The notes under the pieces: generated by a model
Database searches by the model: none
Told to the model about the DNA's origin: nothing
The model's input: the letters and a program-made list of their open reading frames with translations, nothing else
Program-made: the position numbers and the translations under genes
Part shown: positions 1 through 64,000 of the stretch, piece by piece
Position numbering within the stretch: the stretch's first letter is position 1
Layout of the letters: each line of letters starts with the position of its first letter
Assembly (NCBI GenBank): GCA_032622095.1
Contig: CP136067.1
Span: 199,230,052 to 199,294,051, forward strand
Origin: Siphonodentalium dalli
Taxonomy: Eukaryota > Mollusca > Scaphopoda > Gadilida > Siphonodentaliidae
Length of the DNA: 64,000 bases
Direction: 5' to 3'

Positions 1-533
1 AACAATTATATTGCAATCCATGATGCAATTTACATTAATGTAGTATCCTTTTTAAAGATAGTTTTATAATATGCTTACTTGTTTAATAAGGCTCAAATAT
101 AGTCAGTTGAGAGTAAACAATGAAATATATTTCTGTTAGGGTTCTCCCAGCAATATTTGGGAATGTGAATTTCGCGTAAATCTTGTAACTTTTGACATAG
201 GATCATAAAGTGATATTCGTCGCAAGGACTGTTTTCACATAAAACACACCTTAAGTTGTCTGCGGAATATGTGGTTTCTTTTGTCCATCTTTTTTATGCT
301 ACTGGTAATTTATGATTAGATATTCTGATTTTCAATAGGTAGTTAGACAAATAAGATGGCAAATAAACTAAATAGAGACTCATTTTAATGGACTGCTTTA
401 TGTCTCTGTAAAATATGGCATGCGGTGAAGTAGAAGCATTCATGTTTTCAAAGAGGTTGTGCTCATACTGTTTAATCAGTAGAGATTTTATGTTTCTCAA
501 CTCTGCTTTGCTCAGCGCTGATTGGTTTGTCAC
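1..533 (-). pseudogene. LINE C-terminal fragment (family E)
   Basis: The minus strand from 533 reads YLSNYLLKIRISNHKLPVA, hits one TAA at 294-296, and continues in the same frame RWTKETTYSADNLRC, CVLCENSPCDEYHFMILC and IPKYCWENPNR. This is the C-terminal CxxC-H-C module of a non-LTR retrotransposon with a stop in the middle. Further stops follow near 90 and 70. No reverse transcriptase is attached to the right, so it is a 5'-truncated remnant. It is closest to the fragment at 22550 (shared CDEYH/GDEYH and KYCWENPNR/KYYWEKPNR). Confidence 0.8.
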
Positions 534-1640
534 ATATGTTCTATATGTAGGTCATGGGACACATGTGTACAAACCAAGCAGCGCTGTTAAGATATATAAA
601 AAGGTAATGAAGTTAATTGTGTTTTAGCAAATGGTGGACAAGTTAATTGTATATTAGCAAACTGCTGTAAAGTAAGGTATGTAATACAAAAGGTAGTCAA
701 GTTATAATTATGATAGTTATAGATAGTTTTGATACCGATGATATTACACGGGGCCTCTAACTGCCATACGCTGCGGGGATAATTTCATTCTGAGTTGTCG
801 TCATATTTCCCAATGGGTGAACTTAGGTACAAATATAAATTTAATATATAGATAGAAATCACATGGAGTAAGTCAACAAGACTAATTTAAAGTGGTGTGA
901 TAATCGATGATATATTGGATGGTCCTCTTTGAAATAGGATAGAAATTTCAATTGCTATGCCCCCTCCATCAGCAGAAGGTATTATTTTAATTTGATAGAT
1001 CTAAGATTAGAAGAATAGGTATTCGTCATTGAAAAGACATGAGAGAGAGGAGAGGGAGAGAGAGAGCGAGAAAGAGTAGCGTGTTTTCGGACCTGAAGCG
1101 CAGCCATTTCCATGTGGACATTTCGGGAGCTAGACACAGCTTATGAACTTTCTTTCAGTATAAATAATTAGTCTTCAATATCGCATATTTCATATGTTTA
1201 ATTCGATGCGAGTATGAACATTTAATTGCATGTAATTTTTTACATAATAAACCAATGGGGAAACAGACACGACTTTATACTCCAGCTTCAGTCCACTCTC
1301 CATGGACACAATTACTCTATAATGGAAATATTACCTAACTACGATTCAGTTTGAGGTCGCGAACAATTTCTCACGTCCCAGTTTGCACACAGTGTTCCTA
1401 TAATTAGCTCAGATGGGATATAATTATTTGTTATGTGTATATATAGCATACCCTGGTAGTTGTATGGTGTGAAATAAGATGAGGCATCTTTAAAAACACA
1501 AATGTTATATAAATGGTTTGAAATAAAAAAAAGAGTTACAATTAATTAATAATTTCACCTTAGAATTTTATAAAAATCTTTTTGGGTCACCCAGAAATGA
1601 CCGACGCAGTCAAAACTAGTGTTACTGAAAAGTCTATTGT
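534..1640. other. No gene recognised; GA-rich tract
   Basis: I see no coding signal. A GAGAGAGGAGAGGGAGAGAG tract lies at about 1038-1077. The rest is AT-rich sequence with short frames only. Confidence 0.5.
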
Positions 1641-1902
1641 ATTCAATTCAATTTATTTCTGTTAATCAATATGTAGATAAGACAAGATATTTATGACATC
1701 AAAATATTCAATTATGACATATAATAACAATAATCTTCACAAGAAGAATACATGAGTGATCATTTTGGGAATTAAATTGAATTAATTCGGTTGCTAAGGA
1801 AGTGTGGTAGGCAAATTGTGTCCCCAGATAAACCGGAAACCAGAGGAGTTCGAAGCGTTCACGAAATGTTACTGTACCAGTGCATGTAGCACAAAGGTAC
1901 AT
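1641..1902 (-). mobile_element. Probable LINE 3' end with AATAAATTGAATTGAAT tail
   Basis: On the minus strand the segment ends AATAAATTGAATTGAAT, the same kind of pentamer tail as LINE-A at 11127-11145, preceded by TATTGTTATTATATGTC sequence typical of LINE 3' untranslated regions. The frame at 1902-1708 has no recognisable domain. The left boundary is the tail; the right boundary is unknown. Confidence 0.45.
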
Positions 1903-2072
1903 AGTCCAATGTGTTGCATTCGACGTCGACAGCGTTGCTGAATCCAGATTTAAATTAGGGATTACACTTCATGCAATGTGGTTCGGTAAGCGAACATACC
2001 TGAATCGATAAACGAACAGACCGTAATAGTTATTTGATCGTCATACAGATTTTGATTCTGATTCCGTAATGT

Positions 2073-3422
2073 CCTATAGTAGGTCGCAAATCGTTGACTC
2101 CACGTTGTGTAACGCTGGTTCTGACACAGTTTAGAGGTTTCACATTCTTTTAATGAATCCAGAATATGGTGCATGAATATAGGTATTCCGCAACAATTCC
2201 TAAGATCAAGGCAGTTAGATATTTCACCTAAAAGTCAGTTAGCCGACGTAAAGTTTTTATTTCACCTTTTGCTTCCATGTCACATGACATGACGTAAACC
2301 TACGATATATACTTCCTAGACCAGTAATGCAGCACGGTGTATTCACGTGGTCTGCACTGATCAGCAGATATTGATTTGGTTGTAACTGGTCCCAATTAAT
2401 TACTCTTCTAAGACTTTCAGGCGAAATATTAACCCCGCTATTCCACTATGGTATACATCTTCCATTTTTTCGAGTTCAATTACTTAAGTAAACTGTCAAC
2501 TCCACCGGTGATCATTCGGTTTCGTTGTTATAGTTACACGGAAATATAAAAATGCCCTTATCCAACTGTTATGTTCTCTGGAATCCCCTTCAGTACTCAA
2601 CTACCATAGTGAACTACTCATTCAACTCCAACTCCTTAGCAAAATGCTTTGCATAACACAAATTTTCCATTAGGTTGACTATTACAGTTAAGGTGTTCTA
2701 TTTCAATCATCATCATAAATCAATTAAGTTCTAAAAAGTTCAACACGTAAAATACTGAAAAAACATCAGGATTTACACAATTGACTACACTATGTCATAC
2801 ATGGTTATACATTCTATTCAAGATCAATAGTCATCAATAAATCTTATACACAAACATTAATAAATTTCAAATCAGTTTTCATGAATTCTTCATCAACTTC
2901 CCTTGTTGTTTGCTGGAGTCACTTTCATTTGTGACTTCATGATTCAATATGTTGTACTTTTTTTCAGAGAGGGAACAATGCCCTCAAAAACAACACACCA
3001 ATAACATGATGACAAGCTAATTAGTATACACTGACAAGTGATCATCTTATTTTGAAACTACAACGGGGCTTGAAATACCACCAACTTGTGCTATATATGT
3101 CAATATATTTTCTAATTTGGCACTGGAACACTTGATCCATAGCACTCGCATCGCGAGACCATTTATATTTTGGAAAGTTCAATATCTGCTGTGTTCGACT
3201 TATTATCATCTCGTATAGGACAATTAAGTTATGTTCGTTTTCAATTTGGTTATAATATCTGTTCAATTTCAATATAATATCCAATTACTTCCATACACGG
3301 CTAATGTATTTGGACTTTTCAATCATATCGGCAATTACTTTTCCATATACGGTGAACATGGATTTGACTTTTCAATCGCATCTCCAAATACTTTCCGGAC
3401 ACGGCAACCATTAAGCATGCAT
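2073..3422. repeat. 1.35-kb tandem duplication, copy 1
   Basis: Starts CCTATAGTAGGTCGCAAATC and repeats 1350 bases downstream at 3423 with scattered substitutions. Copy 1 has an extra end segment (about 3281-3420) with two related ATACACGGC/ATATACGGT blocks of about 55 bases. No coding domain. Confidence 0.88.
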
Positions 3423-4678
3423 CCTATAGTAGGTCGCTAATCGTTGACTCCTCGTTGTGTAACGCTGCTTGGACATAGTTTAGAGGTTTCACAATATGAT
3501 ATTGAATCCAGAATATGGTGCATGAATATAGGTATACCACAACAATTCCTAAGATCAAGGCAGTTAGATATTTCGCCTGAAAGTCAGTTGTGGGGCTATA
3601 CGGTCCCTTCAAGAACGTACGGCCAAAAAGCGCCAGTCTCAGCCGATGTAAGGTTTTTATTCCACCTTTTGCTTCCATTTCACATGATGTGACGTACACC
3701 TACGCTATATACTTCTTAGACTAGTAATACAGCACGGTCTATTCACGTGGTCTACACTGATACGCTCCACGCACATATTGATTTGGTTGTAACTGGTCCC
3801 AATTCATTACTTTTCTAAGACTTTCAGGCGAAATATTAACCCCGCTATTCCACTATGGTACACACCTCCCATTGTTTCGAGTTTAATTACTTAAGTAAAC
3901 TGACAACTCCGCCAGTGAACATTCGGTTTCGTTGATATTGTTACACGGAAATATAAAAATGCCCTTATCCAACTGTTAGTTATCTAGAATCCCCTTCAGT
4001 ACTCAACTACCATAGTGAACTACTCATTCAACCCCAACTCCTTAGCAAAATGCTTTGCATAACATACATTTTCCATTAGGTTGACTATTACAGTTAATGT
4101 ATTGTATTTCACTCATCATCATAAATCAATTAAGTTCTAAAAAGTTCAACATGTACAATACTGAAAAGACATCAGGATTTACACAATTGACTACAATATG
4201 TCATACATGGTTATACATTCAATTCAAGATCAATAGTCATCAATAAATCTTATCCACAAACATTAATAAATTTCAAATCAGTGTTCATGAATTCTTCATC
4301 AACTTCCCTTGTTGTTTGCTGGAGTCACTTTAATTCGTGACTTCATGATTCAATATGTTGTACTCTTTTTCAGAGACGGAACAATGCCCTCAAAAACAAC
4401 ATACCAATAACATCATGATAAGCTAATTAGTATACACTGACAAGTGAACATCTTATTTTGAAACTACCACGGGGCTTGAAATACCACATACTTGTGCTAT
4501 ATATGTCAATACATATCTTAATTTGGCACTCGCACATTCGATCCATATCACTCGCATCGCGAAACAATTGTTAAGTTGATCAGTTCAATATCTGTGCTGT
4601 GTTCGACTTATTATCATCTCGTATAGGACAATTAACTTATTTTCGTTTTCAATTTGGTTATAATATCGGTTCAATTTC
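3423..4678. repeat. 1.35-kb tandem duplication, copy 2
   Basis: The second copy carries an insertion of about 50 bases near 3589-3640 and stops near 4678, where a LINE coding remnant begins. The short frames in both copies match each other but look non-coding. Confidence 0.88.
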
Positions 4679-5970
4679 AACCCAATAGACCCAGGAAATT
4701 ACATACCCATATCCCTACGAAGTTGTATTGGTAAAGTATACTAGAAATGCATAGCCAAAGATCTACTCACATTTCTTACCAAAAATAGTTTACTGTGCAA
4801 ACACCAAGCTGGATTCCTCCCCGGGCAGTCAACATCACACCAATTATGCGAAATTTATCACCAAATTAGTAAAAGTTTGGACGAAGTCAGATGTCAGAGT
4901 CTTATTCTTCGATATAAGCAAAGCATTCGACAAAGTTTGTCACCGTGGTTTAGTTTATAAATTAAAAAGAATGGGTATCACAGGTAATCTTCTCAGATGG
5001 ATTGAATCATATCTAACAAACCGCGAGCAAAGAGTAGTTTTTAGGCTCAGAATCTTCTTCTTGTGGGGGGTGGGGGGTAAAGCTGGTGTGCCCCAAGGAT
5101 CAGTCCTTGGGCCGATTTTATTTTTAACCTACATTAACGACATTGTTAAAGGAATTAAAAGTGATATTAGACTATTTACTGATGATACGACCATATTTCT
5201 GCCTACTAAAGACCAGATAAAAAGTGCCAAAATATTGCAAAACGACGTAAACACACTGGAAGCATGGCCGAAGAGATCGCTAGTAAAATTCAATGCCAGT
5301 AAATCAGAAGATATGTGCATATCACGTTAAAAAAAAACTTTGAATCACCCAAACTTATATATGAACAATGTCCCATTGAACACAGTATCAAACCACAAAC
5401 ACCTTGGTGTCGTTTTTGAAAACAATTGCTCATGGAAGGCCCATATTGCGTCTATATCTAAACTTGCATGGTATCGAATATCTATGTTACAAAAACAAAA
5501 ATACGTTCTTAATAGAGAAACCCTAGAAAAATGTTATTTCACTCTTGTAAGACCAATCATAGAATACGCAAACGTTATCTGTGACAATTGCACAATAGCA
5601 GAATCTGACAAGTTGGAAGATATACAACTAGAAACTGCGCGTATTGTAACAGGATGTACCAGATCCACGAGTAATAATAACCTTATAATTGAAGCAGGTT
5701 GGGAGACTCTAAAAAAGAGACGTGAAAATTAATACCTGTAACTCAAAAAACTTTCGGCTACCCCAATTTAACGCCAATTCACACGCCAATTCACACGACC
5801 GGTCATTCATATTAAATACAGCAGCCCTATGGAATTCACTGCCGATGAGCACACGCGACATAGTGAATTATGACGAATTTAGAACAACAATAAACTCTAG
5901 TCATAAAAAGAAGAATTCACGCTTCAAATTTTGTTACACAAGAAAAGCACAAGTAATCCACACTTCTTAG
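4679..5970 (+). pseudogene. 5'-truncated non-LTR reverse transcriptase pseudogene (CR1/Jockey-like)
   Basis: Plus-strand reverse transcriptase remnant. From 4679 it reads NPIDPGNYIPISL, a stop, KHQAGFLPGQSTSHQL, a frameshift near 4892, then FFDISKAFDKVCHRGL. The frame at 4971-5330 has GVPQGSVLGPILFLTYINDI and FTDDTTIF (the catalytic motif, Thr in place of Ala/Tyr). A stop or frameshift near 5330 is followed by YMNNVPLNTVSNHKHLGVVF and the thumb region to 5732. The last part (5722-5970) contains ALWNSLP, a usual C-terminal motif, after an internal deletion. The endonuclease is absent. The 3' boundary after 5970 is unclear. Confidence 0.88.
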
Positions 5971-5989
5971 AAACTATTGTAGTGACCTA

Positions 5990-7400
5990 AACGCGCACAA
6001 ATACCAAAATTATATCTCTGTCACTGATCGCTGTGTTTGTCGCCAACTAGAAGATAGCTACCTGTTATATTTTACATGCTAAGACACAAGTCTACTTGAT
6101 AACTGATAATGAATAACCCATCTCAACAGCCATAATTGTTCTTACTAATGAAATTAATATAAGTAGATAAACATGCATGCATTGAGATACATAAAAAACG
6201 TACCACAATAATGAAATATATGTGAGTCAATGAGGGATTGCCACCAGGCCACGGTCAAACACAATTCTGGACGATCCATCATGCAATTATAGATATCGTC
6301 GTGAATACAATTTAGCAAAACGTAATGAATAGAGATCAACCTTTGTGAAAAGCAATGGTTAATTGGTCCAGTCGACTCATTGTGTGGAAAATCAGCGGGA
6401 GACATGGATAGCTATGGCACAGAATTATGACGGACCAATTGTCACCAAACTCCACCATAATTAATTGTCACACCTACTATGCCATCGCTACTGTGGTACG
6501 TGTGTCCGCAGCCATTCCAATGTCGGCGTTACCGTTCACATAGGCAAATTCTTCTTGGAAAGATCACAGACGCAATAGTTCCCTCAGTTTATACTTCCTC
6601 AATGGCGACGATACAATGAGTCTACAAACGAATCTAACTATTTTTGAAGAATTCCACAAATTTATTATCCACACACAACGATTTTAGTTGCTTAATTATA
6701 AATCGGTCAGCAGCATCTTAAGCATCATACCTAACATGTAATAAAATGAAAAATCCGTTCCATTCCACTCCCCCACCATTCCCCTCCATCTTTGTCTTCT
6801 TATCTTAAATTCTCCTCTTATTCTTTATACCCAAAAAATCACAGGACCAATGTAATATCCGAATTATCTATCTACTGTCCGGTCCCGACACTAACGTCAA
6901 ATTCCATGATGATTTATATATTATATTATACAGGGACCCTAGATGATACATGGGGAGAACGACACCTGAAAAGCCATGTGCTTACTGTCGTTCTCCCTTT
7001 CTACCAGATATATCACATATTACCATATACATTATATTACTTCCTTGTGTATTCCCTCGTTCAATTTATATTATGTATAGTATATATTTGGTGGATAAAT
7101 AAACTATGCTTAAACCAAGTTAGAAAAACTAAATCGGAATAATATTGTGAGGTCGCATTAAACAGATCGGACGACGGAAACCAGGCAGTCAGGTGGATTT
7201 TTATGACATCATAAAGTCGTACATAATTTGAAAATTCACAGACGCCGCCGTGTATGACACAGGAAGGGTGGGTGTTCAGGAGATAACTCGAAATTGTAAG
7301 TTGCTTGAGGCAAGTGATATGACGATTATCTATCGCATATGTAGCATGATTCGATTATACATTTAGCCGAATATTTACCTATTAGTTCAGTAGGTAATAA
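5990..7400. other. No gene recognised
   Basis: Short frames only. A small inverted pair around GAGAACGACA (6956) and TGTCGTTCTC (6987) frames about 20 bases. Nothing else supported. Confidence 0.5.
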
Positions 7401-7422
7401 TGTTTTGAATACATAATTAAAC

Positions 7423-7641
7423 TTACAATTTTTTAACCGAATTCCACACATTGGGAACAGTATGTGTTGGTAGATTTTCCGAGAAACATGTTCTCGGAGT
7501 TTTGCTTCTTAGTTTATTCGCCTGTCTTGTATTTACACCGAGGGAGTAAGTGGAAAAATTTTCAAATGATTTTGGGAGATTTCTTTTAGTCCAGTTGTAC
7601 AAAAAGGGCGCTGCCTGCATGGTGTAGATACCTTTGAACAT
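7423..7641 (-). pseudogene. LINE C-terminal fragment (YNWTKRNLPKSF ... VWNSVKKL)
   Basis: 72 codons on the minus strand with the order basic LPKSF, NTRQANKLRSKTPRT, and final PNVWNSVKKL. This matches the NTR..NKL..PRCRT ... WNSLP tail of CR1/Jockey-type LINEs. It is an isolated remnant without reverse transcriptase. Confidence 0.6.
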
Positions 7642-7699
7642 TAGAATATTCTCTTGTTTGAAAAGGGGTTTTTATATTTAGAGTTGCGATTCCTGTGCC

Positions 7700-8890
7700 A
7701 AACGAATGACGATGAATGCAAGTATTTTCCTATTGTCTTTTTCACCTGGTAAGTTGAACATTGACTTATTTGGTGTCCAGAGACCGCCCAGAATGAGCAA
7801 TCTGATTATTGTGGACAAAAACAAGGAAATTATTCGACAAGCTTTGCCATATTATCTACAAAAACATTTGTCGATAACTACAATAGTACTTCCTTGTGTC
7901 CGAAAGGATGTTGCCAATTTTCGCAAATTTGACGCTGTTTAAGTTGCCTGGGTATTCTTCTAAATTCCAATACTTAGCCCAAGATATGCTCATACTTCCC
8001 ACAGCTCTTTTGTATCAACTTCGCTACATAACAGTTTCAAACTCTATCACATATGTTTTCTTCTCCTTAGATAACATTTCCATAATTATGGAGTTGACTT
8101 GAATGCTGACCGTAATCATTTATTTGTTTATGCTAATATTTCTGAGTATACATTTGTAACGATGTTGATGCACCACTATTACGAGCGACATATTTCGAGA
8201 CTAAAAGAATACATCATGGTCAACATTACCACGCATGAATTCCAAAACATACATTACGTATACCAGTATCAAAGTCTAACAACAATAGTCGAAATGACCA
8301 AGAGTTGACTAATACGAGTTTGTCAGAAAAATTAATAATTATGGTAAGTCGGAATGACTAATCAGATTTTGAATATGATATGTTTGTCGTAGTGAATACC
8401 TGAGCTAAATAGTGGTTACATTGTTAAAGCTCATTCTTATTCAATAACATATTTTCTGATTAATCAAATGCAAGTCATAATTAATTATTTCTTTTCATAT
8501 CTACTGTCCTGTAATATTACGTTATTTGTGCAATCTTTTTATACATTATAAGCATGGCGTCAGTTTTATACACGAAATATAGTTGACGTGCGCTGTTGAT
8601 TTCGTATGTGAAACGGACGCATGGTTATACCATGGTTATATATTTACATACTAAGTGTTGTCATCACTAAATCCAGCGTTCCGATTGATCGGCGCCCACG
8701 TGGCTAGTTACAATTATTTCTCGGTGAATGCGCAACAGCTAATAACTGCAAGTTCATAACAACATCGATACGTCATTTGGGTTTGGAAAGACAAACGCGT
8801 AATGCTTTGGGCGCATTTGGATTCGCGCAGGATTGACTTAATAAATCATCGGGTTTCAATTGCTCCTGTTAACTTTTGCCAAGGGTGCTA
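7700..8890. other. No gene recognised
   Basis: AT-rich, short frames only. No splice-bounded frame with a domain seen. Confidence 0.45.
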
Positions 8891-8897
8891 TGGGATA

Positions 8898-9167
8898 TTT
8901 TGGGCTGGTTTTGTCACGATACACTTTTCGATTTAAATACATTATAAAAGTGGCTTTTTCGCTAAATGTATATAAATATAAGGATTAACTGTCATGTGGA
9001 CTGTTTTTATGGAGATGTAACCGTGAGGTAAGTGGTCATAACTTTTATGTCAAACCCTTCGGGTTTTACACAAGTTATGACCACTTACCTCACGGTTACA
9101 TCTCCATAAAAAAAGTCCACATGACAGTTAATCCTTATGTAACACCCAAACAGCCCGAGAAAATGAC
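8898..9167. mobile_element. Foldback element with about 77-bp arms
   Basis: Left arm 8981-9057 and right arm 9060-9136 are almost perfect reverse complements around a three-base loop (AAACCC TTC GGGTTT). Outside the arms, GGGCTGGTTTTGTCAC at about 8903 pairs with GTAACACCCAAACAGCCC near 9139-9157, so the full inverted repeat is longer, with about 60 extra bases on the left. It looks like a foldback MITE; no coding capacity. Confidence 0.85.
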
Positions 9168-9439
9168 AATCAGTGATGGGTTTTGGTTACCAATTAAGTA
9201 ATATTGCGGCGACTAATACAGTGCTTTTGAGATTGCAACCGGCGGGTGTACGTAGTAGATATCCCAGATTGCATGTACACACTTACATGTAGATTAACTG
9301 AATGAATATAAATGACAGACATATGAAATGATAATACAAGTGCAGAAGGGTTCTTAGTCATTGGTGTGATTTTTAGATAATAAATACAGCAAACGGCAAA
9401 ATGTGAACATGTCCCAAGAAAATTACTCGGCAATGAGTA

Positions 9440-9445
9440 TTTATT
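9440..9445 (-). terminator. Candidate poly(A) signal of the lectin gene
   Basis: AATAAA on the minus strand about 90 bases after the lectin stop codon. It is the first exact hexamer I see downstream; use is inferred from position only. Confidence 0.35.
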
Positions 9446-9533
9446 AACGAAAGGTCCTCCGTTTGCGTAGAAGAACAATGGAAATACTAGTTAACCTGTA
9501 TTGGCTCTCCCATCCGTTTCCAGTATATTGCGA

Positions 9534-9775
9534 TCACAGTCTGTAATAGCAAATGTGCCTCCAGGGCTCGTTACACTTGTTGTCTCCAAATTTGAATGGT
9601 ATATTATCCTGGGGAGTATGGTATATGAGGCCACAAACGCCATCTTCGTTTGGTTGTCCTTGTTGCCACACCAAGAAAGCTGGGGACCCGTCGAGGTTTC
9701 TCCAATCATTTGCTGTTTGTATTTCGTTAGCCCAGACCCAGTAACATCCGTATATACCTGTTATTCTTAGAACAC
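9534..9775 (-). CDS. Secreted PAN/apple-C-type lectin protein, exon 3 (C-terminal half of the lectin domain, stop)
   Basis: This exon encodes the second half of a C-type lectin domain and the stop codon (TGA at 9534-9536). Visible signatures are YWVWANEIQ, WRNLDGSPAFLVW, the sugar-loop motif QPNEDG (QPN instead of EPN or QPD), cysteines in GVCGL and DNKCNEPW, and the final HICYYRL. The acceptor is taken as TATTAATACAG before 9775; a second AG at 9758 would shorten the exon by six codons in the same frame. Joined to exons 1 and 2 the protein has 252 residues. A minus-strand AATAAA at 9445-9440 may be the poly(A) signal. Whether it binds calcium or sugar cannot be read with certainty, because the WND motif is not obvious. 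Confidence 0.8.
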
Positions 9776-10111
9776 CTGTATTAATACAAGAACAACGTGA
9801 TATTGGAATAAATGCATGCAAGGAAAATGCATCTTCTTTAATTATGTCTCAGATACAGACATAGGTTAGCACCACCATGTTGGTTTCCGAGATCCGTATT
9901 CAAGTCGAGCTACCTTTTCTGTGCGGTCTCGGCGAATACGCAGGGAAGTTGATTGATTGCACAGAGAAGGTATAGCGAGACTGGGATACCAATTTCGGAA
10001 ACATACAGGGTTGTGATGACAATTTATCTTACTATTCATTTGACAGTTTGGGAGAGGAACTATGTGGTGTCGCGTACGAAATGGCACACCACACAGACGC
10101 AATGTATACAT

Positions 10112-10262
10112 GTATGGCAAGCCGTTGTTATATTTTCGATTGATTTAGACTTAAATGTATATAATTGAACTTAAGTGCAATTATTTGCAATTAAATGCAA
10201 ATAGTAATTTGATTTGTACTTAAGAGGAATTCATTTTCCCTTAAGTGCTATTCATCTGGTTT
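10112..10262 (+). mobile_element. CTTAAG-rich repeat, copy 1
   Basis: Begins GGCAAGCCGTTGTTATATTT and then has clustered ACTTAAGTGCAA-like motifs. The same start occurs in reverse at about 20075, so this is a dispersed element. It lies in the lectin gene's intron 2. Confidence 0.6.
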
Positions 10263-10409
10263 AAAACGATAGTCCCCTTCTTTGTAATGGTATATTCCTG
10301 CAAGTCTTGAATGAGAGTCAATATCCATTCAATTGTCTCCCTTTTGTCACATGGCTGCTGCGCTTGTTTTCGGGATCATTGAAAATGGGTCCAAATCCGA
10401 ATTGGCATT

Positions 10410-10844
10410 TTAACCCTTTGAGTGACACGGGCCGATCTCATCGGCCCTAATATACGTTCTGTAAAATCGGCCCTAAAAAAAAATTAAAAATTAAAAAAAA
10501 ACATTTTGGTTGAACTTTTTTTGGGTATGCTTAAGCATGCTATATGGCATGTTATAACTCAAAACTATCACCAAGTATTCATAGTAGTAATTTTGATGCC
10601 CATGAAAAACGTAAGATTCCCTGGCACTAAACCTATAAAATAAGTCTGTTAAAGAATATAAGAAAAAATTATTAAAATTGTAAAAAATAGTAAAAAATAA
10701 TAACAAAAGATGAAAAATTGTTAGGCCACTGCATTCTCTTATATATGCGAGGCGACCTATGGTCGACTCGCATATATAAGAGAATGCATTGGCACAGGGT
10801 ATATGGGTTGATACAAAAATCGGTCCTGGCACTCAAAGGGTTAA
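10410..10844. mobile_element. piggyBac-like MITE, copy 1, flanked by TTAA
   Basis: The element 10414-10840 starts CCCTTTGAGTG and ends CACTCAAAGGG, and is flanked on both sides by TTAA (10410-10413, 10841-10844). A TTAA target and CCC-starting terminal repeats are the piggyBac pattern. It carries a subterminal 59-base near-perfect palindrome at 10730-10788. The interior is A/T homopolymer-rich and lacks transposase. The opposite-orientation copy is at 24024-24523. Confidence 0.87.
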
Positions 10845-11433
10845 TATACACTAACTACATGGAAGGAACATTCATTCACGATTTGTTTTTATTGTTCTTT
10901 GACAATATATACACTCAGCGTCCTTTACTTGTGTTTACAAAGTGTTTTGTTTCCCAATTTCCGCGATTATCAATCTCAAGGTAAAAAGGGTGCACTCGAT
11001 TGTTAAATTTTGCCAAAACAATAGATTAGAGTGACTCCCCGTATATTACTTTCTTTGACGGCTCTGCTTTGTTCGCCGTCACGACAGCGTGCAGAATGGA
11101 GCGACGTAGCCTCTATGTAGCCAATCTATTCAATTCAATTCAATTTAATAGTAACTCTGGTCATCATGAAAGACATTACAGAGACAATACGTATGACACA
11201 ATTACGTATCATCAATACATGTACATGTATACATACACATAAAATCATTATGATAAATATTATAATACATCGATGTCGCGTTTAATGGGTGTATACTTGT
11301 TTACTCATCATAATCAGATAATATATTTACCAATATATGGTATATGGTGTGTATCAACGAATTTATATTTACTAATATACATGTGTGTACACGAGCACCT
11401 ACAAATGTGAACGCGCACACATGCGCGTAAGCC

Positions 11434-11763
11434 TCAGGAGTTTCTGAAAATTTCCAAAATCTTTTTAATAAATACCGGAAGGTTTTTTGTTTTGCGCTCG
11501 CTATTTTGATTGAATAATTGGTTCAACTTCAAAGTGTTTGGTCTATTGAAGTAGTATGGTTTGATGTATCTTATTCTCAATCCCTTTAATTTTTCACACT
11601 TCAAAATAACGTGGAATTCATCTCCTAACTCTGCGTTACATAATGAGCACTTTCTTTCCGAATAGTCTCGATTTGTCCATGATCCTTCTTCGATTGGTAA
11701 TTTATGATTTCTTGTCCGGAATCTCATGAGAGCGTGTATCATAGATGTATCGCTGGATGACAA
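11434..11763 (-). pseudogene. LINE-A C-terminal CxxC-H-C module
   Basis: Frameshifted relative to the reverse transcriptase frame near 11763. It reads MIHALMRFRTRNHKLPIEEG, then CSLCNAELGDEFHVILKC, the C-x2-C...H-x4-C module, and a short basic tail with a stop at 11434. It is homologous to the LINE-B tail and to the fragments at 1-533 and 22550. Confidence 0.88.
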
Positions 11764-14270
11764 ATATTGTTCGCGGACAAGTTATCTTTCACGACTCGAT
11801 AAAAGGTAAATTTGTTTGATACAGCTATTGCGGTTCTCCATTGTTGTGAGTATATATCAGTTAGTCTCATTCTGACAGAGTCGCGAAATTGATTGAGGTT
11901 ATCGACCAGCTGATAGGTCCAGCTGTTACCCATGCCGATTGCGTTAAGGGTGTTATGCTGCCCAGCAATCCATGGGAACTTCTTATTATCATAATAAGAC
12001 ATCAGCATAATATAATACAATGCGAGTGGCGTTCTATTTGTCGTCATTGTGTTGAGCTTGCCCCAATAAGACAAGTAACATGTTTTTATTCTTACTGATA
12101 TGGGACACATGCCGAGTTCTCCATATATGAATGCACTAGGTGTAGATTTTTTAAGCTTTAAGGTGTATTTCAAAAACCAAATTTCGAGTTTTTCAAAACA
12201 TGTCGTGTTTTCGTGTCCCCATACCTCGGCTCCATATGTCATGATTGGGATAATCGATTTTTCATATATATCAAGGGTTGTGGCTATAGTTAGTTTATTC
12301 ACGCGTACTTTATTAAGGAGGGCGTACATTGCCACTTTAGCACTTTTAGTCCTTGTGTTTTTTTCTAGTGTGAATAGTCCATTTCTATGGAATGTCGTAC
12401 CTAGGTATTTGTAACTATCTGCTATCTCCAGTTCATGTCCAATTATTGAAAATTTACCGCTATTCAGACTTTTGTTTTTTCGTCCAAATATAAGTACCTT
12501 GGTTTTCGATGTATTGACATTTAATTTCCACGTGTTGCAATATATAGAAAATTTATCAAGCATGTTCTGTAAGCTGTCACGTGAGTTAGCGAGGAGTACA
12601 GTGTCATCTGCATAAATTAAGAGAAATAGATTTAAGTAAAGTCCGGTATCAAATTCTTCTGGAACTTTAATGTCGATTCCATTGGATCCATGCTCACGAA
12701 GATGATTTTCAAGATCGTTTAGGTATATTGCAAATAGTATCGGAGAAAGACTGTCTACTTGTTTTAGGCCAATTTTGCTTGGAAAAAAGTCTGAATCTTC
12801 GTTTCCAATGCGTACGCAAAGTTTTATGTCATTATACATAGATCGTATTACATCTAAGAGTTTACCTTCGATTTTATGGCTAATAAGCTTTTTCCAAAGC
12901 GCTGCTCTCCAGACGGAATCAAACGCTTTAGAAAAGTCTATAAAGGCACAATATAAGGTCTGCTTGTTATGTTTCAAGATTTGTGATAAAGAGTAAAGTG
13001 AAAATATGTGATCAATTGTGCAATATCCTTTGCGAAATCCCGCTTGGCATTCTGACTGCAAGTCATTATTACTGAGGAATGAGCTAATGCGTTCACTAAC
13101 AATGCTAGCAAATACTTTTGACATACAACTTAAAAGAGTTATCTTCATGTAGTTATTAGGGTCGGTAGATTCCCCTTTTCCTTTAAAGAGTGGTCGTATA
13201 ATTCCAGTTCTCCAGCTTTCGGGTACTATTCCATTGTTTAAAATCAGATTGAAATATTTTTGAAACGTTATTCCAAAAATATCAAGAGCCCCTTTAAGAT
13301 AGTCGTTTGTTATATTGTCGTATCCAGGCGCTTTTCCTAACTTTAAGGCTTTGATAGCCTTTTCTATTTCAGATGCTGTTATTTCTCCATTTAGAGGCGA
13401 TGTGTCAATATCGTTAATATCTATGTGTATATCTTCGACTACATCGGTTTCTGATGGTATTTCAGTTGAAAAAAATTCTTCAGATTCGAAATAATCTTTG
13501 AAATCGCCTACTTCCGGCGTCGGTTTTTCGGCTCTGCGGGTGTCCAGTTTTTTAATAAATGACCAAAAATCTTTGCTTGATCGGACACGAAGATTATGTA
13601 TTTCGGAGCTTACTTTTCTGTTATATTGATGTTGGCTTGATTTAATCTTTTTTTTGTACTGTTTGCGTCTGTCTAATAATATTTGTTTATTCGCCACTGA
13701 AGGGGTTTTCTTAAAAGTCTTCCTTGCTTTGCGGTAAAGTGTTCGTGTGGATCTACAGTCGCGTGTGAACCAGGGACTCACATATTTCCGTGAGTTCGTC
13801 TTACTAACAGGCTGATGTTGTCGGTCATCATAATTTCGACCACTGTTCAAGTTTACCTCTGCGTCTATCATAATACTTGACAGAGACTGAGTAGCGTTCT
13901 CAATGTCTTTGGGACATGCGTTGTTGTTTGAAATAAAGTCTATTGTCTCATTCAATTGACTAATCGCGCGCACGTCAATGCTTTGTTGAAATATACTTTT
14001 ATCACCAATCTTGCGGGGAGGCTTGCGATTGGCTGATCGTTTATTTTGTCTGGGTTTGTTTGTTTTGACGGGTGGATTGCACTTCGTGAGATCAACAGAT
14101 TGTATATTACAACTTACTACTATACTACAATGTGCATCAGACAGCGTTTCGTCAAAATCGTTCACAATAAGTGAAACAACATTTTTGGCGAATCTAGGAG
14201 AGCCGATAGCATAATCAATTACGCTAACATTTTTACATGTGCATTTCGATGAGCTCTCTCCGATTCTAAA
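11739..14270 (-). pseudogene. LINE-A endonuclease end and reverse transcriptase
   Basis: An open frame of about 840 codons. It starts within the endonuclease end (NVSVIDYAIGSP, then LSDAHCSIVV with the SDH motif as SDAH). Residues 170-250 are basic linker. APGYDNITNDYLKG (324-337) opens the polymerase region. Catalytic motifs are FIDFSKAFD (453-461) and IYADDTVLL (562-570), with YLGTTF at 633. Two motifs are damaged: the usual RQGDSLSP is KQVDSLSP (513-520), and NYRGITLLSC is NYMKITLLSC. These changes argue that even this long open copy would not work. Confidence 0.92.
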
Positions 14271-15050
14271 AGATATATCTGATACTCTCCATAAATTCAA
14301 CTTATACCATTATCTTCCATCTTTTACGGAAACGGGTTTCTTCCCTACCCAGTCCACTTGGACGAAAATTGTCAGAGATTGTCTCTCTGCTCACTACTCA
14401 CGCGAAGTGAGTCAGCGTGGTCAGAGAGACGATTCTCTATCTTTTCTCTTCAAGGTAAAACCCGACAACCAGTCACTGTGGAAACTTTGGCAGCTCTCTC
14501 GAGAAGAACCTGAGTATTTTCTAATTTGTATCAAGATGGCCAATATTTTGACCAAAACCACGTATGACAATGACGCTGAATGCAATCGCTGCAACCAAAC
14601 ATATTCAAATTTCTTGTTTCATAGATATCTCGAGTGTACATCTGAGTTTGCACAGATGGTACGGAACACATTTTGGTATTCACCGATTGACATATTTGGA
14701 ATTGAAACTTTTACCTTTCTTGACAGCATGAATAGCGATACATTCCTTGCGTTTTGCCTAGGAGGGTGTATCCCAGTGCAAATTGAACTGATTTGTTATG
14801 AATATCGTCTTTTCAAGCGATGTGTGAGGTTTATTTTCATCCTGTGTTCTGACTAAGTTTTATGATATCGGATACTTCACTATATATTTGTCCTAAACAT
14901 CTTGTCTTGCAGTATATCATTCCCACAATGAATTTCTCAAGTTAAATTATATTGCATGTGTATATATATATGTCTTCATGTAACTTTTGTATATATATAT
15001 ATTGTACCATAATGGTCTCCATATTTGGAGGAATAAACATATCTCTCTCT
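14260..15050 (+). mobile_element. LINE-D: 5'-truncated LINE 3' end nested in LINE-A
   Basis: A plus-strand frame (14239-14856) carries the C-terminal part of a different LINE: FPTQSTWTKIVRDCLSAHYS and then CNRCNQTYSNFLFHRYLEC (C115, C118, H128, C133). After the stop at 14856 come about 180 bases of untranslated sequence, an AATAAA at 15032-15037 and a CT-repeat tail ending near 15053. The left junction is somewhere between 14260 and 14300. The insertion is accompanied by loss of about 100 bases of LINE-A endonuclease. No clear target duplication. Confidence 0.82.
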
Positions 15051-15593
15051 CTCAGGGTTAATTCTGAACGGTGTGAAAGAAGTTATGTTATACTCTCTAA
15101 TTAGTTTTTCGGCTGAACTGTGATCGTTCAGTGTACCGGTTCGTGCATTAAAGTCGCCTGCTAACATCACATTGTCAAAATTTATCAATTTCTCAAGGAG
15201 AGATATATGCAGGTTATCTAGTTCATTGCCTTTGAAATATTTTGAATTTTCTGGCGGTATATAAACATTTCCGAAAACGTAAGTCTCAGTCAGGCTGGAT
15301 TTAAATTTGCACCATAGGACGACGCCACAATCGTCGTAAATAATCGAAAAATTGCTTTTGTAAATATCTTTGACAGCAATACAGAGACCACCAGATCTAT
15401 ACCTGGATACTTTTTTTCTATTTTTTAGACCAAGGACATGGAAATTGTCTATGAATATAGAATCTAATCGATCAGTTTTAGTTTCCTGGAAAAATAGGAG
15501 ATCAAAATCATTGATATATTCAGCAAATTCCGGGTCATTAAATTTGGATACTAAGCCACATACATTTAAGGAGAGTATTTTAAATTCTTTCAC
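15051..15593 (-). pseudogene. LINE-A AP-type endonuclease, N-terminal two thirds
   Basis: The endonuclease fold is visible as LSLNVCGL (8-14), the catalytic glutamate in FFQETK (near 37), a GG hydrophobic strand, VYIPPEN, and AGDFNARTG (145-153). It has no ATG start because the natural frame continues upstream through a TAG. It stops matching at NPERER near 15050, where the nested insertion begins. About 30-35 residues before the SVIDYAIGSP block are missing, judged against LINE-B. Confidence 0.85.
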
Positions 15594-15605
15594 TCCCGGG
15601 CTTTC

Positions 15606-15857
15606 CTACTCATTTACAGTCGGTGCGGGGTTATCTATAGTATCATGCACATCAATTGTTTGGAATATTGTTTCGATAATGTTTTTGTCTGCTATATCGT
15701 GTTTTGATGCAGAGACGTTTGGTTGAAACTTTGAGTCAGAGTTGTTTTTGTTTGTCACTTTGGATATTATTGGGGTATTCCCACCGTGTTGAGCGGTGTT
15801 CACAGCTGCGCGGTCGGTAGTGTCTGGTAAATCTTTTCTACTGAGACTACTTTTGAT
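15606..15857 (-). pseudogene. LINE-A N-terminal segment
   Basis: An open frame rich in Ser, Asn and Asp (for example KDLPDTTDRAAVNTAQHGG), ending VNE-TAG at 15606. The frame after the TAG continues directly into the endonuclease, so it was probably one reading frame. No domain is recognised here. Confidence 0.5.
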
Positions 15858-15869
15858 CGATCAGCTTGG

Positions 15870-16510
15870 TTAGAAGGAACGGATTAAATAATTTACAAAC
15901 GGCTCAGTGTTAAAGACATGTTATGGATTTGTTCGGGTGAGTGAAACTGATCAGTTGGTAGTCAGGCGCTATGTCAGCTGAAGGAGTGCAGCATTCTATT
16001 AACATCCCACAAATCGACCGTATACCCATCCATTGAAAACATCGTCTGATCTATATGCTCAATTGTAAATATGTACATCTCAATTCGAGATGCAACTATT
16101 GGCGATAAACAAACGCAAACGATTTCGCCACCGAGAATCACTGCATTTAATTAATATATAGGAATAATGGTGTGCGTTGTCAATATACTATCTGTAAGAA
16201 TAACTAATTCAAGCAAGATTATTCGCCATTTCTATTTAATCACCATATCGGAGTGTTTCACATAACTTTAACATGCGTTTTTATCTCAATATTTTGTCCT
16301 ATTGGGGGTATTTTGCCTTGTCTAGCTGACTCACGTAACAGTAGGCCTACTAACACCACTGTCTGGGAACTGTGACATCGGAAGTCATTCTATTTCCGGC
16401 TGCGTGGTGATTTTTAGAATATAGGCCTAGTAGGCCCTATAGATATTTAGTAACATGCGATTATGTGACATAATTGTGTGGAATCGGACCATGCAGGTCA
16501 CCAGGGTTAC
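15870..16510. other. No gene recognised
   Basis: Intronic sequence of the lectin gene with short frames only. Nothing repeated that I can match elsewhere in the window. Confidence 0.45.
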
Positions 16511-16524
16511 GTAAAACAAAGGGT

Positions 16525-17215
16525 GTTTTAGGGTGGACCCTACTTTAGACGCCCTAAACGTACACATCACACATACCCCACCTCTATCCAAAATGGTCGC
16601 CGTCCAGAGGGGTCCAAATCGGTCAAGGGGTCGAGAAACACAGGTCCCCTACATGATTAAGTATTATTGTGGGTGGAGTAAATTTTTGTTCTGTGGACCT
16701 GTGTCGAGAAATTGCATGGGCCGGTCATTTTGTATCGGGTTGGTGTGCGTGGATTGTGCATGGGACCACCCTACAACCCTCTTTGTATGACTTAAATGTC
16801 AAGGGACGCCTGAAGGGCCGAGAAATTGCATGGGTCCCGTAGTTGAACCCCTCAGGACGGCAGCTACATTGAATCTGGGTGGGGTGAGTGTGAATATTTA
16901 GGGTGTCTTTGGGGCCACCATACATCACTCTGTTTGACATAAATCTGTTAAGGGCCCAGAAATAGCACGGATCCCTATATGCCCCTCTGGGTGGCGGACA
17001 ATTTGGATCGGGCGTGTTGAGTGAGTTGAATATTTAAATTGGTTTGGGGTCCGCCCTACAAACCATTTGTCTAAACTAAATCTGTCAAAGGGCTGAGAAA
17101 TTTCATGTGCCATATGTGAACCCCTCTGGACGTTGGACATTTTGGATCGGCCCATCGGAGTGGGTGTGTGGGGCCACCATTCAACACCCTTTGTGCTAAA
17201 ACACCTCCGTGTTCG
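16525..17215. repeat. Degenerate tandem repeat of about 130-140 bp (4-5 units)
   Basis: Repeating elements are GGCCACCATACAACACCCT-like, CTGTCAAGGGCCGAGAAATT, GAACCCCTCTGGACG and ATTTTGGATCGG, in the same order at about 16600, 16810, 16950 and 17090. Units have diverged strongly, so the array is old. Not coding. Confidence 0.75.
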
Positions 17216-17685
17216 AGTCATGAATGGGAGGGGAGGGGCTCCAAAACTGATATGGATACAAATATGTTGAGCTCCAGTTTCCACCAAATCGTTACACGTT
17301 CTTCTCCAATGATATGATGAAGCAATTCATGTGAGTTAAAGACGCCGCATGACTGATGACTCAATATGATCCGGATAGTCATGGATCCATGTGGATACCC
17401 ATGGACATACAGGTAGTAAGTGGGAAATCGGCCCCGACTCCTAAAGTACATGGGTTCTCATGCTGAAATAGATAGGCTACGCCCTTGTAAATATGGAAAG
17501 GGCCATGCGTGCACATGTATCGGCATAACAACATTTATGGCACGGAAAGGTAGGACAAACAGTCATCAGTCATCCTGCTTAGCATTTGCACTTAAGTGCA
17601 AATGTTAAGTAAGAACTAGTTAATTGTTTGTACAGTTAATTCCGACAATTTTCCCAAAAAGTCCTCCCTATGAGCAGCACCAGAC
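17216..17685. other. Spacer; one CTTAAG palindrome
   Basis: No gene seen. CATTTGCACTTAAGTGCAAATG, a 22-base perfect palindrome, lies at about 17584-17605, just before the 32-bp array. Similar motifs begin again immediately after the array at about 19775. Confidence 0.5.
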
Positions 17686-19773
17686 CAGTTTAATCTGTGA
17701 TGGGGGTGTTTCTTATACAGTTTAATATGTGATGGGGGTGTTTCTTATACAGTTTAATCTGTGATGGGGGTGTTTCTTATACAGTTTAATCTGTGATGGG
17801 GGTGTTTCTTATACAGTTTAATCTGTGATGGGGGTGTTTCTTATACAGTTTAATCTGTGATGGGGGTGTTTCTTATACAGTTTAATCTGTGATGGGGGTG
17901 TTTCTTATACAGTTTAATCTGTGATGGGGGTGTTTCTTATACAGTTTAATCTGTGATGGGGGTGTTTCTTATACAGTTTAATCTGTGATGGGGGTGTTTC
18001 TTATACAGTTTAATCTGTGATGGGGGTGTTTCTTATACAGTTTAATCTGTGATGGGGGTGTTTCTTATACAGTTTAATCTGTGATGGGGGTGTTTCTTAT
18101 ACAGTTTAATCTGTGATGGGGGTGTTTCTTATACAGTTTAATCTGTGATGGGGGTGTTTCTTATACAGTTTAATCTGTGATGGGGGTGTTTCTTATACAG
18201 TTTAATCTGTGATGGGGGTGTTTCTTATACAGTTTAATCTGTGATGGGGGTGTTTCTTATACAGTTTAATCTGTGATGGGGGTGTTTCTTATACAGTTTA
18301 ATCTGTGATGGGGGTGTTTCTTATACAGCTTAATCTGTAATGGGGGTGTTTCTTATACAGTTTAATCTGTGATGGGGGTGTTTCTTATACAGTTTAATCT
18401 GTGATGGGGGTGTTTCTTATACAGCTTAATCTGTGATGGGGGTGTTTCTTATACAGCTTAATCTGTGATGGGGGTGTTTCTTATACAGCTTAATCTGTGA
18501 TGGGGGTGTTTCTTATACAGTTTAATCTGTGATGGGGGTGTTTCTTATACAGTTTAATCTGTGATGGGGGTGTTTCTTATACAGTTTAATCTGTGATGGG
18601 GGTGTTTCTTATACAGTTTAATCTGTGATGGGGGTGTTTCTTATACAGTTTAATCTGTGATGGGGGTGTTTCTTATACAGTTTAATCTGTGATGGGGGTG
18701 TTTCTTATACAGTTTAATCTGTGATGGGGGTGTTTCTTATACAGTTTAATCTGTGATGGGGGTGTTTCTTATACAGTTTAATCTGTGATGGGGGTGTTTC
18801 TTATACAGCTTAATCTGTGATGGGGGTGTTTCTTATACAGTTTAATCTGTGATGGGGGTGTTTCTTATACAGTTTAATCTGTGATGGGGGTGTTTCTTAT
18901 ACAGCTTATTCTGTGATGGGGTGTTTCTTATACAGTTTAATCTGTGATGGGGGTGTTTCTTATACAGCTTAATCTGTGATGGGGGTGTTTCTTATACAGC
19001 TTAATATGTGATGGGGGTGTTTCTTATACAGCTTAATCTGTGATGGGGGTGTTTCTTATACAGTTTAATCTGTGATGGGGGTGTTTCTTATACAGCTTAA
19101 TCTGTGATGGGGGTGTTTCTTATACAGTTTAATCTGTGATGGGGGTGTTTCTTATACAGTTTAATCTGTGATGGGGGTGTTTCTTATACAGTTTAATCTG
19201 TGATGGGGGTGTTTCTTATACAGTTTAATCTGTGATGGGGGTGTTTCTTATACAGTTTAATCTGTGATGGGGGTGTTTCGTATACAGTTTAATCTGTGAT
19301 GGGGGTGTTTCTTATACAGCTTAATATGTGATGGGGGTGTTTCTTATACAGCTTAATCTGTGATGGGGGTGTTTCTTATACAGTTTAATCTGTGATGGGG
19401 GTGTTTCTTATACAGCTTAATCTGTGATGGGGGTGTTTCTTATACAGTTTAATCTGTGATGGGGGTGTTTCTTATACAGTTTAATCTGTGATGGGGGTGT
19501 TTCTTATACAGTTTAATCTGTGATGGGGGTGTTTCTTATACAGTTTAATCTGTGATGGGGGTGTTTCTTATACAGTTTAATCTGTGATGGGGGTGTTTCG
19601 TATACAGTTTAATCTGTGATGGGGGTGTTTCTTATACAGCTTAATCTGTGATGGGGGTGTTTCTTATACAGTTTAATCTGTGATGGGGGTGTTTCTTATA
19701 CAGCTTAATCTGTGATGGGGGTGTTTCTTATACAGCTTAATCTGTGATGGGGGTGTTTCTTATACAGTTTAAT
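17686..19773 (+). repeat. 32-bp minisatellite, about 65 units, with 320-bp higher-order period
   Basis: Highly uniform 32-base units made of CAGTTTAATCTGTGATGG, GGGTGTTT and CTTATA. Main variants are CAGCTTAAT for CAGTTTAAT, ATATG for ATCTG, TTCGTATA for TTCTTATA, and one unit with four G's instead of five. Two variant markers recur exactly 320 bases apart (ATATG at 19000 and 19320; CGTATA at 19280 and 19600), so ten-unit blocks were duplicated. It lies in lectin intron 2. Confidence 0.96.
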
Positions 19774-20075
19774 TTCACTTAAGTGCAAATGAATTGTACT
19801 TAAGTTCAAATACCACATAATTGTGAATTCGGCAAGGAATTGGACTTACGTGCAAATAGACGAAAATATCAATATTTATACTTAAGTGTAATTCATTTGC
19901 ACTAAAGTACATTTCCTCGCCGAATTCACAATTATGTGGTATTTAGACTTAAGTACAATTCGCTATTTTGACTTAAGTCCGAATATTTGCACTTAATTAC
20001 AAATAATTGCACTTAAGTGCAAACATTTGCACTTAAGTCCAAATAAATCGAAAATGTGAAAACGGCTTGCCATAT
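19774..20075 (-). mobile_element. CTTAAG-rich repeat, copy 2
   Basis: At least eight ACTTAAGTGCAAAT-like motifs, plus an inverted pair built on CCACATAATTGTGAATTCGG (about 19812 and 19920). The right end is the complement of GGCAAGCCGTTTTCACATTT, matching the start of copy 1 at 10112. It directly abuts the 32-bp array. Confidence 0.7.
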
Positions 20076-20367
20076 CATTCTGTTCTTGTATAATATCTGG
20101 GGTTTTTTCTGTCTGTGGTCTGCTTTCATTATCTGAACACCTCTCCAATGAATAATAGGCCATTCCAATGTATACTTTTATAACTGATAGGGATAATTCA
20201 TTTAGTATAGAAAGGGTTAATGTTATTTTATGTATGCACTCCGGAAATTCGCACAATTCGTTCAACTTAATCGTCCACGACAAACAAACAAACAAAAACC
20301 AAAAAAGAACAAAAACATACAAACACACAGACTATTTCTAATTGTTTTAATGGTATTTTAGATTTAC

Positions 20368-20577
20368 CAGGGTATGTAGCATCGAGGGCGTTGAATCTGT
20401 CATATTCATCATTGCCGGTTAATGGTAGCAACTCCCCGCCCTTTCCTGTACATTCATCTAAAGCCTCTTGTCGGTAGAGTGAAGGTCGAGCTCTTTGTGC
20501 AGTTAACGTAATGACCCAGGCCTCGTTCTTAAGCTCTCCTTGAATAAAGTGGTACAGCTGCTCTCCAGATTTAAGTA
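20368..20577 (-). CDS. Secreted PAN/apple-C-type lectin protein, exon 2 (N-terminal half of the lectin domain)
   Basis: This 210-bp exon is bounded by a strong acceptor (a T-rich tract then ATTCTAG) and a donor CCTG|GTAAAT. It is phase 1 at both ends, so it joins exons 1 and 3 without a frame change. It encodes about 70 residues, with EQLYHF near the start and then EALDECTGKGGELLPL. This is the usual first helix of a C-type lectin domain: an A...C pair, a GG turn and a hydrophobic L.L strand. The cysteine would pair with the last cysteine of the domain in exon 3. Both introns are full of mobile elements while the exon itself is clean. A symmetrical phase-1 exon could be skipped without shifting frame, so an isoform lacking it is possible in principle. 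Confidence 0.72.
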
Positions 20578-20639
20578 CTAGAATAAAAAAAACAAGTAAA
20601 CTGTTTGAATATACTTGTATGATTATAAGCGAGATCACT

Positions 20640-22440
20640 GGGTCGCGGCGGTATTGGATTCATCCAGCTCCGTTGCGTGGTTTCAGAAATTCTTCCAGCC
20701 GCGGTTCTGTGGTTTCAGTGCCACTGGTTAAAGTTATATGGAGTGGCATTTCCATATATGGAGCTTTTGAATTGTTCATGACTTCCATATATAAATACTA
20801 CTCCAAAACTTTGACCTACAGCAATAAAAACAACGAACCCGACCTGGTGAATCCAATATGGCCGAGTTTTAGTGAAAGGGCGTATTGCGCATCATTTGAA
20901 ACAACATAAGATTATCTTGAGTTATATAGAACATGCCACGAATCTCTTATACTATGCCTACGTCGGTAGAGATCATATTCCACAATACATAAAAATATGT
21001 GATTTTTTGATATTCTGACGGGGAATTTTATATCATTATTAAATGTATTTCAAACTTTATATAGTTGAATGTTTCAGTTCGAGATTTAATGATTTAAGTG
21101 ACTTTTGTGAACCGATTTCGCTTTACATCGTTGATAATCAAAAAATTTCCCTCGGGTTATCAATTCAATATTTATCACGAAATCGGCTCAAAAGGTTGCA
21201 TGAATCGTGTGCACTCGAGCTGATACCTTCACTTACTATAAAATACATTATTAACGAACATGTATTGACTGAAAATATATTCCCTGCGTTGTTTTTTAAA
21301 TGTTATAAAGTTCCCCGTCAGAACAGGTCAAATATCGTAAAGATTCCAGGTTTTGGACTGGTTGAATATTATATCTACGGCCGTAGTCAGAGTTAAGATT
21401 CATCGCATGATCTACACTTGTGTGACAGAAGGGAGAGAGAGATAATCAGTTGCGCCAAAATATCCTGAAGTTTCAACAGAACCAGGGTATATTATTCGCC
21501 AGTAATGAGCATTGTCGCGATCAGAAGCATTCATGATTTTACTTTTTACAACTAATTATATAAACCTGATAGCCTATGTTATTTTTACTATTTCACACTT
21601 TATCTCGACAGCCTTCCAAGATGTGACTTTTACGCCCTACTCCTTGGTTCTGAGGATCCACGCATCATCTGGCATGTAGAACACTGTCGCGAACAGATAA
21701 TTGACACATCTGCTTCATTCCTTCTGGTGATGACCAGGTCGATGAGAGGATCTAATAGGAGATGACTTATAAAACACAACTCCGACCATACGCGTGTGAG
21801 ATACTGACAGCTTAGCATTATATATGCTTTATATGCTTTAAAGCTCAGAATGTCTCGCCTTTACATAACATCGTATGCAGGTATAACGCAAATGTTCAAT
21901 TGGTGCTTACCTGATCTTCCAAACAACATAGATTCCATTTACCATTTCTGGAAAGTTTTTCACACTTGAAAATGTGTCGTTTAGTCAAGTTATCACTCAT
22001 TTCGACAAACCAATCACAAAGCATTCTGAGCTTCCATCACATTCAATATTCCTGTTATTTTTTCTCATAACCCACATCACTATTTATACTGTCGTCTGTG
22101 TATATTATTGTAATATGTTCAATCTCTCCTTAGAGGGAGGCAATAAAGACATACTTTACGTCCATTCTATCTTCTGTTGATAACTATTCCATGCATACGT
22201 AGCCAGTGATACAAGGAATGCAAGGGTTTTTGTAAACGTTGATAGATTATTCATTTCATTAAACATGCCTTGCGTCTGGGTCTTAAATTTACACAAAACG
22301 CTCACATTGGGTATTAATGTGCGAAAAGTTTAAAAGTCTGTACAACATTACAACCAAAAAGAACATGGAGAAATATATTACATTTGTTCTTAAATTTATT
22401 ACTGATAGTTCTCCATTTCGCGTGTTGAAACAATTGTCAT
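20640..22440. other. Lectin intron 1, no gene recognised
   Basis: An open frame at 21043-21396 (plus) has no domain or codon regularity I recognise and is probably chance. No repeat matched. Confidence 0.45.
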
Positions 22441-22549
22441 CTATACAAAATGTTACAGTGATTTTTCTCCAAGTATCGCTGATCGTTTAGTAATTTCAAA
22501 TATTATAGACTGGAAATTATTTTCAGAATATTTTCCAATGTTTTGACCA

Positions 22550-22891
22550 ATGTTTACCGCAATTTTTTTATTAAACTTTGGTATCTTATTGGACCCATTG
22601 GACTTGTATCGTAATGATGGTGTATCAAATGTACAGAGGGGGAGATGGAAAAATCAACCAAAATTAGAGAGACTATGCAACCTGTGCCAAATTGCTATTG
22701 GTGATGAATACCACTTGGTTATTCAATGCAAACAATTAGATACAATTAGAGAGAAATTCAATCCTAAATATTACTGGGAAAAGCCGAACAGAGAGAAATT
22801 CTACCGATTGATATCTATTGAGAATATGAGCATCCTAAAACGAGTTTGTATATTCTTGAAATGTGAATTCAAGGAACTAAGCTGTTTTTGA
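22550..22891 (+). pseudogene. LINE C-terminal fragment (family E), plus strand
   Basis: From about 22610 the frame reads RGRWKNQPKLERLCNLCQIA, then GDEYHLVIQC, YYWEKPNREKFYRLI and KRVCIFLKCEFKEL before the stop at 22889. The C-x2-C...H-x4-C module and YYWEKPNR mark it as the same family as the fragment at 1-533. The residues before 22610 are doubtful. It lies in lectin intron 1. Confidence 0.8.
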
Positions 22892-22899
22892 CAACGGAA

Positions 22900-23600
22900 T
22901 ACTCACCATGAGTAGTTACTAGATTGCAATTTGTATGAATGTTCGACAACAGTTTGGTCTTGTTTGTATTTGTCAGATGAATAATCCAATAATTATGTCC
23001 ACATATGACAATGTCCAAACATACATCGTACTGCCCGTGTCTCCTATGACAAATGAGGGAGATCGAATATTCTCCACTCTACTCACTGCGATGTATTCAT
23101 ATATTTATAAATATTATAGGTATATAACAGTATATAACAGATGACGCATTCATACTTGTGTTGTGATGATGCGCGTGATGGGAACGCAACTGTATTCCTT
23201 CTGTATATTATGTATATAATTATGTTCTTTGTTTTGCCTGTTTCATGTTAATTTATGACTTGGCAATAAATTATTAATTAATTCCACATTAACACTAAAG
23301 TTTACTAACCATTGGTTTTAACATTCGAAATCTAATTATTAAGTTATTAATAATGTTTTAATTATTAAGTTATTAATAACGAAAATAAGAACAAGTCAAT
23401 ATATTTGTTCATGTATTTGTTGATGATACAATAACTGTAGTTGTTTTTACATGTATTTGTTGATCATACAATAACTGTAGTTGTTTTTTACAGACTTTTA
23501 TTTTATTTCGCATGAACCTACTTCGAATGTCTTGTGTGCCTTTAAAGGCGCGGATGGCCTTCTAAAGTGAGTGGTTTGTGGTGGCTATCCCCGGGATTGT
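22900..23600. other. No gene recognised; short direct repeats
   Basis: Two imperfect copies of ATGTATTTGTTGATSATACA (about 23411 and 23451) and two of TTAAGTTATTAATAA (about 23339 and 23365). No coding signal. Confidence 0.5.
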
Positions 23601-23779
23601 CGAAAGGGCCGAGAGGCCCTTTCCTTAATCCCTCATATTTTGGCCTTTATTGAGAAGCAAGAAAAAAACAAACAAAAATACACAGATTTTTACATTTTTA
23701 GTATGATTTCTTCTTTTTTTGTTGTTTCTTTGTCTCTGGTGGACGTGCTGCTGGTTCCGAAGGAGTGGGTGGGTATTAC

Positions 23780-23978
23780 TCGTGTGTTTCCTTGACTCCA
23801 GCCTCATTCCGGATGGAATATCTGATCTTTCCGTCAGCTGGATCGGCCGCATCTGCACCCTCGTAGACGATTTTGTCGAGGATGAGGGCTTTGTCTGCTT
23901 TTGTAAATGGGTGGGTTTCCTCTGGCCTGTTGAAGTTTGTAGATGAGGTCGTAGTGCAGGCGGTCGAATCTGTCTTTC
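23780..23978 (-). pseudogene. Possible exon or pseudogene fragment of unknown function
   Basis: The minus strand from 23978 reads MKDRFDRLHYDLIYKLQ, then after a frame change NFNRPEETHPFTKADKALIL, DKIVYEGADAADPADGKIRY and RNEAGVKETHE-stop. GC content and acidic-basic patterning differ from the flanks and look coding-derived. I recognise no family. It may be a retroelement gag-like relic or a host pseudogene fragment. Confidence 0.3.
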
Positions 23979-24023
23979 ATGATGGCCTTCGTGGCGGTTA
24001 TTGCTGTTAAATAGCAACATCAT

Positions 24024-24523
24024 TTAACCCTTTGAGTGCCAGGTCCGATTTTTGTATCAACCCATATACCCTGTGCCAATGCATTCTCTTATATATGCGA
24101 GTCGACCATAGGTCGCCTCGCATATATAAGAGAATGCATTGGCCTAACAATTTTTCATCATTTGTTCTTATTTTTTACAATTTTTTACAATTTTAATAAT
24201 TTTTTCTTATATTCTTTAACAGACTTATTTTGTAGGTTTATTGCCAGGGAATCTTACGTTTTTCATGGGTATCAAAATTATTACTATGAATACTTGGTGA
24301 TAGTGTTGAATTATAACATGCCCCTAAGGTTTTATCCAGTTTGTTTTTAAATTCGCTATAGCATGCTTAAGCATATCCAAAAAAAACATTCAACCCAACA
24401 AAAAAAAATCTAAAAAAATAAAATAAAAAAAAACAAACATTTCTATTTTTTTTATTTTTTAGGGCACTCTACAGACCATAAATTAGGGCCGATGAGATCG
24501 GCCCCTGGCACTAAAAGGGTTAA
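24024..24523. mobile_element. piggyBac-like MITE, copy 2, flanked by TTAA
   Basis: The element 24028-24519 begins CCCTTTGAGTGCCAGG and ends TGGCACTAAAAGGG, with TTAA on both sides (24024-24027, 24520-24523). It is the reverse orientation of the copy at 10410. The subterminal palindrome ATTCTCTTATATATGCGAG...complement is conserved. It is longer than copy 1 mainly through A-rich expansions near 24380-24460. A frame running through most of it is conserved between copies only because the DNA is. Confidence 0.87.
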
Positions 24524-24869
24524 AACCGCCATAAACAGAAAGAATATTAAGGTATAGACAGACTGTTCTTATACCAATCATCAATATCGAGTAAATAGCA
24601 TGTCAAGTTAGCACGCTTTGTTTTTTAAACGAAAGCCAAAAATTATAACAGAACCTGGCTTTTGTTTACATAACAAATCATATGAACTTTACAATAACAT
24701 ATTATTTACGCAATATATATTATTGGTATAAGAACAAATTATGTCTATATTTCAATATTATTTCTGTTTGTTGCAGTTTTAATTTGTGCTTCTATTTTAC
24801 CAGCATACCCACCGCAAAAGCCATATGTGCTTTTAAGTTTAAATTATGATGGGTCATGTATGTACTCAC

Positions 24870-25176
24870 CGTCATGTTTCACGATGAAAGCGGTACTATT
24901 CTCACCAAACACATTGCTTGGGTTGTTGACGACGATTGGTCTATCGTAGAAATAACAAGTCTTCCTTCCCTTGTTATGGACAAAAGCCACACATCCATTG
25001 ATCGCGCAATTTTGAGCACAAAACGAATTACTTGTCCCTCCCGTGCGAACCATTGTTTCGAAATATTGAGGATTAAATACTCCATCCACACCCCTGAGTC
25101 GCTCAAAGCCAAGAGAAACCTCTGCTGCAAGACATGAGTCTACCAGTATGTAGATGGCAACAAGAACAACCTTCAT
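24870..25176 (-). CDS. Secreted PAN/apple-C-type lectin protein, exon 1 (signal peptide and PAN domain)
   Basis: This exon encodes the first 102 codons plus one base of a secreted protein. Residues 1-18 (MKVVLVAIYILVDSCLAA) form a hydrophobic signal peptide. Residues about 25-100 look like a PAN/apple module: cysteines at 53, 57, 62 and 74, with the typical GCVAFVHNKGRKTCYFYD core, and an NST glycosylation sequon near residue 92. The start is the ATG just before the hydrophobic run; the frame is open further upstream but reads low-complexity repeat there. The exon ends at GAC G|GTGAGT (phase 1), which matches the phase-1 acceptor at 20577. PAN modules bind proteins or carbohydrates, and with a C-type lectin domain they suggest a secreted recognition or adhesion protein. 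An untranslated first exon further upstream is possible. Confidence 0.8.
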
Positions 25177-25275
25177 TTTGGATGATTTATGTACGAGCGC
25201 CAAACTAACGCTGGTTTTCTTACTTGCGTATCCTGAAATGGAGAGCAGTACCATTAATGACTCTTGATAAGCAGT

Positions 25276-25384
25276 AAGTTTGGAGAAACATGAACACACT
25301 GTATCATTCGGTATCGGTATAAAACATGAACACACTGTATCATTCGGTACCATTCGGTATCATTCGGTATCATTCGGTATAAAA
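25276..25384. repeat. Short tandem repeat upstream of the lectin start
   Basis: A 36-bp block containing ACACACTGTATCATTCGGTA occurs twice in tandem, followed by four spaced ATTCGGTA copies and TATAAAATG. It lies about 100-210 bases upstream of the lectin ATG, where a promoter or 5' leader would be. No TATA box in the gene's direction is obvious. The function is unknown. Confidence 0.6.
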
Positions 25385-25389
25385 TGTAG

Positions 25390-26235
25390 ATTTGAGCAGA
25401 TTATTATGTGTGTCCCGAAGTCACGGTCGTGAACATTCCGTACCCGATGTTGTTATTTTTTTTACTGAAATAAATGCTCAAGTCTTCTTCAGATACCAAC
25501 TGTGTGTGTTTGTTTTTGAGTCGTGTGTATATATATGACAAAAACACGTCATGACGTTTTTAACGACTAAGGTCGGAATTATTCTCTATTAAGCAAAAGT
25601 AACTGTAAAACTTTTCACAGTCTACCATATACAAGTTAGCACTAAATTCTGGCATTTGACAAATTAACAATAGCATTTCACATTCTGCAACAGCACTTGG
25701 GATTGTGAATTATCCTCCATATTTGCGTACTTGTGTGGACTATAAATATTCTGCATGCTATTTCATACCACTATTTCATTAGAAATTAGAACAAAGAAAA
25801 GATACATGCCAGCCGAAAAGAATTAAAATGTCGTATAAGAGAACCGAGAAACCGATAGTTTAGTGTATTTGCGGAAGCTGACAGCGCTTCAACATAATAA
25901 TAACTAAACGGCTCAATCGTCAATGCAATCGTCACTATTTTGTCAATTGGTGTATGGTTATTGGTGTTTCAATGCAATGGCCGTTGCATGTGTGGCGATG
26001 AGCATTTCAACCAATTGGAACGCATGCGCCCTTTGTGAACACATATCATACGTGACGTATGGTGTTTAAATATTTAAAATTAAGCTTTAGTTTGGCACGT
26101 CCGATTTTTAAACTGTGTTCACTCCTTTCTCACCAAGTGCATAGTATACACAAATACAAAACATATCACATATAATCAACTACATAGCCATTACTATTTA
26201 CAGAGTTTTCCACAGCCACTACATTAAAGCTGCAA
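25390..26235. other. No gene recognised
   Basis: 5' flank of the lectin gene beyond its upstream repeat. No TATA-type promoter or open frame can be supported. Confidence 0.4.
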
Positions 26236-26239
26236 TATA

Positions 26240-26866
26240 TCTATTATATATTTTTGGAAGATCTGTCTGTGTGTCTGTCTGTGTGTCTGTCTGTGTGTCT
26301 GTGTGTTCGCGATGGACTCGAAAACGGCCGAACCGATTTCGATGAAACTTGGTATGTGGGGGTATTTTCGGCCGAGAACTGGCATGGGCCTATTAATTTG
26401 TCCGTGCGACGTGACCTTGACCTTGAAATCGGGTAATTTCAAGGTCAAACGCCCGAATATCTCGGGATTTAGATGAAACTTGGTATGTGGGGGTATTTTC
26501 GGCCGAGGGGTGACATGAGCCTATTAATTTGCCTGTGCGATGAGACCTTGACCTTGAAATCGAGTAACTTCAAGGTCAAATCGCCAATTTTGATGGGATT
26601 TCGACGAAATTTGATACGTGGGGTTACTTTTGTCCACTTATTGTTTTGGACGGGTCCAATCGTGACCCCGACCAGACCTTGACCTTCAAAATGATCAATT
26701 CAAGGTCAAATCGGGTAAAACCGGATGGATTTCGACGGGCACGTTTGTCGGGTACTTTTGTCCGGGCAGTGTTTTTGGACTGGTCAAATCGTGACCCCAC
26801 TTGACCTTGACCTTCAAAATGGACAATTCAAGGTCAAAGCCCGGACGAAGTCGGGTCACCTTCTAG
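26240..26866 (+). mobile_element. Helitron-like non-autonomous element, copy 1
   Basis: Starts TCTATTATATATTTTTGGAA after an A and ends CCGGACGAAGTCGGGTCACC TTCTAG before a T. The TC start, CTAG end, A/T insertion site and short GC hairpin (CCCGGAC-GAA-GTCGGG) just before the end fit Helitrons. The interior has TCTGTGTG repeats and about five blocks of TGACCTTGACCTTGAAATCG with TTTCGATGAAACTTGGTATG. No Rep/helicase coding. Confidence 0.72.
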
Positions 26867-27609
26867 TCTATTATATATTTTGGAAGATCTGTCTGTCTGT
26901 CTGTGTGTCTGTGTGTTCGCGATGAACTCGAAAACGACCGAGCCGATTTCGATGAAACTTGGTATGTGGGGGTATTTTCGGCCGGGAACGGGCATAGGCC
27001 TATTAATTTGCCCGTGCGACGTGACATTGACCTTGAAATCGGGTAATTTCAAGGTCAAACGCCCGAATATCACGGGATTTCGATGAAACTTGGTGTGTGG
27101 TGGTATCTTCGGTCGGAGAGTGGCATAAACCTATTAATTTGCCCGTGCGACGTGACCTTGACCTTGAAATCGGGTCATTTCAAGGTCAAACGCTCGAATA
27201 TCACGGGATTTCGATGAAACTTGGTATGTGGGGCTACATTCGTATGGGGAGTCTCATAAGCATATTCGTGTGCCCGTGCGACGTGACCTTGACCTTGAAA
27301 TCGGGTCAATTCAAGGTCAAATCGCCAATTTTGATGGGATTTCGACGAAATTTGATACGTGGGGGTACTTTTGTCAACTGAGTGTTTTGGACGGGTCGAG
27401 TCGTGACCCCGACCTGACCTTGACCTTCAAAATGATCAATTCAAGGTCAAATCGGGTAAAACCGGATGGATTTCGACGGGCACGTTTGTCGGGTACTTTT
27501 GTCCGGGCAGAGTTTTGACTGATCAAATCGTGACCCCCCCCCACTTGACCTTGACCTTCAAAATGGACAATTCAAGGTCAAAGCCCGGACGAAGTCGGTC
27601 ACCTTCTAG
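26867..27609 (+). mobile_element. Helitron-like non-autonomous element, copy 2, joined end to end
   Basis: Begins TCTATTATATATTTTGGAAG immediately after the CTAG of copy 1, with no bases between, and ends CACCTTCTAG at 27609. It has one more internal TGACCTTGACCTT block than copy 1. Head-to-tail placement at the 3' terminus is a known Helitron habit. Confidence 0.72.
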
Positions 27610-30600
27610 TTCTATATATGCCTAATAATATGATCTTGAGGGCGTTCCCATTTCTGACTATGGTTTTCTTGTAACTTCTAGTGTGTGGCTTTTCTGTGTG
27701 GCATACGGCTTCCGCTCAATATCCGTACTTTGTTAACAGACAAATATACAGAAAATGTTCCCTATATATCACGGCGAGATCAAATGGACACAACCGTTAT
27801 ATAACGGCGGGATCTAATGGACACAGCCCATTGCAATCAAATAACGCTTTTAATGTTCGTCTTCGGTCGCTGCGAGGCATTTTACAAAAGAACGCGAATT
27901 TTCCTTACCATTTTCCATATTGACATTAATTGTGCTCTTGACATTTCAGCCGTTAGCTATACGTGTACCTTAAACTAAATTTATATTGCGGCTATAACCG
28001 CTTCTGTTGCTTAATGGAGGGGTGCTCAAGTCAAGCGACAGCCTTTTAAGCGTTGGCTGTGGGTAAAGCTGACCAAATAATACAAAGCTTTTCAAACCAT
28101 TATCAACAAGAAAACCATAGTCAGACATGGTAACGCCACCAATATCATATTATTAGCCATAAATATCAATTATAATATAAAATATATTGGTTACATGAAT
28201 GCACCGCCTCAGAATTCCGTTAAAACGACTAATCCTTCAAATTATTACAAAAAACTACGGCTTATTACTGCAGGTTTCTCATTCACCACACCAGAAAGCT
28301 TCTAAATGCGGATAAAAAATCGGAGGTATTGTGCTCCCGCCAAGAGTGCATGGCCCAGCCATTGTTCATACCTAAACGTCGAAAGCAATTAACGCGGTCA
28401 TAATGGTTACATACTGTAACTATAAGACATCCAGCTAATACACACCCCACGAAAACCCGAAATGTGTTGTCCTGTGAAATATCCCATCGCTATAGCTCAA
28501 ATTGACACGGCCAGATTAGCATTTCTACAATATCCTAAAACAATAAAGCTTCTCAAATCATCGGCATAGTCAACAGAACTTTCACGAACTTGGACATTCC
28601 AACTACAGCTTTTACCGGACTCGGGGTCGCAGTACAAGCTTTAACGCGTCCCAAAATAACCGCATTCGGGGCAGCACTCCACCTTTTAAAGCGACCCAAT
28701 CTATTTATAAAACCTACATAGGTCCATGAGATTTTATAATATGGCCCACGGTATACACCGGTGGCGTTAACAAGAAGACCTTGTTATTATGTTCATTATC
28801 AACAATTCCCCAGAGACGAGATATACATTATATCATCAGTGATGCCCCCAAACTGAATAAATGAATCGTTCTAAACTGATAGCTACTCATCTAGTTGAAC
28901 TAATTATAAGCATGATACATACAGTGTCCATACATGTATATACGTGGTAGGGTGAACATGATGCACACCAGATCGTGATGGTATGACCGTACAGATGTTG
29001 TGTCTTTTATGTATAATCTATTGAAATAACTCAACGTTTGTTGATCTTATTGAGTAATTTATGAAGTTGAATGACATCATTCTGTTACAACGATTAGAAT
29101 ATTTTGGGGAAATCTGGGAGGTTAATTAAATGCATATACATTGTCATTAATTGCCCTCACTTGATGCATGATTTGAACAAGCTTTTGGATATACATAAAT
29201 GTGCATGGGTAATAAATGTATCTACATAATCTGCACCGAGGAATTCATCATTGATGTCTCAATTTAAAGGAATTAACTAAAGGAACCCTGCTAAACCGAT
29301 AGTCACTCATGAAGCTGAATAATACCTTCATGTGAAATATATACAATTTCAATACACAGCAGCATAGGGTGCACACGGTACATCGTACACGGTGTGCACC
29401 ATATATATCGTAGTGCATAGTCAAACATATATATTACCCAATTGAATCATAGTTACTTGCTGTATTTTGTTTTTGTTTTTATTTACCCGCGGTAGTCGAT
29501 TATTGATGCGAAATAGCGTTTATTTTAATATGTGTAGATTCAATTTACTTAAATGTGTGTGAAAATGTATTAAGTAAGCCTATCGTAATAACGATACAAT
29601 TATGTCCGAAGAGGGTTAACACCATAACCTCGCTATTGTACATAAAATATAAAGGCAACAAATGTAGATATGGTAAGGAATGTGAGAAGAATAAAACAGT
29701 CATCGTTTTCGTTTCACGTATATAGAAGCCATTGAAACAAGTGGACTCATTGGAAACAGTAGCATTATAGCTATAGGAAGTTCAATATATTTCAAGCTGA
29801 CTAACTGGGAAGTGGTGACATGCATTGTATGAGTTCATTGCACGTGTAACTGGTAGTATCATATCCTGCTATTTATTTTAATTTGTCAATGTTAACATCT
29901 GGAAACAAATTGTGACAGTGGTTTCGCTATATATTAATATTTTAATATTTCTTCTGGGACGATGGAAACGTTGGCAACAGAGGAAACAAACCATTCCCTA
30001 ACAATAATAAGATTCAGAAGCAATTAGATGAAAAACCCTTCCCTGTTGAGTTTTATTTGACGAATTTTTAGACCGAATGGCTGCCCATACCCACTCACCT
30101 TAATACTGATACGGTAAGCATTACGAGTTGCTCTGGGGAAAATACTGGTGCGTGTGTGCCGAGACACAAGCCTCTGTGTTTCGTGTGTATGGGTTCATCG
30201 TTAAATGTGGTCTTTTGTTTATCATGCGACGCCGCTATTTATCACACGGGCTACAACATGCACCGGCTAACTGGTGCAGTGTTCACACACTAAATTCAAA
30301 GTTGCTAAATTAACCTGAAAAATGGTAAACTGTTACTACTTTGTATATGGTTCATATTCATCCCTCTACCTTGGGATTTAATTTTTTACTACCAGGTGAG
30401 TTGTTAAAAATTAAAATACCTTTGGTAGTGAAATTTACTACCTTTGTGGGCAATTTTAACTACCCAACAAAGGGGCTAATTTTAACAACTTGGATATAAG
30501 GGTGAATACGAAATAACCAGTGGTTAATTGCGGGTGATTGGAAGTTTAGCTACCTCAGTGTTCCATGTTTGTGAGTTCATCGTTACATCGTGCACCGGCT

Positions 30601-30690
30601 CACTGGTGTGGTGGTTCATTGCCAATTAATAACGGGTTTCACATTGATCAATTTGTCTTGAAAATGAGCAAAGGTGGAATATTACGATGC
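27610..30690. other. No gene recognised; small hairpin
   Basis: About 3 kb with only short frames. A GGTGCACACGG...complement hairpin with a ten-base loop lies at 29369-29400. At about 30189-30275 and 30570-30615 the phrase GTTCATCGTTA...CACCGGCTMACTGGTG occurs twice, an old local duplication. Confidence 0.45.
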
Positions 30691-30693
30691 ATG

Positions 30694-30850
30694 CAGGGAC
30701 GTGACGACAGGTGGGGTTTTGATGTATCACCCCCTCCATTGGGAAATTTTATACCTGACACAACATTAGTTGGACATTTCACACCAAAAATAGGTTAAAA
30801 TTGTTCTTGTAGTTTGAGAGGGTGTCAGGTTGGAAATATCCAGGTCTCTT
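30694..30850. mobile_element. hAT-like element fragment (left end only)
   Basis: Starts CAGGGACGTGACGACAGGTG and continues with CACCCCC..., GGAAATTTTATACCTG and AATAGGTTRAAAWTGTTCTTGTAGTTTGA, paralleling the left end of the element at 58204. No right end can be matched, so it is truncated. Confidence 0.55.
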
Positions 30851-31360
30851 ACCCTTGGAACAAACGTCGCACTACCGACGACTCGAATTCAATTCGAATT
30901 AAACTCGAGTTTAATTCTAAATTCGTCTGTTGAAACAAATGTCGCATTTAATTCAAGACGAATCTAAATGATTTCTTAAAATGGCATAAAGCGTTCATGA
31001 GGGTTTTGGTCAAACGGCTAAAATATGAAGTTATATATCGATTCTAAAACGTAAAATTTAGTGAGAAAATGTGGGTTTGACTTCCAAGCGACCAAATTAA
31101 TGTTAATATTCTGAGGAGTGGAAATTATTGGTTTTATATCGCTATTTCGTAGATATTTGACACATATTTTAGGTCGGACTTGATTCTTAGGTGGTATTTT
31201 GCTCTGAACTTGTCTGAAAGAAATCAGGTCCAGTTTACTTTTTATACGAAAACGTTGTACCCTTTTAACAATTTAATAGCAAGTTGAGGTCAACGCGGTA
31301 TAACATTATATTGCGTCAGTATGCCTATCTAAAACCACGTAGTAAAATAAACATGACGGG

Positions 31361-32819
31361 CAGGGTCGTATAGCTATAGGGTCTCCGTTGGGGGGGGGCT
31401 TTTAAAGTTGCGTAATTCAATTTTCACCCCGCTTGGCTGTTCCTTCACATGCCTGGATGATAGTCTATTCTGAATGGATCAGTAGACTTGTTGTCATGCA
31501 CTGGGCGGACTATGGTTCTGCCAGTAGAAGAATATTAGAGATCTGAAACTGAAAATCATAGTTGGGCACGGTGGGAGAAAAGTTTTGAATTCTGAACATG
31601 AAAATCGCAAAAACCTATAGCATCTAGACTGGCCTCAAGTTTTCCAAGTGTTGGAAATTTCCAACCTGACACCCCCCACGAAGGTTGGAAAATTTCCAAC
31701 TGATGACCACTTAAGTTCATAATTTTGAACAAAAGCATAGGAAAATAATTAGCAGTTATATTTTTGGCTGGCCACGGGGTTCATGAGGGACCAGGACACA
31801 AGCTTCCCGACAGATGGCCATTTCAGTCAAAATGTTGGACCAAAAGTAGGAAAATATGCAAATGTTGGTCTAAAAACAACAAATTCCCCAATAATTCATT
31901 GTTGGAAAATCAAATTACAAGAACAACTTCAACCCATCGTTGATGTGAAATTTGCACACGTCCATGCATAGTAGCGGATATATCAAAACGGAATAAATAT
32001 TTATTTAGTGCGTCTACTCGCATTTAATTTTAAACAAACGTCGCACTTTCGTCGACTCGAATTCAAATACCAACAAATTACGCCATGCTCGTTGGTGTTT
32101 TCCAGTTTCAATTGGCCAATTGCTTGCTAATTAGTTTAAGAAAACAATATTTTACTACATTTGGTCAAATTGTGGAAAGCATGCAACGGTCATCAGTTGC
32201 AAATTGTTCAACCTAAGTTGGGGGGTATGAGGTTTGACATTTCCAACATTAGGAAAGTTTGAGGCCAGTCTAGATGCTAGGATTTTGCGATTTTCTTGTT
32301 CATATTTCAAACTCATTCTCGCGCCGGACCGATCACTAGATGTTAGGTATTAATCAATTTTCAGGTTCATATCTCTGAATTTTCTCATACCGGGTATAGA
32401 GCACCATGGTTCTGTTCCTCCATCAGGCTATAGTCAGCACAGGAGCCATCATTCAGAATATTCTACCATGTCTGTAAGGGAGCAGTTGGGTGCAAAGGGG
32501 GGGGGGGGGTGCGAGTGCAATTCCTTAAAACTTGTGTTTGGTTTGATTCAAGGGGATGGTGTAGTTTGAACCCCCCCCCCCCCAACGGAGACCCTATAGC
32601 CATGTCCTTGTGTGCATGGGATATCCCCCCTCCCCCCAACGGAGACCCTATAGCCATGTCCTTGCGTGCATGGGATCTCCCCCCAACGGAGACCCTATAG
32701 CCATGTACCTGCGTGTATGGGATCTCCCCCCCCCCCCAACGGAGACCCCATAGCCAATTCCTTGCGTGCATGGGATCTCCCCCCCCCCCCCCCACGGAGA
32801 CCCTATAGCCATGTCCTTG
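31361..32819. mobile_element. hAT-like non-autonomous element, larger copy
   Basis: The left end CAGGGTCGTATAGCTATAGG and GTCTCCGTTGGGGG match the complement of the right end (ACGGAGACCCTATAGCCATG). Inside, 31550-31760 is roughly the reverse complement of 32200-32400 (TTGGAAATTTCCAACC, GATGCTAGGATTTTGCGATT), so the element is internally palindromic. No 8-bp target duplication can be seen, perhaps because the right end has been amplified in tandem. Confidence 0.65.
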
Positions 32820-32840
32820 CGTGCATGGGATCTCCGAATT
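32560..32840. repeat. Five tandem copies of the hAT-like right terminus
   Basis: Units of about 47-57 bases contain a C run, ACGGAGACCCTATAGCCATG, TCCTTGCGTGCATGGGATCT. Length differences come from the C tract (6 to 14). Each unit carries a terminal-repeat sequence. Confidence 0.85.
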
Positions 32841-33314
32841 ATTTATTCATGTGCAGACCAATTAAGATTGGCATCTCGAGTTTCTCGCACTGTTCCGTTC
32901 ATCACGAATAATTCGTTTAATTAATTAACTACTTCCAATAATTATATACGTAAGTAAAGTATTGCAATGTCCTAACGGTTAGACTAGCGAAGGTTTAAAG
33001 GTATTCAATACGAATTAACGCTCCTAAATTACTATTTATTTTGCTATCTAGGTTAATAGAACTGTTTCTCCATCTTACACACTGGGGCTTACAATATGCA
33101 GAATCAATACCTACGTCATTCAAGCCAGAGATCTCTTAAGTTAATACATACATAACTTACGACTGGTTTAAGAAGCTCCCACCAGTACTAATTATATAAC
33201 TGTTTGTCCTAAATAATCAATATGAATAGAACTCGTCTGGATATGTACAGTATTAAGTTTCTTTGTTGGAAAATACCCCCGTTGTAATTTCATCAAAGGA
33301 CCATAATGAGTAAT

Positions 33315-33490
33315 CCCTATGCCAAATTTGAAAACAAACAGATAACTGTAACTAAAGCTATCACCCGAAACCAAAATAATCGTAAAATTGTAAGTCAACA
33401 AGGACCATGACTCCGGTTAAAATATGCGGACGGAACCTAAATTCGAATTTGACCTGTACTGTCATATGAGTAAATCATATACGGCCAGCC
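33315..33490 (+). repeat. CAAGGACCATAACTCCGG-type dispersed repeat, copy 1
   Basis: Contains CCAAATTTGAAAACAAACAG, ACTAAAGCTATCACCCG, AACCAAAATAAT, CAACAAGGACCATGACTCCG and CCTAAATTCGAATTTGACCT in order. Two tandem copies with the same order lie at 37170-37500 in the same orientation. Confidence 0.75.
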
Positions 33491-33881
33491 GTTTGGTCGG
33501 AAAATATGTCAGATACTAATTAATGGTGGATTATTTAACGAATTGCATGCATCAAGCATTCAATATAGGTATATTTCATTTCAATAGCAATCTTTTCTAT
33601 ATTATTTACCAACCAATGGTGTTCATTTCTAAACCAGTAGTCTTTCTTATATTCAATATGAGACAATGTCATTTATTTTATATAGTTTTCTAATGAAAGA
33701 CGCAGAATTAATGTTCTTTTTCAATTCAGTAGTACTCATTCCAACCATTACGTAAAAACAAATTGTAACACATCAATAATACATTCTAATACGGCTATCG
33801 TAAATTTAATATTCGTCAATTTCGTTTTAATAACATTTCTATCAATATACGACAATACGAAACTAACAGCAGTCCATGAAA

Positions 33882-35564
33882 TTGGACACTGTTTTGACAG
33901 TACAATTTATGGAGAATTTTGGATATCTGTTTCAAAAGGAAACTCACCCGGGAATGCCTGCTCTGTTGGTGGGGCAAACAGCGAAGAAGACATTTGCAAA
34001 ATGTGGAGTGAACACTACCGAGATATATTTAGTAAAAGCAAAGAAGATATAACACAGATTAGTAATATTCACAAGACTGTTGAATGCTCAGATATACACA
34101 TCTCCCAACAAGATGTTACAGATGCTTTCGGAAAATTAAAATCAGGAAAATCTGCAGGGTCAGACGATAGCACGGCATTTCAACTAAAACTGAGCGATGA
34201 TTATATTAAATGCTGCCTACAGTTGTTGTTCAACGCGATGTTGAAACATGGTCATCTTCCACCAGATATGCTGAAAGTGACTCTGGTACCTGAACTGAAA
34301 AACAAAACAGGTAATATTTCCGACAAAGAAAACTATCGCCCAATTGCACTGTCATCTACAATCTCAAAGGTGCTGGAAATGATTCTGCTCACAAAGTGTT
34401 CTGATTGTTTATATAAAACAGCCAATCAGTTTGGTTTTAAGAAAGGCCATTCAACAGATGGATCTGTGTTTGCATTAAAGGAGGTAATTCGACATTATAT
34501 ATCCAAAGACACACCAGTTTTCGTGTGTTTTCTTGACGCTAGCAAAGCGTTTGATCGGGTAAACCACAAAACGCTGCTGGCAATCCTGGATCAGAGATCT
34601 GTACCACCTGAACTCACCAGAATTCTTATTGATTGGTTTTTATAACCAAACATATAACGTGCGCTGGGGACAATGTTTCTCAACTGGCTTCAAACCTAAT
34701 AGTGGCGTTAGACAAGGCTTTATTTTGAGTCCCTACTTATTCAATGTATATACAAACTCGATCAGCGAGAGACTGAATGCATGCAATGTCGGTTGTGTTG
34801 TTGGTGGGGAGACCATCAATCATATATGTTATGCTGATGATATGTGCCTTATTTCCCCCTCGTTAGAGGGATTGAGACGTCTGTTGAGAATATGCGAAGA
34901 AGAAGCCTATAATATTGATTTGGCATACAATGCAAAGAAGACCCAGGGGATGGCCTTTATCCCAAAATCCCTACCCATTAGGACATTTCCGAAACTCTTT
35001 CTTGTAGGAAATGAAATTAAATTCGTTTCCACCTTCAAATATCTGGGACATATTCTCAACAGCGATCTTTCTGATGACAATGATATAATGCGCCAATACA
35101 GATAAATTTGTTCCCGGTCAAATATTCTGATCAGGAAATTCTACAAATGTTCTTCTCATGTTAAAATGTACTTATTTCACCTTTGGGTGAATTACACCAA
35201 ACGTTGTTTTAATAAGTTAACAGTATGTTTTAATAATGCATATAGGAAGTTAATGGGATATGAAAGGGCGTGCAGTGCCAGTGGAATGTTTGTGAATGAC
35301 AGAATGTGTTCGATTTCAGTGTTAGTGCGCAAGGGTGTGTATGGGTTCCGAGAGAGAACGTCTAATTCTACAAATAAGATACTATATGCCATTTATAATT
35401 CTGATTTGTTATTCAGCTCAAACTTATTTCGTCATTGGAATAATCTACTTTATATGTAATCTTTAATATAATCTCTATTATAATGTGACATATGTATGCT
35501 AAATTGTGATATACTATATGGACGCTTTATGCCCGATTCAAAATAAATAATAATAATAATATAA
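33882..35564 (+). mobile_element. LINE-C: 5'-truncated non-LTR retrotransposon in the left arm
   Basis: Plus-strand reverse transcriptase and C-terminal coding followed by a TAA/AAT repeat tail (35540-35562). It interrupts the left arm of the inverted repeat exactly, since the arm sequence resumes after the tail. No endonuclease is present, so it is 5'-truncated. Confidence 0.88.
33902..35459 (+). pseudogene. LINE-C reverse transcriptase and C-terminal region
   Basis: From about 33911 the frame reads GEFWISVSKGN, then MWSEHYRDIF, SGKSAGSDDST, NYRPIALSSTISKVLE, NQFGFKKGHSTDGSVF and FLDASKAFDRVNH. One extra T near 34640 shifts the frame (RILIDWFL against the continuing WFYNQTYNVRWGQCFSTGF). 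Then GVRQGFILSPYLFNVY, CYADDMCLISPS and YLGHILNSDLSDDNDIMRQ, a TAA at 35103, and a C-terminal stretch with LWVNYTKRCFNKLTVCFN and YRKLMGYERACSASGMFVND. About ten residues of the usual LFRTYC...YTAHLW block are missing. Dead copy. Confidence 0.9.
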
Positions 35565-35657
35565 TGGTTAATGCCAGAACTAAAATATCGTCGATTTAAA
35601 ACCAATAGACAAAATCAAGCAGACACAAGAGGGCGTTGCGTCATGTTGGAGGAACCA

Positions 35658-35659
35658 CA

Positions 35660-35752
<93 letters not shown>
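35658..35752. repeat. (TA)n microsatellite with central GAGATCTC
   Basis: About 95 bases of TA, with the palindrome TATAGAGATCTCTATA at its centre, at the loop side of the large inverted repeat. Cruciform-prone. Confidence 0.95.
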
Positions 35753-35755
<3 letters not shown>

Positions 35756-35829
35756 CTGTATGATGATGGATTGTGAAATAACACCTTTAAGACCTTTGAA
35801 ATTTATATACGAACATATATATATATATA

Positions 35830-36512
35830 CTAGAAGGTGACCCGACTTCGTCCGGGCTTTGACCTTGAATTGACCATTGTGAAGGTCAAGGTCAGGTGGG
35901 GTCAAACACCAACACCCCAAAAAGTATATAAACGCGCCTCATATACACACGCTCATTAATTATCAAGTTTCAACGTAAAGATAAATTACCATCGGTGCCC
36001 GAGATATCGCCAAAACGTCTGAAACAGTCAAATGCATCGGCCGGTTAAGCGTTAACGTGGTCTAACGTTATGACCTCTAACGACGTCATAGAGGTTACGC
36101 ATTGTTTTTATCCTGATGGAAGATAGTACCACTTCTTCTTGATAATTGAGGCAGATAACTAAAACGGATACATACGCATTATATATCGTTGGAAAGAGGA
36201 AACACGAAAGATTCTCACAGTGTCATTATTATTACTGGCATTTTATTATTCGCGCTGTTTCGAATCGATTTGTAAGCACCGAACTCAAATGAAAGTCCCG
36301 TAACACAGCGTAAAAACAGATTTGACCTCGGCACGTGAAAAGTTGACCTCGGATCTGAAAATCAATAGGCCTATGTCACCCCCCGGCCGAAAATACCCCC
36401 ACATACCAAGTTTCATCGAAATCGGGTCGGCCGTTTTCGAGTTCATCGATTACACACACACACACACGCACACACAAACACACACACAGATCTTCCAAAA
36501 ATATATAATAGA
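35830..36512 (-). mobile_element. Helitron-like non-autonomous element, reversed copy
   Basis: The minus-strand start TCTATTATATATTTTTGGAA is at 36512 and the end CGGGTCACCTTCTAG at 35830. The terminal 100 bases on each side match the 26-kb copies (CA microsatellite, GATGAAACTTGGTATGTGGG, AGGTCAAGG). The central 350 bases are different, so the interior was replaced or captured. Confidence 0.68.
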
Positions 36513-37169
36513 TATTCTGTGGAGGAACTCGGTTTATGTGACGTCAGCAATATATAAATAGACATGGGATTTTGAAATAAAAGTTATGTGACACTTTGGT
36601 AGAGATGCAACTGCCCTATAATTATACAAATAGATCCGGGTTTCTCACCACACGCATTCCTTACACAGCGGCCTCGTGTGTCTGTTATATTTTGTCTATT
36701 GGTTTTAAATCGACATATTAGTTCGGGCTTTGACTATTAGATTTTCTTGGACTGATGTTAGTTTCGTATTTGTCGTATGTTGATATAAATGCTATTAAAA
36801 CGAAATCGACGTAAATTAAATGTGCGATAGCTGTAGTAGAGTATACAATTGAGTTAATATTGTATTTATTGCTGTATTAGAAGCGTATATTACATATTGG
36901 TTGGGATATGAATACCATTGAATTGAAATAGAACATCAATTGTGCGTCGATCAACTTTGATTAGAAAACGATATATATTAGAATGTAATTGTCTCATATT
37001 GAATATAAGATAGACTATTGGTTTGGAAATAAGCACCATTGATGAGAAATAATATATTGATTTAGAAACGATTGCTGTTAGAATGGAATATACATATATT
37101 GAATGCTTGATGCATTAAATTAGTTGAACAATCCAATATTAATATTTATTTGACGTAATTTCAGATAAA

Positions 37170-37500
37170 ACGGCTGCCCACACCCATGTACCAAATTTGA
37201 AATAACTAAAACTAAAGTTATCACCCGCAAACCAAAATAATATGCAAATTATAAGTCTACAAGGACCATAACTCCGGCAAAAATGGGCGGACCGAATCCA
37301 AATTCGAACCTGACCTGTATTTCCATGTGGCTAATCTATATACAACATTTTAAAACAATCAGACAACTAAATTTAAAGTTATCATCGGGAAACCAAAATA
37401 ATTGGCAAATTCTAAGCCGACAAGGACCATAACTCCGGCAAAATTGGCGGGCGGAACCCAAATTGGAAGCTTGATGTCCGTGGATGTGATGATCGCAACT
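37170..37500 (+). repeat. CAAGGACCATAACTCCGG-type dispersed repeat, two tandem copies
   Basis: Two units of about 160 bases (AACTAAAGTTATCACCCG or ATCATCGGG, AACCAAAATAAT, ACAAGGACCATAACTCCGGC, GGCGGRCSGAACC). Together with 33315-33490 they flank the large inverted repeat in direct orientation. Confidence 0.8.
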
Positions 37501-38755
37501 GACCATACTCCCTTAGAACAACAGTTTATGGTTGCCTAAACATATACATTTTTTGGGAAATTCACACAATTATTGTTCAATGCATCACAAACATTGATTG
37601 TTCACCAGTGAGCAGTGAGTCACGGTGTTGCCTGGTAGCGAACATATGCACGAGTGTAGGGTTGGATTAAGGGGGGATATGGCTTCTTACATATGAATGT
37701 GGCGGTGACAGATCGAGGAATTTACAAACGGTTGTAAAACATAATCTCTAAGAAATATGTAATCGGATTGAAGTCGCTAGGCAATACGAACTCCATCTAA
37801 ATGCCTATAATATTTCAATCAACGAAAGCTGAGTGGGTTGACCATGAAGTTAGCATTTCATAAATTCAATTCTTATTCTTGACTTCAATTCTTGTTAGTA
37901 ATTATACCATAATACATTTTAGTTGTTCATCTTTGCTCTTCCAACGACTATTTTGTCTGTAATAAAGTCGCATTTTTTGTATCAATAAGTCTAATTGATA
38001 TGCCACATTTGGTATCATCAGAACAAAGCCCATAGCTCTGCTAAATTATATTTTGTATGTTGGTGTTGTAACTGGATGTTTGGAATCTCGAATAATACAA
38101 CTAATAGCTTGTAGGTTTAAACTTGTTGATGACTAAATTATGTGAGCAAGTCAACAATCTAATTGGTTATTTGAAGAGCGTTTAACTTTTGAGTATTTTC
38201 GCGGCCATTTTGGTTGCCATTTTTTAAGTTTATATGAACACCAACTTCACTTGTATTTAGCGAGTTCAGAAAAACGTAATAAAATCATTCAAATGGACAC
38301 AATAAGAATTTGTGCCATAAAATATACCATATACTGACCTTTATTTATTCAGTTCAGTTTCTAACAAAAGATATTTGACCTTTTGAACTTTGACCGTTGC
38401 ACAAATCGGTCCAGTTATCGAGACAAACCCTCATTCCTGTTTAAAATAATATATCATATGGATATTTTAGTTTCGTGCATACCCGAAAAGCATCGCGTCT
38501 TCAATTTGAACTTTTAGTATGTTATAGCCAATATGTTTTTATGAAAAAGTTATAAATCAATTATGTTGTACCTTTTTCTAGGTTGGGTAGTATTTTGGGT
38601 ATATTGACTGTCCTATTATTACATGTAGGCCTACCTCACTGCGCCTCATCGCATTATGGGCGACCCCATATACATCGGGGGAAATAGAGAGGTAGAAAAT
38701 TATATGGAATAAAAAACATAATTATCAAAGTGATAAAACTAACGATATCCCGGTG
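37500..38755. other. No gene recognised
   Basis: Short frames only; no repeats matched within the window. Confidence 0.45.
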
Positions 38756-38761
38756 ACGACA

Positions 38762-39505
38762 GAAATCATCACGGGTAGATTAGTCAGGGTATAAATAATC
38801 ACGGGTAGATTAGTCAGGGTATAAATCATCACGGGTATAATAGTCAGGGTATAAATCATCACGGGTAGATTAGTCAGGGTATAAATCATCACGGGTAGGT
38901 TAGTCAGGGTATAAATAATCACGGGTAGATTAGTCAGGGTATAACTCATCACGGGTAGATTAGTCAGGGTATAAATTATCACGGGTAGATTAGTCAGGTA
39001 TAATCATCACGGATAGATTATTCAGGGTATAAATCATCGCGGGTAGATTAGTCAGAGTATAGGTCATCACGGGTAGATTAGGCGGTGTATAAATCATCAC
39101 GGATAGATTATTCAGGGTATAAATCATCGCGGGTAGATTAGTCAGGGTATAAATCATCACGGGTAGATTAGTCAGAGTATAAGTCATCACGGGTAGATTT
39201 GGCGGTGTATAAATCATCACGGGTAGATTAGTCTGGGTATAAATCATCACGGGTAGATTAGTCAGGGTATAAATCATCACGGGTAGATTAGTCAGGGTAT
39301 AAATCACCACGGGTATATTAGTCAGGGTATAAATCATCACGAGTAGATTAGTCAAGGTATAAATCATCACGGGTAGATTGGGAGGTGTATAAATCATCAC
39401 GGGTAGAAGGGTATAAATCATCACGAGTAGATTAGTCAGGGTATGAATCATCGCGGGTAGATTAGTCAGGGTATAAATCATCACGGGTAGATTAGGCAGT
39501 GTATG
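38762..39505. repeat. 30-bp minisatellite (about 25 units)
   Basis: Units of 30 bases: ATAAATCATCACGGG and TAGATTAGTCAGGGT. Because 30 is a multiple of three, the minus strand stays open as a decapeptide repeat (MIYTLTNLPV), broken once by a frame change near 38990. Synonymous and nonsynonymous changes look equally free, so I read it as non-coding. Confidence 0.92.
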
Positions 39506-39584
39506 TTAGCCTATTAGCCATATTATATTTAAGATGTCAAAGCGACGACGTAAGCCATCGCGGGAGGTAAAAAGAAAATGAATC

Positions 39585-39802
39585 AGAGAGAAAGATAGAG
39601 AGAGATAGAGAGAGAAGTAACGAGAGATGGAGAGAGAGAAAGGGAGAGATATAGCGAGAGAGAGAGAGAGAAAGAAAGAAAGAGAGAGAACGAGAGATAT
39701 ATATAGAGAGAGGAACGAGAGAGGGGGAGATGGAGAGAGCGAGAGTGATGGGGAGATTGAGAGAGATAGAGAGAGGGGGTATAGAGAGAGATAGAGAGAG
39801 AC
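39585..39802. repeat. (GA)n-rich purine tract
   Basis: About 220 bases of GAGA with ATAGAGAG interruptions. The complementary frames (Ser/Leu repeats) are low-complexity artefacts. Confidence 0.9.
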
Positions 39803-40436
39803 TAATCATGGTGCGTATAATTTTCTCACCTGATCTAGTTCTTCTTTGAGACGCAGAAGCAAAGTGCCGGCAAAGTATGCGATGTGTTCGCTCCACCGTC
39901 CTAATTGTGCATCGATTCCAACATTATGCTTTGCAATATATTCATTCGGGCGAGGCTCATCAATTGCTCGGCAGGATTTCATGTGAACTTGAACTTCGCA
40001 ATCAATATACCACGCCCACTCCGATACATGATTTGAGGAATACTAACAGTGTACGGCTACGTCCACAACGCTGGTGTTCCCCTTTAACAAACATTCTGGT
40101 GAAAACCAGGTAAACTCTGGTAAAATAATGTAAAGTCCGGTAGACAATGATATACTCTGGTAAAAGTCATGTAAAGCCCATGTAAAAAGGACATACCCTT
40201 GTAGAGTCAAAGTAAAGGCATGGTGTATCCCCATAGGCCAGGAACATTAGGTCAAAAAGAGGCAAATTGGGAACTAAATACCACTAAAGAGGTTTTTTTG
40301 TTGTATGCTGATGCGAAATAACACCACATACACTATACTAAAAGTCCCCAAACATCAGAGGTGAGCATTCTGATCGAGTTATGCGACATTTTTGGTATTA
40401 ACTAAATTCCTAAAAAAGTAGTCACAAATTAGCGAA

Positions 40437-40645
40437 AACTCGTGTAATATAAATATCCTTGTTGTGTTGTGTAGTCCACATATCTAGTATCCCGTAACTC
40501 GTGTAATATAAATATCCTTGTTGTGTTGTGTGGTCCACATATCTAGTATCCCGTAACTCGTGTAATATAAATATCCTTGTTGTGTAGCCCACATATCTAG
40601 TATCCCATGTTGTGTTGTGTAGCCCACATATCTAGTATCCCATGT
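40437..40645 (+). repeat. 59-bp tandem repeat, about 3.5 units
   Basis: ACTCGTGTAATATAAATATC and TAGTCCACATATCTAGTATC recur at a 59-base spacing, with later units shortened. Confidence 0.88.
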
Positions 40646-40667
40646 TGGTAAAGATGCATTATCCTAT

Positions 40668-40935
40668 TAAACACCCCTAAATTACTGGCTTCGGGGATAA
40701 AAAAAAAAAAAGACTTGATTCGAGTCGAGGAACCCACTCTTCAATTATAAAACTCAGAGTGATCAGATATAGATTTTTTTAATCTGTTATTTCTCGAGAT
40801 GTTTACTTTTTTCCGCCTGGAAAATATTCGTCAAACCGACCAAATTGCTGATGCAGATGGATAACTCTAAAATCAAGTGATAATACGGCCATATTTCGTT
40901 GAACAGCATGTTGATAAATAATATACAGTTATCGC
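40668..40935. repeat. Dispersed repeat of about 260 bp, copy 1
   Basis: Shares CCCTAAATTACT, GACTTGATTCGAGTCGAGGAA, CTCAGAGTGATCAGATA, GATGGATAACTCTAAAA and AAGTGATAATACGGCCATAT with 50390-50645 in the same order and orientation. The start also resembles 32985-33040. Confidence 0.8.
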
Positions 40936-40939
40936 CCGC

Positions 40940-42060
40940 GATTGAGTGAGACACGGGGATTTGTCGCCCGCTCGAGACCTGGAATGTCACCTGTGTCTCA
41001 CGAAAACAAGGGTGATAACTGTTTTGTTATCTGACAAAGGAGTACACACGAACCTCGTTAATAGCAGACATAAATGCGCGCATATATTCTTTAATCCAGT
41101 TCGAAAAGTTAATTTTATGTTGGAATCATCGCTATTTAGAAATTAAAACATTCATAATCTGGATCAATTGACAGATCCGTCATTTGCGTAGCTATTCTCC
41201 GGTCAGTTTGCTGGTTGCATGGTGGAAATCGATTCACGGAAAGAGGAGTAAAGCAATTTCGAAGTTGAGTAGCCATGCAGCGAAATGTTCGGTTTCGTTT
41301 CAAATGGCCGTGAAGACGCCGACAGACGTGTTCATTTCCAGATTGCTAAAATGTGAAACTAACACGTTGTAGTAGTGCAAAATGAAATTGACATATGTCA
41401 CAGATTGTTACGCAACATACGGGTATTCTCTGAAGTCTGAGGAATGTATTGAAGAAAAGAAATAGTCAATTGATAAACAGTAAAGAGTGGCTATTTGAAC
41501 TAGTACATAAACTTATTTGTAACGTATGTACATCGTATGTGCGATTGCTTGCAGCACATACCAACTGCATAATAAGGATTATCTATTTGTCCCACGGTCT
41601 TTATTATTGATATAAAAAGGCCCAATAGGAACATTACACATTATAACTGATTTGTGTCCGCGATAACACCATTTATACATAGCGTGCTTTAATTGCAACT
41701 AAAAAACACACAATTATGCAAATTAGCAAACACCACAGTTCGCAGTTGTTATGATACAGTGGGGCTTATAAAAACAGTGTTTTTGAAAATTGTTAGAGAG
41801 CTGTGAGAGTTCTTCGTAGTTCTATGTTTACTGGTAATAGCTGAGCGGTCAATAACTGAGACAATGTTACCCTCGAGGGTAATAAGGTGATTTACGGCCC
41901 GCCATGTGACGCACTCTCAGCCAATCAGAAGAGAGGAAAATGGGATGAAATGTGATGAAGGATAACAACACGTTTTATATGTATACCATAACTGACAGAC
42001 AATAAGTGGTTGTGACGTCACATCTGTTTTGCGGATGATTGGACTTTACAGTTTGCTCAT
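40940..42060. other. No gene recognised
   Basis: Short frames only. No domain or repeat supported. Confidence 0.45.
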
Positions 42061-42068
42061 CAATTGCA

Positions 42069-42680
42069 CAGAATCACAGGTTGAATCACAGGTTGAATCA
42101 CAGGTTGATTCACAGGTTGAATCACAGGTTGAATCACAGGTTGAATCACAGGTTGATTCACAGGTTGATTCACAGGTTGATTCACAGGTTGAATCACAGT
42201 TTGGTTGAATCACAGGTTGAATCACAGGTTGAATCACAGGTTGAATCACAGGTTGAATCACAGGTTGAATCACAGGTTGATTCACAGGTTGAATCACAGG
42301 TTGAATCACAGGTTGAATCACAGGTTGAATCACAGGTTGAATCACAGGGTGATTCACAGGTTGAATCACAGGTTGAATCACAGGTTGAATCACAGGTTGA
42401 ATCACAGGTTGAATCACAGGTTGATTCACAGGTTGAATCACAGGTTGATTCACAGGTTGAATCACAGGTTGAATCACAGGTTGAATCACAGATTGAATCA
42501 CAGGTTGAATCACAGGTTGAATCACAGGTTGAATCACAGGTTGAATCACAGGTTAAATCACAGGTTAATCACAGGTTAAATCACAGGTTGAATCACAGGT
42601 TGAATCACAGGTTGAATCACAGGTTGAATCACAGGTTGAATCACAGGTTGAATCACAGATTGACTCACAGGTTGATTCTG
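42069..42680 (+). repeat. 12-bp minisatellite, main array (about 51 units)
   Basis: Tandem GAATCACAGGTT with variants GATTCACAGGTT and AAATCACAGGTT. 12 is divisible by three, so several frames stay open as tetrapeptide repeats (VESQ, NHRL, IQPV). These are artefacts of the repeat. Confidence 0.95.
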
Positions 42681-42979
42681 TGCACTTGATCTTTCCTGAT
42701 AGTTCTCACACCAAAGTCAGCTAGTATCCAATTTCTTCCGGGTTCAAATCTCTCATCACAGGTTGAATCACAGGTTGAATCACAGGTTAAATCACAGGTT
42801 GAATCACAGGCTGAATCACAGGTTGAATCACAGGTTGAATCACAGATTGAATCACAGGTTGAATCACAGGTTGAATCACAGATTGAATCACAGGTTGATT
42901 CTGTGCAATTGATCTTTCCTGATAGTTCTCAAACCAAAGTCAGCTAGTATCCAATTTCTTCCGGGTTCAAATCTCTCAT
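42671..42979 (+). repeat. Duplicated 86-bp flank with a second small 12-bp array
   Basis: The 86-base segment starting GTTGATTCTGTGCA and ending CAAATCTCTCAT occurs at 42671-42756 and 42894-42979 (three or so differences). Between them is a second GAATCACAGGTT array (about 12 units). The array end plus flank was duplicated as one 223-bp block. Confidence 0.9.
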
Positions 42980-43685
42980 GACCACACTGCCATTCAATAC
43001 TATCGCAGAAGTGGCTGGTTGTTTCCTGGAGCACCGGGGTGACTGTTCAGTGAAATAGTTTGTGGTGCCGTATGAAAGTAATAATAAGGTCGCAACGGTG
43101 ATTAAAACAAGATTATTCTCAACAAACCAAATCAATCTCTGTGAAATATCGCATAAATAAGGCGTTCCTAAATCCCTTCTGTGAAGTTCTTTTTCACCTG
43201 CCTGCCACCAACTAGTGCAGACACATAGCAGCAATTATTCACTGTCCGTCTACCAACGGATTTGGGTTTTTTTTTGTAATTGATATGATGAGTTTATGTG
43301 GCCAACAGTCAATCCACCTGTACACAAATTACCCACATTTAAATGTTATAATCTTTCGGGATGTGGCTAATATAAGCGTCATACTTTCTGCCAAATTCCA
43401 TTCTCTAACAGAATTGTTTTTATATTTTAATCAATGTTGTAATTTTCATGTGCATGATTTAGAGAAATAAATATGTTTACACCAAATTTGTTCTTAAATT
43501 TCCAACTATTGAAAAGTTTGGTAACAGTTGTGAGAGTGCCTATGATTTGTGGTGCATTCTCTCAACCCACGCCTGTCGATCGCCACGCCCACGAGGAATC
43601 CAAATAAAAATCTCCTTTATAAAGTCAAACAAATGTAAATTATGGGGAAACTTTGACCCTACCCAGTTTACACAAAAACTATATA

Positions 43686-45316
43686 CAGGGGCGTTACTAG
43701 AATGTCTCCATTTGGGGTGTCCAATATGAAATAATGGCATCCCCGTAAACCAGACCAAAGTCCTATATTCGCGAAGTTCCATTTGCACCCCCGTGTGTCG
43801 GAATGGAACTTTCCAGCTAGTACCTCAAACTCTCCAACCTGTCAGCCCCGAAAAGTGTCCAACCTGTCAGCGCCGAAAAGTGTCCAACCTGTCACCCCCG
43901 AAAAGTGTCCAACCTGTCACCCCCGAAAAGTGTCCAACCTGTCACCCTTGAAAAGTGTCCAACCTGTCACCCCCCGAAAAGTGTCCAACATGTCACCCCG
44001 AAGAGTGTCCAACCTGTCACCCCCGAAAAGTGTCCAACATGTCACCCCCGAAAAGTGTCCAACCTGTCACCCCCCGAAAAGTGTCCAACCTGTCACCCCC
44101 GAAAAGTGTCCAACCTGTCACCCCCGAAAAGTGTCCAACCTGTCACCCCCGAAAAGTGTCCAACCTGTCATCCCCGAAAAGTGTCCAACCTGTCATCCCC
44201 GAAAAGTGTCAAACCTGTCACCCCCGAAAAGTGTCCAACCTGTCATCCCCGAAAAGTGTCCAACCTGTCATCCCCGAAAAGTGTCCAACCTGTCATCCCC
44301 GAAAAGTGTCCAACCTGTCAGCCCCGAAAAGTGTCCAACCTGTCACCCCCGAAAAGTGTTCAACCTGTCATCCCCGAAAAGTGTCCAACCTGTCACCCCC
44401 GAAAAGTGTCCAACCTGTCATCCCCGAAAAGTGTCCAACCTGTCACCCCCGAAAAGTTTCCAACCTGTCACCCCCGAAAAGTGTCCAACCTGTCACCCCC
44501 GAAAAGTGTCCAACCTGTCATCCCCGAAAAGTGTCCAACCTGTCAGCCCCGAAAAGTGTCCAACCTGTCAGCCCCGAAAAGTGTCCAACCAGTCAGCCCC
44601 GAAAACTGTCCAGCCTGTCAGCCCCGAAAAGTGTTCAACCTGTCAGCCCCGAAAAGTGTCCAACCTGTCACCCCCCGAAAAGTGTCCAACCTGTCACCCC
44701 CGAAAAGTGTCCAACCTGTCAGCCCCGAAAAGTGTTCAACCTGTCAGCCCCGAAAAGTGTCCAACCTGTCAGCCCCGAAAAGTGTCCAACCTGTCACCCC
44801 CGAAAACTGTTCAACCTGACACCCCCGAAAACTGTTCAACCTGTCAGCCCCGAAAAGTGATCAACCTGTCACCCCCGAAAAGTGTTCAACCTGTCACCTC
44901 CCGAAAAGTTTTCAATCTGTCACCCCCGAAAAGTGTTCAACCTGTCAGCCCCGAAAAGTGTTCAACCTGTCAGCCACGAAAAGTTTTCAACCTGTCAGCC
45001 ACGAAATGTTCAACATGTCAGCCCCGAAAACTGTCCAGCCTGTCACCCCCCGAAAAGTGTTCAACCTGTCAGCCCCGAAAAGTGTTCAACTGATGCATGG
45101 TCAATACCGACCTAAATGTTGGCCGAAAGTAGAAAATGTTATAAGTTATATGTTGGTGTTGGTTTAGAAATAACATTCCACCAACTAATGGTTGGAAATT
45201 AGAACAATTCGAACTATTTCCAGATATAAATAGTGCAAGATTTCCAACTGGTGTTGTGTCAGGCAAGATATTTCCAACTTAAACAGTTCGGCCATTTAAT
45301 AATAGCCACATCCCTG
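43686..45316. mobile_element. hAT-like element that contains the 25-bp minisatellite
   Basis: The left end CAGGGGCGTTACTAGAATGT, then CTCCATTTGGGGTG, aligns with the left ends at 31361 and 58204. The right end AATAGCCACATCCCTG matches the right end at 59375. Flanking octamers ACTATATA and ACTACAAG agree at five of eight positions, a weak target duplication. The interior after the array (GGTTGGAAATTAGAACAATT, GATTTCCAACTGGTGTTGTG) is family sequence. Confidence 0.6.
43831..45090 (+). repeat. 25-bp minisatellite, about 50 units
   Basis: Units of 25 bases: TCCAACCTGTCA, CCCCCGAAAAG, TG. Variants include GTCAGCCCC, GTCATCCCC, TTCAACC for TCCAACC and one-base length changes. The unit has no stop in any plus frame, so frames of 436, 304 and 301 codons overlap. 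A family fragment CCAACCTGACACCCCCCACG at 31660 looks like the single-copy ancestor of the unit. Confidence 0.95.
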
Positions 45317-47810
45317 ACTACAAGATATTCGGGTGGAAATTACATGTAGTCGTGATATATAAATTTAACTTAGAATTTAACTTCTGCTTAAACATTCCCC
45401 CCCCCCCCCAGCAGTTGGAAACTTTCCAACTGATGCCAATTTAAAACCAAAAAATGTTGACCAAAAGCAGAAATACGTTGCTGTTGGCCTACAAAATAAA
45501 TTTCCCCACTAATGACTGGTTATAAATTCGAACAAACAGAACAATTTCGAGATGTATAAGGTGTAAACTTTCCAACTATCATGTTGCGCCAGGTAAGATT
45601 TTCCAATTGAACTTTTTATGCAAACCAGCCGGAATATATACTGTAAAATCGTTTTAATTCGTGGGGGTCTGTTATTCGTTGATTTCGTAGTTTTGCTCAA
45701 CCACGAAATCAACAACCAACGAAATAATTGACTCTTGCGTTGAATGAGCAAAAAACCTATCTAACATACGAGCTGGAAATGAAGATCGGGCATTACGTCT
45801 ATTTTCAAAATGTCGTAAAATGTATGCAGAAAAACAGAAGACGAGATGAAAATCTTTTTCATTACAATATCATTCATTCACCGTATAAAAAATTAATATG
45901 TTACGTCATCTGATCTCGGCTATGATAGTTTGTATAACAATACTCAATGCATTGGTTTCTTTACAGGGCTATTGGTTTACTAGAGTACCCACGTGCAGAC
46001 TACATAATACAATAAATACCTACTTGGCCAAAGTTTGAAATGAAGCTGGTAGCTATTATGGTAATGATTTCGTGATGTGCTTTCAGCGCAGAAATACCTC
46101 GGGGTCTAATTTCTCATTAGTACACAAATAATTTAATGTCATGCAGCTGTTATTGTTGGATCTGTTGATGTGCATAAAAATGATATCTGATCCACGAATT
46201 CTTTTACCGACGAAAAAGCCTTTTGATGACAAACCGCGAAAATTGATGCCAACGAAATCAAAGCCAATCGCAGTACAACATTATCGCGAGGAAGTTATGT
46301 TATGGAAATCTTCAACTTATAATTTAACATTGCACCCCCACCCCAACCCAACGGAAATTTCCATTTTCATCAGGCCCTTATGTTGCAATTTTTTAATTGC
46401 TGTTCATTCCAACTGTTGGACATTTCTGATGTAACACGTTCTGAATGGTTTATGGACACCAGCTAAGTGACATATCACTAGATCCCGAGATTATATATCA
46501 AGAAATATATATTTGTTATGCATGGTAAATTTAAAAAGCGATTAGTTCACTCGTGTGCGGAAAGTTGATAACATTTCAATGCTCTTCTTTGACTCAAGTG
46601 ATGTGGTTCGAGTATCCCCAGCGGTGGTGTCGAACTTGGAATTATAACCTGCTCCAGCAGGTCCCTCGAAACACACCAAATTATAACCAGCAGGTCCCTC
46701 GAAACACACCAAATTCCCATGTCCAGGATATTCCATTGCCCCCCCCCCCCATCCACCCTGTTCGGCCGAAAAGGTTTTACCTTTACAAAAGATTTGCAAC
46801 TATTCATCATGACACCCACTGATGGTTACTTAAATAACGAACTTACACCAAAAGTTGAAAAATATCTGATTTTTTGTCCAGAACAACATATTTCAGATTA
46901 TAAATATTATATTGGTTGAAAAAATTATCAAAACGATTTCGACCTATTATTGGTTTGACGGGCGGGATACGTGAGACCCCCTCAACACGGTAAACATGTT
47001 CCTGATGTCTTGGTATACACCAAGTCTGTGTATTAGTGTGTCGAATATTTTTAGAGCTATTTCGATTTACCAAAATCATTAATATTTTTAGGATTATCTC
47101 AAAATCGAGCGTTCAAAAATTATATTGGCCTTTATAATAATTTGGCTCACCACACGCAGCTTTGGTCTCCGTTCTGTAAGATAGAAGCATCATAATAATG
47201 ACCGTTATATATACACACTATATGTCCATTATGTTCCAACATTCGCGAAGAGCTACAACCCTATAACATCAGTGGCTGAATCTGCCTTCACGCTGAGGCA
47301 TTCGCCCCGCTATCGTGCTTACAAGTTGACCACATTGAATATACACGAACTTTCAGATTAATTGATGATCACTGATTATTCACATCCTCACTTCGTGGCA
47401 CTCAGGTCATGGATTGACAATCGACAACAATGTGCGTTAGGCCAAGCAAAATTAATTATTGCTGGCTCATTTCAGATGACTATTTACCACATGTGTATAG
47501 TCAGTGTCCATTTGATGTTTGTGGGGGGTCTATGTGTGTATGAATGTTCATGCAGCACAAAAATCTAGCTCTATAGTCGGACTTACTTTTTCCCCCAGAA
47601 ATCTAGTGGTATTTTACACGAGGCGTGTGGAATCAAGGACCGCGAAGTAGGTGGGGTTTAAGACAGATATCGCCCTCGCTGTCGGGAATTCGTCCAAATA
47701 AACCCTCGGCTACGCATCGAGGAATTATTTTTTCCGAATATCCGACAGCTTGGGGAATATCCTATACAGAACATTGCATAGCTGGACTACTATTCCTTCA
47801 ATATCATTAA
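45317..47810. other. No gene recognised; small foldback
   Basis: At 45676-45725 GTTGATTTCGTAGTT and AACCACGAAATCAAC form a hairpin with a short loop, and related ACCGCGAAAATTGATGCCAA sequence lies at about 46233. 45410-45620 resembles the interior of the hAT-like elements (GGAAACTTTCCAACTGATG). No coding gene supported. Confidence 0.5.
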
Positions 47811-47811
47811 A

Positions 47812-48037
47812 TGATTTTATGATATAATAAAATCGAATTATTGATATCATTAAATGCTTACTTATTTTGTGATATCAATATATTCGATTTTGTGATATCA
47901 CAAAATTAATTTATGATATCACTAATTCCAATTTGTGATATCTTAAACATTTTAAATCATTTTTGTGATATAACTAATTCCCCAACATGTTATGATATCA
48001 ATAATTCGAATTATAGATATCAATAAATCAAACTTAA
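47812..48037. repeat. GATATC-rich cluster
   Basis: About ten TGATATCA/TGATATC-type palindromes in 225 bases, spaced 15-35 bases apart and joined by AATTCGAATT-like sequence. Resembles an old palindromic element or decayed tandem repeat. Confidence 0.7.
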
Positions 48038-48039
48038 CT

Positions 48040-49130
48040 CAACACAATGTAATGATGTCTCCCAGCTACCAAGGACGTTTATAGTCTCCCCATGGGATAC
48101 GGTCCTGCTACAAACAATTACACCTGTTTGGATCTAGCCAAATCGATTACATCTGACCGTCCGATACGCGCAGAATTAATTGTTCTTGGATGCAGTCGCA
48201 CTTTTCATGACCGAAGACTTAAGAGTCACCAGTGGCACGCCTATGCACCCTTATCTTACACCTTGCATATACAAGATAAATATATGTCAATTATTTCAAA
48301 ATTGTAGTAAAATATCTCCAGAAAATACGCCTCGTACAAAAATTGCTTCAAACATCGCTATTTTGCATTTGTTACATTGGTTGACTACACAGACATAAGT
48401 TATCATCGACGACAAACTACATGTGTATTCAATGAATGAAACAACAAAACGACCGAATCAACTCTCGTGCTACACATATTTTATGTTTTACGTGTGCGGA
48501 GAAATGTGTAGGGTACAACTTACATATGACAGTCTCGAAACGATGGTCCATCGGAAAAAATTTGCAGGCACGTATGCTGATTTTTTACTTTCGACCCTTG
48601 TTGGGACCCACCCACCCCCGCGTCCAAATTTTTTTTCGTTTTCGGCAGTTTTTTCCGACCATTTTTGGACAGCCACCCCCCCCTTTTAAAACACTAAAAC
48701 AGAGATTTGAGGGGGGATATTCACTGTAAACAGCTGTATATATATGAATTTCTGTGCATAATATTAGGCATGGATGTTAACATTGACATGTAAATAGGAA
48801 CGAGTCATTTTGGGGTCATTCGGCCAAAACAAAAGCATGGCTGCCAGGGGCCATCTTGGATTTCAACATTCAATCCATTAGCATGGGCTACAGGCTATAC
48901 TGTTTGTCTGATCATCTTGAAATTTGTCATTTATGTTAATATTGACATATATATGTGTTTTAAGCCACACTCATTGCAAAAACAGTCAAAAATACTTCCA
49001 GGAAAAATATATTTGGGTTGCGGTAAACATTGTTTGTTGGTCCTATCGACCATGCATCCACCCACCCCGGCATACGTGCCCGGAAAAAACTTTTTTCCAC
49101 CCCCTGTACGAGAGAGAAATTTCATGGTCT
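48040..49130. other. No gene recognised
   Basis: At about 48536-48680 and 49040-49125 related stretches (CCATCGGAAAAAATTTGCAG and its approximate complement, CACCCACCCC) form a loose inverted pair. No coding gene. Confidence 0.4.
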
Positions 49131-49300
49131 CCTATCTCTTCAAAATAGAAGCCTCATAAAAAGACTATGCATATTCCTAAGGTGTGCCTTTAAGAAGATG
49201 TCCTGCTCTATATGAGCGGAATCATTTATTGTTATGGTTGAACTCATGTAATTATCCTACTTGTTAAGTTTGTCGCCTATGATTGTGTAATGTAATTTAA
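49131..49300 (+). pseudogene. Short LINE C-terminal fragment (family E)
   Basis: From about 49135 the frame reads LQNRSLIKRLCIFLRCAFKK, stop near 49213. It aligns with the end of the 22550 fragment (ENMSILKRVCIFLKCEFKEL). Only about 25 residues remain, followed by AT-rich sequence that may be its 3' region. Confidence 0.5.
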
Positions 49301-49309
49301 TTACGGCTC

Positions 49310-50385
49310 TATACATAAACATGCATAATAATGTACATTTGTATATAAAATGAACAATGATGAAGTGATATCCAAATGTGTGTACATACTACATAGTGTA
49401 AAGCAATGCCCTAAATAGCTCAATGAGAGCTTTCCGATGAATGGCAACAAGCCATATTTGCGACTAAATCCTGAAAAGTTACCAATAATTCTGCTGTGGT
49501 TAAGGAGTCGATTATTTAGGTCATTGCTGTAAATACGTTTTGCTTGTTTCACTGTTATGTGGCTTTTCCAATAAATCAATCGATCAAAACAGCGAGATTA
49601 TAACGGTTCTGTAAATAATTGAGGCGCGTTAATGCACTTTCAGAAGGATTTTCACCAGCATCAATCGTGTGTGTTTGGCCTCTCTAGCGAGATTTTTAAA
49701 GTTCTGTAAATAAATAAAATATCAACATATATCGGAAGCTCCACCACAAAACCTTTATTCACAAACTCATAAATATTACAGTGAAACAATTAAATCAGAT
49801 CAATTATAATTCAGGATAAAAAAAACCTAAATAAATCTTACTTAATAAATTAATAACGAACAGTCATCATGATTTGGCCAGATGATTCCAGTTTGGGTTA
49901 CTTTATGGGAATAATGTAAGAAATATATGCTTTTCGTTTATAAATAAGCTATAACAGTACAACATTACGACTCATAATTATCAAACTTGACGTAAATGTG
50001 TTTGCATTATATGAATTTCTAGTCTGAAATAATAAATATAGATGACATGAAATGAGTATTTCTCTGATATATTTATGAAACGAGTATAAGAAATTGTCTG
50101 AGGCTCGGAAAAACTGAAAACTCGAGTCATTAATATCATATATATATATAACAGAGAAACACGAATTCCATATTATGTTTATCACTTTTAGAATTGCTCT
50201 TTGCTTAAAAGAGCCACAAAAAAGTAAATTCTTAAAGAAATATATTTCTAGATGTTTTTACTCGCGGAGACGAAATGCCGTGAGACAGAAATACGTAAGC
50301 CAATCAACATCCCGGAATTTCGGCGTTGATCAATCAAACCGTGTCGTGGTATTGATATTAAGAAGTCAGTGCTTAAATGTACTCA
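49310..50385. other. No gene recognised
   Basis: AT-rich, short frames only; a short TA run near 50141. Confidence 0.4.
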
Positions 50386-50389
50386 ACCC

Positions 50390-50645
50390 GATTTAACGCT
50401 CCTAAATTACTATTTCTTTGGCGTCGGGGGTAAAAATATTTGACTCGAGTCGAGGAACACACACATCAAAGCTCAGAGTGATCAGATAACGATTTTTGAA
50501 GTTTGTTATTTCAATTATTTGTGGCCCAGACACACGCCGTCAAATGGATGGTCTCGGTCAAAATTGCGGATGATGATGGATAACTCTAAAAACAAGTGAT
50601 AATACGGCCATATTTCGTTAAACAAAATGTTGATAAATAACACGT
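50390..50645. repeat. Dispersed repeat of about 260 bp, copy 2
   Basis: Second copy of the repeat at 40668-40935, with GTGATAATACGGCCATATTT and AACTCTAAAAACAAGTGATA conserved. Confidence 0.8.
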
Positions 50646-50813
50646 TTTGGGAAATTCTATACCATAGTTGACAATGGTTAGCATTATTTTGTTGCAATTA
50701 ATCGATTCTGATAACTAAAGCGTCTTTTGAAGAAATGTTGTTGTTGCTGTATCTTGATGATATGGGGACCCTCAAATCGGAATGAGTACCTTTAAAATTA
50801 AACTTTGTGAATT

Positions 50814-51078
50814 ATGTGGGGGTGCGACCGATCCGGATGTACACTGGTACGGATTCGTGGCTAGTTATTTGTGTTCAGAGTCATATACGGATGCACGCTG
50901 GTATAGGATATAGGATACGGATGCATGCTGGTACCATATTTAACATAACCAAATTTGATACCAGCATGCAACCGTATCCTATATACCGGTGTGTCTCCGT
51001 ATATGACTCTGAACACAAACACTCAGTCGTGAATCTGTACCCGTACCAGTGTTCATCCGGATTGGTCGTCCCCGTGAT
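50814..51078. mobile_element. Foldback element, arms about 120 bp
   Basis: The left arm (GTGGGGGTGCGACCGATCCG, GTGTTCAGAGTCATATACGG, GCATGCTGGTACCA) is mirrored by the right arm 50957-51076. The GGATGCACGCTGGTA and GGATACGGATGCATGCTGGT blocks are related to each other, so each arm contains a short repeat. Loop of about 15 bases. Non-coding. Confidence 0.85.
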
Positions 51079-51372
51079 TATTAACTCGCGTTATTTCGTG
51101 CTATTTCGCCCAAAGGGAGACTATAACTTGGGAAAGTTGGATTTCACTATGTCAACAGATTTCACATGTGTCACTTGGTTTACCAATATGAGTAAATGTT
51201 AGCCCGAAATTACCATTGCTTTTCTTTGTTATCATATGGAATTGTATTAAACCAGCTCCGAATCGGATCAAATCAGCCCAATATATATTGGCATGTGTCA
51301 ATGGTACAACTGTATACCGAGAACAATCAGCAACAATAAATAAAGATGCATGCATCAGATCGCCCATGAATT

Positions 51373-51423
51373 AGTATATATATTTTTTGGGAAATCTGTG
51401 TGTGGGTGTGTGGGTGTGTGAGG

Positions 51424-51458
<35 letters not shown>

Positions 51459-52060
51459 AGGGACGGTGTGCGAGGGTGTGTGTGTGTGTGTGTGTCTGTC
51501 TGTCTGTGTGTTCGCGATGGACTCGAAAACGACAGAACCGATTTCGATGAAACTTGGTATGTGGGGGTACTTTCGGCCGGGGAGTGGCATGGGCCTGTTA
51601 ATTTGCCCGTGCGACGTGACATTGACCTTGAAATCGGGTCATTTCAAGTTCAAACGCCCGAGTATCACGGGATTTCGATGAAAATTAGTGTCTAGGGATA
51701 CTTTCGTATGGGGAGTGTCGTAAGCCTATTCGTTTGGGTCAATTCAAGGTCAAATCGTGAAATTTTATGGGATTTCGACGAAATTTGATACGTGGGGTTA
51801 CTTTTGTCCACTGAGTGTTTTGGACGGGTCAAATCGTGACCCCGACCTGACCTTCAAAATGATCAATTCGAGGTCAAATCTGGTAAAACCGGATGGATTT
51901 CGACGGGTACTTTTGTCGGGTACTTTTGTCCGGGCATTGTTTTCGACGGACCCCCCCCCCCTGACCTTGACCTTCAAAATGGACAATTCAAGGTCAAATC
52001 GCGCAATTCGCCGAAAAGCAGAGGGGAAACAGCCCGGACGAAGTCGGGTCCACCTGCTAA
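51373..52060 (+). mobile_element. Helitron-like non-autonomous element, diverged copy
   Basis: The TG/TCTG microsatellite, CGATGAAACTTGGTATGTGG, TTGACCTTGAAATCGGGTCA and final CCCGGACGAAGTCGGGTCCA then CCTGCTAA match the 26-kb copies. The end is CTAA rather than CTAG, still within the Helitron CTRR rule. The start is eroded. Confidence 0.65.
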
Positions 52061-52269
52061 AACGGGTAATGTCCAATTATTCATTTTATGCTTGTTCTTG
52101 GTAACCACTTAATGAGTATTTTAAATGAAATTTGTGACGTGAAATGAAGTAAAAAATGATACGATATTTTGTACATGGACGGAAACTTTGTAGTGGCGTA
52201 TTTACGATGAGAAGAAGCAAATAGTTAATTAAAAGTAGAATAGTTCATATTATTACTGAAGTAAATAGG

Positions 52270-52935
52270 TTTATAAAAATGTGAATTAAAACATTAAACT
52301 CAATACCATGTGCGTGTGTTCACAGCGGGTCACAGGTAGGGACGCAGTGCCAGGAGTTGGGGTGTAAGTATTTATATTGTATGGGACACTGTCGGGTCTA
52401 TTTGAAAATTTCATGTGCATATATTCACGTCATGTCATCACATATAGGGACGCGACGACAGGTGGTTGGGGTGCACGTATGTACTTTTTTTTCTAATATT
52501 GATTGTGACACTGCCGGGTCTGTTTGACAATTCCGTGTGCATGTTCTCACGACTGGTTATATGTAGTGACGCGTCGACATGGGGTTGACGTGTATGCACT
52601 TATATTGCATGGGACCATGTATGTTTGAACATTTCATGTGCATGTTTTCACATGTCATAATATGGCCATGTAGAGACGTGGCGACATGGGGTTAGGGTGT
52701 ACGTACTAATATTGCATGGGACACTGTCTGGTTTATTTGATTATTTCATGTGTATGTCATCAAGGCTGATCACATCACCACAGAGGCGTGACACATGGGG
52801 TTGGTGTACGTATACTTATATTGCATGCAACACTGTCGGGTCGGTTTGAACATTTCATGTGTATGTTCTCATGGCTGGTCACAGCGGCGTGGTACGAGGG
52901 GTTGGGTATACATACTTTTATTGCATTTGATTATA
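52270..52935. repeat. Degenerate tandem repeat of about 110 bp, six units
   Basis: Repeated order TTTCATGTGCATGT..TCAC, GGGACGCGACGACATGGGGT, GTACGTA..TTATATTGCATG, GGACACTGTCGGGT at about 110-base spacing. Units are 70-85 percent alike by eye. Confidence 0.75.
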
Positions 52936-52939
52936 TAGG

Positions 52940-53470
52940 CAGCATCTTCTATTTGATATATCTCAAATTGCATATGTATAATTGTGGTGACAAGTAGATA
53001 AGCTGACGTTTCTTTTCCGAATTCCGGAAACATGAACCCCAACATCCATCTTGGATTTTACTCTTTGCATCATTAAAGTCTTTGGAATACGTTACAGCCC
53101 CATTTGTTCGTCTGCATATTGGATGTGTGACGATTTGAATCTATCGGCAAACCATATAGCCCACATTTATGAGCAGGTAATTATCAAATTGTACATGCAC
53201 GATCAAGCTTCATATCTAGGGCAATTTGGCCATGTAAGCACCATGCATGTGCTTGTTCGTGAGTACACCAGACATCTCGTTCTGATAGATGCGTATATTT
53301 GAAGTTCTAATATTAAATGTATAACATTTCCCCATGTACGTGACTATTTTTTGTAAAATAATTCATCGGCGATCTGATGCATGCATCTTCTTTTCTTGTT
53401 ATTATATGATGTACTGTAATACAATATTCTCGTTCAGTCATGGACACCGAGTTATCGGCAGTCGACGACT
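52940..53470. other. No gene recognised; inverted match to 51.35 kb
   Basis: GATCTGATGCATGCATCTTC at about 53370 is the reverse complement of sequence at about 51345 (GATGCATGCATCAGATCGCC). No gene seen. Confidence 0.5.
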
Positions 53471-53476
53471 CCAAAT

Positions 53477-54240
53477 AACATATCACGAACCCCTCCCAAC
53501 CATCCCGCGGCGGAACCCATCTGTGCATACCAATCGGTGTAACATATCACGAACCTCTCCCAACCATCCCGCGGCGGAACCCATCTGTGCATACCAATCA
53601 GTGTAACATATCACGAACCCCTCCCAACCATCCCGCGGCGGAACCCATCTGTGCATACCAATCGGTGTAACATATCACGAACCCCTCCCAACCATCCCGC
53701 GGCGGAACCCATCTGTGCATACCAATCAGTGTAACATATCACGAACCCCTCCCAACCATCCCGCGGCGGAACCCATCTGTGCATACCAATCAGTGTAACA
53801 TATCACGAACCCCTCCCAACCATCCCGCGGTGGAACCCATCTGTGTATATCAATCAGTGTAACATATCACGAACCCCTCCCAACCATCCCGCGGCGGAAC
53901 CCATCTGTGCATACCAATCAGTGTAACATATCACGAACCCCTCCCAACCATCCCGCGGCGGAACCCATCTGTGCATACCAATCAGTGTAACATATCACGA
54001 ACCCCTCCCAACCATCCCGCGGTGGAACCCATCTGTGTATATCAATCAGTGTAACATATCACGAACCCCTCCCAACCATCCCGCGGCGGAACCCATCTGT
54101 GTATACCAATCAGTGTAACATATCACGAACCCCTCCCAACCAGCCCGCGGCGGATTCCATCTCTGTATACCAATCGGTGTAACATATCACGACACAACCT
54201 CCCAACCATCCCGCGGCGGAACCCATCTATGTATACCAAT
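53477..54240 (-). repeat. 64-bp minisatellite, reversed block (about 12 units)
   Basis: Tandem units spaced 64 bases apart, each with the complement of the GATATGTTACACYGATTGGT and GGTTCCGCCGCGGGATGGTT blocks. Units are very similar (C/T change in the CGGTGTA/CAGTGTA part, GCATACC/GTATATC variants). It lies downstream of the minus-strand SDR exon in the same gene-relative orientation as the right-hand array. Confidence 0.93.
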
Positions 54241-54242
54241 GG

Positions 54243-54410
54243 TAATGATTGACCAATATTTTTCAAATTGCTTGCGGAATTAAAAAGTGACTTGCCCAAC
54301 TTTTGCCAAATGAAAATATTTTTTGCCAAATGAAAATATTTTTTGCCAAATGTGAATTATTTTTGCCATTGTCAAATTTGGCAAGTGGCAGTGCGAACCC
54401 TGGACACAAG
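54243..54410. repeat. Short 19-bp tandem repeat in left SDR intron
   Basis: Three copies of a block around TTTTGCCAAATGAAAATAT, then degenerate TTGCCATTGTCAAATTTGGC. This segment has no counterpart in the right arm, so it is an insertion specific to the left copy or a loss on the right. Confidence 0.65.
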
Positions 54411-54417
54411 TACTCAC

Positions 54418-54549
54418 CTGAATAGCGGCGACATTCCGGGCACACCCGATGACGATCATCCCCTCCCGAGAAAGTCGTTTAGCAATGACAGCCCCTATCC
54501 CAGAAGATGCACCGGTGACCAGCACTTTGCGTCCATGCCACTTCTCCAT
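54418..54549 (-). CDS. SDR-family dehydrogenase (DHRS11-like), first coding exon, mirror minus-strand copy
   Basis: This is the mirror copy of the SDR first exon: 44 codons with TGASSGIG, and the same CAG|GTGAGT donor. Against the plus copy I count two substitutions in 132 bases, His for Arg at residue 5 and a synonymous change in Arg38. The surrounding palindrome arms are more diverged: an approximately 80-base stretch just upstream of the start is present in the plus copy and replaced here by a CT-rich segment. The intron runs left through a short ATTTTTTGCCAAATGAAA repeat and then the 64-bp minisatellite. No second exon is visible to the left. It may be a real second gene, a dead duplicate or an assembly fold-back. 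Confidence 0.72.
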
Positions 54550-55105
54550 AATCACACCACGAACGAAACACAGAGAGAGAGATATGTTTATTGCATCGCT
54601 GTGCAAACAATAACGCGTATTCAAGATATGCAAACAACTTTGTTTGGATAAAATAGTATGGAACGCCGTATAGCTTCCTTGTGTTAAGCTCAAGCAATAT
54701 AATTATGTGGTTAATAAATCAATTTATGTGTTTAGGTAGTCAATATCTGCAGGTATTTTGCCAATATATGTGGTTATAGTTAGTCAATATAATGATATTG
54801 ACTAACTAACCACATTATTATATTGGCAAAATACCTGCATATACATTGGCTACCTAAACACATAAATTGATTTATTAACCACATAATTATATTGCTTGAG
54901 CTTAACACAAGGAAGCTGTACGGCGTTCCATACTATTTTATCCAAACAATGTTGTTTGCATATCTTGAATACACATTATTGTTCGCACATGCAGCGATGC
55001 AATTTATCAAACAGTTTTACAATGCGCGTTGAACTGGGATCTGGCTAACGTCCGATACTTGTGTTATACATGTGCTAGCTGTCTTGTGTCGTTAGTTGTG
55101 TGATT

Positions 55106-55237
55106 ATGGAGAAGTGGCGTGGACGCAAAGTGCTGGTCACCGGTGCATCTTCTGGGATAGGGGCTGTCATTGCTAAACGACTTTCTCGGGAGGGGATGAT
55201 CGTCATCGGGTGTGCCCGTAATGTCGCCGCTATTCAG
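55106..55237 (+). CDS. SDR-family dehydrogenase (DHRS11-like), first coding exon, plus-strand copy
   Basis: This exon encodes 44 residues starting MEKWRGRKVLVTGASSGIGA and ending CARNVAAIQ. It has the complete Rossmann start of a short-chain dehydrogenase/reductase: the hydrophobic strand VLVTG, the dinucleotide-binding TGASSGIG motif, the helix AVIAKRLSREG, and strand two MIVIGCAR, whose terminal arginine commonly favours NADP(H). The MEKW...VVGCAR-type context is that of the DHRS11 group of NADPH-dependent ketosteroid/carbonyl reductases (from memory of the family). The exon ends exactly at CAG|GTGAGT, phase 0. The intron then enters the 64-bp minisatellite. Catalytic Ser-Tyr-Lys residues would be in later exons beyond the window. 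It differs from the mirror copy at two bases, one of them changing residue 5 (Arg here, His there). Confidence 0.85.
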
Positions 55238-55259
55238 GTGAGTATACTTGTGTCAGTTG

Positions 55260-58203
55260 TGTCGTGATAAAGTAACACTGATTGGTTCCGCCGCGGGATG
55301 GTTGGGAGGTTGTGTCGTGATATGTTACACCGATTGGTATACACAGATGGGTTCCACTGCGGGATGGTTGGGAGGGGTTCGTGATATGTTACACCGATTG
55401 ATATACAGAGATGGGTTCCGCCGCGGGATAGTTGGGAGGGGTTCGTGATATGTTACACTGATTGGTATACACAGATGGGTATCGCCGCGGGATGGTTGGG
55501 AGGTTGTGTCGTGATTTGTTACACCGTTTGGTATACAGAGATGGGTTCCGCCGCGGGATGGTTGGGAGGGGTTCGTGATATGTTACACTGATGGGTATAC
55601 ACAGATGGGTTCCGACGCGGGATGATTTGGAGGGGTTCGTGATATGTTACACTGATTGGTATACACAGATGGACTCCGCCGCGGGATGGTTGGGAGGTCG
55701 TGTCGTGATATGTTACACTGGTTGGTATACAGCGATGGGTTCCGCCGCGGGATGGTTGGGAGGTTGTGTCGTGATATGATACACTGATTGGTATACACAG
55801 ATGGACTCCGCCGCGGGATGGTTGGGAGGGGTTCGTGATATGTTACACTGATTGGTATACAGAGATGGGTTCCACCACGGGATGGTTGGGAGGGGTTCGT
55901 GATATGTTACACCGATTGGTATACACAGATGGGTTCCGCCGCGGGATGGTTGGGAGGGGTTCGTGATATGATACACTGATTGGTATACACATATGGACTC
56001 CGCCGCGGGATGGTTGGGAGGTTGTGTCGTGATATGTTACACCGATTGGTATACAGCGATGGGTTCCACCGCGGGATGGTTGGGAGGGGTTCGTGATAAA
56101 GTAACACCGATTGGTATTAACAGATGGGTTCCACCGCGGGATGGTTGGGAGGGGTTCGTGATATGTTACACCGATTGGTATACACATATGGCTTCCGCCG
56201 CGGGATGGTTGGGAGGGGTTCGTGATATGTTACACCGATTGGTATACACAGATGGACTCCGCCGCGGGATGGTTGGGAGGGGTTCGTGATAAAGTAACAC
56301 CGATTGATATACACAGATGGGTTCCGCCGGGGGATGGTTGGGAGGGGTTCGTGATATGTTACACCGATTGGTATACAGAGATGGGTTCCGCCGCGGGATG
56401 GTTGGGAGGGGTTCGTGATATGTTACAACGATTGATATACACCGATGGGTTCCGCCGCGGGATGGTTGAGATGTTGTGTCGTGATATGTTACACTGATTG
56501 GTATACAGAGATGGGTTCCGCCGCGGGGTGGTTGGGAGGAGTTCGTGATATGTTACACCGATTGATATACACAGATGGGTTCCGCCGCGGGATGGTTGGG
56601 AGGGGTTCGTGATATGTTACACCGATTGATATACACAGATGGGTTCCGCCGCGGGATGGTTGGGAGGGGTTCGTGATATGTTACACCGATTGATATACAC
56701 AGATGGGTTCCGCCGCGGGATGGTTGGGAGGGGTTCGTGATATGTTACACCGATTGATATACACAGATGGGTTCCGCCGCGGGATGGTTGGGAGGGGTTC
56801 GTGATATGTTACACTGATTGGTATACAGAGGTGGGTTCCGCCGCGGGGTGGTTGGGAGGGCTTCGTGATATGTTACACTGATTGGTATACAGAGATGGGT
56901 TCCGCCGCGAGGTGGTTGGGAGGTGTTCGTGATATGTTACACTGATTGGTATACAGAGATGGGTTCCGCCGCGGGATGGTTGGGAGGGGTTCGTGATATG
57001 TTACACTGATTGGTATACAGAGATGGGTTCCGCCGCGGGGTGGTTGGGAGGGGTTCGTGATATGTTACACCGATTGATATACACAGATGGGTTCCGCCGC
57101 GGAATGGTTGGGAGGGGTTCGTGATATGTTACACTGATTGGTATACAGAGATGGGTTCCGCCGCAGGACGGTTGGGAGGGGTTCGAGATATGTTACTCTG
57201 ATTGGTATACGGAGATGGGTTCCGCCGCGGGGTGTTGGGAGGGGTTCGTGATATGATACACTGATTGGTACACAGAAATGGGTTCCGCCGCGCGATGGTT
57301 GGGAGGGGTTCGTGATATGTTACACCGATTGGTAAACAGAGATGGGTTCCGCCGCGGGATGGTTGGGAGGGGTTCGTGATATGTTACTCCGATTGATATA
57401 CACAGATGGGTTCCGCCGCGGGATGGTTGGGAGGGGTTCGTGATATGTTACACCGATTGGTATATAGAGATGGGTTCCGCCGCGGGATGGTTGGGAGGGG
57501 TTCGTGATATGTTACACTGATTGGTACACAGAGATGGGTTCCGCCGCGCGATGGTTGGGAGGGGTTCGTGATATGTTACACCGATTGGTAAACAGAGATG
57601 GGTTCCGCCGCGGGATGTTTGGAGGGGTTGGTGAAATGTTACAACCATTGGTATACACAGATCGGTTCCGCCACGGGATGGTTGGGAAGTTGTGCCGTGA
57701 TATGATACACTGATTGGTATACACAGATGGGTTCCGCCGCGGGATGGTTGGGATGTTGTGTCGTGATATGTTACACTGATTGGTATACAGAGATTGGTTC
57801 CGCCGCGGGGTGGTTGGGAGGTTGTGTCGTGATATGTTACTCTGATTGGTATACAGAGATGGGTTCCGCCGCGGGGTGTTGGGAGGGGTTCGTGATATGT
57901 TACACCGATTGGTAAACAGAGATGGGTTCCGCCGCGGGATGGTTGGAGGGGTTCGTGAAATGTTACAACGATTGGTATACACAGATGGGTTCCGCCGCGG
58001 GATGGTTGGAGGGGTTCGTGATATGTTACACCGATTGGTATACACAGATGGGTTCCACCGCGGGTTGGTCGGGAGGGGTTAGTGATATGTTACACCGATT
58101 GGTATACAGACATGGGTTCCGCCGCGGGATGGTTGGGAGGGGTTCGTGATATGTTTCGCTGATTGGTACATACAGATGGGTTCCGCCGCGGGATGGTTGG
58201 GAG
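55260..58203 (+). repeat. 64-bp minisatellite, main forward array (about 46 units)
   Basis: Tandem units of about 64 bases with the core GGTTCCGCCGCGGGATGGTT. Two alternating tail types occur: GGGAGGGGTTCGTGATATG and GGGAGGTTGTGTCGTGATATG. Variants include GATAAAGTAACAC for GATATGTTACAC and GGGGTGGTT for GGGATGGTT. Reading frames through it are repeats of one peptide in each frame and are not gene-like. It begins about 20 bases after the SDR donor site, so it is intronic. Confidence 0.95.
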
Positions 58204-59375
58204 CAGGGATGTGGCTAGAGGGAGGTGTGGGGGGTGTCTCACCCCCCAGCAGAGAGCTATATTTTCAATAGTTGGAAATTTCATACCTGCCTCAACGAAA
58301 TTTCACACAAACAATAGGTTGAAAATGTTCTTGTAGTTTGATTATAGAACAATTTATTGGGGGAATTTATTGTTTTTCGACCAATATTTGCATATGTTCC
58401 TATTTTTGGTCAAAATTTTTGACAGAAATGGTCATCAGTTGGAAATTTTCCAACCTTAGGGGGGTGACAGGTCGGAAATTCCAACACTTGGAAAGCTTGT
58501 GTCCTGGTCTCTCCCCCGTGGCCAGTCAAAAACTTCTAGTTAATTTAAGAAAACAATATTGTCATACAATTGGTCAACATTGTCATTGGAATTTTAATCA
58601 GTTTGAAAATTTCCAACCTAAGTGGGGGTGTAGGGTTTGAAATTTCCAACAGTAGGAAGGCTTGAGGCTAGTCTAGATGTTAGGATTTTGCGATTTTCTT
58701 GTTCAGATTTCAAATTTTTCGCACACCGGGCCGAACCATGGTCGGCCCGGTGTGTCATTGCCCCATCCACATGGCCAATACAAAACTGCTAATTAGTTTA
58801 GCAAAACAATATTTTACTACATTTGGTCAAACTTGTAGACATAAATGGTCATCAGTTAAAGAATTTTCCAACCTGAGGGGGAGTATGAGGTTTGAAATTT
58901 CCAACACTAGGAAGGCTTCAGTTGAGGCCAGTCTAGATGCTAGGATTTGCGATTTTCTTGTATAGTTTTCAAAATTTTCTCACACCGGGCCGAACAACCA
59001 TGGTCGGCCCGGTGTTTCCTGGTCTGTTGTCGGTAGCTGTGTGCATTTGTCTGGAATTAGATCACTAGTTGTTTTTTTTGGGGCAATTTTCAGGTTAAAA
59101 TATCTTAATGTTCTCATACTGGGAAAATAGAAGCATGGCTTATGAATATATAGGAATTTAGGCCTGAGCGTGAGGTACAAGGGGCGGGGGTGGTGCAAAT
59201 GGAATTATGCAAAAAGTTGTGTTGGTGTGATTCCGACTCAAAGGGGGGGGTGCAAATGGAATTATGCAAAAAGTTGTGTTGGTGTGAGTCCGACTCAAGG
59301 GGGGGGGTGCAGTTGGAAATTCCCAAGGTGGACGCCCCCCCCCCCCCCAGCGGAGACCCTCTAGCCACATCCCTG
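58204..59375. mobile_element. hAT-like non-autonomous transposon with perfect 8-bp target duplication
   Basis: The 64-bp array is interrupted by 1172 bases that start CAGGGATGTGGCTAGAGGG and end with the complement CCTCTAGCCACATCCCTG. The flanks are an exact 8-base duplication, GTTGGGAG, at 58196-58203 and 59376-59383, which is part of the array unit. An 8-bp duplication with CAGGG termini is the hAT signature. The interior has no transposase frame. It holds repeated TTGGAAATTTCCAAC blocks, two copies of a roughly 270-bp unit, two hairpins with CACCGGGCCGA arms, and C/G homopolymer tracts near the right end. Confidence 0.88.
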
Positions 59376-59592
59376 GTTGGGAGGTTGTGTCGTGATATGT
59401 TTCACTGATTGGTACATACAGTTGGGTTCCGCCGCGGGATGGTTGGGAGGGGTTCGTGATATGTTACTCTGATTGGTATACACATATGGCTTCCGCCGCG
59501 GGATGGTTGGGAGGGGTTCGTGATATGTTACACCGATTGGCATACACAGATGGACTCCGCCGCGGGATGGTTGGGAGGTTGTGTCGTGATAC
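59376..59592 (+). repeat. 64-bp minisatellite, middle block (about 3 units)
   Basis: The array resumes after the hAT-like element with the duplicated GTTGGGAG and runs until GTGTCGTGATA, where LINE-B begins. Confidence 0.9.
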
Positions 59593-59619
59593 GATACGAT
59601 ACGATTTATTTGCATAAAC

Positions 59620-60626
59620 ACCAATAAAGGCAGTATGCTAACGATACAAATAGTAATAAAACAATAAACAATTAATAAACAATTACATGTAAACATGGCA
59701 TGTCTAGCTATATGTATTTTATTGTGTGATGGCAAGCATAATATTAATTCAGAGCGCTTATCAAAGAAGCGCCGGACCACGTTGCTGATTTTGCTGCTTA
59801 TTTCAGGGTTATCATTTTTCATTACAAGATTAAATTTCTGATCGTTTGACATACTTGTAAAATAGCTGTGATATCTACCAACAATTTGGAAAAGTTCATT
59901 TCTGAGATTGCAATAGTGTGGACATTCCATAATGAAATGATACTCATTTTCTATATCCGAACCTGTCCTGCATTTAAGGCACAGTCTCTTCCCCTCCTTA
60001 ATTATAGGCTGATGATGTCTACCTTTTTCAATAGCGAGTTTGTGATCACTAACACGGAGTTTTGTCAAACTGATCCTATCTTTTAAAGATGTTGTGTTTA
60101 TTAAGTAAGTCTCTAAGATATAATCATTTTTAAACAATCTATATGTTCTGAGTTTATTTTTATGGCGATCTCGTTTTGAGTCATCAAAAAAAGATCTCTT
60201 GAATTCTTTCACATGTTCTTCCTGGAGCTTACACTTGAGATTTCTAATGATACTATATGTTTGGTTATTTAATGGAACCTGTATATTTTTACAGCCAAAT
60301 GCGTTTATCGTCCCGAATAAAGAGTTGCATTTTGCTTTCCTCATTACATGTTCAGAGACGACTGATGCCATTAGTTTGTTTTTAGATACATTTGATAATT
60401 TTGCACCATAGTTAGCCATTCTGCATAATATTTCGATGGAACATGGATATCTACCGAGCTCTGCTCTCACTGCATGATTTGGAGCGTACTTACCTACTCC
60501 CAATATATGCTTACAATAAGTAGTGTGTAACTTTTCGCAACTCAAACTATACTGGTTACTTCGTGATGTACCACATCTCCATACTTCACATCCGTATAAT
60601 ATGATTGGTTTGATCAATCTGTCAAA
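59620..60626 (-). pseudogene. LINE-B C-terminal region with CxxC-H-C module
   Basis: In the same frame as the reverse transcriptase core after a single TGA. It begins FDRLIKPIILYGCEVW, the usual thumb-to-C-terminus block. Further on are LRVSDHKLAIEKGRH and then CLKC...NEYHFIMEC, the C-x2-C...H-x4-C zinc-knuckle-like module also found in the other LINE tails of this window. The natural end is probably near 59650-59700; beyond that the frame runs into the 64-bp array. Confidence 0.85.
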
Positions 60627-61500
60627 TCATTTCAACAAGATATTTACTGAAGGATATGCTGTTGCCCTGAATGCATTCAAAAGTGAGTACATGGCTTTCT
60701 GACCTTTTTGAAAAAGAACCTCTTGTGCTTTGGAAAACTTCCCATCATCTGAAAATTTTATTCCCAGATATGAATAATCTCTAACATTCTCAATTTGACT
60801 ACTATTTATACTGAATACTGGAGAGTTAGTGAGATACTTAGATCCGAAAACAACACATTTAGTTTTCTCCACGTTAAGTCTTAATTTGTTCTGATAAGTA
60901 TATTCCTCAAGCTTGTCAAGACATCTCTGTAAGCCCACCTGGCTTTCCGATAGCAGAGCCAAATCGTCAGCAAAGAGCAAATGGTTTAATTTGTAATTTG
61001 GAAGAGTGATAGCTTCACAATTGTCGTCAAATATATTCTTAATATCCTCGATGAAAATTTTAAAGAGGTTTGGAGATAAAGGAAACCCTTGTAGTACGCC
61101 TACTTTAGAGAGACATGGGGGTCCTAATCCTATGCTTGTTTTTGTAACATAGTAGCTTGAATTATACATTGATCTAATGAGGTCACAGATTTGTCCAGAT
61201 ATGCCTAATTTTTCCATTTTGAGCATTAAAAGCGACCTATCAACAGAGTCAAACGCTTTTCTGAAATCGATAAAGGCAACTTACAGAGGTTTTCTAGCGG
61301 TGTTGTATTTATCCACGATTGTTTTCAACACAAAAGCGCTATCTGTTGTGCTCTTTCCTTCACAAAAACCAAACTGATTATCACTTATTATTCCGTTGTC
61401 AAATAAAAACTTATTAAGCCGTCTATTGATAATTTTGTTAAACAGTTTTCCTACCGCTGAACTTACTGCAATAGCCCTGTAATTATTTGGGTCATTTCGA
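60627..61500 (-). pseudogene. LINE-B reverse transcriptase core
   Basis: This continues the preceding segment after the frameshift. Reading the minus strand gives NNYRAIAVSSAVGKLFNKII, NQFGFCEGKSTTDSAF, then RKPL-stop-VAFIDFRKAFDSVDRS, so a TAA at about 61280 interrupts just before the first catalytic aspartate. Next come GVLQGFPLSPNLF (the usual GVRQGDPLSP, with two changes), LLFADDLALLSES with the catalytic pair, and YLGIKF. It ends at LLK-TGA near 60627; the frame continues immediately after that stop. Confidence 0.9.
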
Positions 61501-63201
61501 TCACCTTTTTTTGTAAATTAAACTAAGCACCGATCTACTCCAATCATTCGGATAATACCCCGAAGAAAGTATGTGATTAAATAGTTTAAGTATTTCGTCT
61601 ATTAATAGCGGACCTATTGTTTTGATAAGTTCATTTGACACGTTATCCAGTCCTTTTGCCTTTCCGTGTTTCAACTCCCGGATTGCTGTAATAATTTCTT
61701 CCACAGTAAACGGGGAATTATTTATGCAATATTTTGTAGCATTGGTGTTTTGGGGAACACAATCTTGTGTGTTCATGATTGAATCTGGAGAATAAAGTTT
61801 GTTGAAAAAATCAACCGACTTGTCTGGATCTAAATCATTAAAATGCGTTTTATTTTGTTTCAACTTCCCTATAACATCCCAGTAACTTTTTGGATCAGCA
61901 CACTCGATTTTCTCAAGTTCATTATGCAAGTTTTGATAATACTGTTTCCGCTTAAACTTCACTTCCCTCTTGTAATTTTTTTTCAAAGTAAAATATTTCA
62001 CCCGCAGACTGTCATCATACGGATTACTTCTCATATCGCGAATAGCTCTGTCTAAGTCATTTTTAAGACATTTACATCCATTATCAAACCACATTCTTTT
62101 ACGTTTATTTTTCATTTTATTATTTCGAATAAGCTTACATGCGTCTAAATTTATCGCTTCAATAACAGACATAAAATAATTCGTCGCAGACTCAACGCCA
62201 TTATCATCATTTCCATAGAATTTCATTTTAAAATCTGTTATTTGCTTCTGAATTTCGGGACGTTTAACAGAGGAAATAGCCCTTTGTTTGCTTGCTTCTG
62301 TCCACTGAATTTTGAATCGCTGTTTAGAAAATTCATGTTTTCGTTTCTTTTCGCCGATTGCCTTTGTGCCATAAGTGAAATGTGCAGCCAGTTGACAATG
62401 ATCAGAATACTCGCAGGGTAACTTAACACAAAAATAACTAACATCAGAAATATATCTGTCTGAGACGAGTATATAATCAACCACACTAGCGCCATTGTAT
62501 TGGTAACTGGTAAAATGTCCTAAATTGTCACCAATGATACGACCGTTCAATATTCGGATACCGGTTTTAATGCAAAATGATAGTAACTGGTTACCAAAAG
62601 AATTGACCTTCGAGTCCATATTAACCCTTTCTCGTGATGTATCTATAGTATAGCTATCCGGCAGTGGTATGTGTTTATCGTTGTCCCCCGCAACGTGGTC
62701 CAGCTTACTTCCGGTTCTGGCATTCAAATCACCGCCTACAATAATAAGATCTTCGCTCTGATATTCAATAAGACTCGTTTCAATTTCACCAAATATATTT
62801 TCATCTATTTCTCTTGATTCCCAGTAACTAGAATTTATTGGAGGTAAGTAGCAAGACACAAATACTATTGATTTACCGTTCAACTTGAATAATTCGCCAT
62901 GAAACTCCACAAATATGGCTAACTCCCCAATCAATTGAATTTTTTTGACAAAGCGCTTATATTTCTTACGAAAATAGAATGCAATGCCTCCACGCCCGCC
63001 AGTTTGGCGAGTAAGTTGAACAGACTCATATCCCGGGATATCGATGTCATTCTTATCTTGATGCCATGTTTCAATTAGTGTTAAGAAGTCATACTTTGTC
63101 AACTTATTTTTGAAATCACCGTCTAACGACTTGAATCCTTGCACATTCCATACGGAATAGGACACCTCGTTCATTTGGTGCGTATCAATTGATTGTGTCA
63201 T
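61501..63201 (-). pseudogene. LINE-B endonuclease and start of reverse transcriptase
   Basis: This is 566 codons. The N-terminus is an AP-type endonuclease (exonuclease-endonuclease-phosphatase fold): WNVQGF at 18-23, the metal-binding glutamate in LIETW near 44, GGDLNARTG near 156-164, SVVDYILVS near 239-247, and the final SDH at 266-268. A lysine-rich linker follows, and then the start of the reverse transcriptase region with HGKAKGLDNVSNELIK near residue 525. It ends at LIYKKR because a seven-A run near 61508 carries one base more than the frame needs; reading six A's restores GDRNDPNNYRAI, the next conserved block. The protein would nick target DNA to prime reverse transcription. Confidence 0.9.
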
Positions 63202-63302
63202 TTTAAATATATTGGTTACTACTGCCGAAGTTGAAATAGCGACTGAATAAGAGAATGAATAATTTCGGAATTAAACATTCGGAAGCTCGATTAATATAAA
63301 AC

Positions 63303-64000
63303 AATATATACAGAGATGGGTTCCGCCGCGGGGTGGTTGGGATGGGTTCGTGATATGTTAAACCGATTGGTATACACAGATGGACTCCGCCGCGGGATGG
63401 TTGGGAGGTTGTGTCGTGATATGTTACACTGATTGGTATACAGAGATGGGTTCCGCCGGGGGTGGTTGAGAGGGGTTCGTGATATGTTACACTGATTGGT
63501 ATACAGAGATGGATTCCGCCGCGGGATGGTTGGGAGGGGTTCGTGATATGTTACACCGATTGGTAAACAGAGATGGGTTCCGCCGGGGGTGGTTGAGAGG
63601 GGTTCGTGATATGTTACACTGATTGGTATACAGAGATGGATTCCGCCGCGGGATGGTTGGGAGGTTGTGTCGTGATATGTTACACTGATTGGTATACAGA
63701 GATGGGTTCCGCCGCGGGATGGTTTGGAGGGGTTCGTTATATGTTACACCGATTGGTAAACAGAGATGTGTTCCGCCGCGGGATGGTTGGAGGGGTTCGT
63801 GAAATGTTACAACGATTGGTATACACAGATGGGTTCCGCCGCGGGATGGTTGGGAGGTTGTGTCGTGATATGATACACTGATTGGTATACACAGATGGGT
63901 TCCGCCGCGGGGTGGTTGGGAGGTTGTGACGTGAAATGTTACAACCATTGGTATACACAGATGGGTTCCGCCGCGGGGTGGTTGGGAGGTTGTGTCGAGA
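63303..64000 (+). repeat. 64-bp minisatellite, right block running off the window
   Basis: About 11 more units of the same minisatellite to the last base of the window, with GGGGGTGGTTGAG and GTGACGTGAAATG variants. The right end is not seen. Confidence 0.94.

Follow-up and report, generated by a model that had tools for sequence, protein, structure and literature searches.

The 64,000-nucleotide stretch of DNA analysed here (the window) contains a palindrome in which the 5′ end of a DHRS11-like gene on the plus strand (gene A) lies back to back with an inverted copy of itself, and the copied exon 1 has no detectable partner exon in the assembly. We estimate a probability of roughly 0.78 that this arrangement represents a real, fairly recent and local inverted duplication, generated by fold-back or template switching within a stretch of dispersed 21-bp repeats. 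In such an event exon 1, together with its promoter side and the initial, satellite-filled part of intron 1, would have been copied head to head onto the gene's own upstream side. Coordinates of the individual features are collected in Table 1.

Table 1. Features of the palindrome and its surroundings, in window coordinates
Feature	Position	Strand	Remark
Dispersed repeat end, left neighbour of the palindrome	52408..53408		Unmatched on the right-hand side at E 1e-20
Minus-arm array of 12 tandem 64-bp units	53476..54240	minus	
Insert just behind the minus donor, matching a dispersed family	54238..54403		Genome search
Exon 1 copy, DHRS11-like, 44 codons, ATG and donor intact, orphan	54418..54549	minus	No exon 2 partner found
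Minus-arm sequence upstream of exon 1, lacking the counterpart of 55003-55067	54550..54703	minus	
Palindrome axis, within the dispersed 21-bp-repeat stretch	54704..54885		Centre near 54795
Plus-arm sequence upstream of exon 1 (promoter / 5′ untranslated side of gene A)	54886..55105	plus	
Exon 1 of gene A (DHRS11-like, apparently complete)	55106..55237	plus	Exons 2-7 beyond the window
64-bp tandem array at the start of gene A intron 1, 46 units	55275..58203	plus	

The two exon 1 copies point outward from the axis, whose centre reads GTTAGTCAATAT-AATG-ATATTGACTAAC and forms a 12-bp stem with a 4-base loop, and the inverted copy directly adjoins the original. Read from 54549 to 54418, the minus exon translates as MEKWHGRKVLVTGASSGIGAVIAKRLSREGMIVIGCARNVAAIQ; the plus exon (55106-55237) gives an identical product except R for H. 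BLAST against the minus strand of the window paired 54403-54577 with 55254-55079 (95% identity, E 1e-74) and 54600-55003 with 54989-54590 (91% identity, E 7e-156), so that the arm-to-arm matches are far above chance. Coordinates and BLAST pairs thus agree with the initial annotation, which had placed two DHRS11-like first exons with the same CAG|GTGAGT donor back to back across a palindrome, and a recount returned the same two differences in 132 coding bases; both donors indeed read CAG|GTGAGT. The palindrome had also been called giant, a generous term for a minus arm of about 1.3 kb. Its symmetry does reach the intronic 64-bp arrays, as had been proposed, but inside them it is out of register, because the minus array is closest to the plus array at 56428-57206 and not to the plus array start. 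Further along, the plus array resumes at 59374-59597 and then from 63310 to window-equivalent 67938. The 67 bases separating the minus array from the dispersed repeat (53409-53475) had no notable match in 264 kb or at the other loci compared. Rfam gave no match at gathering scores and a tRNA search none.

On the plus side, gene A comprises seven exons spread over 68.4 kb and encodes 247 aa, with exons 2-7 lying outside the window at window-equivalent 69631-123553. The joined protein contains a full-length adh_short domain (Pfam, 2.7e-46) and matches the solved structure 1xg5 (ARPG836 in its record), which we take to be DHRS11, at 9.1e-76, along the full length of gene A and to residues 27-277 of the structure; DHRS11 was the best match across the exons. 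The minus copy, in contrast, has the first 44 codons only. Gene A is apparently complete, with exons 5 and 7 less certain. For these two, pattern search and tblastn with short pieces returned nothing while an ungapped slide gave candidates, and they were located by slide score, acceptor and phase. The chosen exon 5 scored 27 against a control best of 22, whereas the score of exon 7 (21) equals the best of the control stretch (21), its placement resting on acceptor, phase and stop. A rival place for exon 5 at window-equivalent 118449 scored 30, above the chosen site, and was passed over because its acceptor is out of phase; it may represent a decayed exon or an alternative one.

Copies of exon 1 were found by DNA search at nine places (nine candidates, all scored), all within three DHRS11-like clusters, which rules out a dispersed palindromic element carrying exon 1. 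A genome-wide search with exon 2 returned eight close copies among 22 matches, and each of these has its own exon 1 partner on the same strand, so that of the nine exon 1 copies the minus copy alone is left unpaired. For this copy no exon 2 was found genome-wide and none on the minus strand of C7; a strongly decayed one could escape, and as the genome searches score best candidates only, absence here means not found. In the 124 kb leftward, the one region in which exons 3-7 were sought, no minus-strand DHRS11 match appeared except exon 1 itself, and none of exons 2-7 was thus found on the strand of the minus copy. The initial annotation had asked for exon 2 on both sides and held that its absence to the left would reduce the minus copy to a fragment: the plus copy has exons 2-7, and by that criterion the minus exon, for which no exon 2 was found, counts as an isolated fragment. 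Two complete head-to-head genes are ruled out for the same reason. Of the gene duplication then envisaged, the inverted duplication stands, but the duplicated part is confined to exon 1, its promoter side and the beginning of intron 1, and the orphan exon is presumably without function.

The tandem paralogue of gene A, gene B, lies 87 kb away and provides a reference for the earlier state. Gene B carries the same upstream 21-bp stretch once, oriented as in the plus arm, and no mirrored counterpart was found next to it, so that the mirror arm was probably added at gene A; gene B has just one side of the axis inverted repeat, and could instead have lost a mirror arm that it once had. The upstream sides of the minus and plus arms differ in 10/177 columns and those of the plus arm and gene B in 12/109, small counts that support an inverted duplication younger than the tandem duplication of genes A and B. 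Most likely, a DNA end or nascent strand in the upstream 21-bp-repeat stretch would have folded back on the short inverted repeat at the axis. Reverse synthesis would then have run for no less than about 1.3 kb, or about 2.4 kb on a literal reading of the array register, before the copied end was joined to other DNA; gene A itself would have stayed intact. Afterwards the copy, a first exon without exons 2-7, would have been shortened on its upstream side and would have received a fragment of a dispersed element. Two published accounts state that short inverted sequences at the boundary are a signature of fold-back inverted duplications (PMC3907307; PMC10766186). The almost spacerless centre counts against our explanation, such palindromes being described as unstable by the latter (PMC10766186).

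The differences between the arms bear on what happened after copying. The initial annotation had noted indels of tens of bases in the non-coding arms, and these are present. In the arm alignment 62 bases are missing from the minus arm. A 65-bp segment, the counterpart of plus 55003-55067, is absent from that arm; it is kept in six of the seven exon 1 copies outside the window, and the seventh, at L043, is also without it. The plus arm in turn shows a gap of 146 bases in the arm alignment, which corresponds to the insert of the minus arm (dispersed-family search with 1110 first-look candidates, best 40 scored). The minus base occurs at each coding-difference site in 5/7 outside copies, but the plus base is found at both sites in L043, the most distant copy, and at the first site in L002, so that the direction of the two changes is only likely. 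Compared with gene B, changes specific to the minus copy number zero in the 132 exon bases and 4/109 on its upstream side (Fisher p 0.04; tiny numbers), a pattern that counts against our explanation in hinting at constraint or gene conversion rather than plain decay.

A variant that differs in mechanism only would have the inverted duplication driven by a transposon, through alternative transposition or hairpin repair at the ends of a 21-bp-repeat element, and the occurrence of the axis repeats inside long inverted arms at two other loci (L033, L034) fits this. The same repeats also form a plain array at L036, in gene B the stretch stands with no mirror arm, and no target-site duplication or complete element end was recognised at the axis; a transposon is an unlikely driver. 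Under an assembly artefact, the minus arm would come from the second haplotype or from a chimeric read, and would have been attached in reverse next to the genuine exon. Haplotypes of outbred animals can differ by a few per cent, which is the scale of the arm divergence, and assemblers commonly fail at satellite arrays and palindromes, both of which are found here. The join of two haplotypes offered by the initial annotation predicts, in its simple form, that intron 1 and exon 2 recur in mirror image to the left, and was rejected when neither was found. The left flank is not a mirrored intron 1, which makes a simple haplotype fold-back unlikely: nothing in 50795-53476 matches the right side at E 1e-20, and no 64-bp array resumes left of 53476 in the stretch examined. 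Neither the 124 kb nor the genome-wide search found a mirrored exon 2, there is no N within the 264 kb examined, and the minus arm has a dispersed-element insert and a deletion of its own. These results make an assembly artefact quite improbable.

The minus exon might be in use, driven by a bidirectional promoter and either spliced to a non-homologous exon further left or yielding a non-coding RNA. Its ATG, reading frame and donor are all intact and its coding bases show no minus-specific change against gene B, yet the sample is too small to claim constraint, and youth or gene conversion explains the pattern equally well. With no homologous exon 2 found, such use appears very unlikely. Loss of the 65-bp segment kept by most outside copies also weakens the shared bidirectional promoter proposed earlier, at least in its symmetric form; that loss need not kill a promoter, because L043, a normal copy, is likewise without the segment. 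The further suggestion that transcripts from both arms could pair did not hold up, since divergent transcripts of inverted copies are of the same sense (same-sense score 283, complement score 16). Only an RNA crossing the axis could fold back on itself. It would take a highly speculative chain of events for the orphan exon to be kept by selection or arm-to-arm gene conversion while occasional axis-crossing transcription yields a hairpin RNA over exon 1, an internally produced trigger for silencing of the eight-gene family.

Some relatives have the 64-bp unit once, next to the splice donor, and two tandem genes hold over 100 units of it, with 165 units in gene B. Within 150 bases of the intron start no remnant was found in L002 or L006, and that in L043 is marginal. 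Intron sequence adjoining the donor may have been the source of the satellite, and a satellite birth possibly traceable in this way may be of more use than the palindrome itself. A genome search with the satellite lists the gene A neighbourhood only, despite the 165 units of gene B, and rarity is thereby unproven.

The proposed fold-back duplication looks like an ordinary kind of DNA rearrangement, and would illustrate in nature how a small inverted duplication can leave a gene intact and place an orphaned first exon and promoter side next to it. A search of one literature library found no paper uniting inverted duplication, bidirectional promoter, first exon and head-to-head arrangement, which is a weak test of novelty. 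The fold-back inverted duplications of Hermetz et al. 2014 (PMC3907307) share an inverted copy beside the original, a short inverted junction sequence and an axis spacer. Those cases are large and were found in patients, whereas the present one is about 1.3-2.4 kb, chromosome-internal and in a reference assembly. ODIRA, as described in PMC10766186, resembles it in that eroded palindromes leave inverted duplications, but its starting point is a triplication that has two inverted junctions, where here one junction is seen.

In the window (C7:199230052-199294051), the palindrome near 54795 (GTTAGTCAATAT-AATG-ATATTGACTAAC) carries an outward-pointing DHRS11-like first exon in each arm. The initial annotation described this head-to-head pair well, and it is real in the assembly: the donor CAG|GTGAGT is identical and intact in both copies, and only two of the 132 coding bases differ between the minus and plus copies, at codon 5 (CAT/CGT, H/R) and codon 38 (CGG/CGT, silent). 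Arm-to-arm identity is 95% in the exon part and 91% in the upstream part.

Coordinates of the paired first exons, the remaining exons of gene A and the plus array (values past 64,000 are window-equivalent)
Feature	Position	Strand	Remarks
Exon 1, minus copy	54549-54418	minus	132 bases, outward-pointing
Exon 1, plus copy	55106-55237	plus	132 bases, outward-pointing
Gene A exons 2-4	69631-69825, 74228-74322, 106916-107045	plus	AG and GT borders
Gene A exons 5-7	116819-116896, 120027-120101, 123515-123553	plus	AG and GT borders as for the other exons
Plus array	55275-58203	plus	64-bp satellite, 46+ units, start of gene A intron 1

Genome-wide searches (2.23 Gb, nine contigs) with exon 2 gave 28 candidates and 22 matches. 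Eight of these were close (86-100%), and each lay downstream of, and on the same strand as, one of eight of the nine exon 1 copies (two pairs on C7, plus strand; three on C5 and three on C8, minus strand). For the ninth, the minus copy of the palindrome, no partner was found genome-wide, a search that a copy decayed below threshold could escape; a DHRS11 search over the 124 kb to its left returned exon 1 itself as the sole minus-strand match. On the right, exons 2-7 of gene A follow, and the proposed inverted gene duplication lacks a detectable exon 2 on its minus side. We favour, with a probability of about 0.78, a reading in which the minus exon is no gene copy but an orphan first exon, left by a local inverted duplication of an ordinary kind.

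The plus side apparently holds a complete gene of 68.4 kb (gene A), whose exons join into an open frame of 744 bases that closes with a stop. A protein search placed exons 2, 3, 4 and 6, with E values of 4e-17 to 6e-6. For exon 5, with a slide score of 27 where the control reached 22, support comes from acceptor and phase, and for exon 7, whose slide score of 21 equals the control best, from acceptor, phase and stop codon. There are two candidate fifth exons: C7:199346870 (window-equivalent 116819) has a fitting acceptor, while C7:199348500 (118449) has a higher slide score of 30 without one. The predicted protein matched adh_short (2.7e-46) and 1xg5 (9.1e-76; record name ARPG836), which we take to be the solved structure of human DHRS11.

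Transcripts from the two arms had been proposed to pair. However, the outward RNAs are of the same sense (score 283, against 16 versus the complement) and so cannot pair with each other; pairing is conceivable solely for transcripts initiated on the far side of the axis and read through it.

That the minus arm is an assembly error appears unlikely, although it may be a local chimera. If two haplotypes had been joined head to head, as had been suggested, intron 1 and exon 2 should recur in mirror image on the left, and neither was found. Instead, the left flank holds the tail of a dispersed repeat (52408-53408), 53409-53475 had no match of note in the sequences compared (264 kb and other loci), and the array does not resume on the left within the 264 kb examined, which contains no N bases. 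From 50795 to 53476 nothing matched the right side at E 1e-20; left of 50795, matches to the right side of up to 713 bases occur in both orientations and resemble dispersed repeats.

The arms also differ in content. The minus arm has no counterpart of 55003-55067, a segment exceeding all 200 shuffles in six of the seven exon 1 copies outside the window (not in L043), and carries behind its donor an insert seen as a 146-base alignment gap, with a dispersed-family match over 54238-54403 (best 40 of 1110 first-look candidates scored). When 11 cut units of the minus array were compared along 40 from the plus array, mean identity was highest at offset 18 (0.941), within a broad peak of 0.93-0.94 at offsets 18-23; it was 0.909 at offset 0 and did not exceed 0.927 on the gene B array. 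Offset 18 agrees with the longest mirror match free of gaps, which pairs 53465-54243 with 56428-57206. On this fit, the original copy would have measured at least 2.4 kb before losing its near part; alternatively, the plus array may have expanded since.

The satellite begins close behind the donor in both gene A and gene B, the tandem paralogue 87 kb away, which has 165 units at the equivalent place in intron 1. Its origin may lie in the first, donor-adjacent bases of that intron, because a partial unit sits there in some relatives: in three C5/C8 copies (L004, L007, L008) it exceeded all 300 shuffles, in L043 it was marginal (26, shuffle maximum 24), and in L002 and L006 none was found within 150 bases of the donor. 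The plus array is interrupted at 58204-59375 by a presumably hAT-like element, which has the inverted ends CAGGGATGTGGCTAGAGG / CCTCTAGCCACATCCCTG and what appears to be a target duplication of 8 bases, GTTGGGAG; at 59600-63270 it contains an element that we assume to be LINE-like, with long minus-strand frames resembling endonuclease and reverse transcriptase. Elsewhere, a 32-bp array (17686-19773; 65 copies, 98% match) is the window's most uniform long array, and a 25-bp array (43735-45093; 50 copies) shows no stop in any of the three plus-strand frames over 302, 332 and 452 codons, as expected of a stop-free unit when its length is not divisible by three.

The two coding changes probably arose on the plus copy, since five of the seven outside copies (L003, L004, L006, L007, L008) carry the minus base at each site; L043, the most distant, has the plus base at both, and L002 agrees with the plus copy at the first but has a base unlike either copy at the second. 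Changes on the plus copy would count against an assembly error, but their direction is too uncertain to add much weight there. In cleanly aligned upstream columns, which leave out those nearer the ATG and beside the axis, the arms differ at 10/177 and the plus arm and gene B at 12/109, so the inverted duplication appears younger than the tandem one. With less clean columns included, and alignment errors counted in, the arms differ at 28/232. Minus-specific changes relative to gene B number 0/132 in the exon and 4/109 upstream (Fisher p 0.04), and total arm-to-arm differences 2/132 and 10/177 (p 0.08); with counts this small, constraint, gene conversion and luck are all compatible.

Around the axis (54704-54885) lie 21-bp repeats with 93 genome matches, from the best 40 of 224 candidates. 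They form a plain array at one locus (L036) and also occur within long inverted arms at two others, L033 (C3:2866700-2872700) and L034 (C2:31623650-31629550), where the arms are 98.2% identical over about 1.2 kb and 99.8% identical over about 1.55 kb, respectively, up to the edges of the stretches examined. Gene B has the axis stretch, too, upstream of exon 1, oriented as in the plus arm and interrupted by a 2279-bp insert (C7:199370112-199372390; ends CGAGTTTGCGAT / ATCGCAAACTCG), and no mirror copy was found next to it. The single-sided state is therefore probably the older, although gene B may once have had a mirror arm and lost it. On the former order, the mirror arm was probably added at gene A. 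The inferred route is that a short inverted repeat prompted fold-back or a template switch, a mechanism known to yield inverted duplications of this shape (PMC3907307; PMC10766186).
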